42,802 nucleotides of DNA from assembly GCA_947450165.1 (NCBI GenBank), contig CANFUJ010000006.1, positions 1 through 42,802 of the forward strand, given 5' to 3'. The notes beneath the pieces were generated by a model. It searched no databases and had not been told where the DNA came from. It saw only the letters and a list, made by a program, of their open reading frames with translations. Within the stretch, counting starts at the first letter, position 1, and every line of letters starts with the position of its first letter. Source of the DNA: Chitinophagaceae bacterium (GTDB lineage: Bacteria; Bacteroidota; Bacteroidia; Chitinophagales; Chitinophagaceae). The position numbers were made by a program, and so were the translations under genes. This document shows positions 1-42,802 of this stretch, piece after piece.

Positions 1-185
1 GCAATATTGCAATATTACAAATAAGCCAAAATGCAAAATTTCATTCACTTTTAAAAATAAAAATGAATCTTTTTATTCATTTCAAATTCTAATTAAATAA
101 ACGCTTCCAAAAATTAAATTAGACTTTATTTTTATTTTGAATGGCCCGTTTTTGTAAACATGATAAATTCAATTGCTATCAAACA

Positions 186-221
186 AAAAAAGAGGCCGCC
201 CTTTTAAAGACAGCCTCTAAA
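186..221 (-). terminator. Hairpin terminator, probably of the 50-codon gene at 378-530
   Basis: Arms AGAGGC (191-196) and GCCTCT (213-218) form a stem extended by further pairs around mismatches. On the minus strand the stem is followed by seven T (184-190). It is the first strong stop downstream of the small minus-strand frame at 378-530. A related hairpin with the same AGAGG/CCTCT core lies at 31182-31216. Confidence 0.6.
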
Positions 222-377
222 TTTTTTAACCTTTTACTCTTGGTTTTTCAGGATTGGGTTTTACTTATAGGGAGTAAACGTTTCCTGCTTTTAGAGTTTC
301 TTTTTCATTGAAAAAGAAGTGGGTTTTAAAATTTTACAGATTTAAATAAACCTGTTTGCTTTTTTACCTGCTTACTT

Positions 378-530
378 TTATTTGGAAAGTAAGTCGGCTT
401 GGATGTTGGATCTACTGGTTTTTTTGCCATCATCGCTTTTTACGGCATAGGCTAGGATATTGGTTTTTTTTAGTTTTCCACCATCATCGCTTTTTACAGC
501 ATAGGTGAGGATATTGGTTTTGGTTTTCAT
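378..530 (-). CDS. Unrecognised 50-residue peptide with an internal tandem repeat
   Basis: I do not recognise this protein. It begins MKTKTNILTYAVKSDDG and consists mostly of two copies of the unit KKTNIL(T/A)YAVKSDDG (about residues 4-17 and 22-35), then a short tail ending DLLSK. In DNA the copies are a 54-bp tandem duplication (427-480 and 481-530). Several differences between them are silent third-codon changes (CTC/CTA, GCT/GCC, GGT/GGC), with one ACC/GCC replacement, which suggests the protein is under selection. There is no signal peptide or membrane segment. A perfect hairpin ends 3 nt before the ATG, and a terminator-like hairpin lies downstream at 186-221. The gene sits alone downstream of cystathionine beta-synthase, separated from it by that gene's terminator. 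It could be a precursor peptide or a small structural protein; no function can be assigned. Confidence 0.55.
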   Translation of the reverse strand: MKTKTNILTYAVKSDDGGKLKKTNILAYAVKSDDGKKTSRSNIQADLLSK

Positions 531-533
531 TTC

Positions 534-552
534 CGGATAAAATATTTATCCG
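534..552 (-). promoter_or_regulatory. Perfect hairpin just upstream of the 50-codon gene
   Basis: CGGATAAA (534-541), a 3-base loop and TTTATCCG (545-552) form an 8-bp perfect stem. It ends three bases before the ATG at 530, so in the mRNA it would cover the ribosome landing site. Inference: a translational control element. Confidence 0.45.
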
Positions 553-810
553 TTGATACTGGATTTTAGTTTTTTTAGAGTACTGGATTCGTTTGGTTTT
601 CTAGGATTTTAGAAATCAAAATCTTGTTTTAGTTTCATTCGATTTCTGATACAAAGATGCACCGCTTTTTTATGTTGTACTAGAGCAATACTGCCCTTTT
701 TTCGGGGTGATGTAATTACCGAAATCAAGAAAAAAACAGCGTATAAGATACAGGGTAAAGAGGTGTTTTAACTTCGTATTTTTACGTTTTCGAAAAGAAA
801 TTATTGGCGT
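553..810. other. Non-coding stretch upstream of the 50-codon gene
   Basis: I see no credible reading frame here on either strand. It should contain the promoter of the small minus-strand gene. A CATCTTTG box (reading minus, near 650-657) resembles a Bacteroidota -7 element but lacks the leading T and a well-spaced -33 partner. Confidence 0.4.
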
Positions 811-842
811 AAAATAAAAATGCTGCATCCTAAGATGCAGCA
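811..842 (-). terminator. Rho-independent terminator of cystathionine beta-synthase
   Basis: TGCTGCATC (821-829), loop CTAA and GATGCAGCA (834-842) form a perfect 9-bp stem. It is followed on the minus strand by TTTTTATTTT (811-820). It lies 28 bases past the stop of the minus-strand gene. Confidence 0.85.
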
Positions 843-870
843 CTGTATTGATTCTTATTGAATTTGTTGA

Positions 871-2226
871 TTATTTAGACAAACTTTGAATAATATCGTA
901 TTTGGTTACAATCTGATACAAACCACTATCATCCTTACTCATTACCGCGCCATTTTCTTTATTGATAAAATTGCTTAAACGCTCAACGGGTGTATCAAAA
1001 CTTACTTCAGGATATGGATTTTCTAAAACATCTTTTACCAAATGCGTTTTGATTTCACTGTTTACAAGCATCTTATTAAATAAACCACTTTCAGAAATTG
1101 CGCCAACCATAATTCCATTTTCAAAAACTGGAATATTTTCAATGTCGAATTTCTTCATCAAATGAATGGCTTCCATTACAGTCTGGTCTGTAGTTAAGCT
1201 AATAAGTTTCTGACTTTTTCTACCATTAATAATGTCTTTAAATGTATTCACATCCAAAAACCCGCGCTCCATCATCCATTCGTCGTTATAAACCTTACCA
1301 ACGTATCTACTTCCGTGATCATGAAAAATACAAACCACAACATCATCGGGCTTTAATTGATCTTTTAAATTATAAACCCCTTGCAAACAACTCCCACAAC
1401 TATAACCAATAAAAATGCCTTCTTCTTTTGCAATTCTTCTGGCCATTACAGCGCCGTCTTTATCGGTAACTTTTGTAAACTCATCTATGTATTGCATGTC
1501 GTAATTTTGAGGAACAAAATCTTCTCCAAAGCCTTCGCTGATGTATGGATAAACTTCATTGTTATCTAACTCTCCCGTTTCGAAATATTTTTTCAATAGA
1601 GAACCATAACTATCAATTGCCCAAACTTTAATATTGGGGTTTTTTTCTTTCAAATATTTACCAGTTCCAACGATGGTTCCGCCTGTTCCTGTAGCTACAA
1701 CAAGATGGGTTATTTTTCCTTCGGTTTGTTCCCAAATCTCAGGTCCAGTTTGTTCGTAATGTGCTTGACGATTGGCTAAATTATCATATTGATTTACATA
1801 CCAAGAATTTGGAATTTCGGTAGCCAATCTTTTAGAAATCGAATAATAAGAACGGGGATCTTCGGGTTCAACGTTGGTAGGACAAACAATCACTTCGGCA
1901 CCAACCGCTTTTAAGATATCCGCTTTTTCTTTGGATTGTTTGTCGGTGGTGGTAAAAATACATTTGTATCCTTTAACGCAAGCGGCAAGCGCAAGTCCCA
2001 TACCTGTATTCCCACTGGTTCCTTCGATAATGGTTCCGCCTGGTTTAATTTTTCCCTCGGCTTCAGCCACTTCGAGCATTTTTAAAGCCATTCTATCTTT
2101 AATGGAATTGCCAGGATTAAAATACTCCACTTTTGCTAAAACGGTACAAGGTAAATCCTTGGTTACTTTGTTTAGTTTAATTAACGGCGTATTTCCGATC
2201 GTTTCTAAAATGTTATTGAGCCACAT
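871..2226 (-). CDS. cbs: Cystathionine beta-synthase, PLP-dependent, with C-terminal CBS-domain pair
   Basis: 451 residues. Residues 1-320 are a fold-type II PLP enzyme of the cysteine synthase/CBS group. The PLP lysine is K43 in NPGNSIKDR, the substrate-binding GTSGNTG is at 69-75, and a glycine-rich phosphate loop (TGTGGT) lies near 178-183. From about 335 to the end there are two CBS motifs (around SLTTDQTVMEAI and VKDVLENPYPEVSF). This arrangement is typical of cystathionine beta-synthase, which condenses serine and homocysteine in transsulfuration, rather than plain O-acetylserine sulfhydrylase. There is no N-terminal haem domain, as is usual in bacteria. The MetH pair at the other end of the window uses the same substrate, homocysteine. 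The gene stands alone, with a perfect TATCTTTG box only 12 bases before its ATG and its own terminator. Confidence 0.9.
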   Translation of the reverse strand: MWLNNILETIGNTPLIKLNKVTKDLPCTVLAKVEYFNPGNSIKDRMALKMLEVAEAEGKIKPGGTIIEGTSGNTGMGLALAACVKGYKCIFTTTDKQSKEKADILKAVGAEVIVCPTNVEPEDPRSYYSISKRLATEIPNSWYVNQYDNLANRQAHYEQTGPEIWEQTEGKITHLVVATGTGGTIVGTGKYLKEKNPNIKVWAIDSYGSLLKKYFETGELDNNEVYPYISEGFGEDFVPQNYDMQYIDEFTKVTDKDGAVMARRIAKEEGIFIGYSCGSCLQGVYNLKDQLKPDDVVVCIFHDHGSRYVGKVYNDEWMMERGFLDVNTFKDIINGRKSQKLISLTTDQTVMEAIHLMKKFDIENIPVFENGIMVGAISESGLFNKMLVNSEIKTHLVKDVLENPYPEVSFDTPVERLSNFINKENGAVMSKDDSGLYQIVTKYDIIQSLSK

Positions 2227-2238
2227 AATTTTTTATTT

Positions 2239-2246
2239 CAAAGATA
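2239..2246 (-). promoter_or_regulatory. Candidate -7 box (TATCTTTG) for cystathionine beta-synthase
   Basis: A perfect match to the Bacteroidota -7 consensus TAnnTTTG, reading on the minus strand. It is 12 bases before the ATG, which would give a nearly leaderless mRNA. No good -33 TTTG is seen at the right distance, so confidence is limited. Confidence 0.35.
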
Positions 2247-2349
2247 ATATTTCTAATAACTGGCGAATTGATTATTGATGATTTCAAAACAATACATAAT
2301 TATCATAGATAAAGATTAATAAACGTTATGCTATCGTAGAAAAAAACTT

Positions 2350-2357
2350 TAAATTTG
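2350..2357 (+). promoter_or_regulatory. Candidate -7 box (TAAATTTG) for the ammonium channel gene
   Basis: A perfect TAnnTTTG match 49 bases before the start at 2407. The -33 region holds only a weak TTATG near 2326-2330. Confidence 0.45.
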
Positions 2358-2406
2358 TTCTTGTTGTTAAATATCTATTGGTTAATCCTTTAAAATAATA
2401 GCGTTT

Positions 2407-3717
2407 ATGTCAAAATCAGCTGCTTATGTAACATTTGCCATTTTAATTTTGATTGCTTTTGCTTCATTATTGATTCCATCGTTACCTGGTCCTATTCATT
2501 CCGAATCAATAGATGCTGCAGATACCGCATGGATGTTAACTGCAACCGCATTGGTGTTAATAATGACACCAGGACTTGCATTTTTTTATGGTGGGATGGT
2601 AAATAAGAAAAATGTGTTGAGTACCATGTTGCAAAGTTTTATTTGCATGGCATTGATTTCAATAATATGGGTAGTGGTAGGTTTTAGTTTATCTTTTGGA
2701 GAGTCTTTTCATGGTATTATTGGAAATCCACTAAGCTTTTTTATGATGAAGAACGTAATAGATGGACAACCGTGGAAGTTAGCACCAACCATTCCATTGA
2801 TCTTATTTGCGTTTTATCAATTAAAGTTTGCCATTATAACACCGGCATTGATTACAGGAGCATTTGCGGAGCGCATAAAGTTTAAGTCTTATTTACTCTT
2901 CATTGTCTTGTTTTGTTTGTTTATTTATTGTCCATTGGCACATGCTACTTGGCATCCCGAAGGCATATTAGCAAAAGCGGGCATCATTGATTTTGCTGGC
3001 GGAGTAGTAGTACATATGAGTGCGGGTTGGGCTGCATTGGCGAGTGCGATATATTTAAAAAGTCGAACGGAGTCGGTTCATAACCCAGCAAGGATAACCT
3101 ATGTGATATTGGGAACGGGCTTGCTATGGTTTGGTTGGATTGGATTTAATGCGGGTTCTGCGTTTCATGCTGATACAGTTGCAGCCATTGCAATTGGAAC
3201 GACATCAACTGCTTCTGCGGCGGCTGCATTTACTTGGATGATATTCGAAGCGATTCGAGGTAGAAGACCAGGTGCAATGGGTGCATGTATAGGAGCTGTG
3301 GTAGGTTTGGTAGCCATTACGCCAGCAGCAGGTTTTGTATCAATACCTCAATCATTTGTAATTGGATTTGTAACGGCAATAGTGAGCAGTTTAATGGTGG
3401 AATGGCGCTCTAAAACAAACATTGATGATACGCTTGACGTGTTTCCTTGTCATGGTGTTGGTGGTATGATGGGGATGTTGTTAACAGGTGTTTTTGCCAA
3501 TACCAAAATCAATGCTGCTGTGCCTGGAAATGGCTTGTTTTATGGGGAAACGAAATTGTTTATGGTTCAACTATTGGCAATGATTGGCGTATCTGTGTTT
3601 GCATTTTTGGGCACATTTGTGTTATTAAAAATTACAGATTTGATTATGCCTTTAAGGGTAAGCGAAATAGAAGAACAAGAAGGATTGGATTGGAGTCAAC
3701 ATGAGGAGAGGCTGTAG
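2407..3717 (+). CDS. amt: Ammonium channel/transporter of the Amt family
   Basis: 436 residues, with a hydrophobic leader-like segment and about 11 membrane helices after it, as in the Amt/Rh family. Amt hallmarks are visible: LAFFYGGMVNKKNVLSTM (58-75), GAFAERIKFKSY (151-162), the signature DFAGGVVVHMSAGWAAL (195-211) with conserved D195 and the first twin histidine H203, and the second twin histidine H349 in PCHGVGGMMGML. The protein conducts ammonium/ammonia across the inner membrane. The short C-terminal tail (about 407-436) is the usual PII-contact region, but no glnK gene is adjacent. The gene is monocistronic and its 3' side is a repeat-filled spacer. Confidence 0.92.
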   Translation: MSKSAAYVTFAILILIAFASLLIPSLPGPIHSESIDAADTAWMLTATALVLIMTPGLAFFYGGMVNKKNVLSTMLQSFICMALISIIWVVVGFSLSFGESFHGIIGNPLSFFMMKNVIDGQPWKLAPTIPLILFAFYQLKFAIITPALITGAFAERIKFKSYLLFIVLFCLFIYCPLAHATWHPEGILAKAGIIDFAGGVVVHMSAGWAALASAIYLKSRTESVHNPARITYVILGTGLLWFGWIGFNAGSAFHADTVAAIAIGTTSTASAAAAFTWMIFEAIRGRRPGAMGACIGAVVGLVAITPAAGFVSIPQSFVIGFVTAIVSSLMVEWRSKTNIDDTLDVFPCHGVGGMMGMLLTGVFANTKINAAVPGNGLFYGETKLFMVQLLAMIGVSVFAFLGTFVLLKITDLIMPLRVSEIEEQEGLDWSQHEERL

Positions 3718-3722
3718 AAGAT

Positions 3723-3765
3723 AGGTTTAAGAGGTTCAATGCGTTCAAGACGTTTAAAAGGTTGG
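3723..3765 (-). repeat. 9-nt phased intergenic repeat array (reverse copy)
   Basis: Read in the reverse orientation it consists of 9-base units of the form NAACNTNTT, preceded by CCCAACC. Sister arrays are at 8151-8265, 15452-15506 and 41492-41536. Confidence 0.6.
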
Positions 3766-4000
3766 GATTGCTTTCACAATGAGCATTTTCGTTAAGTAAA
3801 TAATGTTTAAATCGCTGCTCTGGTTTAAAAAGTCAGCGTGAAAATGAGAACGAGAGCGAAAATCGATTTTTGACTTTTTTCTTCATTCACATTTTATTTC
3901 TCGCTCTAAACAATTGCCTCCGACTGAGGTTTAAAAAGCCAAAGCGAATACTGAGTTTTGACTTTTTTCTTCATTCACATTCTGTTTCTCGCTCTAAATA

Positions 4001-4063
4001 AAAACTTCGTGGCTTTGCGTCTTTGTGCCTTAGTGTTAAAAAAAACTCTCGTAGAGAATTCGT
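4001..4063 (-). repeat. CACGAAG-type dispersed intergenic repeat, copy 1
   Basis: The reverse complement of this stretch matches 8067-8130 over about 60 bases. It includes a GAATTCTCTACGAG block, a T-rich centre, and an ACCAAGGCACGAAG-like block. The two copies point towards each other across the rplM-to-pyrH region. Confidence 0.65.
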
Positions 4064-4249
4064 TCAAGCCCATCGCACTTTAATTTAATTGGCCTAGAAT
4101 GCTCTAATTTAAACTCAACTATATCTAATATCTAGCATCAAAAATCCAGCATCTCCCAAATTTTTATCCCCCCACAAAAATAATTATGCATTTTCTTTAC
4201 TGATTATCAATGCTTTATAAATGTGTCGTAAAAAATAACGGTATTTTTC

Positions 4250-4282
4250 TTTGGTTAATAGAACATATCTCCATTATCTTCG
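4250..4282 (+). promoter_or_regulatory. Promoter of rplM-rpsI
   Basis: TTTG (4250-4253) and TATCTTCG (4275-4282) are separated by 21 bases. This fits the Bacteroidota -33/-7 pattern TTTG-N19-21-TAnnTTTG with one mismatch. The start site would be near 4289, giving a ~50-nt leader. Confidence 0.6.
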
Positions 4283-4297
4283 CACTCCAAAATTTTA

Positions 4298-4320
4298 TAG
4301 CCTCGGGGATAGCTGAGGCA
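4298..4320 (+). promoter_or_regulatory. Leader hairpin of rplM, possible ribosomal-protein autoregulatory site
   Basis: GCCTC (4300-4304) and GAGGC (4315-4319) enclose a 10-base loop GGGGATAGCT, 20 bases before the rplM ATG. It falls inside the predicted 5' leader. L13 operons of some bacteria are controlled by leader RNAs that bind the product; whether this is such an element is inference. Confidence 0.4.
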
Positions 4321-4339
4321 TCACTTAAAAAAAGTAAAA

Positions 4340-4795
4340 ATGAGTAAATTACATTTCACCACTAAACATGCGAACGAGGCTACCGTGCAGCGTAATTGGT
4401 ACGTTGTAGATGGTACTAATCAAACCGTTGGACGTATGTGCGCAAAAATTGCGTCTGTTCTTCGTGGTAAGAACAAAGCTTATTACACTCCACACGTTGA
4501 TTGCGGAGATTTTGTGATTGTTACCAATTGCGAAAAGGTAGTTTTTACCGGTAATAAAATGGCAGATAAAGAATACTTAACCTATAGTGGATACCCAGGG
4601 GGTCAAAAAGGTGAAGCTGCTAAAGATTTATTGAAGCGTCGTCCAGAAGTAGTTATCGAAAGAGCTATTAAAGGTATGTTGCCAAAAAATAGATTAGGCC
4701 GTAAAATGTATAAAAAATTATTTGTTTATGCAGGTGCTGAGCATCCACATGCTTCACAAAAGCCAGCAGCATTAACTTTCACAAAAATTAAATAA
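4340..4795 (+). CDS. rplM: 50S ribosomal protein L13 (uL13)
   Basis: 151 residues, close to the bacterial norm of about 142-150 with a slightly longer N terminus. Family blocks are clear: RNWYVVDGTNQTVGRMCAKIA near the start, HVDCGDFVIVTNCEKVVFTG in the first third, GYPGGQKG (residues 89-96), then GMLPKNRLGRKMYKKLFVY and GAEHPHASQKP. L13 is an early-assembling 23S rRNA-binding protein of the large subunit. It is followed 39 bases later by rpsI, the standard pair. Confidence 0.97.
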   Translation: MSKLHFTTKHANEATVQRNWYVVDGTNQTVGRMCAKIASVLRGKNKAYYTPHVDCGDFVIVTNCEKVVFTGNKMADKEYLTYSGYPGGQKGEAAKDLLKRRPEVVIERAIKGMLPKNRLGRKMYKKLFVYAGAEHPHASQKPAALTFTKIK

Positions 4796-4834
4796 TCCAT
4801 TCAGTATTTGTTACTGATTAAATAAAGTATAATA

Positions 4835-5224
4835 ATGGAAAAACAAAAAAATGCAGTAGGCCGTAGAAAAGAAGCGGTTACTCGTGTGTTTCTCTCAAAA
4901 GGAGAAGGAAAAATTACCGTTAATGGAAAAGATTACAAAGATTATTTTCCTTTAGTGTATTTACAAAATCAAGTAGAAGCTCCTTTGAAAACAGTTGAGC
5001 TTACAGATAAATTTGATATTTTGGTTAATGCAACTGGTGGCGGTGTTAAAGGTCAGGCAGAAGCAGCTAAATTAGGCATTTCAAGAGCTTTATTAGAAGT
5101 AAATCCTGAATTGCGTCCAGTATTAAAAGCGGCAGGTTTACTAAAACGTGATCCTAGATCAGTAGAGCGTAAAAAACCAGGTCGCAAAAAAGCAAGAAGA
5201 AGCTTCCAGTTCAGCAAGCGTTAA
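4835..5224 (+). CDS. rpsI: 30S ribosomal protein S9 (uS9)
   Basis: 129 residues, the usual length. It begins NAVGRRKEAVTRVFL and has the ATGGGVKGQAEAAKLGISRAL block mid-protein. It ends in the basic tail KKPGRKKARRSFQFSKR, whose terminal lysine-arginine contacts the P-site tRNA in known ribosomes. It is co-transcribed with rplM. Confidence 0.97.
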   Translation: MEKQKNAVGRRKEAVTRVFLSKGEGKITVNGKDYKDYFPLVYLQNQVEAPLKTVELTDKFDILVNATGGGVKGQAEAAKLGISRALLEVNPELRPVLKAAGLLKRDPRSVERKKPGRKKARRSFQFSKR

Positions 5225-5240
5225 TATTATTTCGTTTCGT

Positions 5241-5291
5241 GTTTGGCGTTTGGTGTTTTTTACATCAAACTCCAAACTCCAAACTCCAAAC
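5241..5291 (+). repeat. Long imperfect hairpin of TTTGG/CCAAA repeats between rpsI and rpsB
   Basis: GTTTGGcGTTTGGtGTTT (5241-5258) can pair with the following AAACtCCAAACtCCAAAC block, giving 18-nt arms with two mismatches. The right side carries about four CCAAACT units. There is no T-run after it, so it is not a classical terminator. It could act as an mRNA processing or stability element between the two ribosomal operons. Confidence 0.55.
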
Positions 5292-5310
5292 AACTTTAAA
5301 AAAATTATAA

Positions 5311-6201
5311 ATGGAAAATACATCATTACAACAGCAACTTTTAGAAGCAGGTGTTCATTTTGGTCACTTGAAGAAAAAATGGAATCCAAAGATGTTGCCT
5401 TACATTTTCGCTGAGAAAAAAGGTATTCATATCATCGACCTTAACAAAACGGTTGAAGGTATGCAAGAAGCAGCAGCTGCTATGAAAGCAATTGCGCGTA
5501 GCGGAAAGAAAATCATGTTCGTTGCTACAAAAAAGCAAGCTAAAGAAATCGTATCTGAGTGTGCTCAACGTGTAAATATGCCTTACGTAACTGAAAGATG
5601 GTTAGGTGGTATGTTGACAAACTTCAATACTGTACGTAAAAGTGTTAAAAAAATGCAGAGCATCGAAAAGTTATTAGGCGATGGTAGTGCAGAAAATCTT
5701 ACTAAAAAAGAAAGATTAACATTAACGAGAGATAAAGAAAAAATGGAAAAAGTATTGGGCGGTATAGCACAAATTAGCCGTGTACCAGCTGCTTTATTCA
5801 TGGTTGATATAGGACATGAGCATATTGCACTTGCTGAAGCAAAGCGTTTGAACATTGGTACTTTTGGTATGGTTGATACCAATTGCGATCCAAACAAAAT
5901 TGATTTTGCAATTCCTGCAAACGATGATGCTACAAAATCTATTTCTATTGTAGTTAATTATATAACTGCAGCAATTGCTGAAGGATTACAAGAACGTCAA
6001 ATGGATAAAGATAGCGATGATGATCAAAATGATGTTGAAGAAAGCGCAGAAGCAAAAGCAGCACGTTTTGAGCAAAAAGTAGATGGTGGTGATGACAGAA
6101 ACAAACGTGGCAGAGGTGCAGGTGCAGGTTCTGGCGCTCCAGCAAAAAGACGTACAACTGGTGGTCCAGGTGGCGGAAATAGAAGACCAGCTGGAAAATA
6201 A
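5311..6201 (+). CDS. rpsB: 30S ribosomal protein S2 (uS2) with Arg/Gly-rich C-terminal extension
   Basis: 296 residues against the usual ~240. Residues 1-230 are a normal S2: LLEAGVHFGHLKKKWNPKM, FVATKKQAKEIV, ERWLGGMLTNFNTV, and the DTNCDPNKIDFAIPANDDA block. From about 231 a tail begins with an acidic stretch (DKDSDDDQNDVEE) and ends in an RGR/GAG/RR/GGG-rich segment of about 35 residues. The tail is low-complexity, probably disordered, and could bind RNA. It is followed by tsf, the classical rpsB-tsf order. Confidence 0.96.
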   Translation: MENTSLQQQLLEAGVHFGHLKKKWNPKMLPYIFAEKKGIHIIDLNKTVEGMQEAAAAMKAIARSGKKIMFVATKKQAKEIVSECAQRVNMPYVTERWLGGMLTNFNTVRKSVKKMQSIEKLLGDGSAENLTKKERLTLTRDKEKMEKVLGGIAQISRVPAALFMVDIGHEHIALAEAKRLNIGTFGMVDTNCDPNKIDFAIPANDDATKSISIVVNYITAAIAEGLQERQMDKDSDDDQNDVEESAEAKAARFEQKVDGGDDRNKRGRGAGAGSGAPAKRRTTGGPGGGNRRPAGK

Positions 6202-6262
6202 TTTTAAAATAAATTAATTTATTAAACATATTTAAAACATTTATCTTCAAATACGAAGAATA

Positions 6263-6271
6263 AAAGGAGGT
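6263..6271 (+). promoter_or_regulatory. Unusually strong Shine-Dalgarno site for tsf
   Basis: AAAGGAGGT lies five bases before the ATG at 6276. It is a near-perfect anti-SD complement, whereas nearby genes (rplM, rpsI, rpsB, pyrH) have only A-rich leaders. Bacteroidota ribosomes are known to hide their anti-SD, so a full SD here stands out. Confidence 0.8.
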
Positions 6272-6275
6272 AACT

Positions 6276-7097
6276 ATGAGTACAATTACAGCAGCAGACA
6301 TAAACAAATTACGTCAGGCAACTGGAGCAGGAATGATGGATTGTCGTAAGGCATTAACGGAAAGCAACGGTGATTTTGAAGCTGCAATTGATTGGTTACG
6401 TAAGCAAGGTCAAAAAGTGGCAGCAAAACGTAGCGATCGTGAAGCAAAAGAAGGTGTTATTTTAGCATATCCAACAGCTGATAATAAAGCTGGAATCGTT
6501 TTGTGTATCAGTTGTGAAACTGACTTTGTAAGCAAAAACGCTGATTTCGTAGCATTTGCTCAAAGTATTGCTGATGCAGCTATTGCACACAATGTAAAAT
6601 CTGCAGAAGAATTAAACAGTGTAGAAATCAATGGTGCAAAAGTATCTGATATGATTAATGATAAATTAGCCGCTATCGGGGAAAAAATTGAAATCTCTAA
6701 ATTTGAAAGAATCGAAGCGCCTTATGTTGCTACCTATATTCACGGTTCAAACCGTATGGGTGTATTGGTAGGATTAACATTAGAAGCTGCTGAAGCTGGA
6801 AAAGATGTAGCTATGCAAATTGCTGCAATGAATCCATTAGCTGTTGATGAAAGCTCAATATCTCCAGAAGTAATCGCTAGAGAAAAAGACATTGCTATTG
6901 AAATGGTAAAAGCAGAAGGTAAGCCAGCAGAAATGGCCGAAAAAATTGCCATGGGAAAATTAAATAAATTTTTTAAAGACAATACCTTAATGGCACAAGC
7001 CTTTGTAAAAGATGGCAATAAATCTGTTTCGGAATATTTAAAAGGCATCGATGCTAATTTAAGTGTTACTGAATTTAAGAGAGTTGCATTAGGATAA
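6276..7097 (+). CDS. tsf: Elongation factor Ts
   Basis: 273 residues, normal length. The N-terminal UBA-like domain reads ITAADINKLRQATGAGMMDCRKALTESNGDFEAAIDWLRKQG, followed by AAKRSDREAKEG and the core with CETDFVSKNADFVAFA, the TDF block that contacts EF-Tu. EF-Ts exchanges GDP for GTP on EF-Tu. The start is fixed by the strong SD five bases upstream. A terminator follows directly. Confidence 0.97.
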   Translation: MSTITAADINKLRQATGAGMMDCRKALTESNGDFEAAIDWLRKQGQKVAAKRSDREAKEGVILAYPTADNKAGIVLCISCETDFVSKNADFVAFAQSIADAAIAHNVKSAEELNSVEINGAKVSDMINDKLAAIGEKIEISKFERIEAPYVATYIHGSNRMGVLVGLTLEAAEAGKDVAMQIAAMNPLAVDESSISPEVIAREKDIAIEMVKAEGKPAEMAEKIAMGKLNKFFKDNTLMAQAFVKDGNKSVSEYLKGIDANLSVTEFKRVALG

Positions 7098-7103
7098 TTT
7101 ATT

Positions 7104-7135
7104 AAAGCCCGGTTTTTAAAAGCCGGGTTTTTTTT
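7104..7135 (+). terminator. Rho-independent terminator after rpsB-tsf
   Basis: AAAGCCCGG and CCGGGTTT arms (CCCGG 7108-7112, CCGGG 7123-7127) are followed by a run of eight to nine T. It separates tsf from pyrH, whose ATG is 44 bases further on. Confidence 0.9.
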
Positions 7136-7178
7136 GATTATTATTTTAAATTTATTCAACAATAAAATATACCCAACC

Positions 7179-7892
7179 ATGTTGCCAAAGTACAAAAGAA
7201 TATTATTGAAACTCTCTGGAGAATCTTTAATGGGAGATAAAAGTTTTGGATTAGACTCTGATGTAATTGCTCAGTACGCAAAGGATATCAAACAGATAAC
7301 TGATATGGGCGTACAAGTAGCATTGGTAATTGGTGGCGGAAATATTTATCGTGGAATGAATGAAGCAGAAACGGGTATTGAAAGAGCACAGGGAGATTAT
7401 ATGGGCATGCTTGCTACAGTTATTAATGGAATGGCTGTACAAAGTGGACTGGAAAAAGCTGGTGTTTATACGCGTTTGCAAAGTGCAATTAAGATGGAAC
7501 AAATTGCAGAACCTTATATCCGTAGAAGAGCGATTCGTCATCTAGAAAAAGGGCGTGTTGTAATCTTTGGAGCAGGAACTGGTAATCCATATTTTACTAC
7601 TGATACAGCTGGTTCATTAAGGGCCATAGAAATAAAAGCAGATGTTATTTTAAAGGGAACACGTGTAAATGGAATATATACTGCTGATCCTGAAAAAAAT
7701 CCAGATGCAACTAAGTATGAAAAAATTACTTTCTCAGAATGTATAAGCCAACAGCTTAAAGTAATGGATATGACTGCGTTTACGCTTTGCATGGAAAACA
7801 ATTTACCAATTATTGTTTTTGATATGAACCAACCCGGAAATCTTTTAAATGTGGTAACAGGAGAAAAAGTGGGTACGTTGGTGAGTAATTAG
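7179..7892 (+). CDS. pyrH: UMP kinase (uridylate kinase)
   Basis: 237 residues from the ATG at 7179, chosen because [19 protein letters not shown] matches the family N terminus; an in-frame earlier codon at 7134 would fall in the tsf terminator T-run. Amino-acid-kinase blocks are present: [52 protein letters not shown] and [18 protein letters not shown]. It phosphorylates UMP to UDP. The usual next gene, frr, is absent; a terminator and a repeat-rich spacer follow instead. Confidence 0.95.
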
Positions 7893-7926
7893 TACTAGGT
7901 TTTGGACAAAAGAAACACGAAGTTGG

Positions 7927-7948
7927 AAATGCTTGCAGCATTTTTTTT
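7927..7948 (+). terminator. Rho-independent terminator of pyrH
   Basis: AAATGCT (7927-7933), loop TGC and AGCATTT (7937-7943) form a perfect 7-bp stem running into eight T. It lies 35 bases past the pyrH stop. Confidence 0.8.
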
Positions 7949-8066
7949 ACGAAGGATTTGAAACACTAAGTCACGAAGGCACGAAGTTTTTTTTGTTTAG
8001 AGCGAGAAGATGTTTTTTATTTTTCTAAGATGCTAATTATTGGAAAATACTTCCAACCATTTGTAT

Positions 8067-8130
8067 GAATTCTCTACGAGAATTATTTTTAACACCAAGG
8101 CACGAAGACTCAAAGGCACGAAGTTTTTTT
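8067..8130 (+). repeat. CACGAAG-type dispersed intergenic repeat, copy 2
   Basis: Inverted relative to 4001-4063. It begins with a small palindrome, AATTCTC-TAC-GAGAATT (8068-8084), followed by ATTTTT. It then has two CACGAAG units in AACACCAAGGCACGAAG and CAAAGGCACGAAG, and ends in T8. Confidence 0.65.
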
Positions 8131-8150
8131 TCGAATATGCTAATTATTGG

Positions 8151-8294
8151 AAAATACTTTCAACCTTTTGAACATATTGAACATATTGAACATATTGAAC
8201 TCTTTGAACCTCACAAACCTCACAAACCTCTCAAAACTCACAAACCTCATAAAACTCATAAACTTAGAGTAAGGGTTGAAAATGTTCAACCCCT
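8151..8294 (+). repeat. 9-nt phased intergenic repeat array ending in a GGGTTGAA/TTCAACCC palindrome
   Basis: Three exact 9-base units (TTGAACATA) are followed by diverged units of the form CACAAACCT. The array ends in GTAAGGGTTGAA-AATG-TTCAACCCCTACC, with an 8-bp perfect stem at 8273-8280/8285-8292. The same array plus palindrome occurs at 15452-15531. Confidence 0.7.
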
Positions 8295-8331
8295 ACCAAA
8301 ACTTCTCTCTACTTTATTCTATATTTGAACT

Positions 8332-9069
8332 ATGTCTGAAAAATATTACAGGGGAAAAATTACGTACATCAACAACGATAAGCAAATTGCTACAATAGAA
8401 TATATAACTGGAAATAAATCCAAAAAGATTCAAGCAATTATTGATGATAAGCAGCAGGATAAATATGTGCAGCTTAAATTAATCAAAAAGCCACATCGTT
8501 TTTTGGTTGGAGATAATGTGAAGTTTATCATTAAAAAATCAAGCGCTGGCGTTTTTTTTGCAGACCATGTATTGTATGAATTTAATAATGCGCTTGAAGT
8601 ATTGATTAATAAAGCACAATTAACCAACAAGTTTCTGGGTTATATCAAACAAATAGATGACCAATATTTTATAAAAGAAATTGAAAGTTATTTATTCTTC
8701 CCTTTGCGTGTGTATAAATATGAAATTCCTCCAACAGTAACAGAAACCGATAGGGCGGTTGCATTTAAATTAACGAACCTAGAAAAAACGGATAAGATTT
8801 CTGCAGAATTATTTAACCATCAATATACGCCTGGATTTTTAATTGCCATTAAACAATCAAAACAAGAAAATCCCATCGAGTCTATTGTTACAAAAATTAC
8901 ACCCTTTGGTTTGTTTGTAACTTTATCTGAATCGCAAATTGAATGCAAAATTGCTGTTGATGAAACCATAGATCAAAAATTAAAATCTTCGGAAATTATT
9001 TTAGGTACTGCTTTAATGGTTAAAATAAAACATTTAACACCAGATAGATTGGTGGTTGAATTGGTGTAA
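8332..9069 (+). CDS. Uncharacterised protein with a C-terminal S1-like RNA-binding motif
   Basis: 245 residues, no signal peptide, beta-rich and basic. The C-terminal part (about 183-245) reads IESIVTKITPFGLFVTLSESQIECKIAVDE, the pattern of an S1/OB-fold strand pair (FGxFVxL). The first 80 residues (YYRGKITYINNDKQIATIEYI, then FLVGDNVKFIIKK) look like a second OB-type domain, as in cold-shock proteins. The middle (about 95-180) is unassigned. Inference: a cytoplasmic nucleic-acid-binding protein. It stands alone, converging on the lipoprotein gene across a shared terminator. Confidence 0.7.
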   Translation: MSEKYYRGKITYINNDKQIATIEYITGNKSKKIQAIIDDKQQDKYVQLKLIKKPHRFLVGDNVKFIIKKSSAGVFFADHVLYEFNNALEVLINKAQLTNKFLGYIKQIDDQYFIKEIESYLFFPLRVYKYEIPPTVTETDRAVAFKLTNLEKTDKISAELFNHQYTPGFLIAIKQSKQENPIESIVTKITPFGLFVTLSESQIECKIAVDETIDQKLKSSEIILGTALMVKIKHLTPDRLVVELV

Positions 9070-9100
9070 TCCATTTTGTTTAAAATACTTATTTATAAAA

Positions 9101-9132
9101 AAAATGCCCACTGAAAACAGCGGGCATTTTTT
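9101..9132. terminator. Bidirectional terminator between convergent genes
   Basis: AATGCCC-A-CTG, loop AAAA, and CAG-C-GGGCATT form a stem (9103-9128) with one mismatch. A-run on the left and T-run on the right allow termination in both directions. It lies between the stops at 9069 and 9147. Confidence 0.85.
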
Positions 9133-9146
9133 AAAATTAGTCTTCT

Positions 9147-10976
9147 TTATTGAGTTCTACGAATCCTGAAGGTACATGATGTATTGTAAATTGTACTGGT
9201 TGGTGCGCTTCCGATAAGTGATCCAGAAAAATTTCCACCTATAAATTGACCAACACTTCCGTATTCTGTTATTTGTACATTAATGGGCGTTCTTATTGAT
9301 GTTGAATCGTTTCCTACGTGTGAAGTATAAAAACTCATCAACTGTTGTGTACTTCCTGCAGAAATATTTGTTTCAGAAATTTGAAAAGATGTTTGATTGT
9401 AAACCGAAGTCCCACCTGATTGAGTAATGTGTGTACTACCTAAATAAATTGAAACAGGATTTGATTGTTGATTAAGCCAAAAATTAAATGAATCTATCGG
9501 TGATGAATAGTTGTAGTTTGTGCCGTTAATATTTAAATTAATGTATTCATCAGTTGTTGTTCCGCAAGCTTGTAAATTTGGAATGGTGTTGTTTCCTGTA
9601 TTTAATGTGTAACTAAATGGTGAGCTTTGTTGATTGCTTGTATTATCTTCAGCTATAAATGTTACACTTTCTGAATTTCCATTGCATAAAATATTAGAAA
9701 AATTGAAAGTTCCAGTTGAGCTTAGATTGTATCTATAATATAGATTGTTTTTAAGCATGATGATATAACCATTTGAAACAGCAGCATTGTTGCAATCTGT
9801 TACCGTTCCAGAAACACTTGCCGTATGTGCAGTAGTATTTGGAATGGTGATATTTCCTAGAGAAAGATTAGAATTAGTTGTGCTGAATGTTTGGGTAAAT
9901 GCTGATGTACCACAATCAAATTGTGTATATACATCCAATTTCAAAGATGCGTTATTCGGAACAGCTCCAGCAACAAATCCACTAGAATCGGTTAAACCGT
10001 AGCTACAACTTTGAGGAAAGTTTACATTAGTAATTTTTACCCAAGTATAAGGAATTGGTTGTCCATTTTCATTTACTAATGTACAATTGAATTGAACAAA
10101 ATTGCTTGGTACATCACAATTCCAAAATGAAAAATGCGCCACATCTCCAACATAATTATTACCAACTTTAGTTGCAGACCCTTCTTCTTTCCACAAACCA
10201 TTTGATTCATTAAAATACCATAATGGAATTGATGCTGGTGCAGTAGTACTTAAAGAACTTGGAATTGGGAAAGTTAAGGTTGCTATTTTACCTGAAGCAA
10301 TTTGTAATACTTGACCTTGATCTCCTGTTAATTCAACGGCCACCATACCGAAAGATTGTAACACTTTCATTGAACCTTCTTGATTTATGCCCCTTAAATC
10401 ACCTGGCATAATTGAATTGATATCAGATGCCGTTGGGTTGATGTATGAAGCAGAAACGTATACGGTTCCGCTGTATGGATTGCTATTAGATGAAAGTAAA
10501 TCTTGAATTCCGTTAACAGGAAAATCAATTTTCATTCCATTTGATAAGCTTATCGTTCCACCATTTAAACCGTTGAAAGATCCGCTGTTTAATTTTGGAA
10601 TTAATTTAATTCTAAAAAATGCAGATTTGTTTTCAGTGGCGATGTACGTTTTAATACCTGGAAAATATCCTGATTTTTTTACGGTAACAACCGCTGCAGT
10701 TTTAACAACACTTACATTTTTAACAGAGAAATATCCATAATCATCTGTTGTGGTAGTTTTATCATAAACAACTACCGATGCACCCGCAACCGCTTGATTA
10801 TTTTCATCAACTACAAATCCAGAAACTGATGAATTTATTTTAGTCGTTAAATTAGGTAATTGATTGATGTTATCAACTAAGGTTTCGTCTAAATCCTTTT
10901 GACAAGACCATAATGCTGTTGCTGCCAATAAAATAACCAGCAAACTTTTGAAAGAAGAAGCAATAAATTTTTTCAT
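9147..10976 (-). CDS. Large lipoprotein with carboxypeptidase-regulatory-like domain
   Basis: 609 residues. It has an N-terminal signal with lipobox ALWSC; C25 is the predicted lipidated cysteine, followed by QKDLDE. Residues about 52-115 form a CarboxypepD_reg-like beta-sandwich (SVSGFVVDENNQAVAGASVVVYDKTT and DDYGYFSVKNV). A second such domain may lie at about 388-470 (ASVSGTVTDCNNAAVSNGYII). The rest is Ser/Thr/Asn-rich beta structure. Probably an outer-membrane surface lipoprotein. It is the last gene of a sigma factor / membrane protein / lipoprotein operon, 61 bases after its neighbour. The substrate or ligand is unknown. Confidence 0.75.
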   Translation of the reverse strand: MKKFIASSFKSLLVILLAATALWSCQKDLDETLVDNINQLPNLTTKINSSVSGFVVDENNQAVAGASVVVYDKTTTTDDYGYFSVKNVSVVKTAAVVTVKKSGYFPGIKTYIATENKSAFFRIKLIPKLNSGSFNGLNGGTISLSNGMKIDFPVNGIQDLLSSNSNPYSGTVYVSASYINPTASDINSIMPGDLRGINQEGSMKVLQSFGMVAVELTGDQGQVLQIASGKIATLTFPIPSSLSTTAPASIPLWYFNESNGLWKEEGSATKVGNNYVGDVAHFSFWNCDVPSNFVQFNCTLVNENGQPIPYTWVKITNVNFPQSCSYGLTDSSGFVAGAVPNNASLKLDVYTQFDCGTSAFTQTFSTTNSNLSLGNITIPNTTAHTASVSGTVTDCNNAAVSNGYIIMLKNNLYYRYNLSSTGTFNFSNILCNGNSESVTFIAEDNTSNQQSSPFSYTLNTGNNTIPNLQACGTTTDEYINLNINGTNYNYSSPIDSFNFWLNQQSNPVSIYLGSTHITQSGGTSVYNQTSFQISETNISAGSTQQLMSFYTSHVGNDSTSIRTPINVQITEYGSVGQFIGGNFSGSLIGSAPTSTIYNTSCTFRIRRTQ

Positions 10977-11037
10977 TTTTTGGTAATTAAAAATTAGGAG
11001 TTAAAATTAAGACGCAATGTTTGTATTTTTTGTTGCC

Positions 11038-12501
11038 TTATTGATTTTTATTTTTAAGATTTATTCTTATACCTAAACGTAAACCCGTAGTTGTAAAGCG
11101 TTGCTTGAAATGGGAGGTTTCTTTATTCATCAAAGAAAAATTGTATCTAAAAAAGGGTTCTGTAAATAAGCTAAACTTATTGTTAAGTTGACGAACAATA
11201 GACATCGACCCAATAAAACCTAAGCCAATATTGGTTTTCAGTTGGTATGCTTTCGAAAGCGCTGAAGCGTTCATTGCAATGGGTTGTAAATCGCTGTTTA
11301 AAATATCACCTTTATAGAAACTAATTATATTCATTACCACACCTGAATTAACTATAAAATCCCAGTTGTTTTTTTGCCATCCATATCCAAATGTAATTGG
11401 CAGATCAATTGTTCTGTATTTATTATAGGTTGTTTTATATCGGGTGCTTTCTGTTTGGTAAATATCAACGGTATCACCAGAAGCATTGGTAACATAAATG
11501 ATTTGAATGATGTTTCCTTTTGAGAACTTAAACTGTTCATTAATTTGACTATAATTTAATCCAGCACTAAAGTTGAAATGAGATCCAAACTCTTTTATAT
11601 ACCTTAATCCTGCACTAAAAGACAGTTGAGAAGTAGTCACCTCGTCTCTATTTTTTAAATAGATTGAATTGGCAGAATCTGAAAACTGACGATTTATAAA
11701 ATCTACACTACTATAAATGTCTAAATAACTGCTGTTTTCTTTATTATTAAAATCAGGACAAGGGATGGTTAATCTAGGAAAAGGTTTTGCATTTAATTTT
11801 AAAGCAATAAGATTTGATTTTTTTAAATTGGCAACCTCAAAATCAAACTTATTTTTTAATTGTACATCAGCATCATCAAGTATTTCATCAATTTCAGCAT
11901 TTTGAATGTTTACCTTTTTTTGAGCGTTGCTTTTGAATTTGTTGTTTTTTGAATTCGGTTCATTGTTTTTTGTTAAAGCAACTTCATCATCTTTTAAATT
12001 TTGATTGCTTCTTAATAGGGTTGATGCTTTTGGTTTTTTGGATGTTATATTTGGATTTGAGCGGGATGATTTTGAAAAAGAGTTAGATTTTGTATCGTTA
12101 TTATTTTCAGTATTTGCATTGAATTCGCTGTGGTTATTTTCAACAGTGCCTATATTTTTGGTTTCGGTGTTTATATTTTTTGAATTTGTAGATTCAATTT
12201 TTTGTGTTTTGTTTTGTGATTGAATGTTGCTTACAACAATGTCATTATTTGAATTATTTTCCTTTGAACTTGAATTATGATTAGAAATGCTATTAGAAAA
12301 AATAGAATATCCTAGAACTATAGAAAGCGCAACAATTCCAACTAGCATAAAATTTCTATTGCTACTATTAAAAAACCAAAAACCAAAACGTTTTTTATTT
12401 TCTTTTTTGGCTGATATTTTATTCCAAACATCATCAGATACTTCACCATCAATGTGAAGCATTTGTTGTTTGACAAAATCGTCGAATAATTTATTTTTCA
12501 T
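11038..12501 (-). CDS. Membrane-anchored protein with barrel-like C-terminal domain, possible anti-sigma factor
   Basis: 487 residues. Residues 1-50 are charged and cytoplasmic-looking (FDDFVKQQMLHIDGEVSDDVWNKISAKKE), a pattern seen in short anti-sigma N termini. One membrane helix lies at about 51-69, followed by a Ser/Asn/Lys-rich linker (about 70-245) with many N-S-K repeats. A C-terminal domain (about 250-487) of alternating beta strands resembles outer-membrane beta-barrel proteins (SFSAGLRYIKEF, FNFSAGLNYSQ, TTGLRLGIRINLK). It sits between the sigma-factor gene (100 bases upstream) and the lipoprotein gene. Inference: it senses or holds the sigma factor. A barrel domain hung from an inner-membrane helix is unusual. 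Confidence 0.6.
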   Translation of the reverse strand: MKNKLFDDFVKQQMLHIDGEVSDDVWNKISAKKENKKRFGFWFFNSSNRNFMLVGIVALSIVLGYSIFSNSISNHNSSSKENNSNNDIVVSNIQSQNKTQKIESTNSKNINTETKNIGTVENNHSEFNANTENNNDTKSNSFSKSSRSNPNITSKKPKASTLLRSNQNLKDDEVALTKNNEPNSKNNKFKSNAQKKVNIQNAEIDEILDDADVQLKNKFDFEVANLKKSNLIALKLNAKPFPRLTIPCPDFNNKENSSYLDIYSSVDFINRQFSDSANSIYLKNRDEVTTSQLSFSAGLRYIKEFGSHFNFSAGLNYSQINEQFKFSKGNIIQIIYVTNASGDTVDIYQTESTRYKTTYNKYRTIDLPITFGYGWQKNNWDFIVNSGVVMNIISFYKGDILNSDLQPIAMNASALSKAYQLKTNIGLGFIGSMSIVRQLNNKFSLFTEPFFRYNFSLMNKETSHFKQRFTTTGLRLGIRINLKNKNQ

Positions 12502-12601
12502 CAGTTAATATTTAAGTCAAAATGAAAAAATATGAAATTGTTGACCTTTCATTTTTTTACTTTTTACTTTTTACTTTTAATATTTTTCTCAAATCTCATG
12601 C

Positions 12602-13150
12602 TCATTTTATTACTTCATTTTGCATGGATAATATTTGTCTTTGCAGCATGTTTCGAGCTTTTGCAAGCTGACTTCTGCTTGTACCAGAATTTATTTTTAA
12701 AAGCTCCGCAATTTCATCATGTTTATAACCTTCAATAACGTACAAATTAAAAATCAATCTATACCCATCGGGCAATTTGTTTATAAGATGTAGAATTTCT
12801 TTTTCGCCTAAACCGGTTAAAGAATCGGCCTCATAAAAATAATTTTCTTCATAATTGGCGTCGTAGTTAAATGGTTTTTCGTAGGTGAAACGAATCAAGC
12901 TATATTTTTTCAACGCTACGTTAACCACAATTTTTCTAATCCAACCTTCAAAAGATCCTTCGTGTTTAAACTGATGAATTTTTTCAAACACTTTACAAAA
13001 CGCTTCAATTAAAATTTCTTCGGCATCCACTTCATTACGGGCATAGCGAAGACACACGCCCATCATTCGTTTGGCGTATAAGTCAAAAACTGATTTTTGA
13101 GCAACGTGTTCCTGACGGACGCAACCTTTTATTAATTGTTGTTCTGTCAA
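12602..13150 (-). CDS. ECF-type RNA polymerase sigma factor
   Basis: 182 residues, typical ECF length. Sigma-70 region 2 is at about 20-90 (FDLYAKRMMGVCLRYARNEVDAEEILIEAFCKVFEKI, then EGSFEGWIRKIVVNVALKKY). Region 4 is at about 120-175 (LINKLPDGYRLIFNLYVIEGYKHDEIAELLKINSGTSRSQLAKARNML) with a clear helix-turn-helix. It is the first gene of a three-gene minus-strand unit. Its target promoters cannot be read from the window. Confidence 0.9.
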   Translation of the reverse strand: MTEQQLIKGCVRQEHVAQKSVFDLYAKRMMGVCLRYARNEVDAEEILIEAFCKVFEKIHQFKHEGSFEGWIRKIVVNVALKKYSLIRFTYEKPFNYDANYEENYFYEADSLTGLGEKEILHLINKLPDGYRLIFNLYVIEGYKHDEIAELLKINSGTSRSQLAKARNMLQRQILSMQNEVIK

Positions 13151-13274
13151 TATTTAACGTAGTTAAGTGATTTTATTTGAGAGATACGTGTAGAATAGAT
13201 TTCGTTGCCTATTCTAAAAATTACATGTTGAAAATTACGAAATACAAAGAATAGATAAAAATAAAATCGATTAT

Positions 13275-13321
13275 AAAAAAAATCCATGTTAAGTTAACCG
13301 TTGATTGGCTTCTTAACATGG
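13275..13321 (-). terminator. Rho-independent terminator of rho
   Basis: CCATGTTAAG (13284-13293) and CTTAACATGG (13312-13321) form a perfect 10-bp stem with an 18-nt loop. On the minus strand it runs into ATTTTTTTTAT. It is 33 bases past the rho stop. Confidence 0.8.
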
Positions 13322-13353
13322 AAAATAAAATTAGTTATGAGATAAAAACCAGC

Positions 13354-15021
13354 TTATCCATTCATTGACGTCAGGAACTCAGCATTGTCTTTTGTTCCTT
13401 TCATGTTTTTCAACAACATATTAATGGCTTCTTCAGGGTTCATATCTGCCATGTGTTTGCGCAAGATCCACATGCGTTTGAACGTATCTTTATCAAGCAA
13501 TAAATCATCACGTCTTGTAGATGAAGAAACGATATCGATAGCAGGGAAAATTCTTCTATTTGATAATTTTCTTTCGAGTTGAAGCTCCATGTTACCGGTA
13601 CCTTTAAACTCTTCAAAAATCACCTCATCCATTTTGCTTCCTGTGTCTACCAAAGCTGTTGCGATGATGGTAAGAGATCCACCATTTTCAATTTTTCTTG
13701 CCGCACCAAAGAATTGTTTTGGTTTTTGCATGGCATTGGCTTCTACCCCACCCGATAAAACCTTTCCGCTAGAAGGTGCTACTGTATTATGTGCACGCGC
13801 CAAACGGGTAATTGAATCTAATAAAATAACAACATCATGTCCACATTCTACCAAGCGTTTTGCTTTTTGTAATGCGATGGTTGAAACCTTAACGTGTTTT
13901 TCTGCAGGCTCATCAAAAGTAGAGGCGATAACTTCTGCTTTAACGCTTCTTTCCATATCGGTAACTTCCTCTGGTCTTTCATCTACAAGTACAATCATCA
14001 AATAACATTCTGGATGATTTTCTGCAATTGCGTTTGCCAATTCTTTGAGCAACATGGTTTTACCTGTTTTAGGTTGGGCAACAATAAGTCCACGCTGACC
14101 TTTACCGATTGGTGTAAACAAGTCCATGATTCTAGTGCTATAATTATCAGCTGTAGTTGTAAGATTTAATCTTTCGTAAGGGAATAACGGTGTTAGATAA
14201 TCGAAGGGAACGCGGTCGCGAACATCTTCAGGACTTTTACCGTTAATGGTTTCTACTTTTAATAACGCGAAATATTTTTCACCTTCTTTTGGAGGACGTA
14301 CAGAACCGTAAACCGTGTCTCCTGTTTTTAATCCAAACAGTTTTATTTGAGATGGTGAAACATAAATATCATCAGGACTAGATAAATAATTATAATCGCT
14401 GCTTCTTAAAAAGCCATATCCATCAGGCATCATTTCAAGTACGCCTTCGCCCAATACAATACCATCGAATTCGATATTAAAAACTGGTGGTGTATATTTT
14501 TGTTGTTGATATTTTTGATGCGGTTGTTTAGGATTTTGTTGTTCGATATTTATTTCAGGTTGCTGAATATCTTCTTCCTGAAGCATTTGTGCAATAGCCG
14601 CTGGAACGGTAGTTTGTTCGCTGGTGATGGGTTGTAAATCTGATTCCGCATCGTTAACAACTACAGGCTCTGCTTTTGGTTTTTTAGCAATTACTTTTTT
14701 CGGCTTAGCATTTGCAGTAGGAACAGCAACAGGTTTTTCTATTTTAGTTTCTTCTTGATTGTTTACGGGTTCTTCGGTAAACAAAGTAGAAGGATTAGCC
14801 GTTGCTCCTTTTTTAATGGGTTCTTTTACTATTCTTTTTCTTTTTGGTTTGTCTGCACCGTCGGCATCATTTTTTACTTCTTGCGAACCTGGTTGTTTTT
14901 CCATAATTGCAGCTATTAAATCTGTTCTTGATAAATCTTTTGAATTTGAAATGTTGAATTGATCAGCGATATCGTTCAATTCTAAAACGAGCATGTCGTT
15001 TAGCTGTGATAAATTATACAT
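13354..15021 (-). CDS. rho: Transcription termination factor Rho with long N-terminal insert
   Basis: 555 residues against ~420 in Escherichia coli. The Rho N-terminal helical domain is at 1-43 ([19 protein letters not shown]). Next comes a Lys/Pro/Gln-rich, probably disordered insert (about 45-180). The RNA-binding cold-shock-like domain starts near 184 ([21 protein letters not shown]). The ATPase core has Walker A QPKTGKT (316-322), DERPEE (347-352) and Walker B VVILLDS (397-403). The C-terminal ring segment ends [23 protein letters not shown]. Rho is a hexameric RNA helicase that ends transcription. Inserts of this kind are common in Bacteroidota Rho. Monocistronic with its own terminator. 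Confidence 0.96.
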
Positions 15022-15370
15022 AATAAGTTGAAAATGCGTTGTTCAAATGTTGTACGCTTATAATAAAGATGTGGTTGAAAATTTGTTGATGAAGGAAAAG
15101 GTTTTCAATGAAGCGATTAGATTGGGATTAATCTTATCAACCATTTCCGACACAATATTAAGTAGATTTTGTTTAATAAAAGAACTTTTTTTTGAAAATT
15201 TATTTAAGATGGTGTGGGATACTAGATGCTTGGATGCTGGAAGCGAGATACAAGTTTCTAGATGTAGGATACTCGATGGCATTTCGAAAATTTTGAAAAG
15301 AAACAATTTTAAATAATGGAAATGACTAAAGCTCTATTCAATACCGGCCTAGAAGCCGGCGCTAGAATAA

Positions 15371-15400
15371 AAAAATAACCCACCGTTTCAACGGTGGGTT
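15371..15400 (-). terminator. Rho-independent terminator downstream of katG
   Basis: AACCCACCGTT (15377-15387) and AACGGTGGGTT (15390-15400) pair perfectly. On the minus strand the stem is followed by ATTTTTTTAT. Confidence 0.8.
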
Positions 15401-15451
15401 AATAAATAAAATGATTTTTAAAAACGAAATTTATTTTTTTGAACGTTTTCT

Positions 15452-15531
15452 CAACCTCACAAACCTCTTGAACGTCTCAAACCTCACAAACGTCTTAAAC
15501 ATCTTGTAAGGGTTGAAAATATTCAACCCCT
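15452..15531 (+). repeat. 9-nt phased array plus palindrome at the katG 3' end
   Basis: Units of the form AAACCTCNN/AAACGTCTT repeat with a 9-base period (15452-15506). They are followed by GTAAGGGTTGAA-AATA-TTCAACCCCT (stem 15510-15517/15522-15529). The palindrome ends two bases before the katG stop codon, so it may also act as a 3' mRNA end structure. Confidence 0.7.
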
Positions 15532-15532
15532 C

Positions 15533-17755
<2,223 letters not shown>

Positions 17756-17966
17756 TTAGTTAAGTTTTGGGTGCGAAAAAGTAAAACTGATTAAAAATAG
17801 TTGGGTTGTTAATCGATATCAAATAATAGAAAGGAGAGGGTTAAACAAATTGGGAGGAAAAGTATTTCAAACTAAAAAAAGTTATTAAGGGGGTTAAGAA
17901 AAATCAGTGAAGAAAGAGATGATTGAGGAAGGATAAAATTATTTTTAAAAAAATAAAAACAGTCAT

Positions 17967-17993
17967 TAAAGTTCGGTTTTAATAAGAACTTTA
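17967..17993 (+). promoter_or_regulatory. Inverted-repeat operator candidate for the HigB/HigA pair
   Basis: TAAAGTTC (17967-17974) and GAACTTTA (17986-17993) are perfect 8-bp arms with an 11-base spacer. They sit just before a TAAATTTA box (17995-18002) and 21 bases upstream of the toxin ATG. HigA-type antitoxins are known to bind palindromes at their own promoter. Confidence 0.55.
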
Positions 17994-18014
17994 TTAAATT
18001 TACAATTGGTCCAA

Positions 18015-18356
18015 ATGAGATTGATAGGCAAGAAAATACTTTTAAAACTTAAAAAGAAAAACATTGGCAATCTAAGGTTGTGTAATGAAATAGACAAGTT
18101 GATAATTGATTTAGAAAAATTTTTACCTAAAGAAAAAAATATTTTTGACATTAGGTCTGATGCAGACAATGTTCATAGTGATGGATTTTATTTTTTTGAT
18201 TTGAATTTTCATAGAACGTTGATTTTAGTAGAGTTTGATAATGATGGTGAGGCAACAATTGTTTGGGTAGGAACTCACAAGGATTATGAAACAACCTTTA
18301 AAAACAATAAAACGACCATTGAAAAATGGTTAAGAAAAAATGGATATATAGAATAA
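18015..18356 (+). CDS. higB: HigB-like toxin (RelE-type mRNA interferase superfamily)
   Basis: 113 residues from the ATG at 18015; a TTG at 18006 is possible but less likely. A basic N-terminal helix region (GKKILLKLKKKNIGN) is followed by the core: NIFDIRSDADNVHSDGFYFFDLNFHRTLILVEFDNDGEATIVWVGTHKDYET, given here only as separate blocks DIRSDADN, FYFFDLN, TLILVEF and WVGTHKDY. The D-R-S-A-D, F-x-L and GTHxxY pattern fits the HigB toxin family. The toxin-first order and the overlap with a helix-turn-helix gene fit higBA. These toxins cleave mRNA on the ribosome. The N terminus is a little longer and more basic than usual. Confidence 0.75.
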   Translation: MRLIGKKILLKLKKKNIGNLRLCNEIDKLIIDLEKFLPKEKNIFDIRSDADNVHSDGFYFFDLNFHRTLILVEFDNDGEATIVWVGTHKDYETTFKNNKTTIEKWLRKNGYIE

Positions 18357-18904
18357 TGAAAACACATTTTGATATAGAAAAAATTGTAGAAATGGGCATA
18401 ATCACCAATGAGTTGGATTATGAAAGAGCGTTAATTGCAGATAGAAAACTAAGGCTACTTGGGAAGGAAAATGTACACTTTAAAAATCTAAGAAAAAAAT
18501 TACGCGGCATCATTGAAAAGTATGAAAACAAGGAATGGGGTACAGTCGAAACAATTGATGAAAAAAAACTTTTAGAAAGCGAGAAAGCGGAAAATTTAGC
18601 TGAACTAGAAAGACAATTTTTAGAAACTAGAAAACAAGAAATTAGAAAAAAACTAAAAGCCCTTGAAATAACGCAAGAAAATCTGGCTTCAATATTAGGT
18701 CATAAAAGTAAGACGCACATGTCGGAATTAATGAATGGGATAAAGCCATTTACGCTAAGGGATTTAATTATTATACATCAACTATTAAAAATAGAAATAT
18801 CAATATTGATTCCTTTGTTTCTTTCAAGAGAGGAACAGATTAAGGTAAATAAAGCGGTTGAGAAATTAGATATATCGAAAGGGGTCAGGATTGGGTATTT
18901 GTGA
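18356..18904 (+). CDS. higA: HigA-like antitoxin with C-terminal helix-turn-helix
   Basis: 182 residues from the ATG at 18356, whose A is the last base of the toxin stop (TAATG), so the two are translationally coupled. Residues about 60-100 are a charged coiled helix (KKLLESEKAENLAELERQFLETRKQEIRKKL). The DNA-binding domain follows at about 104-155 (ALEITQENLASILGHKSKTHMSELMNG and the PFTLRDLIIIHQLL segment). The long N-terminal part is the likely toxin-wrapping region. It should neutralise the toxin and repress at the palindrome upstream. Confidence 0.75.
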   Translation: MKTHFDIEKIVEMGIITNELDYERALIADRKLRLLGKENVHFKNLRKKLRGIIEKYENKEWGTVETIDEKKLLESEKAENLAELERQFLETRKQEIRKKLKALEITQENLASILGHKSKTHMSELMNGIKPFTLRDLIIIHQLLKIEISILIPLFLSREEQIKVNKAVEKLDISKGVRIGYL

Positions 18905-19020
18905 TTGATCTAATGAAGTTGAAAAAAATTTGAGATAAAATACTAGTATAAAAGAGATAATTTTAAACAGTGTTTATGAGATTCGATTTATACTTTAAGA
19001 GCGTAAAAAAACATAAAAAC

Positions 19021-19605
19021 ATGGTAAAACAAAAGAAGTTTCTATTATCATTTACAGCATTTGGAATTATTCTATCGGTATGCTTAAGCAGTTGCAAGAA
19101 GGAAGTTGAATGTCCGGGTTTACCTTATCAAATGGAAGGGTATTTCCCATCGGTCAGTGAGTTGAAGTTTAGCAACGCGATTGGTGACACTTTGATTTTG
19201 CCTGTTGATGAATATTCTCGCTCTATTCCGCGCACCTTGACTAATAATCCTTGGAGCGAAGGTGCATCTGGAATGAAACCGTTTTGTGTAGAGACTATCG
19301 AAGCAAGATCTTCCATGAATCTTCCAGTTTATTGGTCTTTTAAATTGGCTGTTTCTGAAGATTCAAAAACTACAGAGATCAATTTTACAATTACAGAAGC
19401 GTTTATATCAACGAACAGTTTCAACAAGGTAGTCAATGAAACGCCAACCACATTGGGTGATTATAAGGTTTTTGGAGATACCTTAATCATGACAGCGATT
19501 CAGCCTCCTGTTGTAAGATTTACAGATGTTCAAATTGTATATGGTCTGGGATTGGTGAAGATGCACGATGTGGTGAATAATTGCGATTGGACAAGGGTTT
19601 GGTAG
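19021..19605 (+). CDS. Small lipoprotein of unknown function
   Basis: 194 residues from the ATG at 19021, chosen because it gives a clean signal peptide; an upstream in-frame ATG at 18970 adds 17 charged residues before the signal. The lipobox is LSSC with lipidated C25, followed by KKEVECPG. The rest is beta-rich with no family I recognise. Probably membrane-anchored, periplasmic or surface-exposed. Alone between the toxin-antitoxin pair and the five-gene operon. Confidence 0.6.
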   Translation: MVKQKKFLLSFTAFGIILSVCLSSCKKEVECPGLPYQMEGYFPSVSELKFSNAIGDTLILPVDEYSRSIPRTLTNNPWSEGASGMKPFCVETIEARSSMNLPVYWSFKLAVSEDSKTTEINFTITEAFISTNSFNKVVNETPTTLGDYKVFGDTLIMTAIQPPVVRFTDVQIVYGLGLVKMHDVVNNCDWTRVW

Positions 19606-19760
19606 TCGACTTTGGCTTTTGCTAAGTCGAAATTCGTTAGCCGAAACCTTGTTGCGTTTGATAAACACATTTTCAAACTGAGCAATGACGATCAAACCGA
19701 CATAATGATGAAATTAAAATTGTAATATTGATGAGTAAGAATGTTCGTCACAAAAAAATT

Positions 19761-19800
19761 TCCCAACACCTCATCATTGTCAAGTTTACCCTCCATTAAT
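19761..19800 (+). repeat. Left copy of a 40-bp direct repeat flanking the five-gene operon
   Basis: Begins TCCCAACACCTCATCATTGT. It matches 25041-25080 at 32 of 40 positions, and at 19 of the first 20. It lies 50 bases before the first ATG of the operon. Confidence 0.7.
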
Positions 19801-19850
19801 AAAAGTTAACATAGAATAGGCTTAAATGAAAAAATTATGATAATATAGAC

Positions 19851-20945
19851 ATGGGCAACTCATTTTTTAAAGAGATCATCTATTCTTCTAGTAACGAAGA
19901 CTCTGAATCTGAACTGAAAGCACTTCGCATTAATGCTAATGATGTAATATTATGTATTACGGGAAGTGGTGCGAGGTCTTTGGACCTTTTGGTAGATTCC
20001 CCTAAAAAGATAGTAAGTATCGATTTTAATGAAACCCAGAACTTCCTTTTAGAATTAAAAAAAGCAGCATTTAAAGTTTTAAATCATGAGGAATTAATTA
20101 AATTTTTAGGCATTGATTCTTCAAAAGATAGACTGCAAGTGTATACTCGACTTCAACCACATTTATCTGAAAATGCAATTGCGTTTTGGTCCAAAAACCT
20201 AAATTATATACATCAAGGCGTTTTGTATTGTGGAAAATGGGAACGAATATTAAAAGCTTTATTAAGATTGTCGTCTTTTAGAAAGCGTACTATAAAAAAA
20301 CTTATTAACGCATCTACAATTGAAGAGCAAAAGAATATATGGAATAACAAATGGGACAATATTATTTGGAAAATGTTTTTGAAAGTTATTTCCAATAGAT
20401 TTTTATGGATTAATATTATCCGAGAACCTGGTGCGAAGTTAATTCCTAAAAACTTTGATGTATATGCATACATGAAGCGTCTTATTGAATATTTGGCCAA
20501 CAACTTTTTAATAAAAGAAAATCATTATGCCAATTTACTTTTTAATGGCAGTTACCTAAACTCATGTATTTTACCTCATCATTTACGCAAAGAAAATTTC
20601 GAGTTAATTAAAAACAATATTGATAAAATTGAAATTGTAACTGGGAGTTTATTGGATTATTTATCAGCGCATAAGAATGAATTTTCGGCTTTTTCTGTTT
20701 CAGATTTTTCTTCCTATGCTCCCGAAGAATTGTATCATTCTATTTGGAAAAATATTTTATACGCTTCTGCCGAGCATGCAAAATTTTGTGAGCGAATGTT
20801 TCTAGTTAAAAAAAATCCAGAGAAAAGATTTAAAGAAATTAAAAGAAATTCGGAGTTAGAAGAGAAATTGTTTTTAGAGGATGAAACCGCAATTTATACA
20901 TTTTGTGTTGGCACAATTATTAAAAATCCAACTTTATGTCCATAA
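19851..20945 (+). CDS. DUF3419/BtaA-like family protein (possible SAM 3-amino-3-carboxypropyl transferase)
   Basis: 364 residues. The SAM-binding part resembles BtaA: DVILCITGSGARSLDLLVDSP (31-51) is the glycine loop and IVSIDFNETQNFLLELK (54-70) the acidic ribose-binding strand and helix. BtaA transfers the 3-amino-3-carboxypropyl group of SAM to the hydroxyl of diacylglycerol, forming a homoserine ether lipid. No BtaB-type N-methyltransferase is nearby, so betaine lipid itself is not predicted. A helical middle and the DFSSYAPEELYHSIWKNIL block (about 285-303) also fit the family. First gene of a five-gene coupled operon; its end overlaps the next gene by 10 bases. Inference: it decorates a hydroxylated product made by the neighbouring enzymes. 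Confidence 0.65.
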   Translation: MGNSFFKEIIYSSSNEDSESELKALRINANDVILCITGSGARSLDLLVDSPKKIVSIDFNETQNFLLELKKAAFKVLNHEELIKFLGIDSSKDRLQVYTRLQPHLSENAIAFWSKNLNYIHQGVLYCGKWERILKALLRLSSFRKRTIKKLINASTIEEQKNIWNNKWDNIIWKMFLKVISNRFLWINIIREPGAKLIPKNFDVYAYMKRLIEYLANNFLIKENHYANLLFNGSYLNSCILPHHLRKENFELIKNNIDKIEIVTGSLLDYLSAHKNEFSAFSVSDFSSYAPEELYHSIWKNILYASAEHAKFCERMFLVKKNPEKRFKEIKRNSELEEKLFLEDETAIYTFCVGTIIKNPTLCP

Positions 20946-21934
20946 TACTTTTTACAGGAACATCTGGTTTTTTAGGGGGGAGAGCAGCTAAACATTTTGC
21001 TTCAAACTCTTCAAAAAACACAATCGTTGCAACAGCAAGAAGAACAAATAGAAAAGATGAATTAGAAGCCCAAGGCTGTAAATTTATTGAAGGGGATTTA
21101 TTAAAAACTGCTTTTTGTGAGGAATTAACGAAAGGCATTGATGTGGTTGTTCATTGTGCGGCTCTTTCTTCTCCATTTGGAAGTTATCAATCGTTTTACG
21201 AATCGAATTTTTTGGCAACCAAACATTTGTTGGATGCTAGCATTAAAAATGGTGTCAAAAAATTCATCTTCATTTCAACACCCAGTATTTATTTTAATTT
21301 TAAGGACCGTTTTAATATTAAGGAATCAGACCTTCTTCCTTCCCCTCTTGTTAATCATTATGCCACCACAAAATTATTGGCAGAGCGTTATGTTTTGGAT
21401 GCAAATGAAAAAGGAATCCAAACCATTGCATTGCGACCACGAGCAATTATCGGAGCAGAAGACACTGTAATTTTCCCAAGGATATTATTAGCATATAACA
21501 AGGGTAAATTGAAGGTTGTTGGAAATGGCAAAAATACATGCGACTTCACTTGTGTTATAAACGTTATTGAGGCAATAAATTGTTCGATAAATGCACCTGT
21601 AAATTCATACGGACAAGCGTATAATATTACAGATGGAATGCCTTTGCTTTTTTGGGAGTCATTAAACTATGCGCTCACTGGACTTGATTTAGCACCTGCA
21701 TTTAAAAAGGTTCCTTTTTCAGTAGCTCTTTTTGCCGCAAGTGTTGCGGAAATGAAATCAAGATTATTTAAAAGCAGTAAAGAGCCTTCTCTTACAAAGT
21801 ATGGGGTTGGGATTTTGGCAAAAAGCATGACATTGGATATTTCAAAAGCGAAAAATCAATTAAATTATTTTCCTGTGATGAGCACTCACGAAGGAATAAA
21901 TGAATATATACAATGGCACAAGAATCAGAAATAA
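20936..21934 (+). CDS. NAD-dependent epimerase/3-beta-hydroxysteroid dehydrogenase-like reductase
   Basis: 332 residues, extended short-chain dehydrogenase fold. The nucleotide loop is GTSGFLG (8-14), followed by the VATARR segment (31-36). The catalytic motif YATTK (Y142, K146) and the upstream FISTPSIYF (112-120) supply the Ser/Thr. LRPRAIIG follows as in the 3-beta-HSD/OleD-like group. This subgroup oxidises or reduces a secondary alcohol/ketone next to a bulky lipid or sterol group. In the operon it may reduce the beta-keto product of the ketosynthase encoded at 24027. It overlaps both neighbours (10 and 22 bases). Exact substrate unknown. Confidence 0.75.
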   Translation: MSIILFTGTSGFLGGRAAKHFASNSSKNTIVATARRTNRKDELEAQGCKFIEGDLLKTAFCEELTKGIDVVVHCAALSSPFGSYQSFYESNFLATKHLLDASIKNGVKKFIFISTPSIYFNFKDRFNIKESDLLPSPLVNHYATTKLLAERYVLDANEKGIQTIALRPRAIIGAEDTVIFPRILLAYNKGKLKVVGNGKNTCDFTCVINVIEAINCSINAPVNSYGQAYNITDGMPLLFWESLNYALTGLDLAPAFKKVPFSVALFAASVAEMKSRLFKSSKEPSLTKYGVGILAKSMTLDISKAKNQLNYFPVMSTHEGINEYIQWHKNQK

Positions 21935-22755
21935 AATTGAGCTTTTATGCTTCCGGATATTGTGAGGCACACGCACGTGTTGTTGACCCTATTCATGGAA
22001 AAGGAAAAAAGAAATTCTATGCCGTTTGGGCTTTCCTTCAAATTCCTGATGTTGGCAATGTATTGTTTGACACCGGTTATAGTGAGGAATTTAATGCAGC
22101 CACTCGTCGTTTTCCAAATCGTTTTTACCGTTGGGCGACTCCCATAACTTTGAATTTAAAACATACCGCAAAAAATATACTTGAAGAGCAAGGGATTGAT
22201 TCAAAAGAGATTGATTATGTAATTGTTTCTCATTTTCATGCAGATCACATATCGGGGTTGAGAGATTTTCCCAATGCAAAATTTATCTGTTCTGAAAGCG
22301 CTTATCGGCAAGTTCAAAAAATCTCAGGATTGAAGGCAGTAAGTAAAGGAATTATACACCAACTAATTCCAAGTGATTTTGATAAAAGGGTCATATTCAT
22401 AGAAGAATTTGCAGACCACATAATTGTAAATAAATATGGCATCACTGAATTTTCATTTTTTGGACTAAAGAATTTAAAACTGTTATTATTACCAGGTCAT
22501 GCAAAAGGGATGCTGGGTTTTCATTTTAGAAGTGCTGAAAAAAACATTTTATTTGCAACAGATGCATTTTGGGATTACACTTGTTTTCGGAATGCTATCT
22601 TACCATCTAAAGTAGTCAAACTATTTTTCGATTTCTGGGATGATTTTGTAGCCACCAATAAAAATCTAAAAAACATGGAGGATTCTGAAGAAGGAATTAC
22701 CATTCTTTTTACCCATTGCCCTAAAACGTTAACATATATTTCGAATGAGATTTAA
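21913..22755 (+). CDS. MBL-fold metallo-hydrolase (lactonase-like)
   Basis: 280 residues. The zinc motif is SHFHADH (H107, H109, D111, H112), with further ligands H196 (LLPGHAKGML), D217 (FATDAFW) and H268 (FTHCP). The sequence FYASGYCEAHARVVDP at the start and LFDTGYSEEF at about 51-60 are like the acyl-homoserine-lactonase branch of the superfamily. All metal ligands are present, so it should be active as a hydrolase of an ester, thioester or lactone. It overlaps the previous gene by 22 bases and the next by 11. Cytoplasmic, no signal peptide. In a pathway with homoserine-type chemistry a lactone substrate is plausible but unproven. Confidence 0.75.
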   Translation: MAQESEIKLSFYASGYCEAHARVVDPIHGKGKKKFYAVWAFLQIPDVGNVLFDTGYSEEFNAATRRFPNRFYRWATPITLNLKHTAKNILEEQGIDSKEIDYVIVSHFHADHISGLRDFPNAKFICSESAYRQVQKISGLKAVSKGIIHQLIPSDFDKRVIFIEEFADHIIVNKYGITEFSFFGLKNLKLLLLPGHAKGMLGFHFRSAEKNILFATDAFWDYTCFRNAILPSKVVKLFFDFWDDFVATNKNLKNMEDSEEGITILFTHCPKTLTYISNEI

Positions 22756-24037
22756 GTTTAAAATTATTTTTTATTGGTTAAAAATTCTAGCTCTCCCTCG
22801 ATTTGATTCTAGAGAAAAGATAGAAAGACATCAAGCAAAACAATTAAAAAAATTTGCTAGAAATGTACTTACTAAGTCGGCTTATTATAAGCTCTTCATA
22901 AAAAATGGAGAATTAGATTTGACTGATTTGCCAATGATTTCGAAATCTGAATTCATGTCATCCTTTAATGAAATTAATACACAAGGGATTTTACTTGAAG
23001 AAGCATTACATGTAGCTATTGAAGCGGAAAATTCGAGAGATTTTAAAAGTGAAATAAACGGAATTACAGTTGGCTTATCCACAGGTACTAGTGGCAAAAG
23101 AGCTGTGTTTTTGGCCTCAGAGGATGAGCGAGCAATTTGGGTTGCATTGGTCATGAGCCGTGTGATAAAACCCAAAATTTTTAAACGACAAAAAATAGCA
23201 TTCTTCCTTAGATCAAATAGTAATTTATATTCTTCAGTTGAATCAAGTTTATTTGAATTTAAGTATTTTGATATTTTTAAACCCATGTCAGAATTGTTGC
23301 AAGAACTTAATGAGTATCAACCTGATATTCTTGCTTCTCAACCTTCTATCTTAACAGATATTGCTGAAGCTCAAAAAAAACAGATTGTCCATATTCAACC
23401 TATTCAAATAATTTCATTTGCTGAAGTTTTACATGAGTCTGATAAAACAGAGCTAAAGAAAATATTTGATTCCAAATTAAGTGAAGTGTATCAATGTACA
23501 GAAGGTTTTTTAGGTGTAAGCTGTGCATATGGAACAATGCATCTAAATGAAGATTTTATTCATTTTGACAAAGAATGGATTGATGATGAGTTGTTTTACC
23601 CTATCATCACTGATTTCTCAAGACATAGTCAGCCTGTTGTAAAGTATAAGTTGAATGACATACTACAAATAAAAAAAGAGGCTTGTCTTTGTGGTTCAAA
23701 ATTTATGGCATTGGAAAAAATAATTGGAAGAGATGATGATGTTTTGATTTTTTCCGGAAAAAAAATATATCCAGATTTAATCTCAAGACGAATCGCTTTA
23801 CAAACAAATTCTTTTAATAAATATAGCATTACTCAAGTAGGTCCAATGGAACTTCAAATTGGAATCGAATGCGATCCAGCAATCTATGACTCTTTAATCA
23901 AAGTGTTTCAAAATGTGCTTGTTACTTTATTTGAAGAATTTGAGATCTCAGGAGTGCATTATGATTTTCAAAACAAAGTAGATTATACTACTGGAAGTAA
24001 ATTAAGAAAAATTAAACGATTTAATTATGGGAATTAA
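22745..24037 (+). CDS. PaaK/CapK-type adenylate-forming enzyme (F390 synthetase-related)
   Basis: 430 residues. The ATP loop is LSTGTSGKRAVFL (111-123). The later ANL motifs are present: YQCTEGFLG (249-257), VVKYKLNDIL (298-307) and IIGRDDDVLIFSGKKIYP (326-343). A C-terminal lysine region (TGSKLRKIKRF) follows. The CLCGS pair of cysteines (315-317) is shared with PaaK-like zinc-containing members. Such enzymes activate a carboxylate with ATP to an adenylate and often pass it to CoA or another acceptor. Here the likely role is to activate a fatty or hydroxy acid. It overlaps neighbours by 11 bases each side. No acyl carrier protein is encoded nearby. Confidence 0.75.
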   Translation: MRFKFKIIFYWLKILALPRFDSREKIERHQAKQLKKFARNVLTKSAYYKLFIKNGELDLTDLPMISKSEFMSSFNEINTQGILLEEALHVAIEAENSRDFKSEINGITVGLSTGTSGKRAVFLASEDERAIWVALVMSRVIKPKIFKRQKIAFFLRSNSNLYSSVESSLFEFKYFDIFKPMSELLQELNEYQPDILASQPSILTDIAEAQKKQIVHIQPIQIISFAEVLHESDKTELKKIFDSKLSEVYQCTEGFLGVSCAYGTMHLNEDFIHFDKEWIDDELFYPIITDFSRHSQPVVKYKLNDILQIKKEACLCGSKFMALEKIIGRDDDVLIFSGKKIYPDLISRRIALQTNSFNKYSITQVGPMELQIGIECDPAIYDSLIKVFQNVLVTLFEEFEISGVHYDFQNKVDYTTGSKLRKIKRFNYGN

Positions 24038-25016
24038 CATACTTGCAATTGAAAAATATTTACCGAAAAATCGGATTTCATCCGAAGAGCTAGATAAAGT
24101 TGTAAATGGCAGAGTTGGTAGAATTGAGAAAAATTCAGGTGTGAAATTCAGGCATCATGTTTCAGAAAATGAAACTGTTGCCCAGATGGGCGCAAATGCC
24201 CTTACAAAAGCACTCAAAAAAGCTAATTTAAAACCCAAAGATCTTGATTTACTAATTTTTTCAGGAGCATCTTTCGATTACCCTGTTCCCCATAATTCGG
24301 CAATCATAAAATCTAAAATCGCTACAGATGAAGTAAACTTCCATTGTTTTGATATTGATAGCACTTGTTTAAGTTTTATGAATGCACTTGATGTAGCACA
24401 ATTGTATCTTGAAGCTGGAAGGTATAAAAGAATAGCCATAGTCAGTTCAGAAATTGCCTCTAAAGCTTTAAGTCCTCATGATGAAAAAGTTTTCGGATTA
24501 TTTGGTGATGCTGCCGTTGGCATTATACTTGAATCGTCATCAACTACAGGATATAAACAAACATTTGCCAATTTTAAAAATTTTCCATCTGGCGCATTAC
24601 AAGCTTGTGTTCCGCTTGGTGGAGCAGTCAATCGAGGTATTGATGCTTCAGCCAATGACAAGGGTTATTATTTTAAAATGGATGGAAGTGGAATGATTCG
24701 ACTTTTAAAAAAATATTTTGATGGGTTTATAAAAGAAATGAATGAAAAGACCAACTACAACATCGCAGATTTTGATGCCATCATTACGCATCAAGCAAGT
24801 AGATTTGGAAATGAATTCTTTTTGAACAATTACCATCCCAGAGCTGATCAAATGGTAGATACCTTGTCAATAAATGGAAATTGCATTTCTGCATCAATTC
24901 CTCTTGGATTAGAATTGTTGATAAATAATAATCCTGATACTAAAAATAAAAAAATATTGATCTTAGGAGCAGGAGCAGGATTGAGTTTGGGCGCTTTAAT
25001 TTTAGAATTTAATTGA
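24027..25016 (+). CDS. 3-oxoacyl-ACP synthase III-like ketosynthase (FabH/OleA type)
   Basis: 329 residues, normal KAS III length. The catalytic triad is readable: C114 (DSTCLSFMNAL), H255 (ITHQAS) and N285 (INGNCISASIP). The GLFGDAAVGIIL block (157-168) and the C-terminal LGAGAGLSLGALIL match the family. The HQAS in place of HQAN and the absence of fab genes beside it argue for a specialised enzyme rather than housekeeping FabH. KAS III enzymes join an acyl thioester to malonyl-ACP or, in OleA, to a second acyl chain. It is the last gene of the operon; the right direct repeat begins 25 bases after its stop. Confidence 0.8.
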   Translation: MGINILAIEKYLPKNRISSEELDKVVNGRVGRIEKNSGVKFRHHVSENETVAQMGANALTKALKKANLKPKDLDLLIFSGASFDYPVPHNSAIIKSKIATDEVNFHCFDIDSTCLSFMNALDVAQLYLEAGRYKRIAIVSSEIASKALSPHDEKVFGLFGDAAVGIILESSSTTGYKQTFANFKNFPSGALQACVPLGGAVNRGIDASANDKGYYFKMDGSGMIRLLKKYFDGFIKEMNEKTNYNIADFDAIITHQASRFGNEFFLNNYHPRADQMVDTLSINGNCISASIPLGLELLINNNPDTKNKKILILGAGAGLSLGALILEFN

Positions 25017-25040
25017 ACCTAATTTAATTATAGATTTTCA

Positions 25041-25080
25041 TCCCAACACCTCATTATTGTAAAGTACACCCACTATAAAC
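25041..25080 (+). repeat. Right copy of the 40-bp direct repeat flanking the five-gene operon
   Basis: Begins TCCCAACACCTCATTATTGT; same orientation as 19761-19800 and 5,280 bases from it. The remainder of the 260-bp gap before the next gene shows nothing I can name. Confidence 0.7.
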
Positions 25081-25276
25081 AGAACAAAGATTTTCCAATA
25101 GTAAAAACAAATCAAAATGGCTATTTCATTAGAGTATGGTTTTTACGGCCATGGTTTTTATTAATAAAGAAGTTAGAAAAGAGTATTTTGAATTATTTTT
25201 TTAAACATCTTACTTTCCCAATAAAATCTGTCAACCAATTGCTTAACAAAATTTCGTTAACTTTAAAATTCACTAT

Positions 25277-26014
25277 ATGAATCTTAAAAGGAAAACTATT
25301 TTACTGTTCTTCTTGCCTCTGGTTTCTGTTGGTTTATTATTTTTTTCGTCAAACAAAAACTCGCTCGACAACCAAATTTTGTCATACACCGTTGATCCCA
25401 AAAAAAGCGATTTGAAATTTTATTGGAAAGATGAAAAGGGTGAAATTTTAAAAAGCATTCAAAATTTAAAATCTTTTGTTGAGGCTAAAAACTTGACGTT
25501 AGCGTTTGCAACGAATGGTGGAATGTTTACTGATCAATATGGTCCGGTAGGTTTATTTATTCATGAAGGAAAAATCATCAAAAAAATCAACAAGTCAAAC
25601 GGAGACGGAAATTTTAACTGGAAACCCAATGGCGTATTTTATATAACAAATGACAACACACCCGTTGTTTGTGAAACAGATAAATTTTTGAACAATGGTA
25701 AAATAAAATATGCAACCCAATCAGGTCCGATGTTGGTAATCGACAATAAAATTCACACCGGATTCAAAAATTCAACATCTAAATATATAAGAAACGGCGT
25801 AGGTATTCTTCCAGATAATAAAGTCGTTTTTGCAATGTCGAAGACAGAAATTAGTTTTTATGATTTTGCAAAATATTTTCAAAGCTTAGGATGTAAAAAC
25901 GCATTATACTTTGATGGTTACGTTCCAAGGACATATTTACTAGAAAAAAATTGGATACAAAAAGATGGAAATTTTGGGGTAATGATTGGGGTAGTGAAAA
26001 GAAAAAATAAATGA
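25277..26014 (+). CDS. Phosphodiester glycosidase (NAGPA-type, DUF2233 family) protein
   Basis: 245 residues. An N-terminal hydrophobic anchor (about 8-23) has no lipobox cysteine, so it is a secreted or membrane-anchored protein. Family blocks are ATNGGMFTDQYGPVGLFI (78-95), NWKPNGVFYI (114-123), TQSGPMLVIDNKIH (147-160), IRNGVGILPDNKVVF (171-185) and the C-terminal YFDGYVPRTYL (211-221). Members related to mammalian uncovering enzyme remove N-acetylglucosamine linked through a phosphodiester, and bacterial ones act on wall or exopolysaccharide linkages. It precedes a GH25-like gene by 239 bases, so a role at the cell envelope is plausible. Confidence 0.8.
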   Translation: MNLKRKTILLFFLPLVSVGLLFFSSNKNSLDNQILSYTVDPKKSDLKFYWKDEKGEILKSIQNLKSFVEAKNLTLAFATNGGMFTDQYGPVGLFIHEGKIIKKINKSNGDGNFNWKPNGVFYITNDNTPVVCETDKFLNNGKIKYATQSGPMLVIDNKIHTGFKNSTSKYIRNGVGILPDNKVVFAMSKTEISFYDFAKYFQSLGCKNALYFDGYVPRTYLLEKNWIQKDGNFGVMIGVVKRKNK

Positions 26015-26253
26015 ATATAAGGCGAATAAAATAACTTCGTAATACTCACATTGTTTGAAAATTCAAAAAATATGAGCTATAAACAAATTTTTTATCTATT
26101 AACAAACATTATTTTTTTATGACAGAAGTTCAACCATTTCATTAAATAAAAAACAGGATTAAGTTTTATGAATTTGCAAAATATTTTCAAAACTTTATTA
26201 TTCAAATAAATCCGTTTTTCTGTAGGATGTTGTAAACATAAATCATAACCAAT

Positions 26254-26982
26254 ATGAAAAAACTTTTATTGTTGTTTTTAATAGTGATTGTTGTTTTTAT
26301 CGGCTATTACTTTATTAAGAAATTTTCTTTTAAAACAAATTATCCAATTTTAGGATCAGACATTTCTAATCAATTTAAAGGAATATTAAATTGGGAAAAA
26401 TTAGAAGGTATTAATAGTTTTATAATATTAAGAGCTGTTAGATGTGTTGATACAAATAGAATCAAGGGGCAACATTCATATGTTTGTAAGGTAGATTCAA
26501 ACTTCAAAAAAAATTGGTATGATTTAGAGAATAATAAACTTATTAGGGGAGCATATCATAGATATTCTCCTGGAATATCTCCTAATATCCAATTTGAAAT
26601 TTTCAAAAATCATGTTAATCTTGGAAAGAATGATTTGCCACCTTTTTTAGATATTCAGGAAATTCAAAACAATAAGTTTGAAATTAATTTAGCAATCGAA
26701 TGGTTAAAACAGGCAAAAAATTTTTACCACAAAAACCCGATTTTATATCTTGACTATTCGTCTTATTTGACAATTAAAAATAAAAATTGGGTTAATGAAT
26801 CTAACCGCAATTATTTTGATCAAGTTTATCTGCTGTTAAAATCAAAAGAAAAGCCGGATATAGATCGATGTATTTTTTGGCAATTTGATCACAATAAAGA
26901 AATTAAAGGATTTCAAGAGAAAGTTGATATAATAGCATATACTGGTGATTCTGTATCATTTAAAAATATTCTAATTCAATGA
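26254..26982 (+). CDS. GH25-family lysozyme-like protein with altered catalytic motif
   Basis: 242 residues with an N-terminal membrane anchor (about 3-20). The GH25 fold is traceable: LGSDISNQF (33-41, first aspartate D36), FIILRAVRC in place of the usual F-x-K-A-T-E-G strand, GAYHRYSPG (99-107), PPFLDIQEI (129-137) and CIFWQFD near the end. In active GH25 muramidases the middle motif is D-x-E. Here it reads D133-I-Q135-E136, so the position of the catalytic glutamate holds glutamine. Together with the odd second strand this suggests lost or changed activity. Likely faces the periplasm. Spacers on both sides are AT-rich without genes. Confidence 0.7.
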   Translation: MKKLLLLFLIVIVVFIGYYFIKKFSFKTNYPILGSDISNQFKGILNWEKLEGINSFIILRAVRCVDTNRIKGQHSYVCKVDSNFKKNWYDLENNKLIRGAYHRYSPGISPNIQFEIFKNHVNLGKNDLPPFLDIQEIQNNKFEINLAIEWLKQAKNFYHKNPILYLDYSSYLTIKNKNWVNESNRNYFDQVYLLLKSKEKPDIDRCIFWQFDHNKEIKGFQEKVDIIAYTGDSVSFKNILIQ

Positions 26983-27203
26983 TTTAGAAATTAATAACTC
27001 TTATAATCTAGAGATTGTCTTTAAAAAATGGAAAATAAAAATTTTGGGGTTCCCTATATTTTATAATTCTATTTGCTTAGGTCAATTTGGGCTGATGTCT
27101 TTATTATATCAATTAATCAAATTCGAAAGCGTAATTTAAAATTTTAATCAAAGAAAATCCTTCATACTAATTTAGAAATATTTTATTAAATTGTTATCCA
27201 AAA
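26983..27203. other. AT-rich spacer without recognisable genes
   Basis: I see no frame of note. It should hold the promoter of the small membrane-protein gene that follows the conserved leader at 27204. Confidence 0.4.
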
Positions 27204-27263
27204 GTGGAGTCCAGAGAACACTAAAAAAACGGGGCGTAATCTGAAAAGCCAAACGAGTAGGGA
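27204..27263 (+). ncRNA. Conserved 5' leader element, copy A
   Basis: Begins GTGGAGTCCAGAGAACACT, then ACGGGGCG, GAAAAGCCAAA and GAGTAGG. It matches 30896-30952 over nearly its whole length, with one 2-base length difference. It ends about 20 bases before the ATG at 27282. GGC and GCC can pair around the middle. The genes behind the two copies are unrelated, which favours an RNA leader or shared control element over a gene duplication. Confidence 0.6.
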
Positions 27264-27281
27264 CGATATAAAAATTTAAAA

Positions 27282-27560
27282 ATGGACACGAAAAAATTAG
27301 AGAATTTAGTTACAAAAACAGGAGTAGGCCTTTTGTTTTTTCTAACCTTTGTAGGAATTATTTTTGTTTTTGATGTAGCTTTTAATTTAGATTTATTTAG
27401 TGATTCAATGAAAACAGCAGCAGGCGTTTTTCTAGGTATTGTTTGCGTTTTTGTAGTTTGTTCAGTACTTGTAAGTCTTATGTTAAATGTATCAAGATTA
27501 GCAAATTCAATTGAAGCGTTAGCAAATAAACAGATAGATAACAAAGCATCTGAAGAATAA
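27282..27560 (+). CDS. Small two-helix membrane protein
   Basis: 92 residues with two membrane helices (about 14-33 and 45-68). Between them is a short DVAFNLDLFSDSMKT loop, and the C-terminal tail is charged (SIEALANKQIDNKASEE). No family recognised. It is preceded at a fixed ~20-base distance by the leader element that also precedes 30974. Expressed alone as far as can be seen. Confidence 0.6.
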   Translation: MDTKKLENLVTKTGVGLLFFLTFVGIIFVFDVAFNLDLFSDSMKTAAGVFLGIVCVFVVCSVLVSLMLNVSRLANSIEALANKQIDNKASEE

Positions 27561-27661
27561 TATATCAGATTTTTAATTTTATAAAGGTTTAACTCCTGTT
27601 TTTCATCCTAAAATTTGTAGTCTATAAATTTAATTTTTATAAAAAAAGTTTTTGTAAAAGA

Positions 27662-28102
27662 ATGAAAAAATTTCTTATCTCCCTTTTTCTTTTATCAATG
27701 TTTTCATGTTCAAATGAAAAAGTTAAGCTTGTTAATTGTATGTCTGATGTAAATTTTTCTTTTTTTAAAGGTGCATACCCTGATATGACAACAAAGAATG
27801 CATATGGTGTTTTGGGATACCCTGATGAAAGAATTAAAATTGAAGATGGAGATGAAATCGGAGATGATTTGTTTTATTATACAACAGAAGGACGAATCTT
27901 ATTGCACGCTTCAGATTATAACAACACAATTGGACTTATTGAATTTCGCCCAAAAATCAAATTATATTTGAAAGATATTTTTCGGAATAAAATTAATGTA
28001 AAAGAAAATAAAATTTCTTTTTATTGTGATGAAGACTTTAAGTTTGATATTTATTTAAATGAAAATGATAATTCTATAAAGGAAATTTTTTGGTGGTTTT
28101 AA
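27662..28102 (+). CDS. Small lipoprotein of unknown function
   Basis: 146 residues with a signal peptide and lipobox MFSC (C16). The mature part has a GAYPDMTTKNAYGVLGYPDER stretch (about 38-58), reminiscent of small outer-membrane lipoproteins with a Gly-x-Pro turn. It ends in an acidic, aromatic tail (EIFWWF). Similar short lipoproteins are common in Bacteroidota. No function assigned. Spacer on its 3' side (28103-28375) holds nothing I recognise. Confidence 0.55.
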   Translation: MKKFLISLFLLSMFSCSNEKVKLVNCMSDVNFSFFKGAYPDMTTKNAYGVLGYPDERIKIEDGDEIGDDLFYYTTEGRILLHASDYNNTIGLIEFRPKIKLYLKDIFRNKINVKENKISFYCDEDFKFDIYLNENDNSIKEIFWWF

Positions 28103-28375
28103 TAATTATTCAAATCGGTTTAATAAAAATCAATTTGACTAAAAATATATGCCACATTATCATAAAATGAAATTTTTATTTGAAGCAATCTTTATATTTT
28201 TTTAAAAACCCCAATTCCAAAGTTTATAAAATTAATTGCCGAAGAGAATTATCAGGTATGCTTACTTTTTGATTTTATCTCAATTCAACAAAATGAATAA
28301 TATTGAAAATAAATAGTTCAACATTTTTACAAATCTTATAAACCCATCTTTTATCCCCAATTGATTTTATATTTT

Positions 28376-28669
28376 ATGAAAGAGCATTTAACTCCATTTA
28401 AAAATACAAGAACCAGTAAAATTGTGTTCATCTTAAGCATAGTTTCGTCAGGCTACTGGTGGCTGGGAAAGGGCATGAATGTGTATAGTAATGCAATAGT
28501 TGGAGTAATCTTTGAAATGCTGTGGTTTCCTGTTTTAGGGATGTTGTTTTTATTGCCAATATTATCGTTGACTTTGTTGATAAAAGAAAGGATTAATGTT
28601 AGATCGCTATATATTTATTCAATACTCATAAATGTTGTAACCATTTGCTTTATGATTTTTAGTGAATAA
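28376..28669 (+). CDS. Small hydrophobic membrane protein
   Basis: 97 residues from the ATG at 28376 (MKEHLTPFKNTRTSK), preferred over an upstream TTG at 28361. Three membrane helices are visible, roughly residues 16-32, 38-64 and 75-95. No family recognised. It has no close partner gene. Confidence 0.5.
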   Translation: MKEHLTPFKNTRTSKIVFILSIVSSGYWWLGKGMNVYSNAIVGVIFEMLWFPVLGMLFLLPILSLTLLIKERINVRSLYIYSILINVVTICFMIFSE

Positions 28670-28829
28670 AAATGTAAGGATTGATTACCAATATCTAAAA
28701 TTGAAACAAATAAAATCTCAATAAATAATACGATATTTAGTGCAATTATACGTTATAACAAATTTTTTTACAAAACACTCAATAATAAATCTCATAACAA
28801 TTATTGACATCACTTGAATACATCACAAA

Positions 28830-29918
28830 ATGCCCATTAAAAATCCATATTTTGATGATTATGCTTTAGAGCGTTTAAAATTTAAATTCTCTGAAAAAAT
28901 TGGATTTATCATTTCAAACAGACCAGATTGCTATAAACTATCCGAAATAATCAATCAAAGTGGATACGGATCAATATCTGATACCACCATTTATCGTTTG
29001 TTTTTTTCTTCAAAAAAACATGCTCCCTTTAAGCACACGATGGATATAATAGCTATGTTTTTAGGGTATAAAAACAGCCTTGAACTTTTAGAAAATATAA
29101 ACAGTACAAGAAACTCACTAGACCAAAATGGCATAAATACAACACAGGATACTACTAATAATTTAATGTTTTACTGTATTGAAAATGGAGCATACAAACC
29201 CCTTCAGGATTATTTTTATTCTTTGGAAGATGCACCTGTTTCTTTAAAAGAAAATGTTGGTTTAAGCTTGTTTGACAACATTCTAAAATCAACCAACCAA
29301 ATTCAAATATTTAATGAATTTTCAAAACATCCGTTTTTTAGAGAATACTTTTTAGAAATAGCACATGATCCGAAATTTCGCATAAAAAATTATGCGTTTG
29401 CGTATTTGAATTATTTAGAGGGAATAGATAAAAACAAAAGCAGTAATCAATTTCAAGCACATATCTTCGGCAATGCTGTGTTGTTTAGACATTATTATTT
29501 AAACAATCAATATACTAATGCTGAATTGATTGGCGATAGCATGTATAGCCATATCACATCATTAGAACCATTCGAAAAAGACGTTTATATTTTTCCATTT
29601 ATTCGATTTGTGGCGTACAAATTATGGTATTTTAAAATGAAGAATACCACTCAAAACGAACAAATAGAGTATGCTTATTATTTGCTAGACCTTTGTAAAA
29701 AACGCAAAGTGCATTTAGAATTTTATGAAAAGAAAATTTTGTTTCATACCGTTGCCGAGGCATTTTTAAAAAGCGATTTAACTGAAAAATTTCACTGGGA
29801 ATTAAAAGAAATATTCTCAAAAGAATTTGACGCATTTCCAAACAATTTATATTCGAAGCATTTAAAATATAGTCTAAATTATTTCGAACCCAATGGATTA
29901 ATTCATTATCGTCCATAA
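28830..29918 (+). CDS. Uncharacterised helical protein with possible N-terminal helix-turn-helix
   Basis: 362 residues, no signal peptide, mostly helical. Residues about 38-95 (YKLSEIINQSGYGSISDTTIYRLFF, then HTMDIIAMFLGYKNSLELLEN) have the look of a DNA-binding helix-turn-helix with the polar recognition helix SDTTIYRLF. The remaining ~260 residues may be TPR-like helical pairs rich in Phe/Tyr. Inference: a cytoplasmic regulator. It ends 15 bases before the DMT transporter gene, so the two are probably one operon. No family named. Confidence 0.5.
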   Translation: MPIKNPYFDDYALERLKFKFSEKIGFIISNRPDCYKLSEIINQSGYGSISDTTIYRLFFSSKKHAPFKHTMDIIAMFLGYKNSLELLENINSTRNSLDQNGINTTQDTTNNLMFYCIENGAYKPLQDYFYSLEDAPVSLKENVGLSLFDNILKSTNQIQIFNEFSKHPFFREYFLEIAHDPKFRIKNYAFAYLNYLEGIDKNKSSNQFQAHIFGNAVLFRHYYLNNQYTNAELIGDSMYSHITSLEPFEKDVYIFPFIRFVAYKLWYFKMKNTTQNEQIEYAYYLLDLCKKRKVHLEFYEKKILFHTVAEAFLKSDLTEKFHWELKEIFSKEFDAFPNNLYSKHLKYSLNYFEPNGLIHYRP

Positions 29919-29933
29919 AGAAAAAGCAAACCA

Positions 29934-30815
29934 ATGTTTATAAGTTTTCTTTTTGCTTTAATCTCTGCCACTAGTTTTGGAATCAGTAATGGATATTGGA
30001 AAATACCACATAAACATATCAGTTATACCCAATTGATTTTTTTTAGGGGATTAATTGCTTCTACATTTTTTGGACTTTTATGGATTAGTAGTGCTTTTAA
30101 TCAAACTAATTATTTCGAAACGATTTCTTTCAAAGCTTCGCTCTCACAGTATCTCTTATCTATCCTACTGTGTTTTGTATGCTCGTTAGGATTGGTTTTC
30201 TTTCTGCTATCACTCAATTATTCAAAAATCAGCATCACGGTTCCGTTAACAAGTATAAATCTGTTTAGTATTTTAACCGCTGTTTTTGTATTACATGAAA
30301 GCTTTAAAACACAATTTTATTTTACATTCTTAATTGCGCTGCTTGGCATTTTACTTTTACAATTAAACACAATGGGCAGTTTTAGATTGCAATGGAACAA
30401 AGGGGCCACTTATGCAATTTTGGCTTCTTTTGTTTGGGGCACAACGTATGCATTATTTAAATTTCCCATCAAATGGGTTGGTCCGATTCCGCTTGCTTTT
30501 TTATTGGAGAGCTCGGTAACGATTACAGCGTTAATATGGTCATTGATCAATAAAACAAAAATTGATTTCTCTGATATGGCCAATAAAAAAAACATCAAAC
30601 ACTATTTAATCCTAGCTTTTCTATTGATTAATGGCACGTTGTTCTTTAACATGGCATTGCGCAATATGTCTATTCTGGTTTTAATTTTTTCAGGTTGTTT
30701 TCAAATGATTGTTGCTGTATTATTTGAGCTATTGGTTTTTAAAGTGAAACTAAAGCTTTCAGAATTGATTGGAATCCTTCTCATCATTATTTCTATTATT
30801 ATTTCCTATTTATAG
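29934..30815 (+). CDS. EamA/DMT-superfamily transporter
   Basis: 293 residues with ten predicted membrane helices in two EamA halves (about 1-140 and 150-293). The first half contains SYTQLIFFRGLIASTFFGLLW and the helix-end LLSLNYSKISITVPLTSIN; the second starts KGATYAILASFVWGTTYALFK and repeats the pattern. Such proteins export metabolites or amino acids across the inner membrane. The substrate is not readable. It follows a possible regulator gene closely. Confidence 0.8.
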   Translation: MFISFLFALISATSFGISNGYWKIPHKHISYTQLIFFRGLIASTFFGLLWISSAFNQTNYFETISFKASLSQYLLSILLCFVCSLGLVFFLLSLNYSKISITVPLTSINLFSILTAVFVLHESFKTQFYFTFLIALLGILLLQLNTMGSFRLQWNKGATYAILASFVWGTTYALFKFPIKWVGPIPLAFLLESSVTITALIWSLINKTKIDFSDMANKKNIKHYLILAFLLINGTLFFNMALRNMSILVLIFSGCFQMIVAVLFELLVFKVKLKLSELIGILLIIISIIISYL

Positions 30816-30895
30816 TTTAATTGGACTTTTCGTTTAACATGTACTAAGATGAACTTTTATTTAATGTTTTAAAACTTCATTTTTGTTGACTGTGT

Positions 30896-30952
30896 GTGGA
30901 GACCAGAAACCACTATAAACGGGGCGAAGTCCGAAAAGCCAAATGAGTAGGA
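30896..30952 (+). ncRNA. Conserved 5' leader element, copy B
   Basis: Begins GTGGAGACCAGAAACCACT, then AAACGGGGCGAAGTCCG, AAAAGCCAAATGAGTAGG. It ends 21 bases before the ATG at 30974. CCACU can pair with AGU-A-GG across the element and GGC with GCC inside it. A CATTTTTG box just upstream may be its promoter -7 element. Confidence 0.6.
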
Positions 30953-30973
30953 ATAAATTTAAAATTCAAAATA

Positions 30974-31153
30974 ATGGCAAAATCATTTCAAGTAAAATTA
31001 AAATCTAAAATTGGTGATGCACCTGTAGGTTATGTAATTCAAGTAACTTGTAATACAGGAAAGCCAAATGGTACAGAAGTAAAAGCTGCTCTAATTAAAG
31101 CAGGATTTAAAGTAACATCAACACCCACAGAACAAGCTTACGAAATCATGTAA
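30974..31153 (+). CDS. 59-residue protein of unknown function
   Basis: A short frame starting MAKSFQVKLKSKIGDAPVGY and ending AYEIM, basic and beta/alpha in look, with the block GKPNGTEVKAALIKAGFKV (29-47). No signal peptide or membrane helix. Support that it is real: in-phase ATG 21 bases after the conserved leader, a good terminator 29 bases after the stop, and sensible codon use. The AALIKAGFKV segment looks like a helix-strand of a small RNA- or ligand-binding fold, but I do not assign a family. Confidence 0.65.
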   Translation: MAKSFQVKLKSKIGDAPVGYVIQVTCNTGKPNGTEVKAALIKAGFKVTSTPTEQAYEIM

Positions 31154-31181
31154 TTATTTATGTGAGAAAAGGTTATTAACA

Positions 31182-31218
31182 AAAGAGGTTGTTTTAAATG
31201 AAAAGACAGCCTCTTTAT
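31182..31218 (+). terminator. Terminator of the 59-residue protein gene
   Basis: AAAGAGG (31182-31188) and CCTCTTT (31210-31216) pair, extended inwards by TTGTTTT against AAAAGACAG with wobbles. The T-run after it is short. It shares its AGAGG/CCTCT core with the hairpin at 191-218. Confidence 0.6.
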
Positions 31219-31331
31219 AATTACACAAATAATAGACAGCAAATTTTTACTCAATGTGACAATTTGTTAATAATAATATTCAAAGAAACTGAAGAAGACT
31301 TCAAAGGAATAAAATATAAATTCAAAATAAA

Positions 31332-32366
31332 ATGAACATTACAGGCATTTACAAAACCCAACATGGTGATTTAACCATCACTCAACATGGCGTAAACATT
31401 ACTGCAACTTATCAAGATGATGGGGTATGCATTGGTAATTTATTAGAAAATAAAATAGAAGGCATTTGGAAAAATAAAAAAGATCAAGGCCTTTTTGAAT
31501 GGACATTTGATGGTAAGGGAAGCTTTACAGGTAAGTATAAAAGTGGCACTGAACAAGGTGCAATGAGGGGGAAATGGAATGGTAATTCTAATACATCAGA
31601 TGCTAAAGATATCTCACCGATTTTTACACCATCTTTAGAAACCACTATCAAAGAAATTTACCAATACATTGATGGCATCATTGAAGCAGATGAAACTATA
31701 AAATCAGGTTTCGTAAATTCAGTGCTATCTTTTATAAACGAAAACAATGAATATTATTGGTGGGTTCCTGCAATAAAAGGTCACTTAGAAACGTGGCAAA
31801 ATAAAATTGACGATGAAGAACTTTCCTTGAATATTGATGCTCTTGCTTTGTCAGGTACAGATTTAGATTTTAATCCTTACGATTGTTTCCGATTGTTTTT
31901 TAATACAAGTGAATTCCTATTTAGTGTAGATGAGGATGATGAAGAACCCAATAGTTTTTTTGAGGCAGTAATGTATATGGATGGTGCATTTAATAGCCCT
32001 AAAGAATTGGTTGCTATTTGTAACGATGCAGATAATAGCAATTATTTAAAATTTGTTAATAAATGTAAATCTGTTTTGTATTGTACTATTTGCAAGGCTT
32101 GTGAGGAAGAAATAGATGCAGAAGATTTGAGTGAACTATTGCTTGGTGTTAATTTTTATGAAAGACTGAGCGACATCAATGATGAAATTTATGGCGGTGA
32201 TATTTCAAATGAGATTCAGGAAGATGTGCTTTTAAGTTTTAAAATAAATCGAAAGGATTTTAATGATGAAGAAAATTTGTGGAGAGATCAATTTCTTACC
32301 AATTGGGAGGACGTAGCACAAGAGCTTATTGATAATGATGTTTTTGACAACGATTATATTTCTTAA
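31332..32366 (+). CDS. Modular paralogue 1: shared N-terminal domain plus unique acidic C terminus
   Basis: 344 residues. Residues 1-85 are the shared module: ITGIYKTQHGDLTITQHG, then ITATYQDDG, IEGIWKNKKDQG, FEWTFDGKGSFTGKYKSG and MRGKWNG. Its alternating strands with G-x-Y, G-x-W and FTGKYKSG turns suggest a small beta barrel or sandwich. Residues about 95-344 are acidic and helical, with no recognised family; a CTICKACEEEIDAEDL segment lies near 256-271. No signal peptide, so cytoplasmic. First of four adjacent genes (gaps of 30, 10 and 58 bases), probably one operon. Confidence 0.65.
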   Translation: MNITGIYKTQHGDLTITQHGVNITATYQDDGVCIGNLLENKIEGIWKNKKDQGLFEWTFDGKGSFTGKYKSGTEQGAMRGKWNGNSNTSDAKDISPIFTPSLETTIKEIYQYIDGIIEADETIKSGFVNSVLSFINENNEYYWWVPAIKGHLETWQNKIDDEELSLNIDALALSGTDLDFNPYDCFRLFFNTSEFLFSVDEDDEEPNSFFEAVMYMDGAFNSPKELVAICNDADNSNYLKFVNKCKSVLYCTICKACEEEIDAEDLSELLLGVNFYERLSDINDEIYGGDISNEIQEDVLLSFKINRKDFNDEENLWRDQFLTNWEDVAQELIDNDVFDNDYIS

Positions 32367-32396
32367 AATAATTTTTAAAAATAAAAAGATATTTCA

Positions 32397-33593
32397 ATGA
32401 CCTTATCAGGCACATATAAAACCCAACATGGTGATTTAACCATAACACAAGAAGGAGAAAAAATCACTGCTACATATCAAGATGATGGCGTATGTAATGG
32501 AAAGTTATCAGGAAATAAAGTAGACGGCATTTGGAAAAATAAAAAAGATCAGGGCATATTTGAATGGAATTTTGATGATAAGGGAAGCTTTACTGGAAAG
32601 TATAAAAGTGGTACTGATCAAGGTCCAATGAGGGGTAAATGGAATGGGAAATTGGCTTCTCAGGAAATTTCAGAATCGGATGATGAAAACAAGCTTAATG
32701 ATAACGTTGAAATTACTTTAAGCGGAAGAATTCCAAAATATTTTTTCGGACGTGTTAAAGCGTTATATCAGGATGAATTGAAAACTGTTTTATCCATTTC
32801 AGACGAGTCAATTGAGACTGAACAAGATTTTTTGCAGACACTATTAAAAACCACCTTGGAAGAAAGAGAAGCTGAAAGAAAGAACTTTAGAGATTTAGTT
32901 CCTATGGACCAACTTGAAGAAAACTGTCCTGAATTGTTTAAACTCCTCGAAGAAATAGAGGAATACGACTTAGATCATTTTGGACTATATGATGCCATTT
33001 TTGATACTGCAGAATATTGGCAATGTGGAACAGGTTTCATCTCATTTTTTGAGGATGATTGTAAAATCTCAATTTCAATTAACGGTAATGAGGTTATTAA
33101 AGATAAAAGTTTTGGTGAATTTGCTAAAAATGAATCATCATACCACACTGAAAATATTCCAGAAAATGACAATGAAAAACATTTATTCAATTCCTTAAAA
33201 AAGTTTATTGAAGTTAACAGTGAAGAATTTGGTTTACCTGAAGATATTGGTATTGGTATAAATAATGAAGGTTCTACTTTTTGTGAGACCTGGTTTACGC
33301 CTCCGTCATTTGAAAGCATTTGTGAGCGTGATTTTAGTGTAACCATTCTTCACAATGATATTATTGATTACACATTTTATATCGAAACAGAAAAATTTGA
33401 TTTTAAGAAGTTAATGTTTCTTACATACGCAAACTATGCAGACTTCAGAGAAAATTCTTTAACCACATTAGCAAATTACATTGCTTATGATAATGAAATT
33501 ATTCAGCCCGATGAATCATGGCATAGAGATAAAGGGATTGAATTAGAATATGAGCCAAAATCTTGCACTATTGATTTTTTAATAAACGGATAA
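32397..33593 (+). CDS. Modular paralogue 2: shared N-terminal domain plus unique acidic C terminus
   Basis: 398 residues, the longest of the four. The shared module occupies 1-84 (LSGTYKTQHGDLTITQEG to GPMRGKWNGK) and is the most diverged copy. The rest is unrelated to the other C termini: an acidic helical part (about 110-180, KTTLEEREAERKNF), then a beta-rich part (SISINGNEVIKDK, EFGLPEDIGIGINNEG, DFSVTILHNDIIDYTFYIE). It could be two domains. Cytoplasmic by lack of a signal. Function unknown. Confidence 0.65.
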   Translation: MTLSGTYKTQHGDLTITQEGEKITATYQDDGVCNGKLSGNKVDGIWKNKKDQGIFEWNFDDKGSFTGKYKSGTDQGPMRGKWNGKLASQEISESDDENKLNDNVEITLSGRIPKYFFGRVKALYQDELKTVLSISDESIETEQDFLQTLLKTTLEEREAERKNFRDLVPMDQLEENCPELFKLLEEIEEYDLDHFGLYDAIFDTAEYWQCGTGFISFFEDDCKISISINGNEVIKDKSFGEFAKNESSYHTENIPENDNEKHLFNSLKKFIEVNSEEFGLPEDIGIGINNEGSTFCETWFTPPSFESICERDFSVTILHNDIIDYTFYIETEKFDFKKLMFLTYANYADFRENSLTTLANYIAYDNEIIQPDESWHRDKGIELEYEPKSCTIDFLING

Positions 33594-33603
33594 ATAAATT
33601 TTT

Positions 33604-34323
33604 ATGAACCCATCAGGCACCTACAAAACTCAACATGGTGATTTAACCATCACCCAACATGGCGTAAACATTACTGCAACTTATCAAGAAGATGGGGTAT
33701 GCATTGGAAGTTTAATCGAAAATAAAATAGAAGGCATTTGGAAAAATAATAAAGGATATGGGATTTTTGAATGGACCTTTGATGGCAATGGAAGTTTTAT
33801 TGGAAAATATAAGAGCGGTATGGAAGAAGGTGCAATGCGCGGAAAATGGGATGGCAAACCTCCAGCCTCTGAAAGCGTTATTAATCTAGAAACTAAGCCA
33901 GATTCAGATAATGATAATGAAAACGTAAGTGATTTAGAAATTTATATTAGATATTCTGATGGTGATGAAGAGGTTGGTCATTTTTCAATCAAAATTGAAT
34001 CAGCGCTTAAAATGCCCAATGAAATAAGTTATGAAAGTTTAACCAACTTAATTTCTTACAGCGGTCTTTTTGAGGATGAAAATTTCTTAAATGCTGTTAA
34101 GCAAGAAGTGTCGGCATTTTCTCTTACCATGTCTGATTGCCCACAAATATTTGTGACAAAAATAAATGCCATTGATTTAAAGCCACTTTACGAAAACCGT
34201 TTCAATAGTGAAGAAAACGAAGAAATTGTTGCGGCATTGTTGAATATTAATTCGGATGAAGTTTCTGATTTAATACGAGACTATTTTAGCGAAACAGGAT
34301 ATAGCGTTGAAAATTTATTTTGA
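33604..34323 (+). CDS. Modular paralogue 3: shared N-terminal domain plus unique C terminus
   Basis: 239 residues. The shared module at 1-84 is almost identical at DNA level to paralogue 4 over its first ~45 codons, including the bases just before the ATG. It differs mainly in the NNKGYGIFEW segment. The C-terminal part (about 105-239) starts EIYIRYSDGDEEVGHFSIKIE and ends in an acidic helix (NINSDEVSDLIRDYFSETGY). No family recognised. Ten bases after paralogue 2, so co-transcribed. Confidence 0.65.
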   Translation: MNPSGTYKTQHGDLTITQHGVNITATYQEDGVCIGSLIENKIEGIWKNNKGYGIFEWTFDGNGSFIGKYKSGMEEGAMRGKWDGKPPASESVINLETKPDSDNDNENVSDLEIYIRYSDGDEEVGHFSIKIESALKMPNEISYESLTNLISYSGLFEDENFLNAVKQEVSAFSLTMSDCPQIFVTKINAIDLKPLYENRFNSEENEEIVAALLNINSDEVSDLIRDYFSETGYSVENLF

Positions 34324-34381
34324 TAATTGTAACTTCATTAAGAAAAAGAAAACATTTAAAGATTAGATTAATAAAATTTTT

Positions 34382-35083
34382 ATGAACCCATCAGGCACCT
34401 ACAAAACCCAACATGGTGATTTAACCATCACTCAACATGGCGTAAACATTACTGCAACTTATCAAGAAGATGGGGTATGCATTGGAAGTTTAATCGAAAA
34501 TAAAATAGAAGGCATCTGGAAAAATAAAAAAGACCAAGGCCTTTTTGAATGGACGTTTGATGGCAAGGGAAGCTTTACTGGTAAATATAAATCAGGTTTG
34601 GAAACAGGTCCAATGAAAGGTAGGTGGCATGGGAAGCATGAATCTTTGACAAATAATAAATCAGATAAGATTCAATTTCATTTTGACGTGGTACAAGAAA
34701 ATGGCGGAAAAATAGAGTGCCAAATTATTAAGGAATTTGAAAATTTAAGTTTTCAACTTTCTGAAAACGCAGTAGTTGTTGATGACTATCACAACATCAT
34801 AATGGAAAAACATATACTAGAGTATTGTAGCCATCACATCAAACAGCAAGATCCTTATTTGATGGAAAATGCAGATGATTATTCATTACGTGTAACGCGT
34901 GTTAATGAATGTGATTTATCTTTTTTATGGAAAGCGGGAGCGCCAACTGAAACTGATATCAATTCCTTGAAAATATTTTTTCCAAACAAGCAAGAAGAAA
35001 TTAATGCTGATAATTATGAGGATATCGTTTCGGAATTTCGTTCCGACTATATATGCTCGTTATCTTATTTAAAAGCATTTTAA
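34382..35083 (+). CDS. Modular paralogue 4: shared N-terminal domain plus unique C terminus
   Basis: 233 residues. Shared module 1-85 (PSGTYKTQHGDLTITQHG to GPMKGRWHGK). The C-terminal ~145 residues read KIQFHFDVVQENGGKIECQ, then VVVDDYHNIIMEKHILEYC and EINADNYEDIVSEFRSDY. Beta then helix, acidic, and unlike the other three apart from a similar overall size to paralogue 3. Last of the array. Function unknown; immunity-type or effector-type use of a shared head domain are both open. Confidence 0.65.
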   Translation: MNPSGTYKTQHGDLTITQHGVNITATYQEDGVCIGSLIENKIEGIWKNKKDQGLFEWTFDGKGSFTGKYKSGLETGPMKGRWHGKHESLTNNKSDKIQFHFDVVQENGGKIECQIIKEFENLSFQLSENAVVVDDYHNIIMEKHILEYCSHHIKQQDPYLMENADDYSLRVTRVNECDLSFLWKAGAPTETDINSLKIFFPNKQEEINADNYEDIVSEFRSDYICSLSYLKAF

Positions 35084-35454
35084 AAAAGTAAATTTGAAAA
35101 TCACCTTATACAGTCGCTTCAAAATTCTAAATGGTTGCCAATTCTGAATGTAGTTTTGTTTTAGTGAATGAATCAATATTACAAAATAGTTTAGCAAGCA
35201 GATATTCCCCAAAGTTTGCGTTTCATTATATATCAAAATAATTAGTTGATTATTAATTTAATATTAATAAGATTTCTTATTTTTAATCATAAATTATTTA
35301 TAAGTAATCAACCAATTGGAACAAACTCAAACACAACTTACAAGCAATTCAAACGATAAACCGAGAATTGCACAAATTTTTGCATAAGAAACCATCAATC
35401 CTAAAATAAATTAGTAGTAATGTAAAACGGCTATAAATAAATCAAACACTAATC
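35084..35454. other. AT-rich spacer with a long imperfect inverted repeat
   Basis: No genes seen. GTTGATTA (35245-35252) and TAATCAAC (35305-35312) bracket a very AT-rich 52-base interior that can partly fold on itself. It could be a promoter-region palindrome for the CAP-domain gene or a terminator for the array. Confidence 0.4.
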
Positions 35455-36645
35455 ATGAAACAAACACTTTTATTTGCATTACTTTTTTGTTGTTGCTTAA
35501 ATGGAATAAGCCAATCTTGGACTACACAAGAATTAGAAAAAGCAAATACCGCGGCGAATATTAATATCTTAAGCAATGAGGAAAAAGAAGTTATAAAATA
35601 TTTAAACTTAGCGAGGCTTTATCCTCAAAAATTTGCCATTATTGAAGTTAAAGATTATTCACCCTCATCATATAAAGAATCATTGTTGGTTACCCTAAAA
35701 TATAAGACACCTGTTGGATTATTATATTTTGATGAAAGCATGTATTTACTTGCAGAATGTTTCGCAAAAGAAAGCGGTGAATCAGGAAAAACTGGACATA
35801 ATCGAATTTCTTGTTCTAATGAATACGATGCTGAATGCTGCTCTTATGGATATGAACAAGGAAAAGATGTAGTACTTCAATTGCTTGTAGACAACGACGT
35901 TCCAAGTTTAGGACATAGAAATATATGTTTAGATGAATCATATAAAAAAGTAGGATTGAGTATAAAACCGCATACAACTTACCGATATTGTTGTGTGTTA
36001 GATTTTACAAGAAGTTCGCGAAATAACTATAAGAACGAACCTGTTATTCAGAATTCAAATCAATATGATCAACCTACTTATACGAATGAATCAACAATAA
36101 CAAATGAGTCTAATAGCACAACCACAACCACAAAAACAAAACGTCATAAATTAATTTCTTTAAAATTAGGCGGCAATGCAAATCTTTTATTTGACCATGT
36201 AAACAATTTTAATAATTTCAATAATGCTGTAAATAACCAAGTGTCATATCATTTAAATGCTATGTTTGGGTTTAATCTTGGTAAGGGTAAAAAAAATACA
36301 ACCTTAGGCTTGTTTGGCAATTTTGGAAAATACAACGCAAAGAATCCTACACTATTAAATAATAATTTATTTAGTTCAACCAATAATTTTCTTGAAATTG
36401 AAGGAGGCTTTTTGATAAAAGAATTTTTCAGAATTTCTGGAGGATACGGTTATACGACTTTAAATTCAATAAATCTATCTTCAAACAATTATGCTACTTT
36501 TTCTTCGGGTTTTTCAATAGGTCCTAAATGGCTAAAACTTGATTTTTTAAACACATTAATTATACCAAAAAATAATCAAAAAGTTATTTACAGACCATCT
36601 GTTGGACTTGCTTTGGTTTTAAATTTTATAAAGAAAAAATCTTAA
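35455..36645 (+). CDS. Secreted CAP-domain protein with C-terminal barrel-like domain
   Basis: 396 residues. Signal peptide 1-20 (LLFALLFCCCLNGISQS). CAP/SCP domain at about 40-187: KEVIKYLNLARLYPQKF, H115 in KTGHNRISC, E134 in SYGYEQGKDV, H154 in SLGHRNICL, and the final beta strand YRYCCVLDFTR. The two histidines and the glutamate of the CAP cavity are present. Several cysteines (120, 128, 129, 157, 179, 180) may form disulphides. A Thr/Asn-rich linker (about 190-230) leads to a C-terminal domain (about 235-396) of amphipathic strands (HKLISLKLGGNANLLFDHV, LNAMFGFNLGKG, RPSVGLALVLNFIKK), like an outer-membrane barrel or autotransporter-like end. A CAP domain fused to such a region is uncommon. 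Function unknown. Confidence 0.65.
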   Translation: MKQTLLFALLFCCCLNGISQSWTTQELEKANTAANINILSNEEKEVIKYLNLARLYPQKFAIIEVKDYSPSSYKESLLVTLKYKTPVGLLYFDESMYLLAECFAKESGESGKTGHNRISCSNEYDAECCSYGYEQGKDVVLQLLVDNDVPSLGHRNICLDESYKKVGLSIKPHTTYRYCCVLDFTRSSRNNYKNEPVIQNSNQYDQPTYTNESTITNESNSTTTTTKTKRHKLISLKLGGNANLLFDHVNNFNNFNNAVNNQVSYHLNAMFGFNLGKGKKNTTLGLFGNFGKYNAKNPTLLNNNLFSSTNNFLEIEGGFLIKEFFRISGGYGYTTLNSINLSSNNYATFSSGFSIGPKWLKLDFLNTLIIPKNNQKVIYRPSVGLALVLNFIKKKS

Positions 36646-36709
36646 TTCAATTGGATTAAGGTTAGTTGAAATAATAAAATATACTCACCACAAAAACTAT
36701 TTTATCCAA

Positions 36710-37105
36710 ATGAAACAATTCGTCATTTTTTTTACAATTTTATTTATTGGTTTAAACAATCTTCAAGCGCAAGTTTCCTTTAGCTGCACCTACAGACAAT
36801 ATTGCTATTGGAATGAAAATTCTGAGAAATATGAGGATTGTGAAGGCTATGAAGAAAGCTCATTATTTGTGATGAATAAAGCAGAAACAATGTTTACCCA
36901 TACAATTGAAACCCTTAAATCTACTTATTACATAGATAGGAAGGAGTATGATAAAAAAAATGATGTTTATACTTACAATGTAACTAGTGATGTTGGCAAT
37001 AAATACTATTATATTTTTGATCCGAAAAATAAAGAGGTAAGAGCCGTGTTTACAAAAGAAAGTAAAATTATTTTGTTGCGATTTGCGGTTAAAGCAATTT
37101 TTTAA
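36710..37105 (+). CDS. Small secreted protein of unknown function
   Basis: 131 residues. Signal peptide 1-20 (FFTILFIGLNNLQAQ) with a likely cut after QAQ. The mature part has SFSCTYRQYCYWNENSEKYEDCEGYEESSLFVMNKAETMF, mentioned here as the Cys-rich start (C25, C32, C44), then YDKKNDVYTYNVTSDVGNKYY. Two or three cysteines may form a disulphide. No family recognised. It follows the CAP-domain gene by 64 bases. Confidence 0.55.
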   Translation: MKQFVIFFTILFIGLNNLQAQVSFSCTYRQYCYWNENSEKYEDCEGYEESSLFVMNKAETMFTHTIETLKSTYYIDRKEYDKKNDVYTYNVTSDVGNKYYYIFDPKNKEVRAVFTKESKIILLRFAVKAIF

Positions 37106-37182
37106 TCTCACACTGCTTGAATAAAAAGCACCATATTTTCATCATCATAATTCCATCGTTATAAATCAAATCATAACTTTGA

Positions 37183-37945
37183 ATGATGAATAGTTTCTTG
37201 GAATTGGCTTTATTAATAATAGCTGGCTTTATAGGTGGATTTTTAAATACTGTTGTAAGTAGTGGCTCTGCGGTTACACTTCCTATTTTAATTTCATTCG
37301 GCATTTCACCCAACATTGCCAATGCTACCAACCGAATACCGGTATTTGTTGGGTTTCTGGCCTCAACGATTCAGTTTCACAAACAAAAATTAATTGATTG
37401 GAAGAAAACAATCACGCTTTCCATACCCTTAGTTGTGGGAACGATTATTGGTGTATTATTTGTAGAAGATTTACCTGGAAAAGCAGTTCATACCATTATT
37501 ACAATTGCTTTATTTGTTTCCTTTTTTCTCGCCATCACCAAATTCAAAAAACTAACCATTAAAAATAAAAAAACCCGCCACAAAAATCACCTTTGTCACG
37601 TATCTTCTTTTTTTGGTATTGGGTTTGTGGGGCGGAATAATCGTACTTGATACCGCAACATTTATTTTATTCTCTTTAATGCTTCACCTCGGTTTAGATT
37701 TCATAGAAGCCAATGCCATGAAAAGCGCTCTATGTTTTATTTTTAGTTTTGTTTCTTTGTGTTTATTTGCTTTAAATGATGATGTTAATTGGGTTTATGG
37801 AAGCTGCTTAGCTGTAGGTAGTTTTTTTGGGGGATTTGTTGGAAGTAAATTTGCGACTAAAGAAAAATCTAGGGTATGGGTTTTTATATTGTTAATTACA
37901 ATTTTATCCATCGAGATTTTATTATTGATTCTTAAAACTATTTAG
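37183..37945 (+). pseudogene. TauE/SafE-family permease broken by a one-base frameshift
   Basis: The first frame (from 37183) encodes FLELALLIIAGFIGGFLNTVVSSGSAVTLPILISFG and several further membrane helices, typical of TauE/SafE anion or sulfite exporters. At the A7 run 37567-37573 the frame changes: the next base onward reads CCC GCC ACA (PATKITFVTYLLFLVLGLWGG), which continues in the other frame to the stop at 37945 with GGIIVLDTATFILFSLML and three more helices. One A fewer (A6) restores a single open frame of about 250 residues. So the gene is either inactive, a sequencing error, or rescued by slippage on the A run. Confidence 0.75.
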
Positions 37946-38108
37946 GTTTGTTAAGTCGCCAAATAGTTGTTTTTAATTACTATCCAATCCTTTCTATTTT
38001 CCTCTATTTTTGAAAATAAAACCATGTAATCATAATATTTTGACACAATTTTTTATGATAACATTTGGGCAAAATACAAGCCTAAATTGTAGTTTTCCTG
38101 TTTTACAC

Positions 38109-38200
38109 GATTTTAAATATTTTACAAGAAAATCCTCTGAAACTCAATGTGGACTTATTTTATATTTTTATTTTGGGAGACCCAGTGCGGGAAAAAGGAG
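38109..38200 (+). repeat. Direct repeat ending GACCCAGTGCG, copy 1
   Basis: Shares with copy 2 the blocks CAAGAAAATCCTCTGAAA, a T-rich middle, ATTTTGG and GACCCAGTGCG, with small gaps. The copies are 362 bases apart, same orientation. Confidence 0.6.
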
Positions 38201-38281
38201 ATGAAATTTTTTACGAAAACCACTTGCGTATTTTTATTTGAGGAGGGTTATTGATTGGAAACTATGCTTATTTACGATATT

Positions 38282-38299
38282 GCAATATTGCAATATTAC
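38282..38299. repeat. GCAATATTGC palindromic block, second occurrence
   Basis: GCAATATTGCAATATTAC is identical to positions 1-18. It is built from the palindrome GCAATATTGC. Confidence 0.5.
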
Positions 38300-38470
38300 G
38301 TGTTCCCAACTCAAATAGCCAAATATTTTCACTAAAGTTTATTCATGAAAATTTACTCACTAAGGAAACTCTCTTTTGGTGCGTTTTTTTCTTTATTTAA
38401 TCTTTTTCGGTATAACTCGCTACACTAGTTTAATGATATGAGGCTGATTGATATGTTGCCCATTTTTCCA

Positions 38471-38560
38471 AGATTTTTAATTTTTTTCAAGAAAATCCTC
38501 TGAAATTCATGTGAGCTTAATTAAGTTTTTTATTTTGGTGACCCAGTGCGAAAAACAGGA
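38471..38560 (+). repeat. Direct repeat ending GACCCAGTGCG, copy 2
   Basis: Matches 38109-38200 closely at CAAGAAAATCCTCTGAAA and GACCCAGTGCG; the middle differs by a few substitutions and short gaps. Confidence 0.6.
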
Positions 38561-38770
38561 CATAAGCCTAATAACAGGATAGATATTTATATTGCCTATT
38601 TTTCTACCAAATATTGTTTCCGACAAAGTAGCTTTAAGAAATTATCAAAGCTTTTTTTGGGCAATTACTTTTCTTTGGCTTTAATGCTCATTTATTCAAG
38701 GTTTAAAAAAGTAAGTTAGAAATTTTAAAAAAATAAATGTCTCTACTAACTTGATTTCATTAAAACAATC

Positions 38771-41479
38771 TTAAGCATCCAATATTGGCATCAACCATTT
38801 GGTTGTTTCTTCAATAGTCATTCCCTTTCTATTAGCATAATCTACAACTTGATCGTTTTCAATTTTTCCAACGCCAAAGTATTTGCTTTCGGGATGTGCA
38901 AAATACCACCCGCAAACAGATGATGCAGGATACATCGCTAATGACTCTGTTAGATGAATGCCTGTATTTTCTTCGCCACCCAATAACTCAAACAATTTGT
39001 ATTTTTCGGTATGATCGGGGCAGGCTGGATATCCTGGAGCCGGACGAATGCCTGAATATTTTTCTTGTATTAAATCTTCGTTAGATAGTTCTTCATTTTG
39101 TTCATATCCCCAAAAATCTGTTCTGGTTTTTTTATGCATTAATTCTGCAAAAGCTTCTGCCAATCTATCTGCTAGTGCTTGTAAAATGATTTTATTATAA
39201 TCGTCTAGGTTGTCTTCAAATCGCTTGATATGTGTTTCTATTCCTTGAATCGTTACAGAAAATGCGCCGATGTAATCTTTTTTATCAGGATGAACAAAAT
39301 CGGCTAACGACAAATTAGGTTGACCTTCTGCTTTTTTAATTTGTTGTCTTAAAAACTCAAGGCGTATATTTGTACCCGTTATGTTAACACTATCAGGTGC
39401 TGATTTTTCAACTTCCCAGAAGCCAACAGTTCCTTTTGCACTAAGCCATTTTTCTTCAATGATTTGTTTTAATAAAGCTTGTGCATCTTGATATAACTTA
39501 GATGCTTCTTTGCCAATAATTTCGTCTTCTAAAATTGCTGGAAACTTTCCGTGCATTTCCCATGCAATGAAAAATGGTTGCCAATCGATGTAGGTTGCAA
39601 TTTCTCCTAGATCATAATCATAACTATCAAACACTTTATTACCTGTAAACGTTGGCTGAACTGGGTTGAAGTTTTCCCAATTTATAACGGCACTATTTTT
39701 TTGTGCTTCATTAAACGGCAATAATTTTTTCGCTGTTTTTTTATTTCCAAAATCTAGTTTTAGTTTTTCGTATTCCGATTTTATATCTCCTAAAAAACCA
39801 ACTTTTAAATCTTGATTAAGCAAATTTCCTGCAACGGTTACACTTCTAGATGCATCAAGCACATGAACCACACCTTGTTCAAATTCAGGTGCAATTTTTA
39901 CAGCTGTGTGCATTCTACTGGTGGTGGCACCTCCGATTAATAACGGCTTGTTTATTTTCAAACGCGTCATTTCTTTAGCAATGTGAACCATTTCATCCAA
40001 TGACGGCGTGATCAATCCACTCAAACCAATGATATCAACATTATGCTTTTGTGCTTCAGTTAAAATTTTATCTGCCGAAACCATAACGCCCAAATCTATT
40101 ATCTCATAACCATTACAACCCAATACCACACCAACTATATTTTTACCAATATCATGCACATCACCTTTTACGGTTGCCAATAATATTTTTGCTGGTCCTT
40201 TTTCATCTGCTTGATTAAAATCTCCTGCCGCTTTATTGTTTCTTCTATCTTCTTTTTCTTGTTCGATAAATGGTGTTAACACAGCCACAGCTTTCTTCAT
40301 TACACGCGCACTTTTCACAACCTGTGGTAAAAACATTTTTCCTGCGCCAAACAAATCACCTACGATATTCATTCCATCCATTAATGGTCCTTCAATTACA
40401 TCAAGTGGCTTTGGATATTTAATTCTTGCTTCTTCTGTATCTGCATCTATATATTCTGTAATGCCGTGTATTAGCGCATGTTCCATTCTCTTCTCTACAG
40501 ATTCTTTTCTCCAGCTTTCATCTTTTATAACAACTTTCCCTTTTGCTTTTACCGTATCTGCAAACACAATCAACTTTTCGGTTGCACCATTATCATCGTT
40601 GTTTTTATTTAAAATTACATTTTCACAAAGCTCTTTTAATGTTGGTTCAATATCATCGTAAATTACCAGCTGTCCTGCATTTACAATACCCATATCCATT
40701 CCTGCTTTTATGGCATGAAATAGAAACACACTATGAATCGCTTCTCTCACATGATCATTTCCCCTAAATGAAAACGACACATTACTCACGCCACCACTCA
40801 CTTTGGTTAATGGCATCAACTTTTTTATTTCTCTAGTAGCTTCAATAAAATCTACCGCATAATTATTATGCTCTTCGATTCCTGTTGCTATTGCAAAAAT
40901 ATTGGGATCAAAAATGATTTCTTCCGGAGCAAAGCCAACTTGCTCGGTTAGTATTTTATATGCACGATGACAAATCTCTACTTTTCTTTGTTTGGTGTCC
41001 GCTTGCCCTACTTCATCAAAGGCCATTACAATTACAGACGCACCAAAGTTTTTACAGATAATCGCTTGCTCGATGAATTTCTCTTCTCCTTCTTTCATCG
41101 ATATTGAGTTTACAATACATTTTCCTTGTACACATTTCAATCCAGCTTCTATGATTTCAAATTTACTGCTATCAATCATGATTGGAATCTTTGCAATGTC
41201 TGGTTCCGCTTGTAACAGATTTAAAAATGTAGTCATTGCTGATACGCCTTCTAGTAAGGCATCATCCATATTGATGTCTAAAATTTGTGCGCCACTTTCT
41301 ACTTGTTGACGAGCAACAGAAAGCGCCTCTTCAAATAATCCCTCACGAATTAAACGTGCAAACTTTTTACTACCGGTTACGTTAGTACGCTCCCCCACGT
41401 TTACAAAGTTGGTTTCTGGGCGAATGATTAATGGTTCTAGGCCACTTAATCTGAGGTATGGGTTGATATGTTGTTTCAT
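38771..41479 (-). CDS. metH: Cobalamin-dependent methionine synthase, folate, B12 and activation domains
   Basis: 902 residues, carrying the last three of the four MetH modules. Folate (pterin-binding) domain about 20-285, with [17 protein letters not shown] and [14 protein letters not shown]. Cobalamin cap and Rossmann domain about 320-560, with DVHDIG (440-445); H442 is the cobalt ligand. It is followed by [14 protein letters not shown]. Activation (SAM-binding) domain about 570-902 with [15 protein letters not shown] near 818-832. It makes methionine from homocysteine and methyltetrahydrofolate. The homocysteine domain is encoded by the gene upstream, 101 bases before this start. Such splits are common in Bacteroidota. 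Confidence 0.96.
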
Positions 41480-41491
41480 AAAAAAATTTCA

Positions 41492-41545
41492 GACGTTCAA
41501 AAGGTTCAATGAGTTCAATGAGTTCAAAAGGTTGGAAGCATTTTC
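41492..41545 (-). repeat. 9-nt phased repeat array inside the methionine synthase operon
   Basis: On the reverse strand it reads GAAAATGCTTCCAACCTTTT then 9-base units TTGAACTCA (two exact) and TTGAACCTT. The order and flank match the array at 8151-8265. It fills most of the 101-base spacer between the two metH genes. Confidence 0.65.
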
Positions 41546-41580
41546 GATTAGTGTCTTTTTGTTTCAATTGGTTTTTCTTA

Positions 41581-42591
41581 TCAATCTAAAACCACAGGCA
41601 ACTCCCTCGGTTTAAATTTACTCACTTCTTCTGCAATGTGTTTGATATGATCTGGGGTTGTTCCACAACATCCACCTACAATATTTACAAATCCCTCTTT
41701 TGCCCATTCTTCAATGATATGCGCTGTTTCGTGTGGTTGCTCATCATATTCACCAAACGCGTTTGGCAATCCTGCATTAGGATAAGCCGATGTGTAACAC
41801 TTAGCAATAGACGACAACTCTTCAATATGTGGACGCATTTCGCTTGCTCCAAGTGCGCAATTCAAACCAATGCTCAAAGGGTTTGCGTGTATTAAAGAAA
41901 TATAAAACGCTTCAAGCGTTTGTCCGCTTAACGTTCTACCACTTGCATCGGTGATGGTGCCACTAATCATGATCGGTAGTTCGGGTAAGTTATTTTTTCT
42001 AAAGAAATCTTTTATAGCATAAATAGCAGCTTTAGCATTTAACGTATCAAAAATGGTTTCAACCAATAATACATCTACGCCTCCATCTACCAAACCTTTT
42101 ATTTGTTCTTCATATGCAATAGCTACTTCATCAAAAGTTACTGCACGATATCCTGGGTTATTTACATCTGGAGAAAGTGAAAGCGTTTTATTTAAAGGTC
42201 CAATAGCGCCAGCCACAAATCTAGGTTTATCCGGGTTTTGAGCCGTGTATTCATCCGCAGCAATACGCGCACATTTTGCAGAAGCCACGTTTAATTCATA
42301 CGCTAGTTCTTGCATATCATAATCTGCTTGCGCAATGGTTGTGCTGCTGAATGTATTTGTTTCAATAATATCTGCACCCGCATCCAAATATTGTTTGTGA
42401 ATCCCAATAATAATGTCGGGTTGCGTAATGCTCAATAAATCATTATTTCCTTTTACATCCTTATGCCAGTTTGCAAATCGTGCGCCACGGTAATCTGCTT
42501 CTTCAAGTTTATGACGCTGAATCATTGTACCCATTGCGCCATCAATAATTAAAATCCTTTCTTTTAAAAGGTCTTTGATGTTATAATTCAT
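41581..42591 (-). CDS. metH: Methionine synthase, homocysteine-binding domain as a separate protein
   Basis: 336 residues, a (beta/alpha)8 homocysteine S-methyltransferase domain. Zinc-binding cysteines are C245 (GLNCALGAS), C308 and C309 ([12 protein letters not shown]). The N terminus has [16 protein letters not shown] and the loop ETNTFSSTT (77-85). It binds and activates homocysteine through zinc and hands it to the methylcobalamin of the partner protein. It is the first gene of the pair, upstream of the 902-residue protein. No obvious riboswitch is seen in the 211 bases before it. Confidence 0.93.
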
Positions 42592-42764
42592 AATGCTTTA
42601 TGTTTTATATAAGATTCAAATAATAGAACCTTAATGAACAATTATAATAACAATTGAAACGAAATTTTTGTTGTAAAAATTGAGGTAGCTAGTAAACGTT
42701 ATTCAAATCTGAAGCAATTCAGGAGGAGAAGTAGTCGTTTATTAGTTCAATTTTTAAAACACAT

Positions 42765-42802
42765 TTGTAAGGGTTGAACAATAAACAAATCTGACCTTAC
42801 AA
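42765..42802. repeat. Inverted repeat at the window edge
   Basis: TTGTAAGG (42765-42772) and CCTTACAA (42795-42802) are perfect 8-base arms. The left part, TTGTAAGGGTTGAA, equals the start of the palindromes at 8269 and 15505, so this is a relative of the array-terminal palindrome with a different right side. The window ends on it. Confidence 0.5.

Follow-up and report, generated by a model that had tools for sequence, protein, structure and literature searches.

Related systems and organization of the operon

BtaA, a DUF3419 protein acting in the BtaAB pathway of betaine lipid synthesis, alkylates a hydroxyl group. PQS biosynthesis (PqsA, PqsD, PqsE) follows the logic of a ligase, a ketosynthase III and a thioesterase of the metallo-beta-lactamase fold. 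OleC is an adenylate-forming enzyme, and clusters of the lipstatin type include a NRPS and a formyltransferase. In PMC7064751, oleACD clusters are reported to occur with other flanking genes, and a glutamate at position 117 followed by proline is a feature of all but two OleA proteins.

Members of several of these families are encoded together at 19851-25016 of the window, which is the whole 42,802-nucleotide stretch of Chitinophagaceae DNA analysed here. The locus is made of five plus-strand ORFs, each starting with ATG:

19851..20945, plus strand: DUF3419 (BtaA-related) protein, 364 aa, head gene of the operon; Pfam DUF3419, E-value 3.8e-67; N15, R42, S288
20936..21934, plus strand: SDR reductase, 332 aa, core gene; top-ranked NCBIfam model OleD, 188.8 bits (cut-off 580)
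21913..22755, plus strand: metallo-beta-lactamase-fold (MBL) hydrolase, 280 aa, core gene; nearest to AHL lactonases, below cut-offs
22745..24037, plus strand: F390 synthetase-related adenylate-forming enzyme (TIGR02304), here called ligase, 430 aa, core gene; 411.9 bits (cut-off 251.9)
24027..25016, plus strand: FabH-like ketosynthase III (KAS), 329 aa, core gene; V87-P88 in place of the Glu-Pro of OleA

ORF coordinates give overlaps of 10, 22, 11 and 11 bases at the four junctions, and the description of a five-gene coupled operon made in the initial annotation is thus correct. Shuffling the mononucleotides of the operon 200 times gave no stop-free run longer than 143 codons, against 280-430 aa for the real ORFs. 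The profile searches proposed earlier returned DUF3419, Epimerase/3-beta-HSD-type SDR, Lactamase_B, TIGR02304 and ACP_syn_III matches for the five proteins. A chance neighbourhood was rejected in view of the recurrence in other genomes and of the trees described below. A viral origin was also rejected, as one scan found 304 viral-contig stretches matching the DUF3419 pattern and no relative among them; PHROG gave no match for the DUF3419 protein or the ligase.

Core enzymes

The four enzymes other than the DUF3419 protein will be referred to as the core. Core proteins from 26 hand-chosen loci were aligned (25 KAS, 26 SDRs, 26 MBL enzymes, 25 ligases); locus L090 runs into a contig end and has no KAS, L022 contributes no ligase, and L103, L106 and L138 are outside the set. 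All catalytic residues listed in the initial annotation are present, and conserved across the aligned loci. The KAS triad C114/H255/N285 is kept in 25/25 proteins, Y142/K146 in all 26 SDRs, and H107, H109, D111, H112 (HxHxDH), H196, D217 and H268 in all 26 MBL enzymes. G114-T115-S116-G117 and the C-terminal K419 are found in each of the 25 ligases.

The KAS scores 169.2 bits with the FabH model TIGR00747, below the cut-off of 292.1. The MBL enzyme has the HxHxDH motif and reaches 66.7 bits with the AHL lactonase (AttM/AiiA) NCBIfam equivalog, below the cut-off of 390. The ligase had been called PaaK-like, with a STGTSGKR motif; the family is the F390 synthetase-related one, and PaaK models fall far under cut-off (39.1 bits with the phenylacetate-CoA ligase NCBIfam equivalog, cut-off 646.3).

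The label OleA-like, given earlier to the KAS, has to be dropped. The column of OleA Glu117-Pro reads I/L/V-Pro in 25/25 KAS (I in 16, L in 8, V in 1); the OleA segment around position 117, which is present in 3fk5 and other PDB chains, was placed on this column by eye. OleA/Ole membership is rejected on the basis of this glutamate test. A route of the Ole or lipstatin type, in which a non-decarboxylative KAS would join a pair of acyl chains, the SDR would yield a 2-alkyl-3-hydroxy acid, and the ligase would close a beta-lactone that the MBL enzyme would open or edit, is accordingly quite improbable. It draws on real likenesses, namely a thiolase-superfamily condensing enzyme, a SDR whose two best NCBIfam models are 2-alkyl-3-oxoalkanoate reductases of OleD type, an adenylate-forming enzyme as in OleC, and variable neighbour genes, as reported for oleACD clusters in PMC7064751. 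The operon differs in the missing OleA glutamate, in a ligase from another family and in the presence of a MBL hydrolase. No OleB or OleC model is found among the listed profile matches of the five proteins, and neither NRPS nor formyltransferase is encoded by the five genes. The statement that the operon is not for Ole hydrocarbon synthesis holds.

Distribution of the core

The core recurs across several phyla, and its genes usually overlap or are separated by short gaps. Among 5426 complete E. coli genomes 672 contain it, and it was found in Paracoccus, Ketogulonicigenium, Pontibacillus, Paenibacillus and a Fusobacterium record, as well as in soil and plant bacteria. The TIGR02304 loci of E. 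coli and of the five genera named share with the window the four core enzymes, encoded side by side or almost so and alike in catalytic residues, but their head genes differ from the DUF3419 gene. The ligase of the operon was not found in 92 congeners. Among 15 genomes from the phylum of the window with a gene over the TIGR02304 cut-off, 4 have this gene without a core within about 8 kb, so the ligase is not specific to the core set. Core pieces are scattered or missing in two Pseudomonas megaplasmids.

The five families are found together elsewhere, on plasmids of Rhizobium sp. NIBRBAC000502774 and R. rhododendri and on two of Shinella oryzae (loci L100, L101, L102 and L138). A ligase match was detected in 93 plasmid records, and 19 loci among the 30 matches listed were examined; H38 and H40, from the tblastn of plasmids with the DUF3419 protein of the window, were examined in addition, H38 being the same record as H19. 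The rhizobial clusters are organized as KAS-SDR-MBL-ligase-DUF3419-GNAT, with all five families of the window. They differ from it by a distant core (29-30% identity in the ligase), by the DUF3419 gene placed after the ligase and by the GNAT gene. Conservation of gene order is therefore partial: the SDR-MBL-ligase succession is kept, whereas the DUF3419 gene, first in the window, follows the ligase in rhizobia. In the clustered loci examined from Pseudomonadota and Bacillota the KAS gene leads; in the window and in Fusobacterium it comes last.

A tree of 26 core loci was built, for which L103 and L106 were brought in and L022 and L090 dropped; L138 is not part of it. The presence of DUF3419 requires two changes on it, forced by well-supported branches, and the clade of core-linked DUF3419 proteins is joined to two separate core lineages. 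One coupled pathway is supported, but instead of five genes forming a fixed set, the data describe a core of four whose neighbours can be exchanged. The initial annotation knew of no characterised pathway with this set, and none matching was found in literature searches. Though the core resides in 672 complete E. coli genomes, these searches retrieved no paper treating it as a pathway; its genes are annotated one by one.

The DUF3419 head gene

The Pfam DUF3419 domain spans residues 4-350 of the protein. In a tree of 45 sequences (30 of the 46 positive genomes were taken; L003, where two ORFs share the match, was left out, as were L013-L016, where it is partial) the protein of the window and the four rhizobial core-linked proteins form one clade (support 100/99), at 35-36% identity between window and rhizobia. 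Core-linked DUF3419s are known here from the window and four plasmids of one family, the Rhizobiaceae. In a tblastn search of 72,556 plasmid records with the window protein 5 matched; the best 4 adjoin the full core and a GNAT gene, and around the fifth a stretch of 6 kb is free of a core. Thirty of the non-core DUF3419 loci were checked for a core with just 1.5 kb of flank each.

The window protein falls outside a group of 30 sequences, presumably BtaA proper, in which 6/7 loci tested adjoin a methyltransferase gene (the ORF tested at L137 is not a methyltransferase). E16, D17, D58, K70, D344 and Y349 are invariant in 45/45 proteins, that of the window included. The five core-linked proteins all carry R42 and S288, while the 40 others have N42 without exception, with position 288 occupied by D in 30 and by E in 10; in the core-linked clade asparagine also replaces W at position 15. 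A betaine lipid enzyme of the DGTS type lying by chance beside an unrelated core would explain the full-length DUF3419 match. This reading, already disfavoured, is extremely improbable, as the gene recurs beside the core in Rhizobiaceae within one clade, otherwise fixed residues are changed, and the operon is devoid of a methyltransferase. Profile searches of the five proteins detected no BtaB partner, and DGTS membership, denied by the initial annotation as well, is rejected on the BtaB and residue tests.

One core-bearing genome, G191, also hosts, on a contig other than that of its core, a DUF3419 gene belonging to the 30-sequence group.

Sequence searches revealed no significant solved structural relative of DUF3419; the profile gave a single weak PDB match (E-value 0.058) to 2yx1 (MJ0883), a SAM methyltransferase. 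An AlphaFold model made from an alignment of just three rows is poor, with a pLDDT of 48.6. As residues fixed in 40 other sequences differ, the acceptor and even the reaction of the core-linked proteins are to be considered uncertain, and aminocarboxypropyl transfer is not assured. The homoserine ether proposed earlier as the product of the BtaA-like enzyme is possible, within that uncertainty. The clade offers a ready test of what sets acceptor choice in this SAM enzyme family.

Genes beside the core

The core may be flanked by ATP-grasp and GNAT genes, by a sulfotransferase gene, by PAP2, hydroxylase and desaturase genes, by a glycosyltransferase gene, or by DUF3419. ATP-grasp and GNAT genes are both present in 9 of 11 core-bearing genomes tested in the phylum of the window (G748, G647 and G629, with a ligase and no core, were left out; G126 was included). 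The exceptions are the genome of the window, with DUF3419, and G123, where a sulfotransferase-family gene directly follows the KAS; this genome is 89% complete, and an assembly gap may account for the missing pair. The sulfotransferases of L086 and L019 have no meaningful BLASTP similarity. In G126 the ligase lies apart from a core, yet both partner genes are present.

In a companion sample 6/395 genomes exceeded the TIGR02304 cut-off. GNAT was found in 5/390 phylum genomes, exactly the five non-window genomes over that cut-off (hypergeometric probability 8e-11 when counted by genome and 5e-6 when counted by genus). No GNAT partner was detected in the genome of the window with rhizobial or Bacteroidota-type queries, the latter search being positive in 10 of its 12 genomes.

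Partners of the E. coli core are a PAP2 protein, a hydroxylase nearest to OlsE (66.6 bits, cut-off 475) and an annotated acyl-CoA desaturase, all lipid-modifying families, which set a lipid theme. They speak against an aryl pathway resembling that of PQS, in which the ligase would activate an aromatic acid, the KAS would perform one extension and the MBL enzyme would act as a PqsE-type thioesterase, the product being a small signal or metallophore, not a lipid. The PQS-enzyme chain 3h76 is among the PDB matches of the KAS, the ligase weakly matches phenylacetate-CoA ligases and FlxY, and a Rieske protein accompanies the core in ATP-grasp-type clusters of Rhizobium, Shinella and Roseateles. Similarity to the PQS ketosynthase is low, however (1.7e-15 for 3h76, far from 1.6e-37 for the best match), and the operon has in addition a SDR; the aryl pathway is improbable. 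Fatty acids, aryl acids and other compounds are all conceivable as the substrate, and a lipid is put forward as the likely product.

Proposed pathway

The operon is best read, with confidence somewhat short of even, as a biosynthetic unit made of a widespread four-enzyme core and an exchangeable head gene, the core giving a hydroxyacyl product that the DUF3419 enzyme would cap with a SAM-derived C4 amino-acid unit. The ligase would activate a carboxylic acid to an acyl-adenylate or CoA ester, the KAS would extend the acyl thioester by a decarboxylative condensation of FabH type, the SDR would convert the 3-oxo to a 3-hydroxy group, and the MBL enzyme would hydrolyse a thioester, or lactone, intermediate. 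The DUF3419 protein would then modify the hydroxyacyl product at an uncertain acceptor, the new amine being possibly acylated in rhizobia by the adjacent GNAT; in other genomes capping would fall to an ATP-grasp ligase or to a sulfotransferase. The product is probably an unusual fat-like molecule. Against this explanation are the residue changes of the core-linked DUF3419 clade and the lack, in the genome of the window, of a GNAT like the one found next to DUF3419 in rhizobia.

ATP-grasp, DUF3419 and sulfotransferase families all fit the capping of a nucleophile or of a carboxylate. Capping could concern the carboxyl end: the MBL enzyme would free a 3-hydroxy acid, and the head gene product would modify its carboxylate, an ATP-grasp enzyme forming a N-acyl amino acid via an acyl phosphate, DUF3419 an O-acyl homoserine ester. 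ATP-grasp being the commonest partner among the core-bearing genomes tested in the phylum, this variant has some appeal; the sulfotransferase variants are better matched by hydroxyl capping, and it is a hydroxyl that characterised BtaA alkylates, so carboxyl-end capping is deemed unlikely.

Returning to the core with exchangeable head genes, a broader proposal is made more tentatively, with the balance leaning against it. The core would represent an undescribed, phylum-crossing pathway, found in about one eighth of complete E. coli genomes, in which the head gene picks the end group of the hydroxyacyl product; core-linked DUF3419s would be new SAM-dependent aminocarboxypropyl transferases with a rebuilt active site, making an acylated homoserine-type head. 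Products of the same core associated to ATP-grasp and GNAT, DUF3419 or sulfotransferase genes should differ by predictable mass, and the swapped head genes therefore provide a direct way to read the chemistry of the core.

Flanking sequences

Three features were identified next to the operon:

19651..19799, plus strand: left flank, 80.5% identical to congener G046, where it covers the last part of a GNAT-like gene (L169:14662-15192) together with the 3' end of the SDR gene
19761..19804, no strand assigned: left copy of a direct repeat of 44 bases; its homologue in G046 is the 3' end of a SDR gene on the minus strand
25041..25084, no strand assigned: right copy, 80% identical to the left over 44 bases

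No ORF of at least 90 aa is listed in the 19651..19799 interval. The repeat is not a dispersed family, as two copies only were counted in 2.63 Mb, allowing up to 3 mismatches. At the right copy, homology to the 3' end of the G046 SDR gene extends over 25040-25089, and the two copies bracket the operon.

A four-enzyme core recurs across genera

The five plus-strand ORFs of the operon at 19851-25016 overlap by 10, 22, 11 and 11 bases. The initial annotation had described them so, and both the ORF coordinates and the family searches, in which the products fit DUF3419, SDR, MBL, TIGR02304 and KAS III profiles, bear it out. The 22-base SDR/MBL overlap is common to the window and five near relatives (loci L056, L057, L058, L090 and L092), and measures 25 bases in L055.

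The last four genes, encoding an OleD-like SDR, an MBL-fold hydrolase, a TIGR02304 (F390 synthetase-related) ligase and a FabH-like KAS, form a core found elsewhere. The window's phylum is probably Bacteroidota, as judged from the T9SS sorting domain and SusC/RagA-type receptors encoded in its relatives. The TIGR02304 cut-off is exceeded in 6 of 395 genomes of the phylum and 10 of 396 of the order, for 15 different genomes in all. The core is present in 11 of these in the order SDR-MBL-ligase. KAS is the final gene in the ten complete cores, and the eleventh is broken by a contig end ahead of KAS; the remaining 4 genomes have the ligase without the core within the stretch fetched. Among 93 genomes of the genus, a ligase match turned up in the window's own alone (E 1e-30).

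The window ligase matches 93 of 72,556 plasmid records in tblastn searches, 40 of which cover at least 80% of it. Gene neighbourhoods have been inspected in 19 of the 93. In annotated records KAS, SDR, MBL and ligase genes are adjacent in Paracoccus, Ketogulonicigenium, E. coli, Pseudomonas sp. FeN3W, Paraburkholderia, Rhizobium, Shinella and Roseateles; in Pontibacillus and Paenibacillus an ATP-grasp gene sits between KAS and SDR. BLAST located the core also in records without usable annotation, from Burkholderia stagnalis, Fusobacterium vincentii and further Rhizobium and Shinella. Counting against clustering, core pieces and ATP-grasp are dispersed amid many hypothetical genes in the Pseudomonas megaplasmids pBASL58 and pMPPla107 (L097, L098), where some core pieces are missing.

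The core cluster is present in 672 of 5426 complete E. coli genomes, and 671 of its 673 places are chromosomal. It is there part of a seven-gene cluster, on which no paper was found in the literature searched:

L020:4149-11030 (NZ_CP141085.1): KAS-SDR-MBL-ligase-PAP2-OlsE-like hydroxylase-desaturase, beside narGHJI

Within a literature set that includes only a minority of subscription papers, searches for DUF3419, TIGR02304, CoF synthetase and F390 synthetase-related proteins found no paper on a bacterial cluster among the matches listed, and those combining BtaA, ketosynthase and the partner families gave no match among theirs. The analysis supports the initial proposal of a coupled, new pathway. 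The five-gene cluster is real and non-random, and merits a bench test.

Genes flanking the core

The core is accompanied by exchangeable head genes, proposed to cap the product. ATP-grasp and GNAT genes lie beside it at L054, L085, L090, L091 and L092, and in Paenibacillus and Paraburkholderia; the Rhizobium, Shinella and Roseateles cores of this type additionally carry a Rieske protein, and in Pontibacillus the stretch fetched shows ATP-grasp without GNAT. A sulfotransferase gene is divergent from the core in Paracoccus and Ketogulonicigenium and downstream of it in genome G123. The partner is a glycosyltransferase in Fusobacterium, and DUF3419 is a further alternative.

Both ATP-grasp and GNAT are present in 10 of 12 tested genomes of the phylum, four of which bear the core with the pair located away from it. 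The two genomes without the pair are the window's and G123, which is 89% complete. GNAT is found in 5 of 390 genomes of the phylum sample, exactly the five non-window ligase genomes. For this coincidence to arise by chance, counting genomes gives a probability of 8e-11 and counting genera one of 5e-6. Both figures call for some care, three of these genomes being of the same genus and the two phylum samples compared being slightly unequal in size (390 vs 395).

DUF3419 proteins

Relatives of the window DUF3419 occur in five plasmid records. The best four (35-36% identity) lie beside the core; the fifth (23%) is without it in the 13 kb fetched. DUF3419s of the window's genus are 25-29% identical to the window's and set in other clusters. 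Among 45 DUF3419s compared in a tree, the window protein and the four rhizobial ones form one clade (support 100/99). A second tree, of 26 concatenated cores, places the window among cores of its own phylum and the rhizobial DUF3419-type core as sister to a rhizobial ATP-grasp type, so that the DUF3419 label needs two changes. We read these trees as suggesting that DUF3419 was recruited twice as head gene. It would have displaced an earlier head gene.

Core-linked DUF3419s retain E16, D17, D58, K70, D344 and Y349. Three positions set them apart from the 40 others: 42 (R, against N in all 40), 288 (S, against D in 30 and E in 10) and 15 (N, against W in 39 of 40). A methyltransferase gene adjoins members of a 30-sequence DUF3419 group in 6 of 7 loci tested, as expected for the betaine-lipid pathway BtaAB; at L137, of the same group, the neighbour ORF tested matched nothing. 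In the group holding the window, the rhizobial clusters, L063 and L134 have GNAT genes close to DUF3419, and none was found among the neighbours tested at L067 and L002. Such partners would be consistent with acylation of the amine on the transferred unit.

Other DUF3419 settings vary. At L063, L064 and L065, in genomes G022, G073 and G076 of the window's genus, the gene is clustered with GNAT and acyl-ACP reductase-like and aldehyde-deformylating-oxygenase-like proteins, families determined on L063 and assigned to L064 and L065 by the same gene sizes and order; L063 additionally has a fatty-acid desaturase. At L067 (G129) genes for HMG-CoA reductase, UbiA prenyltransferase and a PPDK/PEP-synthase-like protein precede DUF3419, whose acceptor is possibly isoprenoid-linked; the PPDK-like gene is present at L066 (G064) too. 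At L134:1435-3294 (G275) an N-terminal phospholipid-methyltransferase-like domain is fused to DUF3419, and a GNAT-like gene adjoins.

Proposed chemistry

In the ligase the GTSG loop is intact, and so is the C-terminal lysine, the role of which we take to be that known from the ANL family. The KAS has the FabH triad and lacks the glutamate of OleA (Glu117-Pro; PMC7064751). This difference, together with the altered residues of core-linked DUF3419s, requires that the OleA and BtaA assignments initially made be corrected. From the KAS and ligase residues, the predicted sequence of steps would be activation by the ligase, a single decarboxylative condensation, reduction giving a 3-hydroxy group, hydrolysis and capping. 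Capping at the hydroxyl is favoured over the carboxyl, only moderately, because sulfotransferase variants exist.

Proposed insertion site

The operon is bracketed by direct repeats:

19761-19804 and 25041-25084: 44-base direct repeat, two copies 80% identical

The left copy ends 46 bases ahead of the first gene, and the right one begins 24 bases past the last. The 30-base heart of the repeat occurs only twice in the genome, allowing up to 3 mismatches. In the congener G046 one copy was found in the stretches fetched (L169:15220-15269). This copy forms the 3' end of an SDR gene, of the short classical type, which is intact on the minus strand and lies between stretches homologous to the operon's flanks in the window. 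Most simply, the operon would have come in as one unit at the 3' end of such a gene, duplicating that end, and the host SDR would later have decayed. Alternatively, the repeats may be what is left of two SDR genes that once stood in tandem. No recombinase was found among the annotated window ORFs, a subset of all. The same G046 locus (L169:8567-18242) hosts, besides the SDR, genes for PhzF-like, TonB-dependent receptor, PaiA-like acetyltransferase and T9SS-sorted proteins, and this different content marks the site as a variable spot.

Other features of the window

Upstream of the operon, at 18006-18904, a HigB-like ORF (weak match, E 4e-6) and a helix-turn-helix ORF look like a toxin-antitoxin pair. 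At 38771-42591 methionine synthase is split in two proteins, one of 902 aa with pterin, B12 and activation domains, the other a separate homocysteine S-methyltransferase of 336 aa.
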